Assembly (NCBI GenBank): GCA_023253625.1
Contig: JALRFY010000066.1
Span: 1 to 54,811, forward strand
Source of the DNA: Akkermansiaceae bacterium
GTDB taxonomy: Bacteria; Verrucomicrobiota; Verrucomicrobiia; Verrucomicrobiales; Akkermansiaceae
Reading direction: 5' to 3'
DNA: 54,811 bases
The notes under the pieces are model-generated. The model did no database searches. It was not told the origin of the DNA and saw only the letters and a program-made list of their open reading frames with translations. A program made the position numbers and the translations under genes. Shown here piece after piece: positions 1 to 54,811 of the stretch (within the stretch, counting starts at the first letter, position 1; each line of letters opens with the position of its first letter).

Positions 1-1614
1 GCGCTCCGCCGCGAGGTGGACCGCCGCCGTTCCTTCGCCATCATTTCCCACCCGGACGCCGGTAACACCACCCGCACCGAGAAATTCCTCCTCTACGGCG
101 GCGCGATCCAGCTCGCCGGCAGCGTCACCGCCCGCAAAAGCCAGCGCGCCACCACCTCCGACTGGATGGAGCTGGAAAAACAACGCGGCATCTCCGTCTC
201 CTCCACCGTCCTGCAATTCGAATACAAGGACTGCGTCGTCAACATCCTCGACACCCCCGGCCACAAGGATTTCTCCGAGGACACCTACCGCGTCCTTACA
301 GCCGTGGACGCCGCCGTCATGGTGGTGGACGCCGGCAAGGGCATCGAAAGCCAGACGCGCAAGCTGTTCGAAGTCTGCCGCCGCCGCGGCGTCCCGATCT
401 TCACCTTCATGAACAAGCTGGACCGCCCCGCGCGACCCACGCTCGACCTGCTCGACGAGCTGGAAAACGTGCTCGGCATCCACGCGTTTCCCGTCAACTG
501 GCCGCTCGGCGACGGCCCGCGCTTCAAGGGCGTTTACGACCGCGAGAACAAACAGGTGCATTTGTTCCAGCGCACCGTCCACGGTGCCTACCGCGCACCG
601 GTCAACGTCTCCGGCATCGAGGACGCCGAGGTGCGCGCCGCAGTGGACGAGGATGTTTACCGCCAGGTCTGCGACGAGCTGGAATTGTTGGAAGGGGCCG
701 GCGCGGACTTCAATGAAACCATGGTGCTCTCCGGCGATCTCACCCCTGTTTTCTTCGGCAGCGCGGCGAACAACTTCGGCGTCCAAATGCTGCTCGACCG
801 TTTCCTCGAACTCGCCCCCTCGCCCCTGCCCCGCACCAGCGACGGCACGACCATCGATCCCGCTTCCACCGACTTCACCGCCTTCGTCTTCAAGATCCAG
901 GCGAACATGAATCCGAAACATCGCGACCGCGTCGCCTTCGTGCGCATCGTTTCCGGGAAATTCGAGCGCGACATGAACGTCATCAACACCCGCTCTGGCG
1001 ACAAGATGCGCCTCGGCAACTCACAGCGCCTCTTCGCCCGCGACCGCGAAACCGTGGACGACGCCTACGCCGGCGACGTCGTCGGTCTGGTGGGAAATTA
1101 CGATCTTTTGATCGGCGACACGCTCTCCACCAAGCCCGGCGTCGCGTTCCACGAAATCCCGCGCTTCGCTCCCGAGTGCTTTTCGTATCTGCACAACAAG
1201 AGCACCGCGAAATACAAACGCTTCCGCGACGGCCTCGAACAACTGCTCAAGGAAGGCGTCGCCAGCGAGTTCAAGTTGCTCGACTCCGGCCCGGTGCAGG
1301 TGCCGCTGCTCGGTGCCGTCGGCCCGCTCCAGTTCGAAGTCTTGCAATACCGCCTCGATGGCGAATACGGCGCGGAAACCCGCCTCGAACCCGCCGATTG
1401 GTCGCTCGCCCGCTGGCTCAAACCAAAATCCGGCGACCCGCTCGCCCCCAATGCACGCCCCGCACTTTCGCTCGGCACCGTTCTCGCCCGCGACTCGAAC
1501 GGCTGGCTCGTCGCCCTCCTCCCCAGCGTCTGGGCGCTCAAAACCTTCTCAGAGAAAAACGACGACTGGATCATCTCCGACCAACCGTTTCCACCGCCCG
1601 TTGCCGACACTTGA
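1..1614 (+). CDS. prfC: Peptide chain release factor 3 (5'-truncated by window edge)
   Basis: This translational GTPase of the RF3 family recycles release factors RF1/RF2 from the ribosome after termination. The frame is open to base 1, and the first residues (ALRREVDRRRSFAIISHPDAG) align with the region about ten residues into E. coli RF3, so the true start lies outside the window. The GTG at 16 is probably not the start. Visible GTPase motifs are G3 DTPGHKDFSEDTYR and G4 FMNKLDR, followed by the RF3 signature FKIQANMNPKHRDR. The P-loop reads SHPDAGNTT where the family has SHPDAGKTT, so the phosphate-binding lysine is asparagine. That is either a real loss or a single-base error. The rest of the protein shows no frameshift or decay. 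Confidence 0.95.
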   Translation, partial: ALRREVDRRRSFAIISHPDAGNTTRTEKFLLYGGAIQLAGSVTARKSQRATTSDWMELEKQRGISVSSTVLQFEYKDCVVNILDTPGHKDFSEDTYRVLTAVDAAVMVVDAGKGIESQTRKLFEVCRRRGVPIFTFMNKLDRPARPTLDLLDELENVLGIHAFPVNWPLGDGPRFKGVYDRENKQVHLFQRTVHGAYRAPVNVSGIEDAEVRAAVDEDVYRQVCDELELLEGAGADFNETMVLSGDLTPVFFGSAANNFGVQMLLDRFLELAPSPLPRTSDGTTIDPASTDFTAFVFKIQANMNPKHRDRVAFVRIVSGKFERDMNVINTRSGDKMRLGNSQRLFARDRETVDDAYAGDVVGLVGNYDLLIGDTLSTKPGVAFHEIPRFAPECFSYLHNKSTAKYKRFRDGLEQLLKEGVASEFKLLDSGPVQVPLLGAVGPLQFEVLQYRLDGEYGAETRLEPADWSLARWLKPKSGDPLAPNARPALSLGTVLARDSNGWLVALLPSVWALKTFSEKNDDWIISDQPFPPPVADT

Positions 1615-1684
1615 TGGCTTGCCAACCGCACTTTCCCGCGCCAATGATCCGTCCGCACACGCAACACTCAACGTGCAATCCTCA

Positions 1685-1772
1685 GGAGGGGTGGCAGAGT
1701 GGTCGATCGCGCCGGTCTTGAAAACCGGAGACGGGCAACCGTCCGTGGGTTCGAATCCCACCCCCTCCGCCA
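1685..1772 (+). tRNA. tRNA-Ser(UGA)
   Basis: The cloverleaf folds fully. The seven-base acceptor GGAGGGG pairs with CCCCTCC. The anticodon stem CCGGT/ACCGG encloses loop CTTGAAA with anticodon TGA. There is a long class II variable arm, and the T-arm is GTGGG-TTCGAAT-CCCAC. The discriminator is G and the CCA end is encoded. It follows prfC by 70 bases on the same strand. Its downstream side opens into an accessory stretch, so its 3' end is a plausible integration target. Confidence 0.97.
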
Positions 1773-2086
1773 TCTGGTCCCTTGATGGGACTCTGTGCGT
1801 CTTTGTTCGTGTTCATGGGGATTCTTGCGGGTCGTGGTTTTGAAGGTCGCGCATGTTGGCACACCAGTTGACGGCTGGTTGTCCGAAATCCGTCCGAAAT
1901 GCAGGTTCAAAACCGTCGCGGATTGGCTGGGCTTTTGGGATCTTTGGTTACGGATTTCAGAGCTTCCCATCGAGGTCAACTATGCCAGATTGAGTGCGCG
2001 AATCAAAGTCGGACTACTTTGGCCGCCGCCAGAAAAACTGGCCCGATATGAGTGAGAGGATTTGGTAAGCCACCAAACCTCGAACG
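1773..2086. other. Gap without recognised gene
   Basis: No convincing reading frame or RNA was seen. A short direct repeat of GTCCGAAAT occurs near 1880-1900. The stretch lies between tRNA-Ser and an IS remnant and may be part of a decayed insertion. Confidence 0.5.
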
Positions 2087-2340
2087 ATGAAACAGAAACG
2101 ACACAAGCCCGGGGAGGTGATCCGCATCCTTCGGGATCACGACGCAAGCGGGCTGAGCCAGGAGCAGTTTTCCGGGAGAAGCAGATCGTCACGGGGCATC
2201 GGCCTACATCCGCTCGGACAATGGACCCGAGTTCGTGGCCCGGCGGATGGGCGCTTGGCTCGGTGAGCGGGACATCAAGATCCTCCACATCGAGCCAGGC
2301 AGCCCTTGGCAGAACGGCTACGTGGAGATGGTGCGTATAC
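2087..2340 (+). pseudogene. IS3-family transposase remnant with internal deletion
   Basis: An ORF beginning MKQKRHKPGEVIRILRDHD resembles the N-terminus of an IS3-type OrfA. After about 34 codons it runs into another frame (from about 2202). That frame encodes a piece of an rve integrase core with the motif SDNGPEF, followed by IEPGSPWQNGYVEM, which is typical of the C-terminal half of OrfB. The middle of the element, the catalytic context and the downstream end are missing, and the two parts are out of frame. This is a non-functional scar. No intact terminal inverted repeats were found. Confidence 0.75.
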
Positions 2341-2364
2341 TGGAGCTTGGTTGCTTGTGGTGCT

Positions 2365-2811
2365 TCACCATGGACGTTGCGGTTTTGGTTCCTGTTTCTT
2401 CTTCGCCAGGGAGATGGCTTTCTCGGCGAAACGCTGTCCCAAGGTCACGTAGCCCTCCTTGGTGTAATGCAACCCGCCGCCGGCCACGCCCGGCTCGCCG
2501 CCATTGAGATCGTCGGTGTCCACCCACTCTCCCCTTGGGTCGCCCTCGGCCATTCTGACCTGGATTTCACGGATTCGGGTCCAGTGCGGGTATTGCTTAT
2601 CCTGCATGTCGAAGTCGCTGATCAGACCAATGACAAAGTTGATTTCATTGAGTTTCAGATCCGTTTTCAACTGTTCGAGAATCGCATGGAAGCTGCGTGC
2701 GTAGACTTCGGCGAGTTGCTCCTTTGCGTCGCGCTCGCCCTGCATCCAGATGAAGATTACCGAATCGTAGGTGCTGCCCGGCATGCAGCAACCCGGCCGC
2801 AGCGGTACCAA
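2365..2811 (-). pseudogene. Truncated CE6/SASA-type carbohydrate acetylesterase
   Basis: The roughly 148 residues match the C-terminal half of the sialate O-acetylesterase-like (SASA, carbohydrate esterase 6) fold. Block FIWMQGERDA lies near the start, and the catalytic Asp/His region DTDDLN...GGLHYTKEGY lies near the end. The N-terminal half with the GQSN block that carries the nucleophilic serine is missing, as is a signal peptide. The only start codons fall inside the domain. It lies next to an IS remnant and upstream codons are not homologous, so it was probably broken by rearrangement. If expressed it should be inactive. Confidence 0.65.
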
Positions 2812-2906
2812 ACCATCTGATCATCTTGTTATTGTCATTCATAATTTTCCATCCTCTTGGTTCAAAGCGCATACCACTGCCATGATGAACGCTTGCCTAA
2901 ATGCGT

Positions 2907-4403
2907 TCATTGCCGGCAAGCAACCCCGGCCTCTTTTTGCCTTTTCGCCAAAACATCGCGAAACTCCACCAGCCTTTTTTCATAGGTGTTGATGTTCGCC
3001 AGGTTGTTGCGCTCGTGTGGATCCGCGATCAGGTCATATAACTCTTCGCCGTCGGGCCATTTTCCGTAGCGCCACTTCTGATTGCGGATAGCATATCCCA
3101 GCTTGTTGCCACGGGTAACGACGCTGTAGGCATAGGCCTTATCACCCTGGCGCGATGGATCCTTCAGAACCGGCACCAACGAGGCACCCTGAAGCTCCTT
3201 CGGTTGCTCAAGTCCAGCCAGTTCAGTCAGGGTCGGAAAGACGTCCAGCAGTTCGACCATGGTGTCCGAACGGCTGCCAGCCGTGGTCAAGCCCGGAGCC
3301 CGTACGATGAACGGAACCTTGGCGCCGATGTCGAACAATGTCACTTTGCCCCACATGAAGTGCTCGCCGAGGTGGTAGCCATGGTCCGAAGTCAGGACGA
3401 TGATCGTGTTGTCCCATAGCCCCTGATTCTTGAGTTCCTGCAAGACCAGTCCGATCTGAGCATCAAGGAACGAGACGCAGGCGTGATAGGCCTGCATATA
3501 CTCGCGCCGCAGTGTGGGCTTCTCCTTTCCCAACTCGAAGCCGAAATCCTTGAATCGGCCGGACTTCGCACTCGGCGGCAGCGAATTCCACAGGTTCGGA
3601 TCGTCGCGGTGAAAAGCGATCTCGTCCTGCGGATACATGTCGAAGTATTTTTGGGGAGCGAGGAAAGGGACGTGGGGTTTCTGGATGCCCAGAGCAATGA
3701 AGAACGGCTTCTCTCCGTAGCTCTGTTCCTTGAGCCATGTGATGATCTGGCGTGCGTTCTTTCCATCCTTGTGCTGTTCATCCGTCAGGCCGCTGGGGCC
3801 GTGCCCGACCGGTGTATCCTGGGAGATGAGTGGGCCGGCTGCTGTCTTTACGATCTCTTTCCATGCCTTCCTGTTTCCGGGGGCATCGATGGATCCGTGT
3901 GCCGCCTCGAACGTTTTGCGGGCTCGGGTGACGACCGGCAATTCGTCGTTGTCAAACCATTGCGCCGGGGTGCTCCAGGCCAGTTCGCCGTGGTCCGCCT
4001 TCAGGTTATGAAAGACCTTGCCGACACCGGCCGTCCAGTAGCCGTTCTCTCTGAAATACTGCGGTATGGTCACAGTCCCCGGCCGGGTTTCGCGAATGTC
4101 CTGCTTGTTGTCCAGGACGCGAGTGGACTCCGGGTAGAGTCCGCTGAGCAGGGAGGCGCGCGATGGTCCGCATACGGGGTATTGGCAGAAGGCCCGGTTG
4201 AAGGTCATGCCTTCCCGCGAAAGCGACTCGAGGTTCGGAGTGGCGACGGCATCGTATCCCGACGGTGAGACGTGCGTGTTCAGGTCGTCGCAAACGATGA
4301 ACAGGACATTCGGCTTCGCCTGAGTGTCGGTGGCAGTCTGGGCGGTGCAGATTCCGGAGGCGACCCCCAGGAATGCAATCAAGGTAGTGTATTTTGCTAT
4401 CAT
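2907..4403 (-). CDS. Secreted sulfatase, iduronate-2-sulfatase-like
   Basis: A formylglycine-dependent type I sulfatase expected to remove sulfate esters from polysaccharide outside the cytoplasm. The signal peptide MIAKYTTLIAFLGVASG is followed by the metal-binding start PNVLFIVCDD. The maturation motif is CGPSR with the modified Cys near residue 78. The GVGKVFHN, IALGIQKPHVPF and LTSDHGYHLGEH blocks are typical of the iduronate-2-sulfatase branch. The reading frame extends to a GTG at 4430, but the ATG at 4403 starts exactly at the signal peptide shared by the two upstream sulfatases, so it is preferred. It is the last gene of a three-sulfatase run on the minus strand. No sulfatase-maturing enzyme is in the window. 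Confidence 0.9.
   Translation of the reverse strand: MIAKYTTLIAFLGVASGICTAQTATDTQAKPNVLFIVCDDLNTHVSPSGYDAVATPNLESLSREGMTFNRAFCQYPVCGPSRASLLSGLYPESTRVLDNKQDIRETRPGTVTIPQYFRENGYWTAGVGKVFHNLKADHGELAWSTPAQWFDNDELPVVTRARKTFEAAHGSIDAPGNRKAWKEIVKTAAGPLISQDTPVGHGPSGLTDEQHKDGKNARQIITWLKEQSYGEKPFFIALGIQKPHVPFLAPQKYFDMYPQDEIAFHRDDPNLWNSLPPSAKSGRFKDFGFELGKEKPTLRREYMQAYHACVSFLDAQIGLVLQELKNQGLWDNTIIVLTSDHGYHLGEHFMWGKVTLFDIGAKVPFIVRAPGLTTAGSRSDTMVELLDVFPTLTELAGLEQPKELQGASLVPVLKDPSRQGDKAYAYSVVTRGNKLGYAIRNQKWRYGKWPDGEELYDLIADPHERNNLANINTYEKRLVEFRDVLAKRQKEAGVACRQ
4332..4382. repeat. 51-bp direct repeat inside sulfatase signal peptide (copy A)
   Basis: This stretch is identical base for base to 5714-5764. In both genes it encodes the hydrophobic core and cleavage region of the signal peptide (LIAFLGVASGICTAQTA). 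Perfect identity here, while the mature proteins are only distantly related, points to recent exchange or conversion of the 5' ends. Confidence 0.9.
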
Positions 4404-4441
4404 ATCAGTAAAGCCTGTTTCTTGTGTCACCTATGCTCGGA

Positions 4442-5785
4442 CTAACGTCGCGCGGGCGGCGCTATCGCCGAGATCCACCGGTCGAACAGCGCGGTGAGTG
4501 TGGTGACGCGATCCGGTTGTTCGGCGGCTAGGTTGTGGGCTTCAGCGGGATCGGCAGTCAGGTTGGTCAACTCTGTCCGACCTCCGGCTCTGTGGAGCTT
4601 CCAGTCCCCCTGGCGGACCGCCCAGTCGCCGCCCGGGCCGTGCTCATTGCTCCAGAACAGCGCGTCATGGTGCCGGGTTGTTCTGTCCGTCAGCAGGGGC
4701 AGCAGGCTTTTCCCGTCGAAGGCCGTGTCTTTCGGAGGCGGAACCCCTGCGGCTTCTAGGGCGGTGGGCAGGATATCCAGCGAAATGACCGGGGCGGCGA
4801 TGGTTCGGCCGCCCTTGAAAGCGGCCGGCCAGCTTACCACGAAGGGAGTGCGAATTCCGCCCTCGTAATGGGAGCCTTTGAAGCCGCGCAGCGGGGCATT
4901 GTTGGCCATCATGGCTTTCGCGCCGCCGTTGTCGGTGAGGAAGAAGAGCAGTGTGTTGTCCCAGAGTTTTTCCTCCTTGAGTTTATTGACGACCGCGCCG
5001 ACGCCGAGATCGAGGTGGTGAAGCATGGCCATGAGGATTTGCCGGTCCTCACCAATGTCCGGAAACAGCTTCCGATATCGTTCGATGTCTTCCCGGGGCG
5101 CCTGCTGCGGCGAATGAACGGCGTTGTAGGCCAGGTAGAGAAAGAACGGGCGTGACTTGTTGCGATCGATGAACGCCACGGCTTCCTGCGTCAGGCGGGT
5201 GGTCAGGTAGCCTTCGTCGTCGATGCGTTGCTTGTTTCGATACATCGGGTCGGTCTCGTCGCCGCCGCTGGCGCCTTTCAGCTTGAAATAGTCGTGCGCG
5301 CCGCGGCCCATGAAGTTGTACGACTCGTCGAACCCCCGATTGCAGGGATGCCATTTGAGTTCGGGATAGTCGTCATCCAGTCCCAAATGCCACTTGCCGA
5401 CGGCCATGCGAGCGTATGATGTGCCCAGGATCGCCGGAAAAATGGGGATTTCGGGGTCAAATCCGCGCCCGCCTTGGCCGGCGGTATAGACACCCACCCG
5501 CTGCTGATAGCGACCGAGCATCAGACCCGCACGGGTGGGGGAGCAGACGTTGCCGGAGATGTAAGCCTGGCTGAACCACACTCCTTCCTTGGCCAGAGCA
5601 TCCATATGGGGTGTGGAGACCTCCCGGGGATGGTGCCGGTTGAAGCTGATATCGGCGTAGCCCTGGTCATCGGTGAGAATGACGACAATGTTCGGCTTCG
5701 CCTTTGCTTCTACGGCAGTCTGGGCGGTGCAGATTCCGGAGGCGACCCCCAGGAATGCAATCAATATTGTGTGTTTCGCGATCAA
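4442..5785 (-). CDS. Secreted sulfatase, arylsulfatase-like (TTG start)
   Basis: A type I sulfatase with PNIVVILTDDQGYAD at the metal site and maturation motif CSPTR with the Cys near residue 81. AVGKWHLG and LTDNGGA also fit the family. The frame can be extended upstream to 5935, but that extension overlaps the preceding gene and reads as basic, low-complexity sequence. A TTG at 5785 begins LIAKHTILIAFLGVASG, matching the signal peptides of its two neighbours, and AAAGGA lies upstream of it. The TTG is therefore the likely start. It follows the stop of the preceding sulfatase by one base and precedes the next one by 38 bases, so the three are co-transcribed. Confidence 0.85.
   Translation of the reverse strand: MIAKHTILIAFLGVASGICTAQTAVEAKAKPNIVVILTDDQGYADISFNRHHPREVSTPHMDALAKEGVWFSQAYISGNVCSPTRAGLMLGRYQQRVGVYTAGQGGRGFDPEIPIFPAILGTSYARMAVGKWHLGLDDDYPELKWHPCNRGFDESYNFMGRGAHDYFKLKGASGGDETDPMYRNKQRIDDEGYLTTRLTQEAVAFIDRNKSRPFFLYLAYNAVHSPQQAPREDIERYRKLFPDIGEDRQILMAMLHHLDLGVGAVVNKLKEEKLWDNTLLFFLTDNGGAKAMMANNAPLRGFKGSHYEGGIRTPFVVSWPAAFKGGRTIAAPVISLDILPTALEAAGVPPPKDTAFDGKSLLPLLTDRTTRHHDALFWSNEHGPGGDWAVRQGDWKLHRAGGRTELTNLTADPAEAHNLAAEQPDRVTTLTALFDRWISAIAPPARR
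5714..5764. repeat. 51-bp direct repeat inside sulfatase signal peptide (copy B)
   Basis: Identical to 4332-4382 and in the same reading phase. The equivalent segment of the third sulfatase (about 7395-7460) is recognisably related but diverged. Confidence 0.9.
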
Positions 5786-5786
5786 C

Positions 5787-7463
5787 TTAGGAGTCCTTTT
5801 TTTTCTTCCGTCTATCACGTTTTTCCACAGTCTCATCTCCACCCAGTTCAGGGGGCACGGTGACTTTTTTGCCTTTGATCGTGAGTTGTTGGAGCGTTGC
5901 CCGTTGGTCGTCGATTTGGCCCGCCGCCGCCGCATTGCCGCCCGTGATCAGCTCGCCGAAAGGTCGATCGAAAGGCTTGATCATGCCAGTAAGCGTGGCG
6001 CGCATGTCTCTGAGCTTCGCGGCATACTCGGGCTGGTCAGCCAGGTTATTCAACTCTCCGGGGTCGCGGCGAATGTCGTAGAGCTGGTCCTCATTCCAGA
6101 AGCCGGGGTGGTCTGCCCCACGGACTCCGATGCCCATGCGGCGCGAAGGGGCCATCAGCTTGGGGAGTTGGGAGGGGGAAGCCTGCTTGATCGCGGCAAT
6201 GTCCTCTTGGGTGTAACGCGTGGCGATGTATTTCCAGTCTCTGGTCAACACGGCGCGCCCGCAACCGATTTCGAAATAGAGGTGATCGCGCCATGGATCG
6301 GCCCTGCCGGTCTTGAACAACGGGGTGAGACTTCGGCCGTCGATTCGGTAGGAATCCGGCACCTTTGTCCCGGTGAGTTCGAAAAAGGTGGGTGCCATGT
6401 CGATGTTCTGGACGAACTGGTCGCATTCACGTCCGGCGGGTATGGTCGCGGGCCAGCGCATGATCAGCGGCACCCGGGCGCCGTCGTTGCCGTAGAGCGC
6501 TCCTTTGTTGTCACGACCGTGATCGGGAGCGAAGACGACCAGTGTGTTCCGGTCGATCCCCAGCTCCTTCAGCTTGGCCATCAACAGTCCAAGGTTTGCG
6601 TCGATCCAGGTCTCGCCCGCCTTCTCGTCGGGGATGCCCTTCGCCTTCAGCAGGGCGAGGAATTCCCTGCGTCGGCTGAGCAGCTCGGCGCTCGGCTGGA
6701 CCGGTCCCTGGCCGGTACATTCGGGATGATCGATACTTTTGCGCCAGGATTTATCCGGGCCATGGAGCAGAGTGGGACAGTAGTGCAGGTAGAATGGCCG
6801 GTCTTTGTTCAGCTCGATGAACTCCAGGGCCGCGTCCATGGTCCAGTCCGGATTGTGGTGACCCCAGGGCCCCGTCATGTTGCCCCAATACACATGCTTC
6901 GCCCAGGAGAATCCGCGTTTCAGGATCTCCTCCCGGCAGGCGAGCTCCTCGGCTTTACAGAGCGCCGCAGTCCGGTCGTCCGCTTTGCCCTTCTTGATCA
7001 AGTCCTCCCCGTCGGCTTTTTCACCGCCATGCACATGATACTTGCCGACGTATCCTGTTGCGTAGCCGTTTGCGGAGAGGACGGCGCCGATGTTCATATT
7101 GTCGCTTTCCAAGCCGACGTTGAATGCGACGAAGCCCTGATTGCCTTTCGGGCATTCCTTCAGATAGGACGGATCGTAGGCATTCCCGGCATAGCGGCCG
7201 GTGAGGAACGAGTAGCGGGACGGCGTACAGACCGTACTGCTCACGTAGGCCTGCGTAAATCGCATGCCTTCCCGGGCCATACGGTCGAGGTTGGGCGTAT
7301 AGGTCTCGCCGCCGAAGGCGCCTATTTGGTCAAAATCCTGATCGTCGATCAGGAACATGATGATGTTGGGCTTGGTTGATATCGTCTCGGTGGCAGGCGC
7401 AGCCGTGCAGATCCCGGCGGCAATCCCAAGAAGCGCAGTCAATACAGTGAGTTTCGCGATCAT
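5787..7463 (-). CDS. Secreted sulfatase with CTPSR motif
   Basis: First gene of the three-sulfatase run. The signal peptide MIAKLTVLTALLGIAAG precedes PNIIMFLIDDQDFDQIG. The maturation motif is CTPSR with the Cys near residue 79. Later blocks include GKYHVHGG, FAPDHGRDNKGALYG and a C-terminal YDIRRDPGELNNLADQP, a common sulfatase ending. The basic tail RDRRKKKKDS is unusual. The frame is open to an ATG at 7574, but the ATG at 7463 starts the shared signal peptide and has GGAG about 12 bases upstream. The substrate cannot be read from sequence. The neighbouring microcompartment suggests sulfated fucose- or rhamnose-containing glycans, which is inference. Confidence 0.88.
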   Translation of the reverse strand: MIAKLTVLTALLGIAAGICTAAPATETISTKPNIIMFLIDDQDFDQIGAFGGETYTPNLDRMAREGMRFTQAYVSSTVCTPSRYSFLTGRYAGNAYDPSYLKECPKGNQGFVAFNVGLESDNMNIGAVLSANGYATGYVGKYHVHGGEKADGEDLIKKGKADDRTAALCKAEELACREEILKRGFSWAKHVYWGNMTGPWGHHNPDWTMDAALEFIELNKDRPFYLHYCPTLLHGPDKSWRKSIDHPECTGQGPVQPSAELLSRRREFLALLKAKGIPDEKAGETWIDANLGLLMAKLKELGIDRNTLVVFAPDHGRDNKGALYGNDGARVPLIMRWPATIPAGRECDQFVQNIDMAPTFFELTGTKVPDSYRIDGRSLTPLFKTGRADPWRDHLYFEIGCGRAVLTRDWKYIATRYTQEDIAAIKQASPSQLPKLMAPSRRMGIGVRGADHPGFWNEDQLYDIRRDPGELNNLADQPEYAAKLRDMRATLTGMIKPFDRPFGELITGGNAAAAGQIDDQRATLQQLTIKGKKVTVPPELGGDETVEKRDRRKKKKDS

Positions 7464-7595
7464 GTCACCGACTCCGAGTAACTCCAAGAAATGGCTATTG
7501 CGGCTAGGCCACAACGGGACCGCTATTGGGTGGTCCGGGATCGTGTGGTCAATGATCTGTGACATGGTGTTCATTTCCTTGTTCGCGAAAAACTG

Positions 7596-7862
7596 TTAAA
7601 CAACCTGACCCGGAGAAAGTTGCGCCGAATTTTTATGGTTCTCAAGACCCTTCGTGATGAAATCGGCTGAGTTCACAACGACTGGGTTTAATGTGCTGCG
7701 GTTATTCTTTGTGGCCCTCTTTCGCCAAATGGTATCGTTCACGACGAACCTATCTCCCACGGTGACAAGAGAGTTCAACGCCGTTGAAACATCCGATACG
7801 ATGGCTGAATACACGACCTCAGGTATCAGATTTGGTGCGGAGGGAGAGAATTCGATGTCCAT
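7596..7862 (-). CDS. Unrecognised short ORF, possible gene fragment
   Basis: The 88 codons have a protein-like composition (VGDRFVVNDTIWRKR, LNPVVVNSADFITKGL), but I do not recognise a family. There is no signal peptide or clear ribosome binding site. It may be the C-terminal scrap of a secreted beta-rich protein left by rearrangement upstream of the sulfatases. Confidence 0.25.
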   Translation of the reverse strand: MDIEFSPSAPNLIPEVVYSAIVSDVSTALNSLVTVGDRFVVNDTIWRKRATKNNRSTLNPVVVNSADFITKGLENHKNSAQLSPGQVV

Positions 7863-8380
7863 TACAAGGAGGTTTTTGTTTCAATGATTGGTCGGCTTTT
7901 TAGACGACGACAATTTGTCAACCGGAGCCAAAATGACCTTGATCCGACTCGCCGATCTGGCAGAGGTATGGCGGATGAACGTAATCTCTGTTGACACTGC
8001 CCGCGCTCCCGGAATACCGGAGGCCTGGCGGCGCACGGACAGGGGCGCGAACCCTCCCGAGATCCGTGACAGAATCCCCGGATTCCACACGGATTTCACA
8101 CAAATCGACCATTCAGGACCGCACACCCTGCGGCACCCCGGTTGCCCCACCAACGCACCAATGCCCATGATTACGAAGAATACCGCACCGTCGGCAGGTT
8201 TCCCTGCCCCTCCGCCAGTTCTCAATACTTCCCAGCACTTCTCGCTGGATAGGGACTACAGTCGCCACCTTTGCTGAATCCGCTTTCTGCCGATAGAAAA
8301 TCGGCGGGTGTGAATTCTGAATTCTCGAAATTCGGGACAGGGTTCACAAGCTTTGAGATAGTGTGAAACCAATCCATGGG
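7863..8380. other. Gap without recognised gene; tRNA-Ser 3'-end match
   Basis: Only short frames of poor quality are present. Positions 8207-8217 read CCCCTCCGCCA, identical to the last 11 bases of tRNA-Ser (1762-1772). A small hairpin (GCCGAT/ATCGGC) lies at 8289-8305 without a T-run. Confidence 0.4.
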
Positions 8381-8967
8381 TCATCGCGATTCAGGGACGA
8401 TCAAGGGCTTTTCGTTGATCAGTTCCCCTATGCCGCTCAGGTTCCTACCCCCTCCGATGCCTCCAATGACAAGAGTCAGGCAACTCCCGATGGCGACCTT
8501 GTGGGGTGTCGTCGCGCTGACTTTGGTTTGCCATGCAAACGGGGTTGAGGCGATCATTTGATCATCGTGCTTGAGGATCAATTTCATCTGATTCCCAGTC
8601 CGCACCGACGCCAGCAAGGAATAGGTTCCCGGTTTGATCCCGGAGTGCAACTCCAGTTGCTGGATCTCGTAAGAGCGGTTCCGAAGCCCCGCGCGAATCA
8701 CGGAGTCTTGGGCACTCGTGCTCCACGGCGTCGACCACGTCATCTTGGAGGCAACGGTTGTCACAGATTGGGTTTCCTGCAGGCGACGCTCCAACAGTTC
8801 CGTGCCTGCCATGGCTTCACTGTAGGCGGCGGCAAAGGTCTTCTGATCGAGGAATCCGCCCTTCCGGGCAGCTTGGCCGTATCAAACCAACTGCTCGTGA
8901 GGTTGAAGGTCGTGGTTGTCACACCGTGATTCCCGCGCATGATCCTGGAAAATCGAGAAACCATTGC
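8381..8967 (-). pseudogene. Frameshifted remnant of an unidentified protein
   Basis: The frame ending at 8381 encodes a coherent segment (GGFLDQKTFAAAYSEAMAG, then IKPGTYSLLASV and LKHDDQMIASTPFAWQT) but is closed by a stop at 8882-8884. A second minus-strand frame just upstream continues plausibly with GVTTTTFNLTSSWFDTAKLPG. The two join if one base is shifted near 8870-8880, so this looks like one gene broken by a frameshift. I do not recognise the family. The upstream end reaches the start of the M66 gene on the other strand. Confidence 0.4.
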
Positions 8968-11900
8968 ATGATAATCACTGCCGCCCAGCACATCCTGGCC
9001 CGCCCCGCTCTAGTCATGCTCGCCGCGGCGGGCGTGGCTTCCGCGGTTTCCATCGATGCCGTGTATTTCGGCCAGACGCACCTGTGGAAACCCGATCATC
9101 CGTATTTCGGACTCGTCGGCGGGCGCGAATGCCTGATCAAGGCGCACGTCACCGATCCGGCGGCGCCAGCCTCTCCGGCGGTGACCGCCGTTTTGAGGCT
9201 GGGCGGCCAGACGCTCAACCTGCCGCTCACCGGACCCGCCACGCTGCCTGCGTCCATCCCGGATGGCCTGGGTGTGGTGCAGCATTCGTTTGCCAACACC
9301 TTCACCGCGACGATCCCCTCTCCATGGATGAAGACCGGCCTTCAAGTCAGTGTCAACGCCGGTCCTGCCAGCGTGAATTTCACCAACATGAAAGTCGGCG
9401 CGCCGACCAAGGTGGTGATGACCATGTTCGACGTGAATTATTTCAGCGATGTGACCGGCGACTATCCCGCCGGGACCTTCGATGAACTGGAGGTGAAATG
9501 GCCGGTGGCGGACTTGGAGATCCGGCGTGTCCCCGATGTGATCTTCCGCGAGTTGGTGATACCGCCACGTGCCGGGGTGGCTGCCGCAAAGGTCAAATCG
9601 CCCGCCGAGTATCGGGACCAGACCAACCTGGCCTTCGATGGCGAGCAGGCCGCCGCGCTCGCATGGAACGCAGCGCTCAAACGCGCGTCCGGCCGCAACG
9701 GACGCACCAGTCTCTACTATTGCAACATCTACGGCGCCAACGCCGGCGGCCAGGCCGGCGGTTTCGCGGGTGTGGGCAACGGAACATCCGCCGGCATCTT
9801 CCACCACGAACTCGGCCACGCGCTTTCGCTGCCGCATTGGGGCGACAGTGCGGCCTATCCCTACAAGGGCGACATGCACGGCATCCTCGCGCCGGACAAT
9901 TACAACCAAACCCACGCCGGGCCCGTATGGGGTTATGACCTCCGCAACCAATCCTTCATTCCGCCCACCGCGCAACCGGGCAATGTCGGGAACAAGACGC
10001 CGGGAACCTACAAGGTCGATCCCATGCAGGGCGGCGGCACCGGCTGGCAGGAGCCGCCATTCCTGCTGAACCATTTCTCCGATTACTCGATCAACCAGAT
10101 GCGCAATTATCTCCACAGCCATGTGTTGGTCTGGAATCCATCGCTCAACTCCTATGCCTCATGGAACCAAACGGCCGGTGCCTATACCACCACGGTTTCC
10201 AACAATGGAATACAATACCCGCTCACACGCGATGCCCGGGTGGTCACACTCATGGCCTCGATCTCCGGCGCGAAACCGGATGTCAACATGGTCTATCCGC
10301 CCATCGGTCCCTATACCGCCGGGCTGATCCGCCTGTTCGATCCGCGCGTTTCCGCCGACCGCTCGGCCGCGGTCTCCACCGGATACCCGCCCTCGGGCGG
10401 TTGCGATCTTAGCCTGCGTCTCATCCAGGGTGGCGTGGAGAAAATTTACATGCTCGCCGCGCCATGGGAGCCGGCCGCCGATCCACTATCCGGCGGCAGT
10501 TTGAAAACCGAAGCCATCAACCTGCCCGCGGCCGACGGTCCGGTCACGCTCGCGGAGTTGCTGCTGACACCGGACGCGCAAAGCAACGGTCTGCCCGCCA
10601 ATCCGCAAGTGCTTGCCACATGGGCTCCGGTCACGCCCGATCCCGCCACTTTCGCCGTGCCGCCCGCCGCCGGCAACACCAGCACCATCAGCATGACCTC
10701 CACCACCGGTTTCAGCGATGAAGGACCGGTTGAATACCTCTTCACCGAAACCAGCGGCAACCCGGGCGGATCGTCGAGCGGATGGCAAAGCAGTCCGTCC
10801 TTCACCGACACCGGCCTGCAAGCGTCCACCACTTATTCCTACACCGTGACCATGCGCGCGGGCGAGGTCACCGGCCGAGCCTCGGCCGCGGCCATGGCCA
10901 CCACCGGCTCCGCGGGCATCCTCGCCGACATCACGCTGGACGCGTTTGTTTCCACTTATCTGGCCGGCAGCACCAAGGCATTCACCTTCGATGCCAGCGC
11001 CTCGGACAAGCTCGTCGTGATCGTCACCGGCGAACACAATTTCTCCGGCAACACCTCCGGCAACGTGAAGTCCGTCACTTACGACGGCGTTTCGCTGGCC
11101 AAAGCCGTGGAGCAGAACCCTGTCAGCTCCACCCTGCAAACCACCTCCGACTTGTGGTATCTCGACGAACCGGCCGTGGCGACCACATCCGCAAACAAAA
11201 ATGATACGGCCCCGGGCACACCCGGCAACATTGTCATCACCGTCGAGGGCAGCGGCAGCAACTATGTCCACGCCGCGCTTGGACTGTCGGGCACCGCGCC
11301 GGGCTTCTACGGAGCCTCCTCGATTGCGATCGGCACCCCCTCGGTGAACTGCGGCGTGTCATCTCCCAAATCAATGGTGATTTCCTGGCTCACGCTCGGC
11401 GGCAGCGGCAACACTGCCTCCACAGCGACCACCATTCAGGCCAACGCGCCGTCAGGCGCGATCCAGTTTGGCGGAGCCGTATCCACCGGCAACTACGCCG
11501 GCCATGTCCTCGCGCGGACAACCGGTCTGGCGCAAGGGACGCATCCGTTCTCCTTCAACACCACACTCACCGATGTGATCTGTCTTGCCGCCGAGTTTCT
11601 CCCGGCTGAAATCCCCTTCACCAATCCCTACTCCGCATGGGCCGCCACCAACGCGCCAACCGGTGATCCGGACGACGATTACGATGGCGACGGCGTGACC
11701 AATGGCGTCGAATTCGTGTTGGGCGGCCTGGCTTCGGCAAAGGACGTGGCCAAACTGCCCACCGTGGCCAAGCAAGCCGGCAACATGACTTTCACCTTCG
11801 TGCGTGACCAGGACTCGGTGCACCCATCCATTGGGATCGTCATCGAGGTTGGCACCGATCTGCTCACATGGCCGCATTCCTATACGGTGGGAACCGACAC

Positions 11901-12024
11901 CGGCACTTCCTCACCAGGCGTCACCGTGACCGCAAATCCAGACCGCACCGACACCATCACCCTGGCCGTGCCGCGCGACTCTGCGGCGAAATTCGCCCGC
12001 CTGAAAGTGGTGCAGGTTCCTTAA
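8968..12024 (+). CDS. Secreted M66-like zinc metallopeptidase
   Basis: The 1018-residue protein starts at the ATG at 8968. This gives a signal peptide ending near AAAGVASA; the longer upstream frame has no secretory start. The N-terminal VYFGQTHLWKPDHPYFGLVG resembles the M66 (StcE/TagA-like) beta domain. The zinc site is HELGHALSLPH with His280, Glu281, His284 and His290, followed by WGDSAAYPYKGDMHG. Serine replaces the glycine usual at position 8 of the HExxHxxGxxH motif. A fibronectin III-like region lies around residues 560-650. The C-terminus holds DPDDDYDGDGVTNGVEF, an acidic calcium-type repeat common in exported Verrucomicrobia proteins. M66 enzymes cleave mucin-type glycoproteins; the substrate here is unknown. 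A terminator follows. Confidence 0.82.
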   Translation: MIITAAQHILARPALVMLAAAGVASAVSIDAVYFGQTHLWKPDHPYFGLVGGRECLIKAHVTDPAAPASPAVTAVLRLGGQTLNLPLTGPATLPASIPDGLGVVQHSFANTFTATIPSPWMKTGLQVSVNAGPASVNFTNMKVGAPTKVVMTMFDVNYFSDVTGDYPAGTFDELEVKWPVADLEIRRVPDVIFRELVIPPRAGVAAAKVKSPAEYRDQTNLAFDGEQAAALAWNAALKRASGRNGRTSLYYCNIYGANAGGQAGGFAGVGNGTSAGIFHHELGHALSLPHWGDSAAYPYKGDMHGILAPDNYNQTHAGPVWGYDLRNQSFIPPTAQPGNVGNKTPGTYKVDPMQGGGTGWQEPPFLLNHFSDYSINQMRNYLHSHVLVWNPSLNSYASWNQTAGAYTTTVSNNGIQYPLTRDARVVTLMASISGAKPDVNMVYPPIGPYTAGLIRLFDPRVSADRSAAVSTGYPPSGGCDLSLRLIQGGVEKIYMLAAPWEPAADPLSGGSLKTEAINLPAADGPVTLAELLLTPDAQSNGLPANPQVLATWAPVTPDPATFAVPPAAGNTSTISMTSTTGFSDEGPVEYLFTETSGNPGGSSSGWQSSPSFTDTGLQASTTYSYTVTMRAGEVTGRASAAAMATTGSAGILADITLDAFVSTYLAGSTKAFTFDASASDKLVVIVTGEHNFSGNTSGNVKSVTYDGVSLAKAVEQNPVSSTLQTTSDLWYLDEPAVATTSANKNDTAPGTPGNIVITVEGSGSNYVHAALGLSGTAPGFYGASSIAIGTPSVNCGVSSPKSMVISWLTLGGSGNTASTATTIQANAPSGAIQFGGAVSTGNYAGHVLARTTGLAQGTHPFSFNTTLTDVICLAAEFLPAEIPFTNPYSAWAATNAPTGDPDDDYDGDGVTNGVEFVLGGLASAKDVAKLPTVAKQAGNMTFTFVRDQDSVHPSIGIVIEVGTDLLTWPHSYTVGTDTGTSSPGVTVTANPDRTDTITLAVPRDSAAKFARLKVVQVP

Positions 12025-12048
12025 AAACACCACCCCACCCCTGTCCGT

Positions 12049-12081
12049 GGCGGCCTCTTTAAGCAGGAGGTCGCCGTTTTT
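12049..12081 (+). terminator. Intrinsic terminator after M66 peptidase
   Basis: GGCGGCCTC (12049-12057) pairs across a nine-base loop with GAGGTCGCC (12067-12075). All nine positions pair, with one G-T wobble. A run of five T follows at 12077-12081. Confidence 0.8.
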
Positions 12082-12383
12082 GTGACTGCGTCCGCTTCCC
12101 AAGGCCAGCGGCAATCTGCCACATCCAGCATCCGGATCGCGAGCCGCCACCGTCTTGTGGTTCAAGCCCAACACGGCCGGAGGTTGGTGGATTCCCGGCA
12201 TCCGCTAAATGGGGTTGGCATCCATTACTCCGTGATCCTCTGCCACCGAGCGGGCTGCGATAGTGTTGGAGGAAGAGCGGGCAGGTTGCGTTCGCTCCTC
12301 TACAAAACGCCTGCAAGCCTTCAGCGTTTGTCCAGAGTTGCGGTCAATAGCGCAGATCCGGTCGCCCGGTAGCAAGACCGGCA
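12082..12383. other. Gap between convergent genes
   Basis: No gene was recognised. An imperfect inverted repeat with ACAAAACGC and GCGTTTGT arms near 12300-12330 might help end hrpA transcription, but it lacks a clean T-run. Confidence 0.4.
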
Positions 12384-15300
12384 TCAGGAAAGCATCTCCG
12401 CGATGCGTTTTTCGGACACCTTCGCCACACACGGCACATCGGGCGCGAACAGCGAAACGCGCAGTTCCTCCAGCGCCCAGCCGGCCGGCCACAACGAGGG
12501 GTCGTCCGGCGCCCCCGTCCATTTCCGGAACCACGGCAGCCACAAGCGGCGCAATCGCTCCATTTTCTCGAGGTCCTTGACGATGGGCAGCGAGGAGAGC
12601 CGGCCGAGCCGCGAGCGGATCGCCCGCAAGCGCCGCGGGTAATCGCAGAGGCCGGCGAATCCCGCATGCCACGCAAAGCGCGGGCGGAACAGCCACGCGA
12701 GCTGCTCGTCGATGTCCTCGGCGATCTCGCCCAGATTGCGGTCGCCACGGTGGCGGGCGAGCCAGTCGTGGATGCCGGGCAGGATATCCAGCATCTCGTC
12801 GAGGCTCGCGCCGATTCCGCGCGCCGCGTCGTGCCAGCGACCCCGCGCTTTGTCTGTTAGACCGGCGAACGCCTGCGGGGATTTCGGAAACGTGCCGCCG
12901 GCCGCACCTTCCGCGGCCAGCAGGATCAGGTCGTCGAGCGAGGTGCCGCCCGCGCCGAGGCGTGGCAGTTCGATTTTCGCCATCATGCCGATGGGAAACC
13001 TTTTCCGCAGGTGGTCCACAGGTCCCGGATGGGCGAGCCAGAGCAGCCGCGCGCCGCCGGCACGGTGCGCCTCCGCCGCCTCGGCCGCGTTGGAAAACGC
13101 GCGCACGCCCACGCTTTTCCCCTCGTCCACCAGCGCGGGAAACGCCGGGCCGCCGGGGGTATCGACGCAATCCGGCAGGGCCTCGCCGTCCCAGCTGCTG
13201 ATGCCGCTGCGCTCGATTTCCGCATTCGCGGCGGCCTCGAAGCGCGATTTCATGCGGTCGGCGAGTTGGAGTTTCAACACCGCCACGTCATCGCCCATCG
13301 CGAGCTCTTCGCCATGGTCGTCGCAAACCCAGATGTGGGTGGCGAGCTGCGGCGGCAGGCGCGTGATATCATATGCGTCCAGGGGGATCACCGCGCCGCT
13401 GTGTTCTTTCACATGTTCGGAAAGCGCAATTGTGATCGGCCGGTCCTTCGGCGCGCGGCACCACAGTTCCGCGAAGCTGTCGGCCATTTGCGCGATCGGC
13501 TGGCAGGCGCGGCGGTAGTCCTTGGGGAGCGAGCGCAGCAGCAGTTCCGCGCGCTCGCGCAAATGACCGTCCACGCCCCAGCCGGGCAACCATGGCGGCA
13601 GTTTCGGGAGCTGGTCCACATGCACGCCGAGCGTCACGCCATCGTCGCGCTCGCCGGGCGTGGCATGATAGTAGATCGTGTATTCCTCGCCGTCGTGCGC
13701 GAGCGTGTCGGGGAACAAATCGAGATCGAGCGATGCCAGATCCGCGTCGAGCACGTCGCCGAGCGAAATCGCGAGCGCGCCGTCGTGTTTCGCCAGCCAC
13801 TTGTGAAACGCCGCGGCGGTGTGGATGTCCTCCGGCACGCGTTCCTCGCAGAAACGCAGCACCGCCTCCTCGCTCCACAGGCCGCCGGGCCGGCGCAGCT
13901 TTTGCTCGACCTCGTCGATCAGCGCGCGCATCGCATCGAGATCGTCGAGCAAGCGGCAGCGTTTTCTCAAGCCACCGCCTAACAACCCCTCGCGCAGGAA
14001 AATGGAATGCGCGGCCCTGGCGTCGACGCGGCCGTAATGCACGCGGCGCCCGGCCACCACCGGCAGGCCGCCGCAGATCACGGTTTCCTTGCCATAGACC
14101 GCGCCCTGTTTCTCGTCCCAATGCGCCTCGCCGTAGCGGCTTCGGCAGAGGTGTGGCGCCACCTGCTCGACCCATTCCGGATCGATGCGCGCCACGCGCC
14201 TTGCCCACAGGCGGGTGGTCTCCACCAACTCCATGGCCAGCACCCACTCGTGGCGTTTCGGGATGCCGAACAGGCCTGAGCCGGGAAACACCGCAAAGAA
14301 CCCGCCCGCCGCGCTGCGATACGCCTTGTTTTCGCGGTCCCACAATCCGAACTGCCGCGGCGCGCCTGATAGAAGACTGCGGTGGATCGCGGTGTAAGGC
14401 GGCTCGTTTTTGGAAATTCCGCCGACTTTCAACTTCCACTCACGCTGCAACAATTCCTCCAGCTCATCCGCCACATTGCTCCACTCGATCACGCGGCGCA
14501 TGTTGAGGAATGCCCCGATGCAGAACTTGCGCAACGCATTGCGTTTCCACCGGCCCTTCTTTTCGCGGAACTTCACCACATCGCGCCACATGCGCAGGAT
14601 GGCGGTGAAATCGCTCTCGCCATCCTTCCAGCGCGCGTGCGCCGCGTCCGCCTCACGCGTCTTCTCCGCCGGCCGCTCGCGCGGGTCGTTGCTCTCCAGA
14701 GCCGCCACGACCAGGATCATCTCCGCCAGGCAGTGCTCCTCGCGCGCCTCGATGAGCATCCGTCCGAGCCGCGGGTCCACCGGCAGCCGCGACATACGAC
14801 GTCCATAGTCGGTGAGCCGCTTGTCCCGGTCCAGCGCGCCCACCTCGCGCAGCGTGCGATAGCCCTCGGACACCGCCTTCGGTGCGGGAGGATCAAGGAA
14901 CGGGAACTCGTCGATTTCGGGCAAACCGAGGGCCTTCATCCGCAAAATCACCCCGGCCAGCGACGAGCGGCGGATTTCCGGATCGGTGAACTCCGCCCTT
15001 TCTGTTAGATCGGCCTCTTCGTAGAGCCGCAGGCAAACGCCGTCGCGGACGCGGCCGCAGCGGCCCTTGCGCTGGCGCGCGCTGGCCTGGCTGACCGGCT
15101 CGATCTGCAAGCGCTGCACGCCACGCCCCGGGCTCCAGCGGCTCACGCGGGCCACGCCGGAATCGATCACGCAGGCGATGCGCGGGATGGTGAGCGAGGT
15201 TTCGGCCACGTTGGTGGCGAGGATGAGGCGGCGGTGTTTGGCCGGGTGGAAGACGCGTTGCTGGTCGCCAAGGCCGAGCCGGGCGAACAAGGGCAGCACT

Positions 15301-16067
15301 TCCGTCCCGCGGTGCCGCCGGCCTTCCAGCACTTCCGCGCACTCGCGGATTTCGCGCTCGCCGGGCAGGAACACGAGCACGTCGCCTTGCGGATCGATCC
15401 CGGTGAGCATCTCCACCGCCCGCGCGACGTGCTGTGGCAGCTCCTCGTCATCCGCCGGCGGAAGGAAGAATTCCGCCACCGGAAACATCCGCCCCGGCGC
15501 CTCGATCACCGGCGCGGGCTTGCCGCCCATCGAGAAAAACGAGGCGAACGATCCCGCATCGAGCGTGGCCGAGGAAATTACCACCTTGAGATCGTGGCGT
15601 TTGACCAACAACCGCTTCAGCCAGCCTAACAGGAAATCGATGTTGAGCGAGCGCTCGTGCGCCTCGTCGATGATGATCGCGGCGTATTGCCTGAGCAGCG
15701 GGTCGCCCTGGGTCTCGGCGAGCAGGATGCCGTCGGTCATGAACTTGATGCGCGTGTCCGGCGTGAGTTTCTCCTCGAAGCGCACTTGGTATCCGACGAA
15801 GGAACCGAGCGGCATGGCCAGTTCTTCGGCCACGCGACCGGCCACGCTGGATGCCGCGATGCGCCGCGGCTGGGTGCAGCCGATCCGCCCGCCTGCCGGC
15901 CCGAGTGCCTCGGCCACCATCTTGGGCAGCTGTGTGGTTTTCCCCGATCCGGTATCGCTCACCACCACGATCACCTGGTGTCCGCGCAGCGCGGCCAGGA
16001 TTTCCTCCCGGTGCTCGACCACCGGGAGCTCCGCGGGATAGTTCCAGTTTCCCGAAAATCCCGTCAT
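12384..16067 (-). CDS. hrpA: ATP-dependent RNA helicase HrpA (DEAH family)
   Basis: A 1227-residue DEAH-box helicase of the HrpA type, which rescues collided ribosomes and remodels mRNA in characterised bacteria. Walker A DTGSGKTT lies at residues 38-45, DEAH at 134-137 and SAT at 166-168. Further helicase motifs are TNVAETSLTIP and QRKGRCGRVRDG. The helicase-associated and OB-fold regions follow, then the long C-terminal DUF3418 region typical of HrpA. Length and motif order fit the full-length family (about 1300 residues in E. coli). It is transcribed away from the sulfatase at 16213 with about 145 bases between them. No defect is visible. Confidence 0.95.
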   Translation of the reverse strand: MTGFSGNWNYPAELPVVEHREEILAALRGHQVIVVVSDTGSGKTTQLPKMVAEALGPAGGRIGCTQPRRIAASSVAGRVAEELAMPLGSFVGYQVRFEEKLTPDTRIKFMTDGILLAETQGDPLLRQYAAIIIDEAHERSLNIDFLLGWLKRLLVKRHDLKVVISSATLDAGSFASFFSMGGKPAPVIEAPGRMFPVAEFFLPPADDEELPQHVARAVEMLTGIDPQGDVLVFLPGEREIRECAEVLEGRRHRGTEVLPLFARLGLGDQQRVFHPAKHRRLILATNVAETSLTIPRIACVIDSGVARVSRWSPGRGVQRLQIEPVSQASARQRKGRCGRVRDGVCLRLYEEADLTERAEFTDPEIRRSSLAGVILRMKALGLPEIDEFPFLDPPAPKAVSEGYRTLREVGALDRDKRLTDYGRRMSRLPVDPRLGRMLIEAREEHCLAEMILVVAALESNDPRERPAEKTREADAAHARWKDGESDFTAILRMWRDVVKFREKKGRWKRNALRKFCIGAFLNMRRVIEWSNVADELEELLQREWKLKVGGISKNEPPYTAIHRSLLSGAPRQFGLWDRENKAYRSAAGGFFAVFPGSGLFGIPKRHEWVLAMELVETTRLWARRVARIDPEWVEQVAPHLCRSRYGEAHWDEKQGAVYGKETVICGGLPVVAGRRVHYGRVDARAAHSIFLREGLLGGGLRKRCRLLDDLDAMRALIDEVEQKLRRPGGLWSEEAVLRFCEERVPEDIHTAAAFHKWLAKHDGALAISLGDVLDADLASLDLDLFPDTLAHDGEEYTIYYHATPGERDDGVTLGVHVDQLPKLPPWLPGWGVDGHLRERAELLLRSLPKDYRRACQPIAQMADSFAELWCRAPKDRPITIALSEHVKEHSGAVIPLDAYDITRLPPQLATHIWVCDDHGEELAMGDDVAVLKLQLADRMKSRFEAAANAEIERSGISSWDGEALPDCVDTPGGPAFPALVDEGKSVGVRAFSNAAEAAEAHRAGGARLLWLAHPGPVDHLRKRFPIGMMAKIELPRLGAGGTSLDDLILLAAEGAAGGTFPKSPQAFAGLTDKARGRWHDAARGIGASLDEMLDILPGIHDWLARHRGDRNLGEIAEDIDEQLAWLFRPRFAWHAGFAGLCDYPRRLRAIRSRLGRLSSLPIVKDLEKMERLRRLWLPWFRKWTGAPDDPSLWPAGWALEELRVSLFAPDVPCVAKVSEKRIAEMLS

Positions 16068-16212
16068 GCCTGGCAGGTGCCGCGTTTCACGCGCCGAACA
16101 TCCCCGCCGGAGCCGTGACTGGCAACCCGCATTTCATTTGCCCGCGGAGCAGGCGGCATGGGGTGTTGCGCGTTTGAAAAGAATGGCACCCGCCGGCGGT
16201 ATCCGCTGGCAC

Positions 16213-17910
16213 ATGACGTTTCCCAGCCTGGCAACCATTTGGAGCATAACCATCCCGATGGCCTTTGCCATTCCATGGCTCGGTGCCCGGCCCAGCCTGA
16301 AACCCAACATCATCCTCGTCTTGTCCGATGACATGGGTTACTCGGACATCGGTTGCTATGGCGGCGAAATCGAAACCCCGAACCTGGACCGGCTTGCGGC
16401 CAGCGGGCTTCGCTACACACGGTTTTACAACACCGGGCGCTGCTGCCCGACCCGTGCCTCCCTCCTGACCGGTCTCCATGCCCACCAGGCCGGCATCGGC
16501 GAGATGACCAATGATGGACGCCAGCGCGGGTATCAGGGCGACCTGTCACGCAACGCGGTGACCATCGCCGAGGCGCTCAAGCCGGCGGGATATCGGAATT
16601 ACATGGCGGGAAAGTGGCACGTCACCAGCCAGCTCAAGCCGGATGGCGACAAAAACAACTGGCCATTGCAGCGTGGTTTCGACCGCTTCTACGGCACCAT
16701 CATCGGCGCTGGAAGCTTCTTCGACCCCTGGACCCTCACCCGCGGCAACAAGGCGATCACTCCCGACAATGACGGGGAATACCAACCGGAGAAATACTAC
16801 TACACCGATGCGATCAGCGACCACGCATCGCGTTATATCCGCGAACACTCGGCGAACCATGCGGAACAACCTTTCTTCATGTATGTCTCCTACACCGCCG
16901 CCCACTGGCCGATGCATGCCCTCGAACAGGACATCGCCAGATACAAGGGCCGTTATGATTCCGGATACGATACGATCCGCGAGGAGCGCCACAGGAGAAT
17001 GAAGGAACTCGGCGTCGTCGGGAATTGGAAACCGGGCCCGGCGGCCGCGCATTGGAACTCGGTGGATGCGTCCACCCGCGAGTGGGATCTGCGCTGCATG
17101 GAAGTGTATGCGGCGATGGTTGATTCCATGGACCAGGGTATCGGCCGGATTGTCGATAGCCTCAAGGCCACCGGCCAGTTCGAGAACACGCTGATTCTCT
17201 ATCTGCAGGACAACGGCGGCTGTGACGAAAGCTATGGCCGGAATGCTCCCAAGCGGCCGCTGCCCGAAGACATCGTCCCGATGGGCAAGGATGAGTTGCA
17301 GACCAAAATGATCCCCGACCGGGCCCGTGACGGCCGCCCGGTGCGCACCGGTCCTGGCGTGATGCCCGGCGCGGCGGACACCTACATTGCCTATGGCCGC
17401 AACTGGGCCAATGTTTCCAACACCCCGTTCCGCGAATACAAGAGCAGCAGTCACGAGGGCGGCATCGCCACTCCCATGATCGCCCACTGGCCCAAGGGCA
17501 TTGCCGCCCGCAACGAACTGCGCCACGAGCCGGGGCACCTGATCGACATCATGGCCACCTGCATTGAACTTTCCGGCGCGGAGTATCCCGCACGCTTCGC
17601 CGGTCATGAGATCCTGGCGATGGAGGGACGCAGCCTGGCGGGCGGTTTCGCCGCCGACCGCCGCGACGAACGCACCTTGCTGTTCGAGCACTACGGCAGC
17701 GCCGCGATCCACAAAGGACCGTGGAAGCTGGTGCGCGCAGGAGAAACACGGCCTTGGGAACTCTACGCGATCGAGGAGGATCGAACCGAACTCAACGATC
17801 TCAGCGCAAAGCATCCGGACAAGGTTCGCGAACTGGCAGAATTGTGGGAGAAGGAGGCTGTGCGGACTTACATCTACCCCAAGCCCGCAAGGGGAAAAAA
17901 GGACCGCTGA
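16213..17910 (+). CDS. Secreted arylsulfatase (S1_4-like)
   Basis: A type I sulfatase of 565 residues. The ATG at 16213 places a signal peptide (MTFPSLATIWSITIPMAFA) directly before PNIILVLSDDMGYSDIG. The longer frame from 16066 would overlap the hrpA start and adds a basic non-secretory extension, so it was rejected. The maturation motif is CCPTRASLLTG with the modified Cys near residue 77. AGKWHVTSQ, QDNGGCDE and SSHEGGIATPMIAHWP are characteristic blocks. The ending WELYAIEEDRTELNDLS is usual for the family. It is not closely similar to the three sulfatases at 2907-7463, does not share their signal peptide, and stands alone. Confidence 0.9.
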   Translation: MTFPSLATIWSITIPMAFAIPWLGARPSLKPNIILVLSDDMGYSDIGCYGGEIETPNLDRLAASGLRYTRFYNTGRCCPTRASLLTGLHAHQAGIGEMTNDGRQRGYQGDLSRNAVTIAEALKPAGYRNYMAGKWHVTSQLKPDGDKNNWPLQRGFDRFYGTIIGAGSFFDPWTLTRGNKAITPDNDGEYQPEKYYYTDAISDHASRYIREHSANHAEQPFFMYVSYTAAHWPMHALEQDIARYKGRYDSGYDTIREERHRRMKELGVVGNWKPGPAAAHWNSVDASTREWDLRCMEVYAAMVDSMDQGIGRIVDSLKATGQFENTLILYLQDNGGCDESYGRNAPKRPLPEDIVPMGKDELQTKMIPDRARDGRPVRTGPGVMPGAADTYIAYGRNWANVSNTPFREYKSSSHEGGIATPMIAHWPKGIAARNELRHEPGHLIDIMATCIELSGAEYPARFAGHEILAMEGRSLAGGFAADRRDERTLLFEHYGSAAIHKGPWKLVRAGETRPWELYAIEEDRTELNDLSAKHPDKVRELAELWEKEAVRTYIYPKPARGKKDR

Positions 17911-17971
17911 CATCAGGGGTTTGCCAACATGAACGGCTCGATCACGATGGCCTTCCTCAACCGGAGGTCCA

Positions 17972-19243
17972 TCAAGCCCGGCTGAGGCAGGGCTGCGTTT
18001 GCCAGCGTTGCACGGCCAGCCGGATGCCGGCCGCCTTGTGCTGGGTTTCCTCGTATTCGCGCCGCGGATCGGAGTCCGCCACGATGCCCGCGCCGGTATG
18101 ATAGACGAGCCGGTCGTTTTCCCGGACCAGCGTGCGGATGGCGATGTTGAAATGGCTCTCGCCGTGGTAGCCGAGCCAGCCGACCGCGCCGCAGTAGATG
18201 CCGCGCGGTGATTGTTCGAGCTCGGCGATGATTTCCATCGCCCGCTGCTTTGGTGCGCCAGTGATGCTGCCACCGGGGAAACAAGCCGCCAGCGCACCAA
18301 CGGCGTCGATTTCCGGCCGCAGCGTGCCGGTGACGGTGGAAACGAGGTGATGCACCTGGGCAAGCGATTCGAGCCGCAGCATTTCCGCCACTTCCACGCT
18401 CCCGAATTCGCAGACCTGCCCAAGGTCATTGCGCAGCAGGTCGGTGATCATCACCAGTTCGGCGATCTCCTTGGCGGAGGTCTGGAGTTCGTAGGCCGAG
18501 CGCAGGTCCTCGTCCGGATCCGCGAACCGAGGCCGCGTGCCCTTGATCGGGCGGGTCTCGATGTGGCGGCCGGAGATTTTCAAAAAACTCTCCGGCGAGG
18601 AACCCAGCACCTCGCGCCCGTCGAGAGAAAGCCACGCCGCCATCGGTGCCGGTGAGGCCTCGCGCAAATGCCGGTAAAGCCCGAAGAGCGAGCCACCGCG
18701 CACCGGGGCAGTGAAGGCCTGCGCGAGATTCACCTGATAGATATCTCCCGCCGCGATCCACTCGCGGATGCGGGCGACACCATCCAGAAACCAACCGGGA
18801 TCACGATGGGCCCTGAAATCGCCCAAGTCCACCGGCTCATCGCGCGATTCGCCCATTCGCGCGGACAGGCCGCCGGTTTCGTGCCAGATGCCCGTGGCCG
18901 CATCACAAACCAGCATTTCCGGATAATCTCCGAAAACGAAACGCCCCTCGTAATCCACCCACCCGCACAATCCACCGCGCGGGATGCCGAGATCGCCGCG
19001 ATCCCGCACTCCCGCGGCCAGCGCCTCGCGCAAGCTCCGCCGGCCCGCCGCATCATGGATCGACCCGCGCAGCACCCGCCTTGGACAGGCCGCAATGAGC
19101 GAATGCGCGCGAGTGATGCCGGACGGCAGATGCCCCGCCGTGTCGAAAAACACCATGCCCGGCAGATGGCGCAAGGCCGCCGCCACCTCCACGGGTTCCA
19201 TCCCGCGGAGGTGCGTCGCCGGGCGGCAGGCGGCAGGCGTCAT
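17972..19243 (-). CDS. pabB: Aminodeoxychorismate synthase component I (PabB)
   Basis: A chorismate-binding enzyme that makes 4-amino-4-deoxychorismate for folate synthesis. PIKGTRPR contains the active-site lysine that distinguishes PabB from anthranilate synthase TrpE. The blocks ITDLLRNDLGQVCEFGSV, FPGGSITGAPK and YCGAVGWLGYHGESHFNIAIRT fit the chorismate-utilising domain. The start is uncertain: ATGs lie at 19306, 19243 and 19201, none with a good ribosome binding site. I chose 19243 because the earlier extension is not conserved-looking. No pabA or pabC lies adjacent. xthA diverges 93 bases away. Confidence 0.88.
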   Translation of the reverse strand: MTPAACRPATHLRGMEPVEVAAALRHLPGMVFFDTAGHLPSGITRAHSLIAACPRRVLRGSIHDAAGRRSLREALAAGVRDRGDLGIPRGGLCGWVDYEGRFVFGDYPEMLVCDAATGIWHETGGLSARMGESRDEPVDLGDFRAHRDPGWFLDGVARIREWIAAGDIYQVNLAQAFTAPVRGGSLFGLYRHLREASPAPMAAWLSLDGREVLGSSPESFLKISGRHIETRPIKGTRPRFADPDEDLRSAYELQTSAKEIAELVMITDLLRNDLGQVCEFGSVEVAEMLRLESLAQVHHLVSTVTGTLRPEIDAVGALAACFPGGSITGAPKQRAMEIIAELEQSPRGIYCGAVGWLGYHGESHFNIAIRTLVRENDRLVYHTGAGIVADSDPRREYEETQHKAAGIRLAVQRWQTQPCLSRA

Positions 19244-19336
19244 TGCGGCCCGATACCAACCGCCGCCCGCCCGGCGAGGCAAGCGGGAATCCGCGCCGCT
19301 TGCCATTCACGCCGCCGCCGCCGATGCTCCGCGCCG

Positions 19337-20095
19337 ATGAAACTTCTCTCATGGAACGTCAATGGCATGCGCGCCGTGCTGGGCAAGGGATTTGGCGAAT
19401 TCGTCGCCACCGAACAACCTGACATCCTCTGCCTCCAGGAAACCAAGGCCCGCCCCGAGCAGGTGCCGCTGCCGCTGGAACTGGGCGGCTACCACGATTT
19501 CTGGAACAGCGCGGAAAAACCCGGCTACTCCGGCGTCGCCGTTTTCACCCGTGAAAAGCCGCTCGATGTCCGCAAGGGCCTCGGCATCGCCGAGCACGAC
19601 CGCGAGGGCCGCGTGCTCACGGTTGAATTCCCCGACTTCACGCTGGTCAATGTTTACACCCCCAACGCCCAGGACGAGCTACGACGGTTGTCGTACCGCC
19701 TCGAATGGGACGCCGCCTTCCGCGCGCACGTCGCCCGCGAGGCGGAGCGCAAGCCGGTCGTGTTCTGTGGCGACCTCAATGTGGCCCACCGGGAAATCGA
19801 TCTCGCCCGCCCGCGCGAAAACCGTGGCACGCCGGGATTTTCCGACGAGGAGCGGGAAAGTTTCGGCCGGCTTCTCGATTCCGGCTTCACCGACAGCTAC
19901 CGACACTTTTTCCCCGGGCAGGAAGCTGCCTACTCGTGGTGGTCCTACCGCGCCGGCGCGCGCCAGCGCAACGTCGGCTGGCGCATCGATTACTTCGGCG
20001 TCTCCACTCCGTTCATGTCACGCGTGGCCAGCGCCGGCATCCTGCCGCACGTCCACGGCTCCGATCACTGTCCGGTGGCGCTGACGCTCGCCTGA
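19337..20095 (+). CDS. xthA: Exodeoxyribonuclease III
   Basis: A 252-residue AP endonuclease/3'-exonuclease of the Exo III family for base-excision repair. The conserved blocks are MKLLSWNVNGMRA, DILCLQETKA, NVYTPNAQDEL, CGDLNVAHREIDLARP, GWRIDYFGVS and GSDHCPVALTL. These supply the metal-binding Glu, the catalytic Asp/Asn pair and the terminal Asp-His. A longer frame upstream to 18668 overlaps pabB; the ATG at 19337 starts exactly at the family N-terminus. It converges on ilvH with a 25-base gap. Confidence 0.96.
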   Translation: MKLLSWNVNGMRAVLGKGFGEFVATEQPDILCLQETKARPEQVPLPLELGGYHDFWNSAEKPGYSGVAVFTREKPLDVRKGLGIAEHDREGRVLTVEFPDFTLVNVYTPNAQDELRRLSYRLEWDAAFRAHVAREAERKPVVFCGDLNVAHREIDLARPRENRGTPGFSDEERESFGRLLDSGFTDSYRHFFPGQEAAYSWWSYRAGARQRNVGWRIDYFGVSTPFMSRVASAGILPHVHGSDHCPVALTLA

Positions 20096-20120
20096 CGCCT
20101 GGCGCAGGCGCTTCTGCGGT

Positions 20121-20666
20121 TCAGGTGGGTTGCTCGCCGCGGGCCATGACGACCTTGCCGGTGCGCACGGTCTCGATGATGTTGAACTGCGAGAACATGG
20201 TCACTGCGGCCTCGATCTTCGGGCTGTCGCCATTGATCATCACAATCATCGAGGTGGGCGTGAGGTCCACGGTCTTGCCATTGAAGTGCTCGCAGATCTG
20301 AAGCGCGCGCGCGCGTTCCTCGGGCGAGCAGAGCAGTTTGATGAGGATCATCTCCTTGGTCACCGAGTTTTCCGAGGTGTGTTCGAAGCAATGGATCACA
20401 TCAATGAGCTTGCCGACCTGGCGGATGATCTGTTCGAGGCCCTGCGGATCACCGGAGATGCCGATGGTCATGCGCGAGAAGTTCGCATTGCGGCCCTGCG
20501 AGACGACGAGCGAGTCGATGTTGAAGCCGCGGCGCGAGAACACCTGGCAGATGCGCATCAGCACGCCGGGCTGGTTGTTGACCAGGATCGAAAGCGTGTG
20601 CGTGGCTCCGCGAGCGAAATTCACCGGTGTTTCCGGAGAGTCGGTGGTCACAATGGTCTGGGACAT
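20121..20666 (-). CDS. ilvH: Acetolactate synthase small (regulatory) subunit
   Basis: The regulatory subunit of acetolactate synthase, which binds branched-chain amino acids for feedback control. The ACT domain begins HTLSILVNNQPGVLMRICQVFSRRG and is followed by FNIDSLVV. A second ACT-like domain covers the C-terminal half (TKEMILIKLLCSPEERARAL to MFSQFNIIETVRTGKVVMARG). The 181-residue length is normal. The ATG at 20666 was chosen over the frame start at 20759, because the upstream part is made of the heptad repeats. It lies downstream of ilvB on the same strand. Confidence 0.95.
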   Translation of the reverse strand: MSQTIVTTDSPETPVNFARGATHTLSILVNNQPGVLMRICQVFSRRGFNIDSLVVSQGRNANFSRMTIGISGDPQGLEQIIRQVGKLIDVIHCFEHTSENSVTKEMILIKLLCSPEERARALQICEHFNGKTVDLTPTSMIVMINGDSPKIEAAVTMFSQFNIIETVRTGKVVMARGEQPT

Positions 20667-20675
20667 GGCGGGAAG

Positions 20676-20703
20676 AGTTTTCAGTTGGAAGTTTTCAGTT
20701 TTC
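20676..20703. repeat. Heptad tandem repeat, unit AGTTTTC
   Basis: Four consecutive seven-base units read AGTTTTC, AGTTGGA, AGTTTTC, AGTTTTC. The block lies in the ilvB-ilvH gap. The same unit recurs at 45576-45596 in the microcompartment operon. Confidence 0.75.
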
Positions 20704-20741
20704 AAGAAGGGGCTTTGGGAGGTTCGGGGTTTCGTTTTCTT

Positions 20742-20769
20742 CCACTGAAAACTGAACACCGAACACTCG
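20742..20769. repeat. Heptad repeat, unit close to NNACTGA
   Basis: Consecutive seven-base units read CCACTGA, AAACTGA, ACACCGA, ACACTCG. This is a second, phase-independent heptad block in the same ilvB-ilvH gap. Confidence 0.6.
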
Positions 20770-20780
20770 CCAACTCCCCA

Positions 20781-22508
20781 TCACGTGGACCCGGTGGGTT
20801 TCTCCATCTTGTATTTGGGGGCCTCGATGATCATGTCCTCGAGCGCGGCGCCGGCGGGGATCATCGGGAAGACATTGTCGGTCTTGACGCACTCGGCATG
20901 GATCAGGATCGGCCCGTCGTTATAGGCGAGCGCCTTTTCGAGCATGCGGGTGACGTCCGCCGGGCGCTTGATGTGGACCGACGGGATGCCATAGGCGGCG
21001 GCGAGCTTGCAGAAGTCCGGATTGCCGAGCAGGTCCACGCCGCTCTCGCGGTTTTCAAAGAACAGCTCCTGCCACTGCCGCACCATGCCAAGGTAGTGGT
21101 TGTTGAGCACCACGATCTTGATCGGCAGCTTGTGGATCTGCGCGGTGGCCAGTTCGAACAAGGTCATCTGGAAACCGCCGTCGCCACAGATGGCGATGAC
21201 CATGTCGTCCGGGCAGGCGAACTGCGCGCCGATGGCCGCCGGGAAGCCGAAGCCCATGGTGCCCGCACCACCGGACGAGATCCAGTGATAGGATTTGTCG
21301 TTCTTGTAGAACTGCGCAGCCCACATCTGGTGCTGGCCCACGTCGGTGGTGACGATCGCCTTGCCCTCGGTGAGTTGATAGAGTTCGTCGATCACCTGCT
21401 GCATGCGCAGCCCGCCCTGTTTCTTGTAGCCGAGGGGGTATTTTTTCCGGTAGCCGTCGAGCTTGGCGAGCCACTCGGTGGTTGGCAGCTCGTTGGCGTG
21501 CGGCAGCATAGCGCGCAACGCGGCCTTGGCGTCGCCGACGATCATCACGTCCGGCTGGATCATCTTGCCGGCCTCGGCGGGGTCGATGTCGATGTGGATG
21601 ATGGCGGCGTCCTTGCAGAACTGTGCGGCCTTGCCGATGATGCGGTCATCGAAGCGCGAACCAATGTTGATGAGCAGGTCGCACTCGACCATTGCCTTGT
21701 TGGCGTAGGCGGTGCCGTGCATGCCGAGCATGCCAAGCGAAAGCGGATGGGTTTCCGGGAACACGCCCTTTCCGAGCAGCGTGGAGGTGACGGGCGCATT
21801 GAGTGTTTCCGCGAACTTGCGGAGTTCCTCGTCGGCGCGCGCGATCATCGCGCCCTGGCCGGCGAGAATCACCGGGCGGCGGGCCTTGGATATCAGGTCG
21901 GCGGCGCGCTTCACCGCAGCCTCGTCGATTTGCAGCGAAATCTCCGGCCGGTAGCCGGGGAGGTCGAAGCCGGCGTTGATGTCGCCGGTGAAGGCACCCG
22001 AGGAAATGTCCTTCGGGATATCGATCAAGACCGGGCCGGGCCGGCCGGTGGTGGCGATGTGATAGGCCTCGCGGGCGATGCGCGGCAGCGAGTTGGTGTC
22101 CTTGACGAGGTAGTTGTGCTTCACCACCGGGATGGTGATGCCGAAAATGTCGGCCTCCTGGAACGCGTCCTTTCCGAGCATCCAGCTCACCGTTTGGCCG
22201 GAAATCACGATCATCGGCACCGAGTCCATCATCGCGGTCATCAGGCCGGTGACGGTGTTGCCGGCACCAGGGCCGGAAGTCACCAGCACCGCTGCGGGCC
22301 GGCCGGTGGCACGGGCATAACCGTCGGCCATGTGCACCGCGCCCTGCTCGTGGCGCACGAGCACGAATTTCATCTTGGTCTTGACCGTCTCCAGCGCGTC
22401 AAAAATTGGAATGGCCGCTCCTCCGGAGTAGCCGAAAATGTATTCGATGCCCAGTTCGTCGAGGGTCCTGATGAGTGCCTGTGCGCCGTCGAGTGAATTC
22501 GTGCTCAT
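20781..22508 (-). CDS. ilvB: Acetolactate synthase large (catalytic) subunit
   Basis: A ThDP-dependent enzyme that condenses pyruvate to acetolactate (valine/leucine) or with 2-oxobutyrate (isoleucine). The N-terminal domain carries [14 protein letters not shown] and the catalytic glutamate in [19 protein letters not shown]. The C-terminal ThDP motif is [15 protein letters not shown] with [12 protein letters not shown]. The 575-residue length is standard. The ATG at 22508 (MSTNSLDG) was preferred to the frame start at 22568, which reads as leader sequence. ilvH follows after 114 bases that contain two heptad repeat blocks. The 5' flank is AT-rich and probably holds the promoter, but no clear attenuator was seen. 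Confidence 0.96.
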
Positions 22509-22846
22509 GGGGAAAAATTGGCTATGGGGCGGGAAAGCTGGGCTTTTTTCAGGTTGATGACAACACAAAATTACGGTTTTTGGTGCATCCGCCGTGATTT
22601 TCGGGTTTTAACCTGTCGAAAATTGCTATTTTTACGCCAATTGCCTCACACCCTCGCCCCTCTGGGATGAAACATGCGATAGTGAAGGTGCTTTGACAGC
22701 ACAAGAATTCTCACCCCGCGTTGGGAGTGGTCGCAGGAGAAGACGATGCTTTTCGCGAAGCGGACGGTCTTTTTCAGGCAGTCGGTGCGCTGGCGGGCGA
22801 TGCTCCCGGCTCGGGCCGCAGTCCCGGGCTGCTGGTTCGGGCCAAC
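22509..22846. other. Gap between pta terminator and ilvB
   Basis: The ilvB-proximal 130 bases are AT-rich and likely carry its promoter. A minus-strand stretch at about 22680-22800 reads RTDCLKKTVRFAKSIVF, faintly like the C-terminus of an IS1-type transposase, but it is too short and divergent to call. Confidence 0.4.
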
Positions 22847-22873
22847 AAAAAGGGCCGCGACCCCTCGCGACCC
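22847..22873 (-). terminator. Intrinsic terminator after pta
   Basis: On the minus strand GGGTCGCGA and TCGCGGCCC form an eight-of-nine-pair stem with a GGGG loop, followed by TTTTT. It lies about 118 bases past the pta stop. Confidence 0.75.
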
Positions 22874-22991
22874 GTTTTGCGTTCTGTCATGAACCTGTTG
22901 GAAACCGGGGACCTCTCCCCTCAACGCGCGCACTGTGCGGGAAATCCTGAAATTTGTCATGTCCCTGAATTTTGGGACACGGGCGTGCGGT

Positions 22992-24065
22992 TCAGACTTC
23001 GCCTTCGGGATAGAGTTGGTGAAATTTGATGGCCTCCACGGCGATGGCGGCGGCGGTGCCGAAGATGGTTTCCTCAGTGGCGGTTCGCGGGACCTGGGCT
23101 GCGGGGCGGGCAAGGCCGCGGATCAGGCGGCCGTAGGACTGGGCCCCGGCCACGTGTTCGAGCAGCTTGAGCGAGATGTGGGCGGCGTCGAGGTTGGGAA
23201 AAACGAGCACGTCGGCGGAGGGCCGGGCTTCGGAACCGGGCAGCTTGGTTTCCGCCGCGGAGGGATCGAGCGCCACATCCGCCTGCACTTCGCCCTCGAT
23301 GCCGATATCGATGAAATTCCGCATCGCGAAATCCTTGGCCAGCGAGGCGGAGGCAGCAACACGCAGAGCGTCCGGCGTGGCGGCACTGCCGTGGGTGGAG
23401 TGGCTGAGCATGGCCACAAGCGGCCTGCGGCCAAGGAAATGCATCGCAAGTTTTCCGGTATCGATGGCGATGGCGGCAAGCTCCTCGACGGTTGGGTTCG
23501 GAATCAGGCCGGTGTCCGCCAGCAGCAGGATGCCGGATCCGCCCACATGCTTCAGGTGCGGCGCGATGAGCAGGGAGACGCCAAAGATTTTCGGCACTTC
23601 CGGCATCGGCTTGATGGTATGCAGCAAGGCGCGGAAAAACGCGGCTGGCAGTGCCCGGTTGCCGCCGACGATGGCATCGACCTGGCCGTATTGGGCCATC
23701 AAGGCACCAAAATAATGCGGGCGGGAAACGATGTCCGCGGGATCGCCAAGACTTGACCCGCGGTAGCGCGCCATATTGCTGACGCGCTGGCAGAACAAGG
23801 TGAAATCCGAAGCCTTGGGCGGATCGATGGTGTGGATGAAGGTCATCGGCACATCGTGCTTGGCGGCCAGCGAGCGGATGCGTTCACGGTCGCCCAACAG
23901 GATCGGTGCCACGACCTGCTCACGCACCAGGCGGGCGGCGGCCCGGATCACGCGGATGTCTTCACCCTCGGTGAAAACCACGCGCTTCGGGTGACGGCGG
24001 AGTTGGTCGAGCAGGTGGCTGACGATCTGGTTGCCGGTCTGTGGCTCTGCGGAATGGTCGTTCAT
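22992..24065 (-). CDS. pta: Phosphate acetyltransferase
   Basis: Interconverts acetyl-CoA and acetyl phosphate. The 357-residue protein is a stand-alone PTA_PTB domain without the N-terminal DRTGG extension of long Pta. Recognisable blocks are VVFTEGEDIRVIRAA, NMARYRGSSLGDPADIVSRPHYFGALM, GILLLADTGLIPNPTVEELAAIA and MLSHSTHGSA. No cytosolic acetate kinase gene is adjacent; the AckA-type kinase of the window lies in the microcompartment operon. This Pta is unrelated in fold to the PduL at 45912. It diverges from the PHP phosphatase, with a 70-base gap. Confidence 0.93.
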   Translation of the reverse strand: MNDHSAEPQTGNQIVSHLLDQLRRHPKRVVFTEGEDIRVIRAAARLVREQVVAPILLGDRERIRSLAAKHDVPMTFIHTIDPPKASDFTLFCQRVSNMARYRGSSLGDPADIVSRPHYFGALMAQYGQVDAIVGGNRALPAAFFRALLHTIKPMPEVPKIFGVSLLIAPHLKHVGGSGILLLADTGLIPNPTVEELAAIAIDTGKLAMHFLGRRPLVAMLSHSTHGSAATPDALRVAASASLAKDFAMRNFIDIGIEGEVQADVALDPSAAETKLPGSEARPSADVLVFPNLDAAHISLKLLEHVAGAQSYGRLIRGLARPAAQVPRTATEETIFGTAAAIAVEAIKFHQLYPEGEV

Positions 24066-24135
24066 GCGACGGCGGCACTTGCGCGTTGCGGAGAACCTAG
24101 TGTTTTCTGGCGGGGTTCTTCAACCTCAATCCGGA

Positions 24136-24942
24136 ATGAGTTTCATGCCCGCCGATTACCACACCCACACGCCGCTCTGCCGTCATGCGGTAGGCACGCC
24201 GGAGGAATACGTGGATGCCGCGCTGGCCGCGGGACTCAGCGAGTATGGAATCGCCGACCATGCGCCGCAGCGGCCGGAGCCGTTCGACGATTGGCGCATG
24301 TTTGAGGCGGAGCTGCCGGCATATTTCGCCTGGATCGAGCGGGCCTGCGTCCATGCCGCGGGCCGCATCCCGGTGCGCGCGGGCTTGGAGTGCGACTGGC
24401 TGGAAGGTTGCGGAGAATGGATCGCCGACCTCTCCTCCAGATTCGAGTGGGATTATCTGATCGGCTCGGTGCACTATCTGGGCGGCTGGGATTTCGACAA
24501 CCCGAAGTGGCTGGGCCGCTGGGCGGAGAGCGATGTGGAGGAAGTCTGGACGAACTACTGGCGGACCTATGCGCGGATGGCGGAGAGCGGGCTGTTCGAC
24601 ATCCTCGGCCACCCGGACCTGGTGAAGAAATTCTCCTACCGTCCCGCCGGCGACCTTGCGCGGTTTTACGAACCGGTGGTGGACGCGATCGCCTCTGTCG
24701 GCTGCGCAATTGAGATCAACACGGCCGGCTGGCACAAGCCGTGCGCGGAGGCCTACCCGGCTCCGGAATTCCTCGAACTCGCCTGCTCCGCCGGTGTGCC
24801 CTTGGTGATCTCATCGGACGCGCACGCGCCGGCGGAAATCGGCCGTGATTTCAACCGGGCCATCGCGTTGGCGAAGCAGGCAGGCTATGCGGAAACGCTG
24901 CGCTTCGAAAAACGCGGGCGTCGCACCGAGGCGCTGGGTTGA
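24136..24942 (+). CDS. PHP-domain histidinol-phosphatase-type hydrolase
   Basis: A metal-dependent phosphoesterase of the PHP superfamily, closest in look to HisK/HisJ histidinol-phosphate phosphatase. The metal motifs are DYHTHTPLCRHA at the N-terminus, EYGIADHAPQ, the GLECDW block, GSVHYLGGWDFDNP, DILGHPDLVKKF and SSDAHAPAEIG at the C-terminus. The ATG at 24136 or 24145 starts the domain; the frame upstream overlaps pta. No other his genes are nearby, so histidine synthesis is likely but not proven. Confidence 0.85.
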   Translation: MSFMPADYHTHTPLCRHAVGTPEEYVDAALAAGLSEYGIADHAPQRPEPFDDWRMFEAELPAYFAWIERACVHAAGRIPVRAGLECDWLEGCGEWIADLSSRFEWDYLIGSVHYLGGWDFDNPKWLGRWAESDVEEVWTNYWRTYARMAESGLFDILGHPDLVKKFSYRPAGDLARFYEPVVDAIASVGCAIEINTAGWHKPCAEAYPAPEFLELACSAGVPLVISSDAHAPAEIGRDFNRAIALAKQAGYAETLRFEKRGRRTEALG

Positions 24943-24996
24943 ATACCGGGGATTCCTGCGCTCTCTTCCATGCCTGCGCTTCAAGTCAAGGGCCAT

Positions 24997-25102
24997 GGAG
25001 CGGCGAAACGTGTTCGCCGATGTCCATGAGATGACAATGAGATGAGTGGATGCGCCGGACATTGGCGATTCAAGGGCATCGGCGGACATGCTCCGCCGCT
25101 CC
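24997..25102. repeat. REPIN-like element, copy 1
   Basis: A 106-base imperfect palindrome. Each end, read inward, begins GGAGCGGCG and contains its own small hairpin (GGCG...CGCC on the left, GGCGG...CCGCC on the right). The two 26-base ends match as inverted repeats with about four mismatches. It lies between the convergent PHP phosphatase and xylA genes. A GGAG tetranucleotide plus a palindrome, arranged as an inverted pair, is the architecture of REP doublets (REPINs). Confidence 0.8.
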
Positions 25103-25138
25103 TTGAACCGCGCTTCGACCCCGGGATTTCGCGAAGCG

Positions 25139-26446
25139 TCAGATGAACTCGTTGACGATGTTCTTCAGCAGTTCCTGGCGGCCGGATGCGAGCACCGGCT
25201 CACCTGCGGAAAGCGCGTGGGCGGCGACTTCCTCGAGCGTGACCGACTTGCCCTCGATCTTGGCGCCGATGCCGCTGTTCCATGTCGCGTAGCGGTTCGC
25301 CACAAAGTCGGCGAGGCGGCGGTCCTCGCGGATGGCGACGGCGGCCTTGAGTCCGCGGGCGAAGGCATCCATCCCGCCGATGTGGGCGTGGAAGAGATCC
25401 TCCGGCTCGTGCGATTCGCGGCGGCGCTTGGCGTCGAAATTGAGGCCGCCGGTGGTGAAGCCGCCCATTTCGAGCACCTTGAGCATGATCGAGGTGGTGA
25501 GATAGAGATCGGTCGGGAATTCGTCGGTGTCCCAGCCGATGAGCTCGTCGCCTTGGTTGGCGTCGATCGAGCCGAGCGCGCCAGCATCGATGGCCACGGT
25601 GAGTTCGTGCAGCATCGTGTGGCCCGCAAGCGTGGCGTGGTTGGTCTCGATGTTGAGCTTGAAGTGATCCATCAGGCCGTATTGGCGGAGGAAATTGAGG
25701 CAAGCCGCCGCATCCGAGTCATACTGGTGGGTGGAGGGTTCGCGCGGCTTGGGTTCGATGTAGAACTGGCCGGTGAAGCCGATTTTCTTCGCGTAATCGA
25801 CCGCCAGCCAGAGCATGGCGGCGAGGTGGTCGAGTTCGCGTTTCATGTCGGTATTGAGCAGCGTGGCGTAGCCTTCGCGGCCGCCCCAGAAGGTATAGCC
25901 TTCACCACCGAGCTTGTGGGTGGCATCCATGGCTGCCTTCACCTGCGCCGCACCGTAGGCGAACACATCGGCACTCGGCGAAGTGCCCGCGCCTTGGGCG
26001 TAGCGCGGATGCGAAAACAGGCAGGCGGTGCCCCAGAGCAGTTTCTTGCCGCTGGCCTTTTGCAGGCCGAGAAGATGCTCGGTGACTTTTTCCAGCGCGT
26101 CGTTCGATTTCGCCAGATTTTCCAGTTCCGGCGCGATGTCGCGGTCGTGGAAACAGTAGTAATCGATACCGGTCTTATCCAGGAACTCGAAGAACACGTC
26201 GGCACGCTTGAGCGCGTTGTCGAGGCTGTTGGACTGGTCGTCCCATGGCATCAACGCGGTGGGGCCGCCGAAAGGGTCGGACAGGCCGTTGCGCATGACG
26301 TGCCAGTAGGCGGCCGCGAAGCGCATGTGGTCGCGCATCGGCTTGCCGGCGACGGTTTCATCCGGGTTGTAATGCTTGAAGGCGAACGGGTTCTTGGAAG
26401 ACGGGCCTTCGTATTGGATTTTCGGGATGTTCGTGAAATGCGACAT
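25139..26446 (-). CDS. xylA: Xylose isomerase
   Basis: Converts D-xylose to D-xylulose in the cytoplasm using divalent metals. The 435-residue class II-length protein contains [41 protein letters not shown] with metal-binding glutamate, [33 protein letters not shown] and [13 protein letters not shown]. It starts at the ATG at 26446 and diverges from a LacI-family regulator. No xylulokinase or xylose transporter is in the window, so that part of the pathway must lie elsewhere. Confidence 0.97.
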
Positions 26447-26496
26447 GGCGCTGGACTATTCGCAAATGCCCCCGAAGTGCGCAAAGTTCCAAATCG

Positions 26497-26509
26497 TATG
26501 ACAGTCATA
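26497..26509. promoter_or_regulatory. Candidate operator in the xylA-LacI gap
   Basis: TATGAC-A-GTCATA is a perfect 13-base inverted repeat in the divergent intergenic region, about 50 bases upstream of xylA and 43 bases before the favoured LacI start. The position suits a regulator controlling both genes. It lacks the central CG of classical LacI operators. Confidence 0.4.
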
Positions 26510-26552
26510 TTTCATGCTGGACCGGCCGCCTGTTCTTTCCGACACAGCGCCC

Positions 26553-27605
26553 ATGCCCGAACCCACGATGGCCGACGTCGCCCGGGCCAGCGGTGTTTCC
26601 AAAAACACGGTGAGCCTGGCGCTGCGCGGCAGCCCGAGGGTTGCGGAGGAAACCCGCCGCCGGGTCGCGGAAACGGCGGAGGCCATGGGATACCGGCTGA
26701 ATCCGACGGTGGCGCACCTCATGGCCCAGCTGCGCCAGAACCGCGCGCCCGGCTTCAAGGCCACGCTGGCGATGATCAACGCCCATGAGCGGCAGGACGC
26801 CCTCGTCAGCCACCCCACCGTGCCGCATTACGTGGAAGGCTGCCGCAAGCGCGCCCGGCAGCTCGGCTATCAGCTCGATGAATTCTGGATGCACGATCCG
26901 GACATGCCGCTCGCCCGCTGGCAGTCGATCTTCCGCGCCCGCAACATCCGCGGCATCGTCATCGTCGGCTTGTTGCAGCGCAACCGGCTGCCCGCACGGC
27001 TGGCTCCGCTGTGGGATGAATTCCCCGCCGTGGTCACCGGCGTGCGCACGCGCGATCCCGCGCTGTCATTCACGTGCAGCGACCAGCACACGCTGGCGCT
27101 CCAGGCTTTTGAAAAAGCCATCGAACTCGGCTACCGCCGCCCGGCCCTGGTGCTGGACGGCGTGATCGACGCGTTGATCGAAGGCCGCTTCACCGCCGGC
27201 TTTCTCACAGGACAAAGCCGGCTGGTCCCCGTCTCGCAACGGACGCAGCCGTTTTACGAAGTCGCCGCCGCGCGGGAAAACCTAGCGGTGTTTTCCGAGT
27301 GGCTCGGACAAAACCAACCGGACGTCATCTTCACCCTCTATCACGAGGTGAAGCGCTGGCTGGAGCAGCTCGGCATGAAGGTGCCGCAGGACATCGGCCT
27401 CATCCAATACGAGTGGCGTCCCGACCACGGCGACTGGGCGGGCATGGACCAGCGCAACGACCTCGTCGGCGAGGCGGCGATGGACATGCTCGTCTCGATG
27501 GTCCACCAGAACGAACGCGGCGTGCCGGAAAACCCGCGCGCCACGATGATCGGCTGCCGCTGGATCGATGGCGCGACCGTGTTCACACCGCGGCGGACCT
27601 CTTGA
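26553..27605 (+). CDS. LacI-family transcriptional regulator, probably of xylA
   Basis: The N-terminal helix-turn-helix reads TMADVARASGVSKNTVSLALRG and is followed by the hinge RVAETAEAMGYRLNP. The rest is a periplasmic-binding-protein-like sensor domain with NIRGIVIVGLLQRN and a C-terminal AAMDMLVSMVHQNERGVPENP. The frame begins at 26514. The ATG at 26553 is preferred because LacI proteins start only a few residues before TMADVA and this leaves the candidate operator outside the coding region. Divergence from xylA suggests a xylose-responsive role, which is inference. The last 23 bases overlap an hpt remnant on the other strand. Confidence 0.88.
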   Translation: MPEPTMADVARASGVSKNTVSLALRGSPRVAEETRRRVAETAEAMGYRLNPTVAHLMAQLRQNRAPGFKATLAMINAHERQDALVSHPTVPHYVEGCRKRARQLGYQLDEFWMHDPDMPLARWQSIFRARNIRGIVIVGLLQRNRLPARLAPLWDEFPAVVTGVRTRDPALSFTCSDQHTLALQAFEKAIELGYRRPALVLDGVIDALIEGRFTAGFLTGQSRLVPVSQRTQPFYEVAAARENLAVFSEWLGQNQPDVIFTLYHEVKRWLEQLGMKVPQDIGLIQYEWRPDHGDWAGMDQRNDLVGEAAMDMLVSMVHQNERGVPENPRATMIGCRWIDGATVFTPRRTS

Positions 27606-27726
27606 GCACGCCGACGTAATCCGCCTCCACTTCCTCCGCCCGCGGCTTGTCCTTGGAGAGCAGCACCGCGGTGTGCACGCCGGCCGCGCCTTCCTCCATC
27701 AACCTCCCGCGCACCGCGTGGAGCGT
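27583..27726 (-). pseudogene. Partial duplicate of the hpt 3' end
   Basis: The frame reads TLHAVRGRLMEEGAAGVHTA then VLLSKDKPRAEEVEADYVG, VLKRSAAV. It matches the C-terminal third of the hpt product at 28402-28941 but lacks about 24 internal residues (the GDEFVVGYGLDYQGKYRNLP region). A 51-base stretch (27646-27696) is identical to 28546-28596, in the same orientation and exactly 900 bases apart. With no 5' part it cannot encode an enzyme. One end overlaps the LacI gene and the other abuts REPIN copy 2. Confidence 0.88.
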
Positions 27727-27730
27727 CCAA

Positions 27731-27838
27731 GGAGCGGCGGAACGTGTCCGCCGGTGCGAATGAAATGCCCATGGACATGCATTCCCATCCGCACATGTTC
27801 CGCGCATTCACTCCCCGGCGATCATGCATCGCCGCTCC
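27731..27838. repeat. REPIN-like element, copy 2
   Basis: A 108-base imperfect palindrome with inward-facing ends beginning GGAGCGGCG. The left hairpin is GGCGG-AACGTGT-CCGCC and the right one is GGCGATCATGCATCGCC. It lies between the hpt fragment and the antitoxin gene. The left arm matches copies 1 and 3 closely while the centre differs, as expected for REPINs. Confidence 0.8.
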
Positions 27839-27891
27839 TAGAGCCAAAATTAACCGCTGGCGTTTTCCCTGAATTCAGCTATCCAAACCTC

Positions 27892-28101
27892 ATGACACAA
27901 GTCACGGCCATACTCAAGGAGGCGGCCAAGCTCGATCTTGCAGATCGGGCCGAGCTTGTATCCTCACTGCTTGAAGATCTGGACCCTGAGCCACATCACG
28001 TCAGCGATGAGGAGGCACTCCGGCGGCTGGAAGAACTCAAATCCGGCAAGATCAAAGGCCTCTCAAAGGAGGACTTCTGGAAAGCATGCGGCCGGCCATA
28101 G
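27892..28101 (+). CDS. Addiction-module antitoxin
   Basis: A 69-residue acidic protein of the unstable-antitoxin (addiction module component) type. MTQVTAILKEAAKLDLADRA and ELVSSLLEDLD form the N-terminal helix pair, and the tail EELKSGKIKGLSKEDFWKAC would bind the toxin. It lies three bases upstream of a ParE/RelE-type toxin on the same strand, the usual order. The frame continues upstream to 27568 but the earlier part is non-coding; the ATG at 27892 starts the domain. Base composition is lower in GC than the flanking housekeeping genes, which suggests acquisition. Antitoxins of this kind usually repress their own operon. Confidence 0.85.
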   Translation: MTQVTAILKEAAKLDLADRAELVSSLLEDLDPEPHHVSDEEALRRLEELKSGKIKGLSKEDFWKACGRP

Positions 28102-28104
28102 GCG

Positions 28105-28398
28105 ATGCACCTCATCAGCCATCCGAAGCTGGCGGAGGATATTCGCGATGCAGCGATGCATTATGCGGAGATTTCAGAGAGAGTCCTCTCAGCATTCTGG
28201 GATGAACTTGAAGCGGTCATTGCATCCATCGAGAGGAACCCAAGAAGCCATCATTACGACCCCTGCGGATTGAGGCGCGCCAACTTGAGGAGATTTCCGT
28301 ATCACCTTCTGTATGAGGTTGGAGATGATATCGTGTTCATGGTGGTTTTCAGGCATGACAAGAAACATCCAAGCTTCGGAACCAAGCGGAAGATGTAA
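28105..28398 (+). CDS. ParE/RelE-superfamily toxin
   Basis: A 97-residue toxin of the ParE/RelE fold. MHLISHPKLAEDIRDAAMHY and AEISERVLSAFWDELE are the two N-terminal helices. IERNPRSHHYDPCGLRRANL, RRFPYHLLYEV and IVFMVVFRHDKKHPSF are the core strands and conserved basic end. Whether it acts on gyrase or on mRNA cannot be decided from this. The start is three bases after the antitoxin stop. It converges on hpt, whose stop lies only three bases away. Confidence 0.87.
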   Translation: MHLISHPKLAEDIRDAAMHYAEISERVLSAFWDELEAVIASIERNPRSHHYDPCGLRRANLRRFPYHLLYEVGDDIVFMVVFRHDKKHPSFGTKRKM

Positions 28399-28401
28399 CG
28401 A

Positions 28402-28941
28402 TCAACCCTTGATGGCGGACGTCTTGAGCACGCCGACGCAGGGCAGGTTGCGGTATTTCCCCTGATAGTCGAGGCCGTAGCCGACGACGAATTCGTCGCC
28501 GATCTGGAATCCCACATGATCCGCGTTCACCTCAGCGGCCCGCGCCTTGTCCTTGGAGAGCAGCACCGCGGTGTGCACGCCGGCCGCGCCTTCCTCGAGC
28601 AGCCGGCGTTTCACCGCATCGAGCGTGCGGCCGGTGTCGAGGATGTCGTCGAGCAAGAGGACATGGCGGCCCTTCACCTCGGGGAAATGGCGGTCGAGGA
28701 AATCCACGGTGCCGGAGCTTTCGGTGCCACCATGGTAGCTCGCCACATTGAGGCACTCGAGTTCCAAGACGCGTGGCACGCGGCGCAGCAGATCCGCGGC
28801 GAAAACCAGCGCGCCTTTCAACAAGATGATCACCAGCAAGGGGCCGGGTGGAAACTCGCGCTCGATTTCCCCCGCCATGGTGTCCAGCCGGCGGTGGATC
28901 ACTTCCTCATCGATCAAAATCCGCTCGATGTCGTTGCGCAT
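28402..28941 (-). CDS. hpt: Hypoxanthine phosphoribosyltransferase
   Basis: A purine-salvage enzyme that makes IMP or GMP from hypoxanthine or guanine and PRPP. The 179-residue protein starts at the ATG at 28941 (MRNDIERILIDEEVIHRRL). The PRPP-binding motif is LLLDDILDTGRT at about residues 95-106. LLKGALVFAADLLRR and DEFVVGYGLDYQGKYRNLP are typical Hpt blocks. A truncated second copy lies 0.9 kb away beyond a toxin-antitoxin pair. The long minus-strand frame reaching to 29928 is mainly antisense to the sigma-54 regulator and is not part of this gene. Confidence 0.95.
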   Translation of the reverse strand: MRNDIERILIDEEVIHRRLDTMAGEIEREFPPGPLLVIILLKGALVFAADLLRRVPRVLELECLNVASYHGGTESSGTVDFLDRHFPEVKGRHVLLLDDILDTGRTLDAVKRRLLEEGAAGVHTAVLLSKDKARAAEVNADHVGFQIGDEFVVGYGLDYQGKYRNLPCVGVLKTSAIKG

Positions 28942-29059
28942 GGCCACTGATAGGTCTCCCGGCAGCGCGCGCCAAGTGCCAATCCAATTGGCGGCCGGCG
29001 GCGGCCGGATTTTTTGCGTGTTTTCCGCGAATGCCCTGATTGACTTGGCCTTGCGCGCG

Positions 29060-30442
29060 ATGCCCGACAAACCCGCTGATGACACGCTGTTGCTGGTCGA
29101 TCCCGACTTGGATTTCCTGGAGTGGGCCACGCGCCATTTAGCGGCGGACAACTTGCGCATCCTGCGCTGCGACAACGCGGCCAACGCGCTAAAGGTGGTG
29201 GAGAAGACCGGGGTGGGCGTGATCGTGGCGGCCATGGACATGCAGCCCCTTGGCGGCATGGACCTGCTCGACCGGGTGATGCGCGAGAGCCCGCAGACGC
29301 TGGTGGTGCTGACCGCCGGTTTCCCCACCACCGGGCAGATCATCGAGGCCACCCAGCGCGGCGCGCATGATGTGCTGCGCAAGGAATCGCTCGCCTTCGA
29401 GTTGAGATCGGTGGTGGAAAACGCACTGCAAACGCGCGAGGAACGCCGCAGCGCGGGACACGCCGACGCTGTGCTGCCAAGCCAGGATGGCCGGGTGAAA
29501 ATGATCGGTGTTTCCCGCGCCTTGCAGGGGGTCTTCAAGCTGGTGGGGCGCGTGGCGCGATCGGATGCACCAGTGCTCATCGCCGGTGAGAGCGGCACCG
29601 GTAAGGAGCTCATCGCCAAGGCGGTGCACGAATACAGCCCGCGCCGCCAGCGCGAAATGATCACCATCAACTGCGGTGCGATTCCCGAAAACCTGCTCGA
29701 AAGCGAGCTGTTCGGGCACGAGAAGGGATCGTTCACCGGAGCGATCGCGCGTCGCGCCGGACGCTTCGAGCAGGCGGATGGCGGCACCTTGTTTCTCGAT
29801 GAGATCGGCGACATGCCGCTGGGCATCCAGGTGAAGCTGCTGCGCGTCCTGCAGGACGGATCGTTCTCGCGCGTCGGATCGAACGAGACGCTCAGCTCCG
29901 ATGTGCGCATCATTGCCGCCACCCACAAGAACCTCGCCGAGGAGGTGGCCGCCGGGCGTTTCCGCGAGGATCTCTACTACCGCCTCAACGTGGTGGAAAT
30001 CCGCATCCCGCCACTGCGCGAGCGTCCCGAGGACATCCCGTTGCTGGCTGAGTTTTTCCTCCAGCGCATCACCCGCAAGAACGGCATGGCGCGCATCCGC
30101 CTCAGCGCCGAGGCAATCAGCGCGCTGCAAACGCACAACTGGCCCGGCAATGTGCGCGAACTGGAAAACACCATCGCCCGCGCCTGTGCGCTCGCCACCT
30201 CCAACATCCTGCTGCCCGCCGACATCCCGCTCGCCTCGGTGCCCGTGAAATCACCCGCCGCACTCACCGCCGCACTCGATCAAATCATCAATCTCGCGCC
30301 CACCGGCGGGGCCGGCCTGCTCGATTGGCTCACCCGCGCGGCGGCCGGCCGCACGGTCGAGCGCTCCGATGGCGAACTCAAGGAGGCCGCGGCCATGCTC
30401 GGGGTCACCATCACCGAACTGCGCAAGCTCCTCAAACGATGA
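29060..30442 (+). CDS. Sigma-54-dependent response regulator (NtrC type)
   Basis: A bacterial enhancer-binding protein of 460 residues. A receiver-like domain covers residues 8-125, a sigma-54 AAA+ domain about 145-385, and a short Fis-type helix-turn-helix is at the C-terminus (KEAAAMLGVTITELRKLLK). Walker A GESGTGKE lies at 176-183, the sigma-54 contact loop is GSFTGA, and Walker B is GTLFLDEIGDMP. The receiver is unusual: around the phosphoacceptor position the sequence is VIVAAMDMQPLGGMD, where the canonical D-x-x-M-P spacing is not kept and Asp60 is the only nearby candidate. The lysine in GAHDVLRK is present. No histidine kinase is adjacent. upp overlaps its stop codon. Confidence 0.93.
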   Translation: MPDKPADDTLLLVDPDLDFLEWATRHLAADNLRILRCDNAANALKVVEKTGVGVIVAAMDMQPLGGMDLLDRVMRESPQTLVVLTAGFPTTGQIIEATQRGAHDVLRKESLAFELRSVVENALQTREERRSAGHADAVLPSQDGRVKMIGVSRALQGVFKLVGRVARSDAPVLIAGESGTGKELIAKAVHEYSPRRQREMITINCGAIPENLLESELFGHEKGSFTGAIARRAGRFEQADGGTLFLDEIGDMPLGIQVKLLRVLQDGSFSRVGSNETLSSDVRIIAATHKNLAEEVAAGRFREDLYYRLNVVEIRIPPLRERPEDIPLLAEFFLQRITRKNGMARIRLSAEAISALQTHNWPGNVRELENTIARACALATSNILLPADIPLASVPVKSPAALTAALDQIINLAPTGGAGLLDWLTRAAAGRTVERSDGELKEAAAMLGVTITELRKLLKR

Positions 30443-31074
30443 AGCCGCCGGTAAATTTCCATCTTGTCGAGCACCCGCTCGTCGCGGCGGAAATGACGCG
30501 GCTGCGGGAAGCGGATTGCCCCTCGGCAGAATTCCGCCAGCGCGTCCGGCGTGTCGCCTCGCTGATGGTGCCGGCCGTCACCGCGGATCTCGCCACCGAG
30601 ACGGTCGCTTGCCAGACACCGTTGGAAATCACCTCCGGAAAACGCCTTGCCCGCGGCGTGATACTCGTCCCCGTGCTGCGTGCCGGGCTGGCATTTCTCG
30701 ATGGCTTCCTCGATCTCATTCCACACGCTTCCGTGGCCCACATCGGTCTTGCCCGCAACGAGCAAACCTTGCTGCCGGAATCCTATTACCTGAAACATCC
30801 GCAACGACTCGCCGAGCACGATGTGATCGTGCTGGACCCGATGCTCGCCACCGGCGGGTCTGCCGTGGAGGCCGTGCGGCGGCTGCGTGAAGCCGGCGCG
30901 GTATCGCTGCGCTTTGCCTGCTTGGTGGCCGCGCCCGAGGGGCTCGCCCATCTCGCGGGTGCTTTCCCGCAACTGCCGGTTTTCACCGCCGCGCTCGACC
31001 GCTGTCTCGACGAACGCGGCTACATTCTCCCCGGCCTTGGCGACGCCGGCGACCGCATGTTCGGCACGGTTTGA
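30439..31074 (+). CDS. upp: Uracil phosphoribosyltransferase
   Basis: A pyrimidine-salvage enzyme that makes UMP from uracil and PRPP. The 211-residue protein contains VPVLRAGLAFLDGFLDLIP, HIGLARNE and the PRPP motif VIVLDPMLATGGSAVEAV. YILPGLGDAGDRMFGT is the uracil-binding C-terminus. Its ATG overlaps the TGA of the sigma-54 regulator (ATGA), so translation is probably coupled. With hpt divergent just upstream, this is a small nucleobase-salvage cluster around an enhancer-binding regulator. Confidence 0.95.
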   Translation: MKPPVNFHLVEHPLVAAEMTRLREADCPSAEFRQRVRRVASLMVPAVTADLATETVACQTPLEITSGKRLARGVILVPVLRAGLAFLDGFLDLIPHASVAHIGLARNEQTLLPESYYLKHPQRLAEHDVIVLDPMLATGGSAVEAVRRLREAGAVSLRFACLVAAPEGLAHLAGAFPQLPVFTAALDRCLDERGYILPGLGDAGDRMFGTV

Positions 31075-31107
31075 TCCGATATGCCATTTCCCCGCGCCTT
31101 GTCACAC

Positions 31108-31212
31108 GGAGCGGCGGAACGTGGCCGCCGTGCCCATGCAAATCCCATCGGTGGCACGTCTGCCCGGTTCATGATCTTCTCATGGACGCGGGCGAACATG
31201 TTACGCCCCTCC
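31108..31212. repeat. REPIN-like element, copy 3
   Basis: A 105-base imperfect palindrome. The left end GGAGCGGCGGAACGTGGCCG matches copies 1 and 2. The right end, read inward, is GGAGGGGCGTAACATGTTCG. It lies after upp, and its right arm overlaps the 3' end of the gene at 31201-32082, supplying the last residues and the TAA stop. Confidence 0.78.
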
Positions 31213-32082
31213 GTGAAATCCGTCCTGCCAGATATTCCCCCGCAAGCCCGTGATGAGCCGTTGCCGCAGTGGCGCGGCGGCTTCCGCCAGGCGGCGTTGT
31301 TCGTTTTCATAAACCGCGCGGCCCGCAGCGGTTTCGATGGGCACCGGTGCATAGCCCCACTCCGTTAGATCGTAGGGGCTGGCCCGCATGTCCAGCGCGC
31401 GCAGATCCACTGCGAGTTCGAAGCAATCGAGCAGCAGCTCCGAGCCGGTCCACGGCATCGATTTGGCGGCCCATTTGTATAAATCCATGTTGGCATGCAG
31501 GCAGGCCGGCTGCTCGTGGCGGTGGCGGCTGTGGATGTCCGGTTGCAGGCGGTTGAGCGGCCGTGCCTCAGGCGCGAAAAACCGGAATGCATCGTGGTGC
31601 GAGCAACAGATCGCGCGGCTTTCCACCAGGGCATCGATCTCCGCCTGCGGCAGCCTGAGCCGCAGTGTTTTCTCGTGGCGGATCTCGCGGCCGCGATAGA
31701 CCATCGCCCATTCGTGCAGTCCGTGGCAGGCGAAGTTCGGCACGCGTTCGCGGGTGGCTTCCAGCAGTTCCAGAGTCCACCGCATGCGTTGGCGGGCCTT
31801 TTCCGGCAGCTTGCGCGGATCGAGCGCAAGACATCCGTTTTCGAGAAGATAGCATCCATCGGAAAATCCCTCGGGCAGGGAGGGCAGCGGCCATTCGAGC
31901 GCCTCACCGGCCGCCGGATGCCAGTTCTCCAACAACGAGAACGGAAACGGATAGTATTGGAACAGGAAGTCGAGCACCGGGTGCGGCAGCCCGCGCGCGC
32001 GGCGTTTGCGTGCGGCAGCCGTGTGCTTTTCCGCCCGCGCACGATGCGCCGCCGCCTTCTCCCGCCATGAAGCGAGTGGCAT
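31201..32082 (-). CDS. Conserved protein of unknown function
   Basis: A 293-residue soluble protein starting at MPLASWREKAAAHRARAEKH. It has the look of a family often labelled '3-methyladenine DNA glycosylase' in actinobacterial annotation (PVLDFLFQYYPF, HPAAGEALEWPLP, CHGLHEWAMVY, SRAICCSHHDAFRFF, MDLYKWAAKSMPW, ALDMRASPYDLTEWG). I see no glycosylase catalytic motif and do not endorse that function. The frame extends to 32694 antisense to the next gene; the ATG at 32082 marks where the conserved part begins. Its final codons and stop lie in REPIN copy 3, so the natural C-terminus may have been altered. Confidence 0.7.
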   Translation of the reverse strand: MPLASWREKAAAHRARAEKHTAAARKRRARGLPHPVLDFLFQYYPFPFSLLENWHPAAGEALEWPLPSLPEGFSDGCYLLENGCLALDPRKLPEKARQRMRWTLELLEATRERVPNFACHGLHEWAMVYRGREIRHEKTLRLRLPQAEIDALVESRAICCSHHDAFRFFAPEARPLNRLQPDIHSRHRHEQPACLHANMDLYKWAAKSMPWTGSELLLDCFELAVDLRALDMRASPYDLTEWGYAPVPIETAAGRAVYENEQRRLAEAAAPLRQRLITGLRGNIWQDGFHGGA

Positions 32083-32210
32083 GACATCGCGGTAACCGGA
32101 CGTGCTCACGCGGCGAGCGAAGCATATCCTGTGGCGTCGGTCCATGATCGGCCGCATCACGCTGCACCAGAAAACCATCTGGATGCTCAAGAGTTTCCTG
32201 AAGTAGGCGC

Positions 32211-33011
32211 TCAGACGCGCCGCGGCCGGCGCGCCATGACGATCCGCATCAAGCCGATCGGGATGGCGGAAATCACCAGCGCCGCCGCGGCGATTTTCAA
32301 ACCCGGGAACACCCGCGCGCGGCCGGCTGTCAGGGCCCGCAGCGATTCGGCGACGACCTGCCCGCGCGGGACATAGGACCACTCGTGCGTCCGCATGCCG
32401 GGCATGGTTTCGTCGCGCCGCGCCACATTGCCGAACTCGGTGTGCACCGGCCCCGGGCAGACCGCCAGCACCCGAATGCCGCGCTCGCGCAATTCGATGC
32501 GCAGGGCTTCCGAGAAACTCGTCACATAGGCCTTGGTCGCGGCATAGACGGCGAAATCGGGGATCGGCAGCAGGCTGGCCAGCGAGCTGACATTGAGCAC
32601 CGCGCCGCCATACGGCATCGCCGGCAGCAGCAGGTGCGTGAGGTGGGTGAGCGCCTCGATGTTGACCCGCAGCATCGCCTCGATGCGCGGCCACTCGGCG
32701 GTGGCGAACTCGCCGTAGTCGCCGAGTCCCGCGTTGTTCACCAGCAGGTCCGGCCGCAGCTTGGCCTCGTGCAGCGTGGCCGCGACCCTGCGCCGCTCAC
32801 CGGCATCTGCCAGATCCGCGGCGATCACCGAGACGGCGGTTTTCGGAAACTCCGCGCGGATGCGCCCGGCCAGGTTTTCCAACAGCCCGGCGCGCCGCGC
32901 GACGAGCACCAGGTGGTCGCTCACGGGCGCGAGTTGCAGGGCGTATTCCTCGCCGAGCCCGGCGGAAGCCCCGGTAATGACGGCACATGCGAAACAGTCG
33001 GTGGCTGGCAT
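32211..33011 (-). CDS. Short-chain dehydrogenase/reductase
   Basis: A classical SDR of 266 residues. The cofactor motif TGASAGLGEEYA is followed by LVARRAG, which favours NADP(H). NNAG, the catalytic serine in NVSSLASLLP and YAATK are all present. The C-terminus FPGLKIAAAALVISAIPIG may be a membrane anchor. The ATG at 33011 starts the Rossmann fold; the longer frame to 33182 is antisense to the M20 gene. The substrate cannot be assigned. The N-terminus faces the divergent peptidase. Confidence 0.88.
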   Translation of the reverse strand: MPATDCFACAVITGASAGLGEEYALQLAPVSDHLVLVARRAGLLENLAGRIRAEFPKTAVSVIAADLADAGERRRVAATLHEAKLRPDLLVNNAGLGDYGEFATAEWPRIEAMLRVNIEALTHLTHLLLPAMPYGGAVLNVSSLASLLPIPDFAVYAATKAYVTSFSEALRIELRERGIRVLAVCPGPVHTEFGNVARRDETMPGMRTHEWSYVPRGQVVAESLRALTAGRARVFPGLKIAAAALVISAIPIGLMRIVMARRPRRV

Positions 33012-33102
33012 GGATTCCCGATACACGCCAGCCGCAGGGCCCGCCAGTGACAATCCGCAATTCAGGTTTGTGGAAACGCATGCCGTTGCCAATGCTGCGC
33101 CC

Positions 33103-34242
33103 ATGAACCCCGACAATGTGACGGAGCTGCTGCAGGAATTGGTCCGCATCCCCTCGGTGAATCCGGACAACGACCCGGGCACCGATCAATCCGGCGAGGG
33201 AGCCCTCGCGGATGCCCTCGCCGGCTGGCTGCGGTCGCTCGGTGCGGAGGTGCAACTGGAGGAAATCCGCCCCGGCCGGCCAAACCTGATCGCCCGTTTC
33301 GCCCCATGCGACGGCCGCCCGCGCATTCTGTTAGGACCGCACCTCGACACCGTGGGCGTGGGCGGCATGGCGATCGATCCCTTCGCCGCCGAAATCCGTG
33401 ACGGCCGCGTGTGGGGCCGCGGCACCTGCGACACCAAGGGGCCGATGGCCGCGATGCTCTGGGCACTGCGCGAACACCGTGACCAGCTGCGCGAGCTGCC
33501 GGTGGCGGTGGATTTCGTCGCCTTCATGGGCGAGGAATCCGGGCAGTGGGGATCGCGCGATTTCGCGAAGCGCCACGGGGCGGACTACCAATTTGCGGTG
33601 ATCGGCGAGCCGACATCGCTCGACGTGGTGCATCTGACCAAGGGTTCGCTATGGGCCACCCTGCGCGCGACCGGGCGCGCCGCGCACAGTTCGATGCCCG
33701 AGTGCGGTGACAACGCGATCCTCAAGCTCACCCGCGCGCTCGACGTGCTCGACCGCGAACTGCGCCCGGCGCTTGCCGCATACCAGCACCCGGTGCTCGG
33801 CGGCTCCACGCTCAATATCGGCCTGATCCGCGGCGGCTCGCGCCCGAACATTGTTCCGGACCTCGCCGAGGCGGAAATTGACATCCGGATCACCCCCGCG
33901 CTGGCCGAAGCCGGCGGAGCCTTGCAATTGCTCGAAGCCACCATCCACAACCACCGCCTGCCGGTGGAAATCGTCAATCCGCACGAAAATCCGCCGATGG
34001 AAACTCCGGCGGAGCATCCGATGATCCGCCGGCTGCTGGAAGCCGGCAAAGGCAATGCCCTCACCGGCGCGCCATGGTTTTCCGATGCCGCCCACCTCGC
34101 CGCCGCCGGACTGCCCGCCGTCTGCATCGGCCCGGGTTCCATCGCCCAGGCGCACACCGCCGACGAATTCATCGAGATCGCCGCCTTGGAGGCGGGCGCG
34201 GAATTTTTCGGCAGGTTGGTTGGCGGGCTGGCCGACGGCTGA
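33103..34242 (+). CDS. M20-family metallopeptidase (ArgE/DapE-like)
   Basis: A dinuclear zinc amidohydrolase of 379 residues. Metal ligands and catalytic residues are seen in LLGPHLDTVG, WGRGTCDTKGPMAAML, FMGEESGQWGSRDF, GEPTSLDVV and the C-terminal AQAHTADEFIEI. The dimerisation domain lies in between (KGSLWATLRATGRAAHSS onward). Sequence alone does not separate acetylornithine deacetylase, succinyl-diaminopimelate desuccinylase and related peptidases; no arginine or lysine genes are adjacent. The ATG at 33103 was chosen because earlier codons overlap the divergent SDR. Confidence 0.9.
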   Translation: MNPDNVTELLQELVRIPSVNPDNDPGTDQSGEGALADALAGWLRSLGAEVQLEEIRPGRPNLIARFAPCDGRPRILLGPHLDTVGVGGMAIDPFAAEIRDGRVWGRGTCDTKGPMAAMLWALREHRDQLRELPVAVDFVAFMGEESGQWGSRDFAKRHGADYQFAVIGEPTSLDVVHLTKGSLWATLRATGRAAHSSMPECGDNAILKLTRALDVLDRELRPALAAYQHPVLGGSTLNIGLIRGGSRPNIVPDLAEAEIDIRITPALAEAGGALQLLEATIHNHRLPVEIVNPHENPPMETPAEHPMIRRLLEAGKGNALTGAPWFSDAAHLAAAGLPAVCIGPGSIAQAHTADEFIEIAALEAGAEFFGRLVGGLADG

Positions 34243-34307
34243 AGGTGCCCAAATTGGAAATCCGCTTGCGCTGCGGGGCGGGTCCGCGGCAGATTGCGCC
34301 GCACCAA

Positions 34308-34387
34308 GGCGGCTTGGCGGAATTGGTAGACGCGCTCGACTCAAAATCGAGTTCTAACGAGTGTGGGTTCGAGTCCCACAGCCGCTA
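34308..34387 (+). tRNA. tRNA-Leu(CAA)
   Basis: The acceptor GGCGGCT pairs with AGCCGCT, with a G-T at the first pair. The D-arm contains AATTGGTAGA. The anticodon stem CTCGA/TCGAG carries loop CTCAAAA with anticodon CAA. The variable arm is short for a class II tRNA, and the T-arm is GTGGG-TTCGAGT-CCCAC. The discriminator is A and CCA is not encoded. It sits 48 bases upstream of lpxI. Confidence 0.95.
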
Positions 34388-34434
34388 CTTTCCCGGTTTC
34401 GACGGGCCGGCGATGGTTTTCGAAACGATCGACC

Positions 34435-35262
34435 ATGTCCCAGTCCCGCACCATCGGCGTCATTGCAGGCAACGGCGTGTATCCCGAGACCTTCCTGCAC
34501 GCTGCGCGGCGCGAGTGCCCGGGCGTGAAGCTGGCGGTGGCGGCGTTCCATGGCGAGACGCGGCCGGAACTTGAGGCACTGGCCGATGCCACCGAGTGGT
34601 TCCGGGTCGCCCAACTCGGGAAGATGATCCGGTTTTTCAAGCGCGAGGGCGTGACCGAGGCGGTGATGATGGGGCAGATTTCACCGAAGAACCTGTTCGA
34701 CCTACGGCCCGACCTGCGGGTGCTGATGATGTTGGCGCGGGTGCGCGAAAGGAATGCCGAGACCTTGTTCGGGGGAATCGCCGACGAACTGGCGAAAGAC
34801 GGTATCACGGTGCTTTCCGCGACCACATTTTTGGATGACCACCTGCCCGGCGCGGGCCATGTCTGCGGGCCGGAATTCAAAAAACGCCAGCTCGCCGATG
34901 CCGGTTTCGGATTCAGGATCGCCAAGCAAACGAGCGCGCTCGACATCGGCCAGAGCGTGGTGGTGCGCCACGGCACGGTGCTCGCCGTCGAGGCCTTTGA
35001 GGGCACCAACGCGTGCATCCGCCGCGGTGGCGAACTCGGCCGGCGCAAGGACGTGATGCTGGTGAAGGTTTCCAAGCCCAACCAGGACTTCCGTTTCGAC
35101 GTGCCGGTCATCGGCCCGCAAACCATCGAGAATTGCGCCGAGGCGGGCGTGTCCGCCATCGCCATCGAGGCGGGGAAGACGTTGTTGTTGGAAAAGGAAA
35201 AAACCGCGGCTCTCTGCCAGCAACACCGCATCGGTGTGCACGCGGTGCAAGCGGATGGGTGA
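34435..35262 (+). CDS. lpxI: UDP-2,3-diacylglucosamine pyrophosphatase LpxI
   Basis: An inner-membrane-associated hydrolase of lipid A synthesis that makes lipid X; it replaces LpxH in many lineages. The 275-residue DUF1009 protein contains IGVIAGNGVYPETF, LGKMIRFFKREGVTEAVMMG, SATTFLDDHLP, DIGQSVVVRHGTVLAVEAFEGT and GPQTIENCAEAGVSAIAIEA. The presence of this gene indicates a Gram-negative outer membrane with lipid A. The ATG at 34435 is the family start. Confidence 0.92.
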   Translation: MSQSRTIGVIAGNGVYPETFLHAARRECPGVKLAVAAFHGETRPELEALADATEWFRVAQLGKMIRFFKREGVTEAVMMGQISPKNLFDLRPDLRVLMMLARVRERNAETLFGGIADELAKDGITVLSATTFLDDHLPGAGHVCGPEFKKRQLADAGFGFRIAKQTSALDIGQSVVVRHGTVLAVEAFEGTNACIRRGGELGRRKDVMLVKVSKPNQDFRFDVPVIGPQTIENCAEAGVSAIAIEAGKTLLLEKEKTAALCQQHRIGVHAVQADG

Positions 35263-35265
35263 AGC

Positions 35266-36222
35266 TCACTTCCCGAGCCAGGATTTCCAGAGCGTTTCGG
35301 CTTCCTTGGTGTTGATCTCTCGATCGCTGGTGACGATGCGGTAGCGGCGCTGCGAAACGGCGGGGTGTTCGTCATCGAGAGGGATGGACTGTTGCGCCAC
35401 GGGGTTGAGGTTCACAAAGTGGTGGCCGGAGTGCATTTTGGCGTTCCAGCAGCGCATGCGCTCGGCCTCGCCGGTTTCGGATGCGGCGCTCATCAGCAGC
35501 ACCGAGGCCTTGCCGCCGGGGCGCCCGCCGGTGATGAGGATCCAGCGGACCGGCTGGCCGTTGCCGTTTTCACGACTGTGGCCCTCGCTGGTGACGAGTG
35601 TGCTGTTTTCTCCGTTCCATTCCGGGGTGCCGCGCCAGCCGAGGCCGCTGTAGTGGTTCTTGCCGATGACTACCTTGGCGTGGTTCGGGAGCTGACGGAT
35701 GGTCAGATCAAGTGCAATGGTCTGGGCGTCGAGCAAAGACATGGCCAGATCGGTGGTCTCACGGATCACGACGCGTGGCTCCGCATCCTCCTTGCCGCGT
35801 AATGCGACACGGCCCGCAAGCCGCCATTGGATGGCGTCCGGGCCTTTGGAAACGACCTCCACGCCATCGGCGACGGGGGCACCTTCGCCGTTCTGGATTT
35901 CCCATGTGTTGAATTTCCTGCCGTCCACTTCGATGAACTTCCACGGCCACCACAGGCTGAAGTGGTGCAGGTGGTCGGACGGCTGGAGCTCGGTGGTGAC
36001 GAAACCGGACGGCGTGGCGAGCGGGCTGATGAAATGGCTGCCGGCGAATTTTTGGCCGCCTTTCGGATCTTTGATCGGTGCTTTTTGAAAACCGAGCACG
36101 GTCTTGCCATTCAGTTGCGCGAGCACGCGGCCGTCTTCTTCGACCGTATTCCAGACATTGTCCGCGAACAGCGCGGCGGTGGTGGCGAGCGTGGTGAGGG
36201 CGGCGGCGGCGATCGGCTTCAT
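35266..36222 (-). CDS. Secreted PmoA-like protein (DUF6807)
   Basis: A 318-residue exported protein with signal peptide MKPIAAAALTTLATTAALFA. The body matches the DUF6807/'PmoA-like' family that is abundant in Planctomycetes and Verrucomicrobia: HFISPLATPSGFVTTELQP, DHLHHFSLWWPWKF, and GLGWRGTPEWNGENS. Despite the name it has no link to methane oxidation; members often accompany glycan-degradation genes. The conserved histidines in SDHLHHFS could bind a metal or sugar. The gene stands alone, converging on lpxI with a three-base gap. Confidence 0.82.
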   Translation of the reverse strand: MKPIAAAALTTLATTAALFADNVWNTVEEDGRVLAQLNGKTVLGFQKAPIKDPKGGQKFAGSHFISPLATPSGFVTTELQPSDHLHHFSLWWPWKFIEVDGRKFNTWEIQNGEGAPVADGVEVVSKGPDAIQWRLAGRVALRGKEDAEPRVVIRETTDLAMSLLDAQTIALDLTIRQLPNHAKVVIGKNHYSGLGWRGTPEWNGENSTLVTSEGHSRENGNGQPVRWILITGGRPGGKASVLLMSAASETGEAERMRCWNAKMHSGHHFVNLNPVAQQSIPLDDEHPAVSQRRYRIVTSDREINTKEAETLWKSWLGK

Positions 36223-36259
36223 GATGGACGGAGAATAACGCAGGAGTGGCCTGCTTCTA

Positions 36260-37783
36260 TCAATAACTCCGGCCCCACAGCGCGCGGACCGTGGTTTCCT
36301 TGCCGGTCAGGAAGCAGTTTTTCCCGGTTTCCGGCAGCACCACGGAATCGAGCGGGATGCAGCGGATGGTGATCTTGTGTTGCTTGGAAATCTCCTCTTC
36401 CTGCTCCGGTGTGCCGGCCCATGGGGTGAGCAGCCAGCCGGGGTTTTCGCCGGACCAGTGGTCGTCGAATTGCTCCTGCGAATCGCAAGTGGTGATGTTC
36501 TCGCTGCGGAAAGCGGTGGCGCGGTCGAGCAACTGATGGTGGATCTGGTCGAGGATTTCGACCGCCGAGCGGATGAAGTCCTCCTTCACCGGAAAATCCT
36601 TGGCGTTGGCGGCTTGGTCGCGGCGCTGGACACAGCACTTGCGGCTCTCCACATCGCGCGGGCCGATCTCAATGCGGATGGGCACGCCTTTCTTGATCCA
36701 TTCCCATTTTTTCACGCCGCCACCGAGGTCGCGGGTATCGACATGCACGCGCAGCGGCTCGCCGTGATAGACTTGGTGGCGCAAGGTCTCCGCAAGCGCC
36801 ATGCACGAGGCGATCACCGCATCGCGTGAATCCTCCTTCGGCGTGACGGGCAGGATGACGATGTGTTGCGGCGCGACGCGCGGCGGGAGGATCAAGCCGT
36901 CGTCATCGGCATGCGCCATGATCAGCGTGCCGATCATGCGGGTGGAAACGCCCCACGAGGTGGTGTGGGCGTGCTGCACGGTGCCATCGCGGCCGGTGAA
37001 CCTGATGTCCTGCGCCTTCGAGAAATTCTGCGCGAGATAATGCGAGGTGCCGGCCTGGATCGCCTTCTTGTCCTGCACCATCGCCTCGACCGTGAGCGTC
37101 ATCTCCGCGCCGGGGAAGCGCTCGGCTTCGGTTTTCTCACCGGGAATCACCGGAATGGCGAGGTGGTCACGGAGGAATTCCTCATAGACGCCGTGCATCA
37201 GGCGGGTCTCGGCGATCGCCTCGTCCTTGGTTTCATGCGCGGTGTGGCCTTCCTGCCACAGGAACTCGGCGGTGCGCAGGAACAGCCGCGGGCGCATTTC
37301 CCAGCGCATCACATTGGCCCACTGGTTGATGAGCAGCGGCAGGTCGCGATAGGACTCGATCCAGCGGGCAAAGGCTGCGCCGATGATCGTTTCGGAGGTC
37401 GGGCGGATCACATACGGCTCGGCCAGCTCGCCGGTGGGGATCATTTTCGTTTTTCCCGTGGCCGCGTCCTTCACGGCTTCCAGCCGGTGGTGGGTGACCA
37501 CCGCGCATTCGGTGGCGAAGCCCTCGGCGTGCTCGGCCTCCTTTTCCAGATAAGACAGCGGGATGAGCAGCGGGAAGTAGGCGTTCTGGTGTCCGGTGGC
37601 CTTGAACTTGCGGTCGAGCTGTTGCTGGATCAGCTCCCAGATCCCGTAACCCCACGGCTTGATCACCATGCAGCCGCGGGTCTCAGAGTTTTCCGCGAGA
37701 TCGGCGGCCTTGATGACTTGCTGGTACCACTCGGGAAAATCCTGAGCGCGGGTGGGCGTGATGGCGGTCTTTTCTGCGGACAT
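36260..37783 (-). CDS. proS: Proline--tRNA ligase (archaeal/eukaryotic-type)
   Basis: A class II aminoacyl-tRNA synthetase of 507 residues. TGELAEPYVIRPTSETIIG and WANVMRWEMRPRLFLRTAEFLWQEGHTAH contain motif 2. TSWGVSTRMIGTLIMAHADDDGLILPP is motif 3. The C-terminal zinc-binding-like extension includes CIPLDSV and ends in Tyr. Absence of the large insertion editing domain and the C-terminal type place it in the ProRS branch without INS. The ATG at 37783 (MSAEKTAITPTRAQDFPEWY) is preferred to the frame start at 37867. malQ lies upstream on the same strand. Confidence 0.95.
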   Translation of the reverse strand: MSAEKTAITPTRAQDFPEWYQQVIKAADLAENSETRGCMVIKPWGYGIWELIQQQLDRKFKATGHQNAYFPLLIPLSYLEKEAEHAEGFATECAVVTHHRLEAVKDAATGKTKMIPTGELAEPYVIRPTSETIIGAAFARWIESYRDLPLLINQWANVMRWEMRPRLFLRTAEFLWQEGHTAHETKDEAIAETRLMHGVYEEFLRDHLAIPVIPGEKTEAERFPGAEMTLTVEAMVQDKKAIQAGTSHYLAQNFSKAQDIRFTGRDGTVQHAHTTSWGVSTRMIGTLIMAHADDDGLILPPRVAPQHIVILPVTPKEDSRDAVIASCMALAETLRHQVYHGEPLRVHVDTRDLGGGVKKWEWIKKGVPIRIEIGPRDVESRKCCVQRRDQAANAKDFPVKEDFIRSAVEILDQIHHQLLDRATAFRSENITTCDSQEQFDDHWSGENPGWLLTPWAGTPEQEEEISKQHKITIRCIPLDSVVLPETGKNCFLTGKETTVRALWGRSY

Positions 37784-37863
37784 GGCGGCGGCCGGAATAG
37801 AACCCGGACCGCCGCCTCTGACGATGAAAAAACCACCGGACCACAGCCGCGCGGCCAGGGGGC

Positions 37864-39594
37864 TCAATTCCCGCGGCCGGTGATGGAAATGATCGCGGCA
37901 AACTTGCGGCAGGTCTCGCTCAGTGTGCGGTCACTCATGATGTGCCGGAGCGTCCATGGCAGCCGGAAACACCAATTGCCCTCGATGCTGCCAGGGCGGT
38001 TGATGCGTTCGTCGATGTCAAAGAGTTCGGTGATCATCAGCTCGGCATGACGCGAGCGGCTGGCCATGAGCGCCTTGATCAAACTGAGCCGGATCCCCTC
38101 GGTGAGCGGCGGCCAGGACGCATTCTCGCGAATCGGAATCCCGGCGAACTCGCTGAGGATACGCAGCGCATGATGCGCCCCGTGCGCCTGCCCGGCAGTG
38201 TGCTCGGACGGGTTTTCATTGTGCCGGCGAATCGCCTCAAGACAGCTGCGCCAGATACCATTGACCGGGTCGTGATCGTGCGTCGAATAAGCGGCGAACG
38301 AGTTTCCCGGAAAATGCGCCCCGGGCACCGGATGGCCCGCGGCATCGCAATCCCAGTGCGGAATCCGGTATCCGGCGATTCCCAGCTCGTGCAGGTGCGG
38401 CCGCACGTAATCCGGCACCCAGCCGAGGTCTTCGGCGATGATTTCCGCATCGCCCGCGGCTGCCATCACCGCGCGCAGGCGGACGTCGCCGTCGGCGCGG
38501 TTCGCAGCCTTGTTTTCCAGTGTATCGTCCGGCCGGGCCACCCACTGCGGCAGCCGCCCGTGGGTGCGCTCGGCGGCCTGCCCGTAGGTCAGCCCGATGA
38601 ATTCCACATTGCGTTCCGGCCGCCAGGGAAAGGCATAAATGCGGTAAAATCCCAGGATGTGGTCGATCCGGAACATCCTGAAAACCCGGGTGAGCCGGCG
38701 GACGCGCGTTTTCCACCACTCGAAGCCGGTCTCCAGCATGTGGTCCCAGCGATAGAGCGGGATCCCCCAGTTTTGCCCCCATTGCTGGAAGAACGGATCG
38801 TTGAGCTGATGACCCTCCGGCGGCGAGCCGCCGCACCACTCGAGGTGGAACTGCTCCGGCTGGAAAAACACATCGCAGGAATGCCAGCTCACGCCGATCG
38901 GCATGTCGCCCATCAACATCACGCCGCGGGTGTCGGCATGTTTCCTCAACTCATCCCACTGGCGATGGCACAACCATTGGATAAACGCGAAGAAGCCCAG
39001 CCGGTAATCGACGCCGGCCGCATCACTCGCGCGCATCGATGCGAGGTATTCCCGCGCCCGCCGCGGCGTGTGGCACTCGCGCGGCCATTGGTCCCAGCTG
39101 AGCGTTTCACCGTGATGCTCCATCAACAGGCGGAACAGGCAGTAATCCTCCAGCCACTCCGCCTCGTCCTTGCGGAAACGGGCGAATTCCCGGTGCATCG
39201 CCTCGCCCGCCTCATCAAATTTCGTCCATGCGAGTTCCAGCAAGTTGCGCTTCACCCTTCGCACCGCCGCGTAGTCCACGCGCGGCGCGTCCAGCGCCTC
39301 GCCCAGGGAAACCCGGGCACCGGAAATCGCCGGCTCGCCCAGCCATGGAACATGATGCTCGTCGAGCGTCAGATAGACCGGATCGATGGCCGCCGAGGAA
39401 ATCGCGCTGTAGGGGCTTTCCTCCGGCCCGTTCTCATTGATCGGCAGCAGTTGGATGAAACCCACGCCATGGTCCGCCGCCCAGTCCACCCACTCGCGCA
39501 ATGCGGCGGTGTCGCCGATGCCGAGATCCCCTTCCCTGCGCGGGGAAAAGGCGGGGAGCAGGATGCCTGCCAGGCGTTTTTCGGAGCGATGCAC
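37864..39594 (-). CDS. malQ: 4-alpha-glucanotransferase (GH77, MalQ)
   Basis: Amylomaltase, which transfers alpha-1,4-glucan segments between maltodextrins in the cytoplasm. The 576-residue single-domain GH77 protein starts RLAGILLPAFSPRREGDLGIG. The predicted nucleophile is Asp311 in FRIDHILGF, the acid/base Glu388 in IAEDLG, and the transition-state stabiliser Asp440 in STHDHDP. GDMPIGVSWHSCDVFFQP is also typical. A second, larger GH77 with starch-binding domains is encoded at 50689. It lies 70 bases downstream of the microcompartment operon on the same strand. Confidence 0.95.
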   Translation of the reverse strand: MHRSEKRLAGILLPAFSPRREGDLGIGDTAALREWVDWAADHGVGFIQLLPINENGPEESPYSAISSAAIDPVYLTLDEHHVPWLGEPAISGARVSLGEALDAPRVDYAAVRRVKRNLLELAWTKFDEAGEAMHREFARFRKDEAEWLEDYCLFRLLMEHHGETLSWDQWPRECHTPRRAREYLASMRASDAAGVDYRLGFFAFIQWLCHRQWDELRKHADTRGVMLMGDMPIGVSWHSCDVFFQPEQFHLEWCGGSPPEGHQLNDPFFQQWGQNWGIPLYRWDHMLETGFEWWKTRVRRLTRVFRMFRIDHILGFYRIYAFPWRPERNVEFIGLTYGQAAERTHGRLPQWVARPDDTLENKAANRADGDVRLRAVMAAAGDAEIIAEDLGWVPDYVRPHLHELGIAGYRIPHWDCDAAGHPVPGAHFPGNSFAAYSTHDHDPVNGIWRSCLEAIRRHNENPSEHTAGQAHGAHHALRILSEFAGIPIRENASWPPLTEGIRLSLIKALMASRSRHAELMITELFDIDERINRPGSIEGNWCFRLPWTLRHIMSDRTLSETCRKFAAIISITGRGN

Positions 39595-39664
39595 GCGGAC
39601 AGTCTGCCAACCTCCCGGGAGGCATAAAAGCCGAATTTCCCGTGCCTAACAAATCTGGCGCCGA

Positions 39665-40741
39665 TCACTTCATCGACGCGAGGATCTGGTCGGTGAGTGC
39701 CTGCACGAGCTTCTCGGCCTCGGGGTCCAGCTTGCCGGATGTGGCCGCCTCCGGCTGCTCTGGAATCCGGCAGACGGTGCCGGGATGAAACTCCGCGTTG
39801 TCGCAGAGCTGGCATTCCTGCCAGCTGGCGCGCTTGTCATCCATGCCGAGCGACCTGCGCAGGGCGATGAGCTCCTTGGCCTGGCCGCCGGTGATGGTGC
39901 GCAGCTCGCCACCCTTGAGTTGGGAGGCCACCCACACGGTTTTGCAGTAGGACTCCACATTTTCCATCTTCCAATAGGCGTCCTCGATGTCCTTGCCCCA
40001 GGTGATGACGCCGTGGTTCACCATCAGAACGGCCATGTGATCCACCGCGGCCTCGCCGACGACCTCGGCGTTGGCCGGGGTGCCTGGCGTGCGGTATTCC
40101 GCCATGCCGATCTGGCCGAGAAACACCTCCGCCTCCGGGATCATGCAGGTGGGCGGCTGGACTCCGGCCACCGCAAACGCGGTGCCATGCGGCGGGTGCG
40201 CATGGCAGCAGGCCTTCGCCTTGGGCTGGCGCTTCATGATGGCAAGATGCGTCATGCACTCGGAAGTGCGCTTGTATTTCCCGGCCAATTGCCTGCCCTC
40301 CATGTCCACCAGACACATGTGCTCGGCGGTCATGAAGCCCTTGGAAACGAGCGTGGGCGTGCAGAGCACGAGCTTGTCGCCCACACGCACCGTGAGGTTG
40401 CCGCCATTGCCGTCGGTATATTCGCGCGCCCACATGCGCTTGCCGATGTCCACCATGCGCTCCTTGAGCGCGACGATGGCCGGCGAGTGGAAGAACGCCT
40501 CGATTTCCGCAGGCGTCATCGGATCCTTGCCGGGCGTCCAGTGGTATTCGTAATCCGGCAGGATCGGATCGGCGGGGGCCTTGGCCGGAGCGGATGCCGT
40601 GCCGCGCGCAGTGACGAGCCCATTGCGAAGGATGTCTTTTGCGGAAGGCGTGAGCACCGCGCCCGCGGGAATGTCGGCGGCGGACTTGCCGGCCTTGAGC
40701 AGGGCCTCGATATCGGCTCCAGTATAAACTGTCTTTTTCAT
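39665..40741 (-). CDS. Microcompartment class II aldolase (fuculose/rhamnulose-phosphate type)
   Basis: A zinc-dependent class II aldolase/adducin-fold enzyme of 358 residues. In the characterised PV microcompartment it splits L-fuculose- or L-rhamnulose-1-phosphate into DHAP and L-lactaldehyde. The catalytic part contains GNGGNLTVRVGDKLVLCTPT, ACCHAHPPHGTAFA and MVNHGVITWGKD. About 85 residues precede the domain; the first 40 (TGADIEALLKAGKSAADIPA) form a short helix and a linker of the kind used as an encapsulation signal. The C-terminus has two Cys (CQLC) and a final helix. Its ATG overlaps the stop of the preceding BMC-P gene. It is the last gene of the operon. Confidence 0.9.
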   Translation of the reverse strand: MKKTVYTGADIEALLKAGKSAADIPAGAVLTPSAKDILRNGLVTARGTASAPAKAPADPILPDYEYHWTPGKDPMTPAEIEAFFHSPAIVALKERMVDIGKRMWAREYTDGNGGNLTVRVGDKLVLCTPTLVSKGFMTAEHMCLVDMEGRQLAGKYKRTSECMTHLAIMKRQPKAKACCHAHPPHGTAFAVAGVQPPTCMIPEAEVFLGQIGMAEYRTPGTPANAEVVGEAAVDHMAVLMVNHGVITWGKDIEDAYWKMENVESYCKTVWVASQLKGGELRTITGGQAKELIALRRSLGMDDKRASWQECQLCDNAEFHPGTVCRIPEQPEAATSGKLDPEAEKLVQALTDQILASMK

Positions 40742-41043
40742 GAATGAGGTGGTTGATAGAAAAGAGAGTCGAAAATGGCGACGGTGATGGCGTCGATGGG
40801 GATCGGGAAATCGAATGGCGCGGTGGCTTCCGCACCCTCGACGAGGCCGACGATGTCCCCTTCCCCGGCGCCGAGGTTGTCATAGGTGACCAGTGAGGAC
40901 TGCGGGGAATGGGGCGGCGGCTTCACACAGGCGGTGTTGTAGTCCTTCGCGTCGAGCGGATTGCACATCAGCCACCGGCCTCCCTTGAAGGAGGGGTCCT
41001 GCACGTTCAGGGTGACCCTGCCGATGACTTGTGCGATGCGCAT
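40738..41043 (-). CDS. BMC-P shell vertex protein (EutN/CcmL) 1
   Basis: A 101-residue pentameric shell protein that caps microcompartment vertices. The EutN/CcmL fold begins MRIAQVIGRVTLNVQDPSFK and ends PIDAITVAIFDSLFY. GAGEGDIVGLVEGAEA is the conserved pentamer loop. Its stop overlaps the aldolase start (ATGA), and it follows the next BMC-P gene by three bases. PV operons typically encode three different BMC-P proteins, and all three are found here. Confidence 0.93.
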   Translation of the reverse strand: MRIAQVIGRVTLNVQDPSFKGGRWLMCNPLDAKDYNTACVKPPPHSPQSSLVTYDNLGAGEGDIVGLVEGAEATAPFDFPIPIDAITVAIFDSLFYQPPHS

Positions 41044-41046
41044 GAT

Positions 41047-41301
41047 TCAATCAATGACTCCCTGGATGAAGTTTCTAACCGGCGATTTCTCGTCGTGGAC
41101 GATGTGGCGGGCCCCGACGCCATCGGTGGAGACAAAGACCTTGGAGTGCAGGCCTGCGCCGAAGAGGTCGATGGCGACCATCGGCGCCCCATGCGGCTTT
41201 TGCTCCGCATCGAGCGGCTGGCAGAGCATCATCCTGCATCCTTTGAGTGATGGATGGCAGTGGCTGCTGACCGCATGGCCGACGACGATGGCGGGGATCA
41301 T
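41047..41301 (-). CDS. BMC-P shell vertex protein (EutN/CcmL) 2
   Basis: An 84-residue EutN/CcmL protein starting MIPAIVVGHAVSSHCHPSLK. MLCQPLD and VAIDLFGAGLHSKVFVSTDG are the characteristic strands and loop. The C-terminus (RNFIQGVID) lacks the usual long tail. The frame extends upstream to 41418 into the ALDH gene; the ATG at 41301 fits the family start. It is three bases upstream of BMC-P 1. Confidence 0.9.
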   Translation of the reverse strand: MIPAIVVGHAVSSHCHPSLKGCRMMLCQPLDAEQKPHGAPMVAIDLFGAGLHSKVFVSTDGVGARHIVHDEKSPVRNFIQGVID

Positions 41302-41310
41302 TGGGGTAAA

Positions 41311-41338
41311 AGCTGAAATGCTGAAACGATGAAATGAA
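41311..41338. repeat. Octad tandem repeat in operon gap
   Basis: Eight-base units GCTGAAAT, GCTGAAAC, GATGAAAT fill the 40-base gap between the aldehyde dehydrogenase and BMC-P 2. The other repeat blocks in this operon mostly have seven-base units. Confidence 0.55.
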
Positions 41339-41341
41339 GAG

Positions 41342-42814
41342 TCAGATGATGCGGAGGTTTTCGACGAGGACGCAGCGGCGGATGCGGGTGAAGGTTTTCG
41401 GGGTGGTGATGCCTTCACCGGTGGTGGTGGCGATGGAGTAGGAAAGATAGCCCTCGCCGCCGAGGCCCAGGCCGGCGACGGACGCGCCGTTCTTGACGAA
41501 GATGGTGGTGTCCATCTCCTTCGCCATGTAGGTCATGTGGTTCACATCGAGCGTATGGATGATGGCGGAGTGGCGGTAATTGTGCTCGGCACGCTTGGCT
41601 TCGCGCACGGCGGCCTCGAAGTCCGGGCAGGAAACGATGGGCATCATCGGCATCATCTGCTCCTCCTGGACGAAGGGGTGGTCGGCGTCGGTTTCCGCGA
41701 AGAGCATTTGTGTGCCGGCAGGGATGGATGCGCCGGCATGCCCGGCGAGTTTCGCGGGATCGGCCCCGACCAGCGCGCGGTTCACCGAGGCATGCGCACA
41801 TCCGCCGCCCTCGCCATCCTTGAAGGTGAAGGCCGCGGCGGTGAGGTTTTCAAGTTGCCGGGAGTTGATGCGCGCGGCACCGGCTTTCTCGAGTTCCGCA
41901 CAGAACCGGTTCATCACCGAGGCCACCACGAACACCGCCTTCTCGCCGATGCAGAGCAGGTTGTTGTCGAACGCACCGCCCTCGATGATGCCGCGGGCGG
42001 CTTTCGCGAGATCGGCGCTTTCATCCACCACCACGACCGGATTGCCCGGGCCGGCGCAGATCGCGCGCTTGCCGGATTTCATGGCGGCGTTGACCACGGC
42101 CGGGCCGCCAGTGATGGCGAGCAGGGAAATGAGCGGGTTTTTGCAGATGGCATCGAACGATTCGAGGGTCGGCTGCTCGATGGTGGTGATGAGATGATCA
42201 ATGCCGAGCTCGCGGTGGATCGCCTCGTTGTAGGCGCGCACGGCCATCGCCGCGCTGCGGGCACCGCCGGGGTGCGGGTTGAAGACGATGGCATTGCCGG
42301 CGGCCACCATGTTGATGACATTGCCGGTCAGGGTTGGCACCGAATGGGTGACGGGCAGGATCGCGCCGATCACGCCGAACGGCGCGTATTCCTCCAGCGT
42401 GATGCCGCCATCACCGCTCATGGCGTAGGGGTGCAGCCATTCGACACCCGGGACGTTCTTGGTGATCTGGAGCTTGGCAATCTTGTGATCGACCCGGCCG
42501 ATCTTCGTTTCCTCCATCTCAAAGCGTCCCCACGGCTCGGCATTGGAAACGGCGAGGTGCTTGACGATCTCGATCACCCTGGCGCGGCCGGCCATGCCGA
42601 GTTTCTTCAACTTCAGGTGCGCGTCGCTGGCGGCCTCGGCGGCTTTGGTCACGCAATTGAACACCCCGCGCTGGCCGCCACCGGAGGGCGAGGAACCATT
42701 GCACCCGCAGGATGCCTTGACCGCGGGAGCCGGGACAGCACCCTGCTCCGCGGTGAGACGCGCCACGACGGATTCGACAACGGAGCGGACGAGATCGGGA
42801 TCGAGAGTTTTCAT
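41342..42814 (-). CDS. Microcompartment CoA-acylating aldehyde dehydrogenase
   Basis: A 490-residue NAD-dependent aldehyde dehydrogenase of the EutE/PduP branch, expected to convert lactaldehyde to lactyl-CoA inside the compartment. The N-terminal helix MKTLDPDLVRSVVESVVARL is amphipathic and joined by a Cys/Gly/Ser-rich linker (ASCGCNGSSPSGGG) to the catalytic domain, the pattern of an encapsulation peptide. The catalytic cysteine is in AFDNNLLCIGEKAVFVV. AICAGPGNPVVVVDESAD and GEGITTPKTFTRIRRCVL are typical. The frame runs up to 43003 but the ATG at 42814 starts at the helix. No lactaldehyde reductase or alcohol dehydrogenase for NADH recycling is in the operon. Confidence 0.93.
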   Translation of the reverse strand: MKTLDPDLVRSVVESVVARLTAEQGAVPAPAVKASCGCNGSSPSGGGQRGVFNCVTKAAEAASDAHLKLKKLGMAGRARVIEIVKHLAVSNAEPWGRFEMEETKIGRVDHKIAKLQITKNVPGVEWLHPYAMSGDGGITLEEYAPFGVIGAILPVTHSVPTLTGNVINMVAAGNAIVFNPHPGGARSAAMAVRAYNEAIHRELGIDHLITTIEQPTLESFDAICKNPLISLLAITGGPAVVNAAMKSGKRAICAGPGNPVVVVDESADLAKAARGIIEGGAFDNNLLCIGEKAVFVVASVMNRFCAELEKAGAARINSRQLENLTAAAFTFKDGEGGGCAHASVNRALVGADPAKLAGHAGASIPAGTQMLFAETDADHPFVQEEQMMPMMPIVSCPDFEAAVREAKRAEHNYRHSAIIHTLDVNHMTYMAKEMDTTIFVKNGASVAGLGLGGEGYLSYSIATTTGEGITTPKTFTRIRRCVLVENLRII

Positions 42815-42849
42815 TCGATACGGAGCTAAATGACAATTTGGAGTTTTTG

Positions 42850-42886
42850 AACCACTGAAGCACTGAGAACCACTGAAAGCACTGAG
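42850..42886. repeat. Inverted repeat flanking GxxExxY gene (left)
   Basis: The segment contains CACTGA four times, spaced 8-10 bases apart. Bases 42850-42876 are the exact reverse complement of 43303-43329 (27 bases). It abuts the stop codon of the GxxExxY gene. Confidence 0.85.
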
Positions 42887-42887
42887 G

Positions 42888-43289
42888 TCAGGAATGTTTA
42901 GGCAGGTTGGCGATGCGTTTGATTTGGAGTTTGGCGTGTTTGAAATTGATGAGCAGCCCGATTTCCAGACCGGTGATGTTGAGATAACCAAGCATCTGCG
43001 CAATGTGGGTATCGTTGAATGAATCGACGACTTTCAAATCCACGATGATCTTCCCATTGACGATCAAATCCGGTATCAGATTGCCGATAAAGTGATTCTT
43101 GTAGTGCACTGGGTAAGCCGTTTGTTGGCTGAAGTCCTTGGAACGTGATGCAAACTCGATACACATCGCCCGCTCATACATCACTTCGTCGAGTCCGGGA
43201 CGAAGCAGCGCATGCACTTCAGCCGCCGCCGCAATAATGGCAGCGGTCAGTTCGGAATGCGGATACCGCTGATCGACAAATCCCTTCAT
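42888..43289 (-). CDS. GxxExxY-family protein (PD-(D/E)XK-like)
   Basis: A 133-residue protein of the GxxExxY family, named for the motif seen here as GLDEVMY. IPDLIVNGKIIVDLKV is the PD-(D/E)XK-nuclease-like core; Asp replaces the usual Glu before the Leu-Lys. The C-terminal MLGYLNITGLEIGLLINF is highly typical. Its biological role is unknown. It is plainly foreign to its surroundings: lower GC, unrelated to microcompartments, and bounded on both sides by a CACTGA-rich inverted repeat. It splits the operon between the third BMC-P and the aldehyde dehydrogenase genes but is co-oriented, so read-through transcription is possible. Confidence 0.92.
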   Translation of the reverse strand: MKGFVDQRYPHSELTAAIIAAAAEVHALLRPGLDEVMYERAMCIEFASRSKDFSQQTAYPVHYKNHFIGNLIPDLIVNGKIIVDLKVVDSFNDTHIAQMLGYLNITGLEIGLLINFKHAKLQIKRIANLPKHS

Positions 43290-43292
43290 CTA

Positions 43293-43329
43293 TTCAGTGT
43301 CCTCAGTGGTTCTCAGTGCTTCAGTGGTT
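43293..43329. repeat. Inverted repeat flanking GxxExxY gene (right)
   Basis: Contains TCAGTG four times. Bases 43303-43329 are the exact reverse complement of 42850-42876. The outermost bases beyond the 27-base match (TTTTT-type on the far sides) are also similar. Confidence 0.85.
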
Positions 43330-43353
43330 GAAAAAATCGTCTATTCCCAAACC

Positions 43354-43662
43354 TCACCCGCCACGATAGAGGGTTTTTCCATGGACCTCGACGCGGTCGA
43401 TGATGGCGACGATGGCAGCGTCCACGGGGATGGACTTGAGGCCCTGGGCGTTGCGGGCGGAGCTGCCCTGGCAGAACATGACCAGTTCGCCCTCGCCGGC
43501 GCCGACGGTGTCGATGGCGACGATGGTGTTGGAGCCGTCCTTGAACTTGGACGGATCCTTGTCGTCCACCAGTTTCGGACGGAGCAGGAGAAGCTTCCTG
43601 CCGACCATTTGCTCGTCCTTCCTGGTGGCGACGACTTGTCCGATGACTTCCGCGAGGAACAT
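43354..43662 (-). CDS. BMC-P shell vertex protein (EutN/CcmL) 3
   Basis: A 102-residue EutN/CcmL vertex protein starting MFLAEVIGQVVATRKDEQMV. GRKLLLLRP, TIVAIDTVGAGEGELVMFCQ, GSSARNA and DAAIVAIIDRVEV are the standard blocks, and this copy is the most canonical of the three. The ATG at 43662 is the family start; a longer frame begins at 43695. The GxxExxY insertion lies directly downstream. Confidence 0.93.
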   Translation of the reverse strand: MFLAEVIGQVVATRKDEQMVGRKLLLLRPKLVDDKDPSKFKDGSNTIVAIDTVGAGEGELVMFCQGSSARNAQGLKSIPVDAAIVAIIDRVEVHGKTLYRGG

Positions 43663-43681
43663 GGGCGTGTGGTTTGGCCAG

Positions 43682-43709
43682 CGGTCAACGGTCAACGGTC
43701 AACGGTTGA
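43682..43709. repeat. Heptad tandem repeat, unit CGGTCAA
   Basis: Three exact seven-base units CGGTCAA are followed by CGGTTGA, in the gap between BMC-H 3 and BMC-P 3. Confidence 0.75.
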
Positions 43710-43738
43710 GCGATAACAGATGGCTGCTGGCCGATGAA

Positions 43739-44038
43739 TTACTTGCGCGGTGCGCGGGCGGCGTCCTTGGGGAGCACTCCCTCGATGGCTTCATCCGGGC
43801 GGGCGATGACGTGGGCACTGATGACTTCGCCAGACTCAGAGGCGGCGGCGGCACCGGCATCGATGGCGGCCTTGACTGCGGCGACATCACCGGTGACGAC
43901 GGCGTTGCACATCGCATTGCCGATTTGTTTCATCGGGCCGGCGAGTTCGACGTTGGCGGATTTGAGCATCGCGTCAACGCCGACGACGAGGCAGGCGAGG
44001 CCGCGGGTTTCGAGGAGTCCTACTGCTTGTTTGGCCAT
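43739..44038 (-). CDS. BMC-H shell protein 3 (divergent pore, C-terminal tail)
   Basis: A 99-residue hexameric shell protein of the Pfam00936 fold. It begins MAKQAVGLLETRGLACLVVG. The pore loop reads KQIGNAM, so an asparagine sits where PduA has serine (KIGSG). GDVAAVKAAIDAGAAAASES and VISAHVIARPDEAIEG finish the domain. A basic tail PKDAARAPRK follows. The pore change suggests different metabolite selectivity from the other two BMC-H proteins. The ATG at 44038 is clear; the longer frame overlaps the kinase gene. Confidence 0.93.
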   Translation of the reverse strand: MAKQAVGLLETRGLACLVVGVDAMLKSANVELAGPMKQIGNAMCNAVVTGDVAAVKAAIDAGAAAASESGEVISAHVIARPDEAIEGVLPKDAARAPRK

Positions 44039-44066
44039 GGTTTTGGTTGGTATGTGGTTGTGATTT

Positions 44067-45245
44067 TCAGGATGAGAGTTTGCGAAAGACTTCGCGGGCG
44101 AGGACGAGTTCCTCATTGGCGGGAATGACGAGCACGCGGGCCGGAGAGGTGCCGGTGGCAATATCCGCCTCGACGGCCCGGCAGGCTTCATTCCGGACAG
44201 GATCGAGCTGGATGCCGAAGCCTTCGAGTCCATCGCAGACGGCAGCGCGGATGTCGGCGCCATTTTCGCCGATCCCGGCGGTGAAAACGAGGGCGTCGAT
44301 GCCGCTGAGCTCGATCATGAACGCACCGAGCCAGTGGCGGATGGAGTGAATGAGGCACTCGATGGCGAGTTTGGCATCGGCATGGCCCGCGGCGGCGGCG
44401 GCGCGGACGTCACGGATGTCGTTGGAGATGCCGGAGATTCCCAACAGCCCGGATTCCTTGGTGAGCTGGCGTTCCGCTTCATCGAACGGGATGCCGAGCG
44501 TGCGGATGGCATAGGGAATGGCACCCGAGTCAAGATCGCCGACGCGGTTGTTCTGTGGCAGTCCGCTCTGCGGCGAGAATCCCATGCTGGAGCCGATGGC
44601 CACGCCGTTGAGGATGCCGGTGACGGAACTGGAGCCGCCGAGGTGGCAGGAAACAACACGGAATGGCTTGGCGCCGGTTTGCCGCGGGCCGTCCTGATAG
44701 AGGCGGCGGGCGGTTTCCGCCACATCCTCACGCCCGCACAGTTCGGCGGAGCGCTCGGCAATGAACTTGTGGCTCGCTCCATGAAAGCCGTAGCGGCGGA
44801 TGCCGATGTCACGCCATGCTTTTGGAATGGCATAGCTGTGACTGGCGGCGCTGGTCCACTGATAGAACGCGGTCTCGAAGAGCGCGACGAGTCTAGCCTT
44901 GGGCAATGATCGGGCAAACTGGCGGATGCCGTTGGCGTAAGGCGGGTTGTGGGCCGGCGCGACGGCGGCAAAGCCCTCCAATGCGTCGATCGCTGATTGG
45001 TCGGCGATGACACAGCCGCTGAGATTCTTGCCAAGCACCGTCTTGAAACCGACCGCATCGATCTCATCCGGCGAGGAGATGACGCCGTCGCGCTGCAAGG
45101 ACGCCAGGGCGTCATCGATCACGGTGCCGTAATCCTCCACGCGCTCGTAGCCACCCTTGGCCACGACCTCCCCCCCGCCCGCTTCCATGCGGAAGAGGCG
45201 GTATTTGAACGAGGTCGAGCCGAGGTTGGCGACGAGGATGAGCAT
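44067..45245 (-). CDS. Microcompartment-associated acetate/propionate kinase
   Basis: An ASKHA-family carboxylate kinase of 392 residues, homologous to AckA. In this operon it would convert the acyl phosphate made by PduL (lactyl phosphate) to the acid, making ATP. The phosphate motifs are NLGSTSFKYRLF at the N-terminus, RYGFHGASHKF, HLGGSSSVTGILNG, and FTAGIGENGADIR. Phosphate motif 1 has Leu-Gly where AckA commonly has Cys/Ala/Ser-Gly. The ATG at 45245 is the family start. There is no obvious N-terminal encapsulation helix, so the kinase may be outside the shell. Confidence 0.92.
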   Translation of the reverse strand: MLILVANLGSTSFKYRLFRMEAGGGEVVAKGGYERVEDYGTVIDDALASLQRDGVISSPDEIDAVGFKTVLGKNLSGCVIADQSAIDALEGFAAVAPAHNPPYANGIRQFARSLPKARLVALFETAFYQWTSAASHSYAIPKAWRDIGIRRYGFHGASHKFIAERSAELCGREDVAETARRLYQDGPRQTGAKPFRVVSCHLGGSSSVTGILNGVAIGSSMGFSPQSGLPQNNRVGDLDSGAIPYAIRTLGIPFDEAERQLTKESGLLGISGISNDIRDVRAAAAAGHADAKLAIECLIHSIRHWLGAFMIELSGIDALVFTAGIGENGADIRAAVCDGLEGFGIQLDPVRNEACRAVEADIATGTSPARVLVIPANEELVLAREVFRKLSS

Positions 45246-45250
45246 CTTGG

Positions 45251-45280
45251 ATTTCAAATTTGAAATTTGAAATTTCAAAT
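45251..45280. repeat. Heptad tandem repeat, unit ATTTSAA
   Basis: Four seven-base units ATTTCAA, ATTTGAA, ATTTGAA, ATTTCAA fill the gap between BMC-H 2 and the kinase. Because the units are alternately self-complementary, the block also contains two perfect 16-base palindromes. Confidence 0.8.
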
Positions 45281-45558
45281 CAGCCGAGCCACGCGCCGAG
45301 CTTCGACAGGTCGTCGTGCGGGCGCGGGATGACTTGGACGGAGGAAACCTGTCCGAGGTTGGATGCGGCTGCCGCGGCGGCGTCGAGGCCGGCCTTGACG
45401 GCGGCGACATCGCCGGTGAAGAAGCCGGTGACGAGGCCCGAGCCGATTTTTTCCCAGCCGGTCATCTTGATGTCGGCGGCTTTGAGTGCGGCGTCGGAGC
45501 CTTCGAGGAGCGAGATGAGGCCCTTGGTTTCAAGGATGCCGATTGCTTGTTTGGCCAT
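45280..45558 (-). CDS. BMC-H shell protein 2
   Basis: A 92-residue hexameric shell protein. MAKQAIGILETKGLISLLEG begins the BMC fold. The pore loop KIGSGLV is identical to that of PduA, which forms a small polar pore. GDVAAVKAGLDAAAAAASNL and VSSVQVIPRPHDDLSKL complete the domain. It precedes the kinase and lies 54 bases after BMC-H 1, with a heptad repeat in the gap. Confidence 0.96.
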   Translation of the reverse strand: MAKQAIGILETKGLISLLEGSDAALKAADIKMTGWEKIGSGLVTGFFTGDVAAVKAGLDAAAAAASNLGQVSSVQVIPRPHDDLSKLGAWLG

Positions 45559-45575
45559 ATTCTTAAAAGTTTGTT

Positions 45576-45599
45576 AGTTTTCAGATTTCAGTTTTCAGG
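45576..45599. repeat. Heptad tandem repeat, unit AGTTTTC
   Basis: Three units AGTTTTC, AGATTTC, AGTTTTC plus AGG lie between BMC-H 1 and BMC-H 2. The unit is the same as in the ilvB-ilvH gap 25 kb away. Confidence 0.7.
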
Positions 45600-45612
45600 A
45601 TGAAGACTGGTT

Positions 45613-45885
45613 TCACGCGATTCCGAACTGGCTGAGGAGTTCGGGGTGCGGGCGGGCGATGACGTGGGAGCTGATCAGCTCGCCGACGCGGCCGGCGGCG
45701 TCGGCTCCGGCATCGACGGCGGCTTTGACGCTGCCGACGTCGCCTTTGACGATGACGGTGATGAAGGCTCCGCCGATCTGGGTCTGGCTGACGAGCTGGA
45801 CATTGGCGGCCTTGGCCATTGCGTCGGTGGCTTCGACGCTTCCGACGTAGCCTTTGGTTTCAATCATGCCGAGTGCGGTACTCAT
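45613..45885 (-). CDS. BMC-H shell protein 1
   Basis: A 90-residue hexameric shell protein starting [20 protein letters not shown]. The pore loop is QIGGAFI, which should give a wider, less polar opening than [25 protein letters not shown] and [15 protein letters not shown] complete the fold. Second gene of the operon, 26 bases after pduL. Its length and position match the main facet protein of PV loci. Confidence 0.96.
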
Positions 45886-45911
45886 GGTGCTGTGGGGTTG
45901 GTGTGTTGATA

Positions 45912-46592
45912 TTACTTGGTCAGTTCGCAGAAAGTGTCGGGTTTGAGGCCGCAGGCATTCCCTTCATCGGTATCGATATGGACTTCGAGCTTGAACGATG
46001 GGTCCACGCGGACGACCAGGTTGTCGAAGGTCATGCCGAGCGGGCCGTGAACCTTGAGTTTCATGGTGTCGAGATGCTTGACGTTGTAAAATTGCGCGTC
46101 GTCCGGGTGCATGTGGACGTGCGGCTGGGCGCGGATGACGCCGTCGGACATTTCAAAGTAGCCATTCGGTCCCATCAGCATGCAGCCCGGAGTGCCTTTG
46201 ATGTCGCCGGACATGCGCACGGGGATGTCGAAGCCGAGCGAGACGGCGTCGGTGTAAGCAAGCTCCACCTGGTTGAGATTGCGGCATGGCCCGAGGATGC
46301 GGAGGTTGGAAATGACGCGGCTGCGCGGCCCGATAAGGGTGACGGTTTCCTTGGCGGCGTATTGCCCCTCCTGATAAAGCGCCTTCATCGGCGTGAGCTG
46401 GTGGCCGGGGCCGAACAGCGCCTCCACGGCCGCCTGCGTCAGGTGGCAGTGGCGGGCGGAAATATTCACCAGCAGGGCGTTCGGAGCTTTTGCCGCCGCG
46501 GGTAGCGATAGGCCCAGACGGGCATAAACCTGCTCCCGGACCATGTGTTCAACCACCGCACGTGGTGTGGATTTGGAAAGCTGTGCTGACAT
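45912..46592 (-). CDS. pduL: PduL-type phosphotransacylase
   Basis: A 226-residue PTAC_B-family enzyme that swaps CoA for phosphate on an acyl group, here probably lactyl-CoA to lactyl phosphate, recycling CoA inside the shell. The N-terminal helix [20 protein letters not shown] is a likely encapsulation peptide. The two beta-barrel repeats contain the zinc-binding NISARHCHL and HVHMHPDDA motifs, with [20 protein letters not shown] near the end. First gene of the microcompartment operon; it diverges from the DeoR-type regulator. It is unrelated to the Pta at 22992. Confidence 0.95.
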
Positions 46593-46679
46593 GAGCTGGC
46601 GTTGTTTTTCCTTGATTTGGGTGTTGAGTCAATTCATTTTTCCAAAAATTCCCAACCAAACACAGAAATATCCAACTCA
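46593..46679. promoter_or_regulatory. Divergent control region of the microcompartment operon and deoR-type gene
   Basis: An 87-base AT-rich gap between two divergent starts. TTGAGT (46624-46629) and ACTCAA (46675-46680) form an inverted pair 46 bases apart, with CCAAAAATTCCCAACC between. This is a reasonable place for DeoR-family operator half-sites. No strong -35/-10 pair stands out, so promoters are inferred from position only. Confidence 0.4.
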
Positions 46680-47441
46680 ATGCTTGCGATCGAACGTCAA
46701 CGCCGGATTCTGGAAATGCTGCTGGCCCAAGGTTCGCTGCGGACCACTGAGACCGCGGAGACCCTGGGTGTGACGGATGAGACGGTTCGGCGCGACTTTG
46801 AGGTTTTGGAGAAACGCGGCGAGCTGGCGCGGATGCACGGCGGAGCCAGCCGGGTGGAGAAAATCCGCAAGGATCTTCCGTTCACCGAGCGGCAGGCGAT
46901 CATGCGCGGGGAAAAGCGCGCCATTGCGATGCTGGCGGCGGAGCGCATCCAGCCGAATGAGAACATTTTTCTCGATGCGAGTTCCACGGTGCTCACCCTG
47001 ACGGAATTCCTGCCGGATTTTCCGCTGACCATCCTGACCAACGCCTTGAACGTGATCACGGCGCTCGCCGGGCGGCCGCATCTGGAGCTCATCTGCACCG
47101 GCGGACTCTACGAGGAAAAGTCACGCTCGTTCATCGGCCCGGCCTCGGAAACCGTTCTGGAGCGCTACAACATCCACCGCATGTTCCTCTCCGGCGACGG
47201 CATCCACATGGAGCGCGGCATCAGCGAGAGCAATGCCCACCAGGCTGCTTTCAAGGAGCGCACGATCGCGGGCGCGGAGGACGTCGTATTTCTCACCGAT
47301 CATGGCAAACTCGGCCGCAAGGCACCGTTTTTCTTCGCCAAGGTCACGGACCTGAGTTGCCTGATCACCGACGCGCAGGCCGACGTGGAATTCCTGGCAA
47401 AACTGCGGGATCAAGGCATTGAAGTGCTTACAGCCGGATGA
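46680..47441 (+). CDS. DeoR/GlpR-family transcriptional regulator
   Basis: A 253-residue repressor-type protein. The N-terminal winged helix reads ERQRRILEMLLAQGSLRTTE and LGVTDETVRRDFEVLEKRGE, followed by the family signature MHGGAS. The C-terminal sugar-phosphate sensor domain contains IFLDASSTVLTL, TILTNALNVI, CTGGLYEEKSRSFIGP and TDHGKLG. The ATG at 46680 (MLAIERQRRIL) is the family start. Its divergent position at the head of the operon argues that it responds to a pathway phosphosugar such as fuculose- or rhamnulose-1-phosphate. DeoR-type regulators are typical of PV loci. Confidence 0.93.
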   Translation: MLAIERQRRILEMLLAQGSLRTTETAETLGVTDETVRRDFEVLEKRGELARMHGGASRVEKIRKDLPFTERQAIMRGEKRAIAMLAAERIQPNENIFLDASSTVLTLTEFLPDFPLTILTNALNVITALAGRPHLELICTGGLYEEKSRSFIGPASETVLERYNIHRMFLSGDGIHMERGISESNAHQAAFKERTIAGAEDVVFLTDHGKLGRKAPFFFAKVTDLSCLITDAQADVEFLAKLRDQGIEVLTAG

Positions 47442-47492
47442 CCCTGGTTCCAAAGCTGGAGACCAGGTGAATGGCGTGTGTCATTTCCCGGC

Positions 47493-48374
47493 TCAACGGA
47501 ATCCCGCGAGCCGGTGGTTGAAGGCGACCGAGCGGCGCAGGGCGCGCATCACATCAACCAAGCCACGCTGTGAAACCGCCACTGCGGCGCAGGACGCATC
47601 GTGGTGGCTGTAGCGGCTGATATAGCGGCCGATTTCGGCAAACAATTGGCGCATCTGGGTATCGAGCAGCCCTCTTTCGGCGCGCAGGATGGAGATTTCC
47701 TTGTTGCACTCGCCGATGGCCTGGAAGGCCTGCGAGGCTAGCTCACGCTGTTTGAGACGCTCCTCTTTGAGAATTTGGTCGAGCTTGTCCAATTTGCCAT
47801 CGCCCTGCTCGATGAGCCCGCCGATTCGAATGCGCTCTTCTTTAAGTTCCGCAAAGCGCTCTTTCAATACCTGGAGCCGCGCCTTGACTTTTTCGGCTTC
47901 CTCGAATCCGGCGAAAGAGCCGCCCGATTCGCCGGTGAGCACCTCGAGTTTCATCTTGAGTCCCACATATGCGCGCCGGACCTCACGCGCATCGGCCACG
48001 ATCTTGTCTCGCTCGCTTGCCAGGGCCTCCAGCTCGGTGAGCAGGGCGACGCGTTGATTGACGATTTCCTGGTTTTCCTCCGGCATGTTGTTGAGCAGCT
48101 CGGCCCGCTCCTGGTGGGCCTTGTCAAGCCGCGTCTGGCAGTCCTGGAGTTTCTCATCCACGGCCATGCGCTCTTTCATGAGCTTGCGCAGGTTCCAGTA
48201 TTCCACGGAGAGTTTTTCGACATGCTCCACCTTTTGCCAGATGGCCTCCCCGAGATAGGCTTCGGCTTCGCGGAGCAGGTGCATTTCGCTGGCGGCATCC
48301 GCCATGCGCTGAGGCCTGCGGACATAGCCGAAGGCCTGGGCGATGCGGGCGATGAAATATTTCGACGAGGTCAT
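47493..48374 (-). CDS. Coiled-coil protein translationally coupled to acs
   Basis: A 293-residue cytosolic protein I do not recognise. Residues about 30-245 are nearly continuous charged coiled coil ([40 protein letters not shown]). The start [20 protein letters not shown] is basic-aromatic and could touch membrane or partner protein. A histidine/cysteine patch (YSHHDASC) lies near the C-terminus. Its ATG overlaps the acs stop (ATGA), so it is made together with acetyl-CoA synthetase. No signal peptide or transmembrane helix was seen. It converges on the deoR-type gene. Confidence 0.75.
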
Positions 48375-50338
48375 TGGCGGGCGCGTGATTCGGATATCTG
48401 CCGCTGCAGGTTCTCGACGACCGAAAAGTCTTCGAGCGTGGTGACATTGCCGGCGACGGTGCCGGTGGTGACCAATTCCTTGAGCAGGCGGCGCATGATT
48501 TTGCCCGAGCGGGTTTTGGGAAGCCCCGGCGTGAAAAAAAGATCGTCCGGCTTGGCAATGGCACCGATCACCTTGCCGACGTGACCGCGCAGTTCCTCGC
48601 GGAGCCCCACAGACTCGTCAAAGCCGCCCTTGAGCGTGACGAAGGCGGCGACGGCCTGGCCTTTCAAGTCGTCCGGCCGGCCGATCACCGCGGCCTCCGC
48701 CACGGCCGGATGTGAGACAAGCGCGCTCTCGATTTCCGCAGTGCCAAGGCGGTGGCCGGAAACATTGAGCACGTCGTCGAGGCGGCCGATGATCCAGAAA
48801 TTGCCGTCCTTGTCACGGCGAGCGCCATCGCCGGCGGTGTAGAGACCGGGGTAGTCGGACCAATAGGTTTTCCGGTAGCGTTCCTTGTCGCCGTGAATCG
48901 TGCGGATCATCGACGGCCACGGCTTGCGGATCACGAGGCGGCCGTCCTGGTCGGGTTTGCACTCCTTGCCTGCTTCATCAAGGATGGCGGCATCGATGCC
49001 GAAGAACGGCAGCGTCGCGGTGCCGGCCTTGAGCGGAGTGGCTCCGGGCAGGGGGGAAATGAGGATGGCTCCAGTCTCCGTTTGCCACCAGGTATCGACG
49101 ATCGGGCATTTGCCGCCGCCGATGTGTTTGTGATACCAATTCCATGCCTCCGGATTGATCGGCTCGCCAACCGAACCGAGCAGCCGCAGCGATGACAGGT
49201 CGCAAGCCGCGGGAAAATGATCGCCGGCCTTGATGAAGGCGCGGATGGCGGTGGGCGCCGTGTAGAAGATCGTGACGCCGTATTCCTCCACCATTTTCCA
49301 GAAGCGTCCGAAGTCCGGGAAATTCGGCGCGCCCTCATACATCACCTGCGTGACGCCGTTGGCCAGCGGTCCATAGACGATGTAGGAATGCCCGGTGATC
49401 CAGCCGACATCGGCGGTGCACCAGTAAACATCCTCATCGTTCATATCGAAGATGTATTTGCAGGTGCTGTAGGTGCCGGTGAGGTAGCCGCCGGAGGTGT
49501 GGAGGATGCCCTTCGGCTTGCCAGTGGAGCCGGAGGTGTAGAGCAGGAAAAGCGGATGCTCGGAATCGAAGGCCTTCGCCTTGTGCCTGGCGGAAACGGC
49601 GGCCACCTCGTCGTGCCACCAGGTGTCGCGAGGATCGGTCATGGACACCTCGTTTTCACAGCGCTTCACCACGATCACGCGCTGGACATGCCTGTATTTC
49701 GCCAGCGCCTCATCGACCACCGGCTTGAGCGGCACCACCTTGCCGCGCCGCCATCCGCCATCGGCGGTGACGATGGTGGTGGCACCGGAGTCTTCGAGAC
49801 GATCGACGATGGCATCCGCGGCGAAGCCGCCGAACACGACATTGTGCGCGGCACCGATGCGGGCGCAGGCAAGCATGGCGACTGCAGCCTCCGGAATCAT
49901 CGGCATGTAGATCAACACGCGCTCGCCGGCCTTGACGCCTTTTTTCTCCAGCACGTTGGCAAAGCGGCACACCTCTCGCTGGAGTTGGCCGTAGGTGAGC
50001 ACGCGTTTGTCGCCGGGCTCACCCTCCCAGATGATGGCAGCCTTGTTTTTCCGCGCTCCCTCGGCATGGCGGTCCACGCAGTTTTCACACACGTTGAGCC
50101 TGCCGCCGACGAACCACTTGGCGAACGGAGCCTTCCATTCGAGCGTCTTGCTCCATTTCTTGCGCCACAGGAGCTCCTTCGCCTCCTTCGCCCAGAACCC
50201 GGCCGGTTTCTCGATCGATTTCTGGTAGAGCTTCCTGTATGCGGCCAACGAGGGAATCCGCGCTTTCTTCGCAAACTCCTTCGGCGGCTGATGGACTTGG
50301 TCGTGATCGTGACTGGGAGTGGATTTTTTGGAGCTCAT
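48371..50338 (-). CDS. acs: Acetyl-CoA synthetase
   Basis: Activates acetate (or another short acid) to the CoA thioester via an acyl-AMP. The 655-residue protein contains [58 protein letters not shown] and [20 protein letters not shown]. The C-terminal [11 protein letters not shown] carries the catalytic lysine, about residue 613, which is the acetylation site in characterised Acs. A plausible role here is recovery of acids released by fermentation or by the microcompartment. A coiled-coil gene overlaps its stop. Confidence 0.96.
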
Positions 50339-50392
50339 GGCAGCGGCGAAATGGATTGCGGAAACGGCTTGTGAGCCACCCGTGGCGCGAAG

Positions 50393-50470
50393 CTAAAAGC
50401 CGATTTCCCGGGCGGCAAGAAACAAGAAACCGCAAATCAAAACCGCCACGGCGGTCAAACCCGTGGCCAT
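50393..50470 (-). CDS. Possible 25-residue single-span membrane peptide
   Basis: A short frame upstream of acs reads MATGLTAVAVLICGFLFLAA then REIGF. Most of its length could span a membrane and a basic-acidic end follows. There is no clear ribosome binding site. The 14-base inverted repeat at 50442-50455 lies within it. It may be a genuine small protein, or a chance hydrophobic frame in the acs leader. Confidence 0.25.
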   Translation of the reverse strand: MATGLTAVAVLICGFLFLAAREIGF

Positions 50471-50688
50471 CCAACACCCAATCGGCCGCCGCCCTCTGAT
50501 GGCTGGATGGGACCCTCGGTGCCGCCGGTTTCACCATGCCGGTGGAATGGATGCGCGCGGGTGCCCCGGGCATCGGCGCATGCTCGCGGCCTGCAAGGCT
50601 CGGCAGGCAATCACCGGATTCCGGAAATTTTTCCCATCGCCATGGCATGTGGCCAGATTAGCCTTTCGCCGCCCCGCCTCGACATCCC
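50471..50688. other. Intergenic region between acs leader and CBM20-GH77 gene
   Basis: Together with 50339-50470 this is a 350-base divergent gap. ACCGCC-AC-GGCGGT at 50442-50455 is a perfect inverted repeat that could be an operator. No other structure or gene was recognised. Confidence 0.4.
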
Positions 50689-53397
50689 ATGAAGATCTTT
50701 TTCCGCCTGAATTACCGCACCGTGCCCGGTGAGTCGCTGTGGCTGAAATTGACGGCCGTGCTTGGCAACGACCGGCTGCGCTTCGGGCAGATGCTGCCAC
50801 TGCACTGGGCCAATGACGAACAATGGCAGACGGAAATCGAACTGCACGGCCAGGAACCGGTGCGGCTGGAATACGTCTATCAGCTCCGGCGCGAGCAAAA
50901 CGGCATGCAACTCGACGAATGGAACGGCCCGCGCGTGGAGACGGTGGATCCCGCCTCTGCGGAAGTGCTGCTGCTGCGCGACACCTGGCGCTCGGCGGGC
51001 ACTTTGGATTACGCGTTCGAAACCGCGGCCTTCCGCACCCTGCTGCCGGAGCGGCAGCATTTTGCGCAACCCCGGATTCACCCCAATGCCAACCATCTGA
51101 TCCAACTCCGCATGGCCGGCGTGCCGGACGGGCTGGTGCCCTGCATCATCGGCAACGTCACGGAACTCGGCGACTGGGATTGGAAACACGCCGTGCCAAT
51201 GTGCGAAGTTTCCGCCAACACTTGGCAAGCCGCGCTTTATCTGCCCGCCGATTCGATCATCGAATACAAATACGGATTCTTCGACCCGAAGCTCGGCCGC
51301 GCCATCGCCATCGAGCAGGGGGAAAACCGCTCGCTCGAGTGGCGCGACCACGCCGCGCGCCAATGGTCGATCATCAGCGACGAAGGCTACCGCCGCGACG
51401 GCAAGCAGTTGTTCCGTGGTGCCGGTGTGGCAATACCGGTGTTTTCACTGCGCTCGGAAAAAAGCCTCGGCATCGGCGAGTTCGCCGACCTCAAACCCTT
51501 CGCCGACTGGGCGGCGGGCGTCGGCATGAAGCTCATCCAGATCCTGCCCGTCAACGACACCACCTCGTCGCACGATTGGACCGATTCCTATCCCTACTCC
51601 GCGATCAGCGCCTTCGCGCTCCATCCGATCTATCTGCGCATCGACGATTTGAGTCATGCCATGCCGGATTCATTCCATGCGGACATCGAATCCGCGCGGG
51701 CAAAACTCAACCCACTCGCGCAAGTGGACTACGAAGCAGTGGCCAATGCCAAACTCGCGCTCACCCGCGCGGTCTTCAGGAAACACCACAGGAAAATCAC
51801 CGCGGGTGACGGGTTCCGCTCTTTCCTCGATGAAAACCGCGACTGGCTGGTCCCTTACGCCGCCTTCTGCGTGAAACGCGAAGAGTTCGGCACCGCCGAT
51901 TTCAGCCGCTGGGGCGAGTGGGCGGTTTTCGGCCGCGAATCCACGGAAGCCATGGCATCCCCGGAGCATCCCGCATGGCCGGAAATGTCATATCATGTCT
52001 GGTTGCAATACGAACTCGACCGCCAGCTGCGCGACGCCGTGGCGCACCTCCACTCGCACGGCCTTTCGCTCAAGGGCGACCTGCCGATCGGCATCGACCG
52101 CCAGTCCGCCGATGCATGGACGGCCCCGCATTTGTTCAAGATGGACGCGCAGGCCGGCGCGCCGCCGGACGCCTTCGCCGCCAAGGGCCAGAACTGGGGA
52201 TTCCCGACCTACAACTGGGAAGTCATGCGCGAGGACGGCTATGCATGGTGGCGCTCACGCTTCGCGCACTTGAGCCGTTATTTCGACGCCTACCGGATCG
52301 ACCACATCCTCGGCTTCTTCCGCATCTGGCAGATTCCGCACGACCAGGTCGAGGGCGTCATGGGCTGGTTCGATCCGGCGGTTCCCATCCATATCGATGA
52401 AATCCACGGCCGCGGCATTCCGTTCGATTGCAACCGCTACTGCCGCCCTTACATTCGCGCGCACTTCCTCCACGAACGCTTCGGCGACACGCTCGATGAT
52501 GCCCTGCGCAACCACCTCGACGATTGCGGACACGGTTTCTACCAGCTCCGCGGCCACGTCGCCACCCAGCGGCGCATTGTCGATCATTTCCAGGACGCCG
52601 CAGCACCACGCGCCGCGCAGCTCCGCAGCGCCCTGCTCGACTGTGCCAGCGAGGTCCTTTTTTTCGAGGTTCCCGGCTCGCACGGCACCCTCTTCCATCC
52701 GCGTTGTTCGATGCACACGACCCGGTCGTTTCTGGAACTCGATCACGACACCAAATGCCGGCTCGATGACTTGTATGTCGATTATTTCCATCGCCGCCAG
52801 GAAGGGTTCTGGGAGGCGCGTGCTTATGAGAAACTGCCGGCCATGCGCCATGCCAGCCGGATGCTCTTGTGCGGCGAGGACCTCGGCATGGTGCCGCAGT
52901 GCGTTCCCGGAGTGATGCGCGAACTCGGCATCCTCTCGCTGGAAATCCAGCGCATGCCGAAATCATCGGAAGTCGCATACGCCGATCCAGCCCTCGCTCC
53001 GTATCTCAGCGTGGTGAGCCCATCGACGCACGACATGCCCACATTGCGCGGCTGGTGGCGGGAAGACCCCCAAGCCACCGCGCATTTCGCCTGGCAGATG
53101 CTCGGTGTTTCGTTCCCCCCACTGGATCTCACCACCGAGCTTGCCGTCCGCATCATCCACCAGCATCTCGAATCCCCCGCCATGTGGGCCGTGTTCCCGC
53201 TGCAGGACCTGCTCGCGATGGATGAAACCCTCCGCCATCCCGACCCGGACGCCGAGCGCATCAACGTGCCCGCCATCACGCCCTACTACTGGCGCTACCG
53301 CATGCACCTCGGCCTCGGGGAAATGGCCGCCGCGGATGAGTTCAACGGCAATCTCTCCAAGCTCCTCCAAAGCTCCGGGCGTGCCGCCATTGGCTAG
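50689..53397 (+). CDS. 4-alpha-glucanotransferase with two CBM20 domains (DPE2-like)
   Basis: A 902-residue cytosolic disproportionating enzyme resembling plant DPE2 and some bacterial MalQ-like proteins. Two N-terminal CBM20 starch-binding domains (about residues 1-110 and 130-235; the second has GNVTELGDWDWKHAVPM and IEYKYGF) precede a GH77 domain. GAGVAIPVFSLRSEKSLGIG starts the catalytic part. The predicted nucleophile is Asp538 in YRIDHILGFF, the acid/base Glu730 in CGEDLG, and the stabiliser Asp782 in STHDMPTLRG. DPE2-type enzymes transfer glucose from maltose to branched glucans. The enzyme complements the plain MalQ at 37864. Confidence 0.94.
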   Translation: MKIFFRLNYRTVPGESLWLKLTAVLGNDRLRFGQMLPLHWANDEQWQTEIELHGQEPVRLEYVYQLRREQNGMQLDEWNGPRVETVDPASAEVLLLRDTWRSAGTLDYAFETAAFRTLLPERQHFAQPRIHPNANHLIQLRMAGVPDGLVPCIIGNVTELGDWDWKHAVPMCEVSANTWQAALYLPADSIIEYKYGFFDPKLGRAIAIEQGENRSLEWRDHAARQWSIISDEGYRRDGKQLFRGAGVAIPVFSLRSEKSLGIGEFADLKPFADWAAGVGMKLIQILPVNDTTSSHDWTDSYPYSAISAFALHPIYLRIDDLSHAMPDSFHADIESARAKLNPLAQVDYEAVANAKLALTRAVFRKHHRKITAGDGFRSFLDENRDWLVPYAAFCVKREEFGTADFSRWGEWAVFGRESTEAMASPEHPAWPEMSYHVWLQYELDRQLRDAVAHLHSHGLSLKGDLPIGIDRQSADAWTAPHLFKMDAQAGAPPDAFAAKGQNWGFPTYNWEVMREDGYAWWRSRFAHLSRYFDAYRIDHILGFFRIWQIPHDQVEGVMGWFDPAVPIHIDEIHGRGIPFDCNRYCRPYIRAHFLHERFGDTLDDALRNHLDDCGHGFYQLRGHVATQRRIVDHFQDAAAPRAAQLRSALLDCASEVLFFEVPGSHGTLFHPRCSMHTTRSFLELDHDTKCRLDDLYVDYFHRRQEGFWEARAYEKLPAMRHASRMLLCGEDLGMVPQCVPGVMRELGILSLEIQRMPKSSEVAYADPALAPYLSVVSPSTHDMPTLRGWWREDPQATAHFAWQMLGVSFPPLDLTTELAVRIIHQHLESPAMWAVFPLQDLLAMDETLRHPDPDAERINVPAITPYYWRYRMHLGLGEMAAADEFNGNLSKLLQSSGRAAIG

Positions 53398-53654
53398 GCT
53401 GGGCGGCTGCCTGGGATAATCAAATCATTTTCACCCAATGCCTCGGTGCGGATGCCGGGCAGATCACCCTGCGCCGGCTCGATCCGCCGGCCTTGCTCAT
53501 GCTGCGCCTGCGCGTCGCGGCGGCTCCATGAATTTGGTGACCCATTCGCCAGCTCCGCAGGCTCGAAAATCCGATCCCCTCCCAATCCCGCGCGATGCTG
53601 CTGACAGCACGGTCATTGCTCGCCATTCAGCCGCCGCGGGCGGAGCGCCTGTCC

Positions 53655-54293
53655 TCAAAGCTCCTTGAGCGTCAATTTTCGCCACGCCACTTGGAACGGG
53701 CCCTGGCCTTTGCCGATGCTGTGGACCTGCAGGCCGATGAAGCCCTTCGGATGGCTCTTGTATTTCGCCTCATCGACAAGATCGGAGATCATCTCGCCAT
53801 TGATCCACACCTGGATGCGCGGACCCTTCGCGACGATGCGGTAGGCGTTCCACTCGCCGTCCTTGAAGTGCATGTGTGGCTTGAGCTGCTCCTTGGGCGT
53901 CATCCATCCGCCGCAGGCTTCGCCGTAAATGTAGCCGGCTTCCGCGCCTTTTTTGCCGCTCGCCTCGATCTCAACCTGCGGGCCGTTGACCCGGCCCGTC
54001 GGCCCGCCCTGGGTTTGTGAGCGGATCTGCACGCCGGAGTTCAGCGCGCTGTCCACCTTCACCTCGAAGGCCAGCTCGAAGTCGCCGTATTCCTTGTCGG
54101 TGCAGAGGAAACTGTTCGGGCTGCCCTCGGCGGTGGTCCCGACGATGCTGTCGCCCTCGAGCTTGTAGCTCGCCGTGCCGTTGCGCTGGGTCCAGCCGTC
54201 GAGGTTCTTGCCATTGAAAAGTTCCACCGAGCCGTCCTCCGCCATGGCGGGGAGCACCAGTGCCGTCATGAGCAGCAACGCGAGCGTTTTCAT
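53655..54293 (-). CDS. Secreted DUF1080 (3-keto-disaccharide hydrolase-like) protein
   Basis: A 212-residue exported protein with a concanavalin-like beta-sandwich. The signal peptide [18 protein letters not shown] is followed by the family start [51 protein letters not shown] and [20 protein letters not shown] are typical DUF1080 blocks. Some members hydrolyse 3-keto-glycosides; that activity is not certain here. The ATG at 54293 has GAGG six bases upstream and starts directly at the signal peptide; ATGs at 54305 and 54350 are alternatives. It diverges from sucC. Confidence 0.88.
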
Positions 54294-54450
54294 CAGACGC
54301 CTCATACGTGAGGGCATCGCACGCTCTATCTCGCGAAAAACAGCGGCCACCGCGGGCCGGAATTTTCGCGGACCTGTCCTTGACCGGGTGCGGCGGGGGC
54401 AAATAGGGTGCGCCCGCTGCTCCGCGCCCGACCAACCGAATCACCGCTCC

Positions 54451-54811
54451 ATGAATATCCACGAATACCAGGCCAAGGAACTTTTCGACCGCTTCGGCGT
54501 GCCCAGTCCCAAGGGAAAAGCCGCCGCCACGCCCAAGGAAGCGCATGACGCGGCGAAATGGCTGGGGGTCAACCACCTGGTGGTCAAGGCCCAGGTCCAT
54601 GCCGGCGGCCGCGGCAAAGGGGTGTTCAAAAATGGCTTCAAGGGCGGTGTCCACCTCGTGGAGACGCCCGAGGCGGCGCGCGATGTGGCCGAGAAGATGC
54701 TCGGTGAAACCCTCGTCACCAAACAAACCGGTGAAGCCGGCAAGGTGGTGCGCAAAGTGATGGTCGCTGAATCTGTCAACATCAGCCGCGAGCTGTATCT
54801 CGCCATCCTGC
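54451..54811 (+). CDS. sucC: Succinyl-CoA ligase beta subunit (3' end beyond window)
   Basis: The first 120 codons of an ATP-grasp subunit of succinyl-CoA synthetase (TCA cycle). [20 protein letters not shown] is the classic N-terminus. [20 protein letters not shown] is the nucleotide-binding region, and [20 protein letters not shown] follows. The frame is open to the last base of the window. sucD is expected downstream. Confidence 0.95.

What the first reader, a model, noticed from the sequence alone, without database searches (positions are those of the whole stretch)
42850..43329. GxxExxY gene between inverted CACTGA-rich repeats, inserted into a microcompartment operon
The gene has no role in microcompartments, looks lower in GC than its neighbours, and is bracketed almost to the base by a 27-base exact inverted repeat made of spaced CACTGA units. 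It interrupts an otherwise tightly packed operon in the same orientation. GxxExxY proteins have a PD-(D/E)XK-like fold and no established function. Such a compact unit (repeat, one nuclease-like gene, repeat) would fit a minimal mobile cassette mobilised by its own product or by a host enzyme.
Basis: partly seen in the sequence, partly recalled or inferred. Interest (0 to 1): 0.75.

Follow-up and report, generated by a model that had tools for sequence, protein, structure and literature searches.

The report
Nuclease gene cassette inside bacterial operons
A small nuclease-like gene sits between two mirror-image repeat arms and is wedged between two genes of a microcompartment operon; many similar cassettes sit the same way in housekeeping operons of several bacterial phyla, which points to a widespread, apparently undescribed kind of genetic passenger.

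Summary
A GxxExxY gene (PD-(D/E)XK fold, 42888-43289, minus strand) is bracketed by 45-nt inverted arms (27 nt exact) and interrupts a microcompartment operon. Relatives have empty, differently filled or gene-less versions of the same junction.

It is one case of a general pattern. 85% of 147 Verrucomicrobiota and 84% of 32 other GxxExxY genes (nearly all Pseudomonadota) are bracketed this way, against 0.1-0.2% of shuffles. The arms are 3-4 iterations of a 9-10-nt motif (core RC-NNA). Wording differs between elements but matches between the two arms of one element, even among elements at the same junction. 109 of 119 lie co-directionally between two co-directional genes (nuo, metH, pheS-pheT, hisS-aspS).

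Four-helix-bundle genes, the ORF type of 23S rRNA intervening sequences, sit in look-alike cassettes with strict 7-nt iteration, often in the same operons.

Best reading: an IVS-like passenger of operons, gained sporadically, then inherited for long periods, with frequent loss. The protein probably reads the arms. That it mobilises the element is plausible but unproven; no target duplication or recent transposition was found.

The parts
43294..43338 (-). 5' (upstream) inverted-repeat arm: iterated CACTGA units, outer end ...CAACCACTGAAGCACTGAGAACCACTGA
42888..43289 (-). GxxExxY gene, 133 aa, PD-(D/E)XK (Cas4/lambda-exonuclease-like) fold; catalytic-type residues E35, D74, D84-x-K86, Q98 present
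42841..42885 (-). 3' (downstream) inverted-repeat arm, 89% complementary to the other arm
42841..43338 (-). whole cassette (498 bp; median of 119 relatives 490 bp outer to outer)
43354..43695 (-). upstream operon gene: EutN/CcmL (BMC-P pentamer) protein
41342..42814 (-). downstream operon gene: microcompartment aldehyde dehydrogenase

Best explanation
The feature is one member of a widespread class of about 0.5-kb operon-passenger cassettes: two inverted arms made of 3-4 iterated short motifs, around one small gene with no obvious promoter of its own. SHOWN: the anatomy; its recurrence across phyla; sense-strand placement between co-directional neighbouring genes; sporadic presence at homologous junctions with empty, gene-less and differently filled versions; arm-to-arm co-variation at fixed junctions; a motif grammar that differs by cargo family. 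INFERRED, in falling order of confidence: (1) the element is tolerated because it sits between stop and start codons, often carries stop triplets in its outer arm ends, and its stem may be cut out of the mRNA as in rRNA intervening sequences; (2) the cargo protein recognises the arms, as DNA or RNA, which keeps the units uniform and both arms matched; (3) the GxxExxY nuclease cuts DNA, at its arms or at a target, to copy the cassette into new junctions by repair or transposition, after which it is inherited, decays to a gene-less hairpin or scar, and is lost.
For: Bracketing: 147 full-length Verrucomicrobiota loci, best inverted pair score >=26 in 85% against 0.14% of shuffles; 84% of 32 other loci, nearly all Pseudomonadota; a Bacteroides plasmid radA-GxxExxY locus also has arms. 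Grammar: GxxExxY arms have a 9-10-nt period and RC-NNA units at 2-3 times the shuffled rate in both sets; four-helix-bundle arms have a strict 7-nt period. Placement: 109 of 119 loci have both neighbours co-directional, 2 are antisense to both. Gain and loss: in 41 sampled nuo operons 15 GxxExxY and 21 four-helix cassettes lie in various junctions, 36 of 36 on the operon strand, while 190 of 269 junctions are short and empty; one operon carries five cassettes. The GACAGAATT-type protein clade sits at F/G, G/H, H/I and K/L junctions in different genera. Site turnover: unrelated GxxExxY clades occupy one junction (J3, J4, J7, J8). Co-variation: matching each left arm to its own right arm scores 2639 against 1579 +/- 96 when right arms are permuted among elements at the same junction. 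Linkage: wording needs 26 changes on the protein tree against 59 shuffled (0 of 200 as low); genus needs 51. Conserved site: G, E, Y, D, K, Q and Y columns 97-100% conserved.
Against: No target-site duplication or exact empty site at high identity could be shown, because junctions are short and diverged. Only one near-identical pair at two sites in a genome was found, and it is truncated inside the arms. Flanks exceed GxxExxY in identity in 282 of 307 same-junction pairs, so most copies look vertical. Wording-protein linkage could come from physical linkage alone. The four-helix cargo has no nuclease fold, so a nuclease cargo cannot be the general mobiliser of both cassette types.
Confidence: 0.55

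Rival explanations
1. RNA-level passenger only: the arms form an RNA stem cut by RNase III, so the cassette is removed from the polycistronic mRNA as IVSs are from 23S rRNA; the protein acts on RNA or is dispensable; movement is rare and driven by an unknown host or retro-element enzyme.
For: Arm complementarity is conserved while sequence changes; the element RNA folds at z -7.75; Coxiella IVS is a 428-nt selfish element with a 28-bp terminal stem, an S23/four-helix ORF, heptameric repeats at its 5' end and RNase III excision (PMC4990558); four-helix cassettes with heptad arms lie in operons.
Against: In Verrucomicrobiota arm mismatches favour A.C over G.U on the sense strand (153 against 77), the opposite of selection for a sense RNA stem; the bias is absent in the second set (25 against 28). 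A strictly conserved nuclease site would be unexplained.
Confidence: 0.25
2. Trans-mobilised cassette: a separate transposase recognises the arms; GxxExxY and four-helix genes are cargo kept for another benefit, such as defence or repair.
For: Two unrelated cargo families share the cassette plan and junctions; gene-less hairpins with identical outer ends exist.
Against: Grammar differs by cargo family and wording tracks the protein clade; no transposase gene lies inside the cassettes.
Confidence: 0.15
3. Domesticated regulatory module: the protein binds its own arms and tunes the host operon; distribution reflects vertical descent and loss, not mobility.
For: Same-junction orthologues across genera (J0, J1, J2).
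Against: Many genomes lack them at the same operons; different cargo types replace each other at one junction; no link to one pathway.
Confidence: 0.1
4. Chance or low-complexity sequence around an ordinary operon gene.
For: Tandem CACTGA microsatellites do exist in these genomes.
Against: 0.14% of shuffles against 85% observed; reversed-pattern control 0-1 hits per genome.
Confidence: 0.01

Closest known systems
Bacterial 23S rRNA intervening sequences (IVS) encoding S23p/23S_rRNA_IVP four-helix-bundle protein (e.g. Coxiella burnetii, PMC4990558)
   Same: About 0.4-0.5 kb, terminal inverted repeats around one small ORF, iterated short repeats near the 5' end, sporadic distribution.
   Different: Cargo here is a PD-(D/E)XK protein, the site is between protein genes of an operon, and the arm motif has a 9-10-nt period instead of 7. 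The four-helix operon cassettes form the bridge.
GxxExxY protein family (TIGR04256) / PDDEXK_3 (PF13366)
   Same: The gene is a clear member.
   Different: A search of 5.4 million open papers found two that name GxxExxY; the passage read and the titles and abstracts describe no cassettes.
Cas4 / lambda exonuclease-type PD-(D/E)XK nucleases
   Same: Closest solved fold: SSO0001 Cas4 (4ic1), Z 9.3 over 100 residues; lambda exonuclease Foldseek E 7.5e-4; E...D...[DE]xK...QxxxY residues.
   Different: Only 133 aa, 11-15% identity in the alignments, and the window copy is not next to cas or recombination genes.
Homing endonuclease genes / mobile introns and inteins
   Same: Nuclease gene parked at conserved housekeeping genes, frequent loss and degenerate copies.
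   Different: No intron or intein; between genes; one clade uses several junctions, and unrelated clades share one.
MITEs and REP/RAYT elements
   Same: Gene-less hairpins share exact outer ends with the gene-bearing copy.
   Different: No transposase gene in the cassette; arms are iterated motifs; no target duplication seen.

Membership tests
GxxExxY (TIGR04256) | Score over curated cut-off across the model | tested here: met
   127.5 bits against cut-off 35, profile 1-115 of 116
PD-(D/E)XK nuclease superfamily | Fold plus catalytic-type residues | tested here: met
   pLDDT 90.8 model, Cas4/lambda-exo matches; E, D, K, Q columns 97-100% conserved
PD-(D/E)XK nuclease superfamily | Nuclease activity | not testable with these tools
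   needs protein
23S rRNA IVS | Terminal inverted repeats able to form a closing stem | tested here: met
23S rRNA IVS | Inserted in an rRNA gene | tested here: not met
   between EutN and ALDH genes; no Rfam match in 42500-43700
23S rRNA IVS | S23p/four-helix-bundle ORF | tested here: not met
   ORF is PF13366 only
23S rRNA IVS | RNase III excision | not testable with these tools
   needs RNA
DDE insertion sequence / transposon | Encoded transposase | tested here: not met
   the only recognised gene of the cassette is GxxExxY
DDE insertion sequence / transposon | Target-site duplication | tested here: inconclusive
   junctions too diverged
Homing endonuclease element | One cognate insertion site per endonuclease clade | tested here: inconclusive
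   many same-junction orthologues, but the GACAGAATT-type clade uses at least four nuo junctions
MITE-like derivatives | Gene-less copies sharing termini | tested here: met
   C76 and C183 hairpins share AACCACTGAAGCACTGAG outer ends with the cassette
REP/RAYT | Y1 (HUH) transposase partner | not tested
   genome not searched for RAYT genes

The most novel reading that the evidence does not exclude
GxxExxY and four-helix-bundle (IVP) genes are two faces of an undescribed, cross-phylum class of selfish operon-junction cassettes. Each cargo protein reads a family-specific iterated code (9-10-nt RC-NNA or 7-nt heptads) in the arms and drives insertion into the intergenic sites of expressed housekeeping operons. 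rRNA IVSs are the special case that was seen first.
Probability: 0.4. Interest if true: 0.88.

Novelty: new variant of a known kind. Interest (0 to 1): 0.77.

Why it matters
It gives a family of unknown function (GxxExxY) a genomic role that can be tested: most copies examined are the cargo of a small inverted-repeat cassette lodged in an operon, often a housekeeping one. It links that family to the long-unexplained intervening sequences of 23S rRNA through a shared cassette plan, explains a recognisable class of dispersed repeat sequences in environmental bacteria, and suggests a route by which operons gain small genes (metH is split at a site that often hosts such cassettes).

Tried and rejected
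Phage records: no GxxExxY match. Solved structures by sequence: none. Rfam: none in the window element or in 20 four-helix loci. A G.U-wobble test for RNA-level selection gave a bias against sense-strand wobble in Verrucomicrobiota (p 6e-7) that did not recur in the second set, so no strand claim is built on it. Longest-ORF calling of neighbour direction was unreliable at high GC and was replaced by a codon model that was right in 150 of 150 trials on its own training genes. The idea that every copy hops often was dropped after same-junction orthologues were found. The idea that a cassette split metH is not proven: the split also occurs without a cassette in several genera. Literature searches for the cassette found nothing.

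Full report
WHAT IS THERE. The ORF 42888-43289 on the minus strand is a full-length GxxExxY protein. It lies 2-5 nt inside two inverted arms, 42841-42885 and 43294-43338, 89% complementary over 45 nt with 27 nt exact. The arms are CACTGA units spaced 8-10 nt apart. The gene is 13 GC points below the window. The flanking genes, BMC-P/EutN and aldehyde dehydrogenase, run in the same direction.

THE SAME JUNCTION IN RELATIVES. Of 97 genomes searched in the family, 36 have the EutN gene. In the window's genus the EutN-ALDH junction is empty (about 6-70 nt) in L031, L033, L034 and L035, holds a CACTGA GxxExxY cassette in L032, and holds gene-less CACAGATT-type hairpins in L036. In another genus L043 and L053 hold CACTGA cassettes, and L046 holds a GxxExxY of about 60% identity with CACAGATT arms. 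So the site is variable and has been filled by at least two wordings.

THE SAME GENOME. This genome has six GxxExxY hits. The other four substantial copies and one remnant are also bracketed, each by a different wording: GAACCGCCAAGACGCGAAGACGC, AACCACAGATGAACAGGATGGACGCAGATGG, AACCACGAAATTCACGAAAGATCACGAAA, AACCGCGGCGGCGCGAAAGCCGCAAAGG, and AACCACGAATGGACAGCAATGAACACGAAT for the remnant. Several sit next to aminoacyl-tRNA synthetase or metH genes. CACTGA arms also occur as gene-less hairpins; those on C76 and C183 share exact outer ends with the window cassette.

GENERALITY. In 147 full-length loci of Verrucomicrobiota the best inverted pair between the two flanks reaches score 26 in 85%, against 0.14% of shuffled flanks and 8.5% of flanks paired between different loci. 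In the other set of 32 loci, 30 of them from genomes in the phylum of a Sedimenticola genome, it is 84% against 0.16%. A Bacteroides plasmid copy between radA and a FAD protein has arms as well. The arms follow a grammar: RC-NNA units with a 9-10-nt period.

PLACEMENT. A codon model called both neighbours for 119 loci: 109 lie sense-wise between two co-directional genes, 8 at direction changes, 2 antisense to both. Outer arm ends (TTTAACC, TTGAACC) often contain a stop triplet at the edge: 39 of 68 with a clear start. In G082 nuoH reads into the element and stops inside it.

A SECOND CARGO. Four-helix-bundle genes (TIGR02436) in the same genomes are also bracketed: 21 of 30 score 30 or more, with no shuffle above 28. 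Their arms have a strict 7-nt period and lack the RC-NNA grammar. The published Coxiella IVS, whose ORF is of this family, carries heptameric repeats at its 5' end and a 28-bp terminal stem (PMC4990558). In CPR bacteria such ORFs occur in insertions of both 16S and 23S rRNA genes (PMC11270868).

THE NUO OPERON AS A NATURAL EXPERIMENT. L157 reads nuoD-4HB-nuoE-nuoF-4HB-nuoG-GxxExxY-nuoH-GxxExxY-nuoI-J-K-L-4HB-nuoM, all in one direction. Over 41 nuo regions (chosen partly because hits lay there, so frequencies are biased) there are 15 GxxExxY and 21 four-helix cassettes in various junctions, 36 of 36 on the operon strand, and 190 of 269 junctions are empty. Within one genus G/H is filled in G058, G066, G087 and G073, and empty in G095, G022 and G050. 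Elements worded GACAGAATT or GACAGGATT sit at F/G, G/H, H/I or K/L in different genera, and gene-less ones at H/I, I/J or K/L; most of their proteins form one clade.

OLD RESIDENTS TOO. Loci group into 21 shared junctions with 2-15 members and 53 single ones. Examples are the two halves of metH (J1), EutN-ALDH (J2), hisS-aspS (J3) and pheS-pheT (J10). In 282 of 307 same-junction pairs GxxExxY is less conserved than the flanks, as expected for fast-evolving vertical orthologues. Some junctions (J3, J4, J7, J8) hold distant clades, hence repeated occupation. At metH the cassette lies where the gene is split between its homocysteine and pterin domains; genomes of three other genera and one genome of a mostly split genus have the gene intact. 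The split also exists without a cassette, so cause and effect are open.

CO-VARIATION. Among elements at the same junctions, pairing each left arm with its own right arm gives a summed score of 2639; permuting right arms within junctions gives 1579, sd 96, maximum 1893 of 500. Both arms, and the units within an arm, have changed together. On a tree of 125 proteins the wording needs 26 changes against 59 for shuffled labels (0 of 200 as low), while host genus needs 51. Physical linkage explains part of this; uniformity of units and arms calls for recognition, pairing constraint or conversion.

THE PROTEIN. Columns G, E, Y of the name motif and later D, K, Q, Y are 97-100% conserved over 148 sequences. 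The AlphaFold2 model (pLDDT 90.8) resembles Cas4 SSO0001 (Z 9.3) and lambda exonuclease. It is most likely an active metal-dependent nuclease; activity was not tested.

VERDICT. Anatomy, generality, operon placement, variable occupancy and arm co-variation are shown. Recognition of the arms by the protein is inferred. DNA-level self-mobilisation, RNA excision and trans-mobilisation remain open. The closest described kind is the rRNA intervening sequence, from which these differ in cargo, site and motif period.

Noticed in passing
window 20675-20768: Gene-less hairpin with TTTTCAGT heptads, the same type as arms of four-helix-bundle cassettes.
   Followed up: partly
window 24994-25105 and 27730-27839: Two hairpins with GGAGCGGCG...AACGTGTCCGCC arms; a related GGCGGACATGCTCCGCCGCTCC sequence lies near a CACTGA hairpin in L016: another dispersed hairpin family.
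   Followed up: no
window 43682-43706 and 45251-45280: Heptad tandem arrays (CGGTCAA)3.6 and (ATTTCAA)4.3 next to microcompartment genes; may be single-arm scars of heptad cassettes.
   Followed up: no
L214 and L219 (one genome, G073): Two GxxExxY copies 98% identical at different sites; L214 is truncated inside the arm and before the gene's end.
   Followed up: partly
L317-L346 (metH loci): metH is split at the linker between its homocysteine and pterin domains in most genera examined, intact in the sampled genomes of genera g10, g13, g15 and in G030 of g7.
   Followed up: partly
L277 (Prevotella nigrescens plasmid): GxxExxY gene with what looks like a complete gene-less hairpin on each side instead of one arm on each side.
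   Followed up: no
L236 D/E, L237 F/G, L240 F/G, L245 L/M, L256 I/J, L257 H/I: nuo junctions of 470-920 nt without a GxxExxY or four-helix hit; possibly other cargo.
   Followed up: no
119 Verrucomicrobiota arm pairs: Mismatches between arms are A.C twice as often as G.T on the sense strand (153 against 77), also in four-helix arms (30 against 15), but not in the second GxxExxY set.
   Followed up: partly
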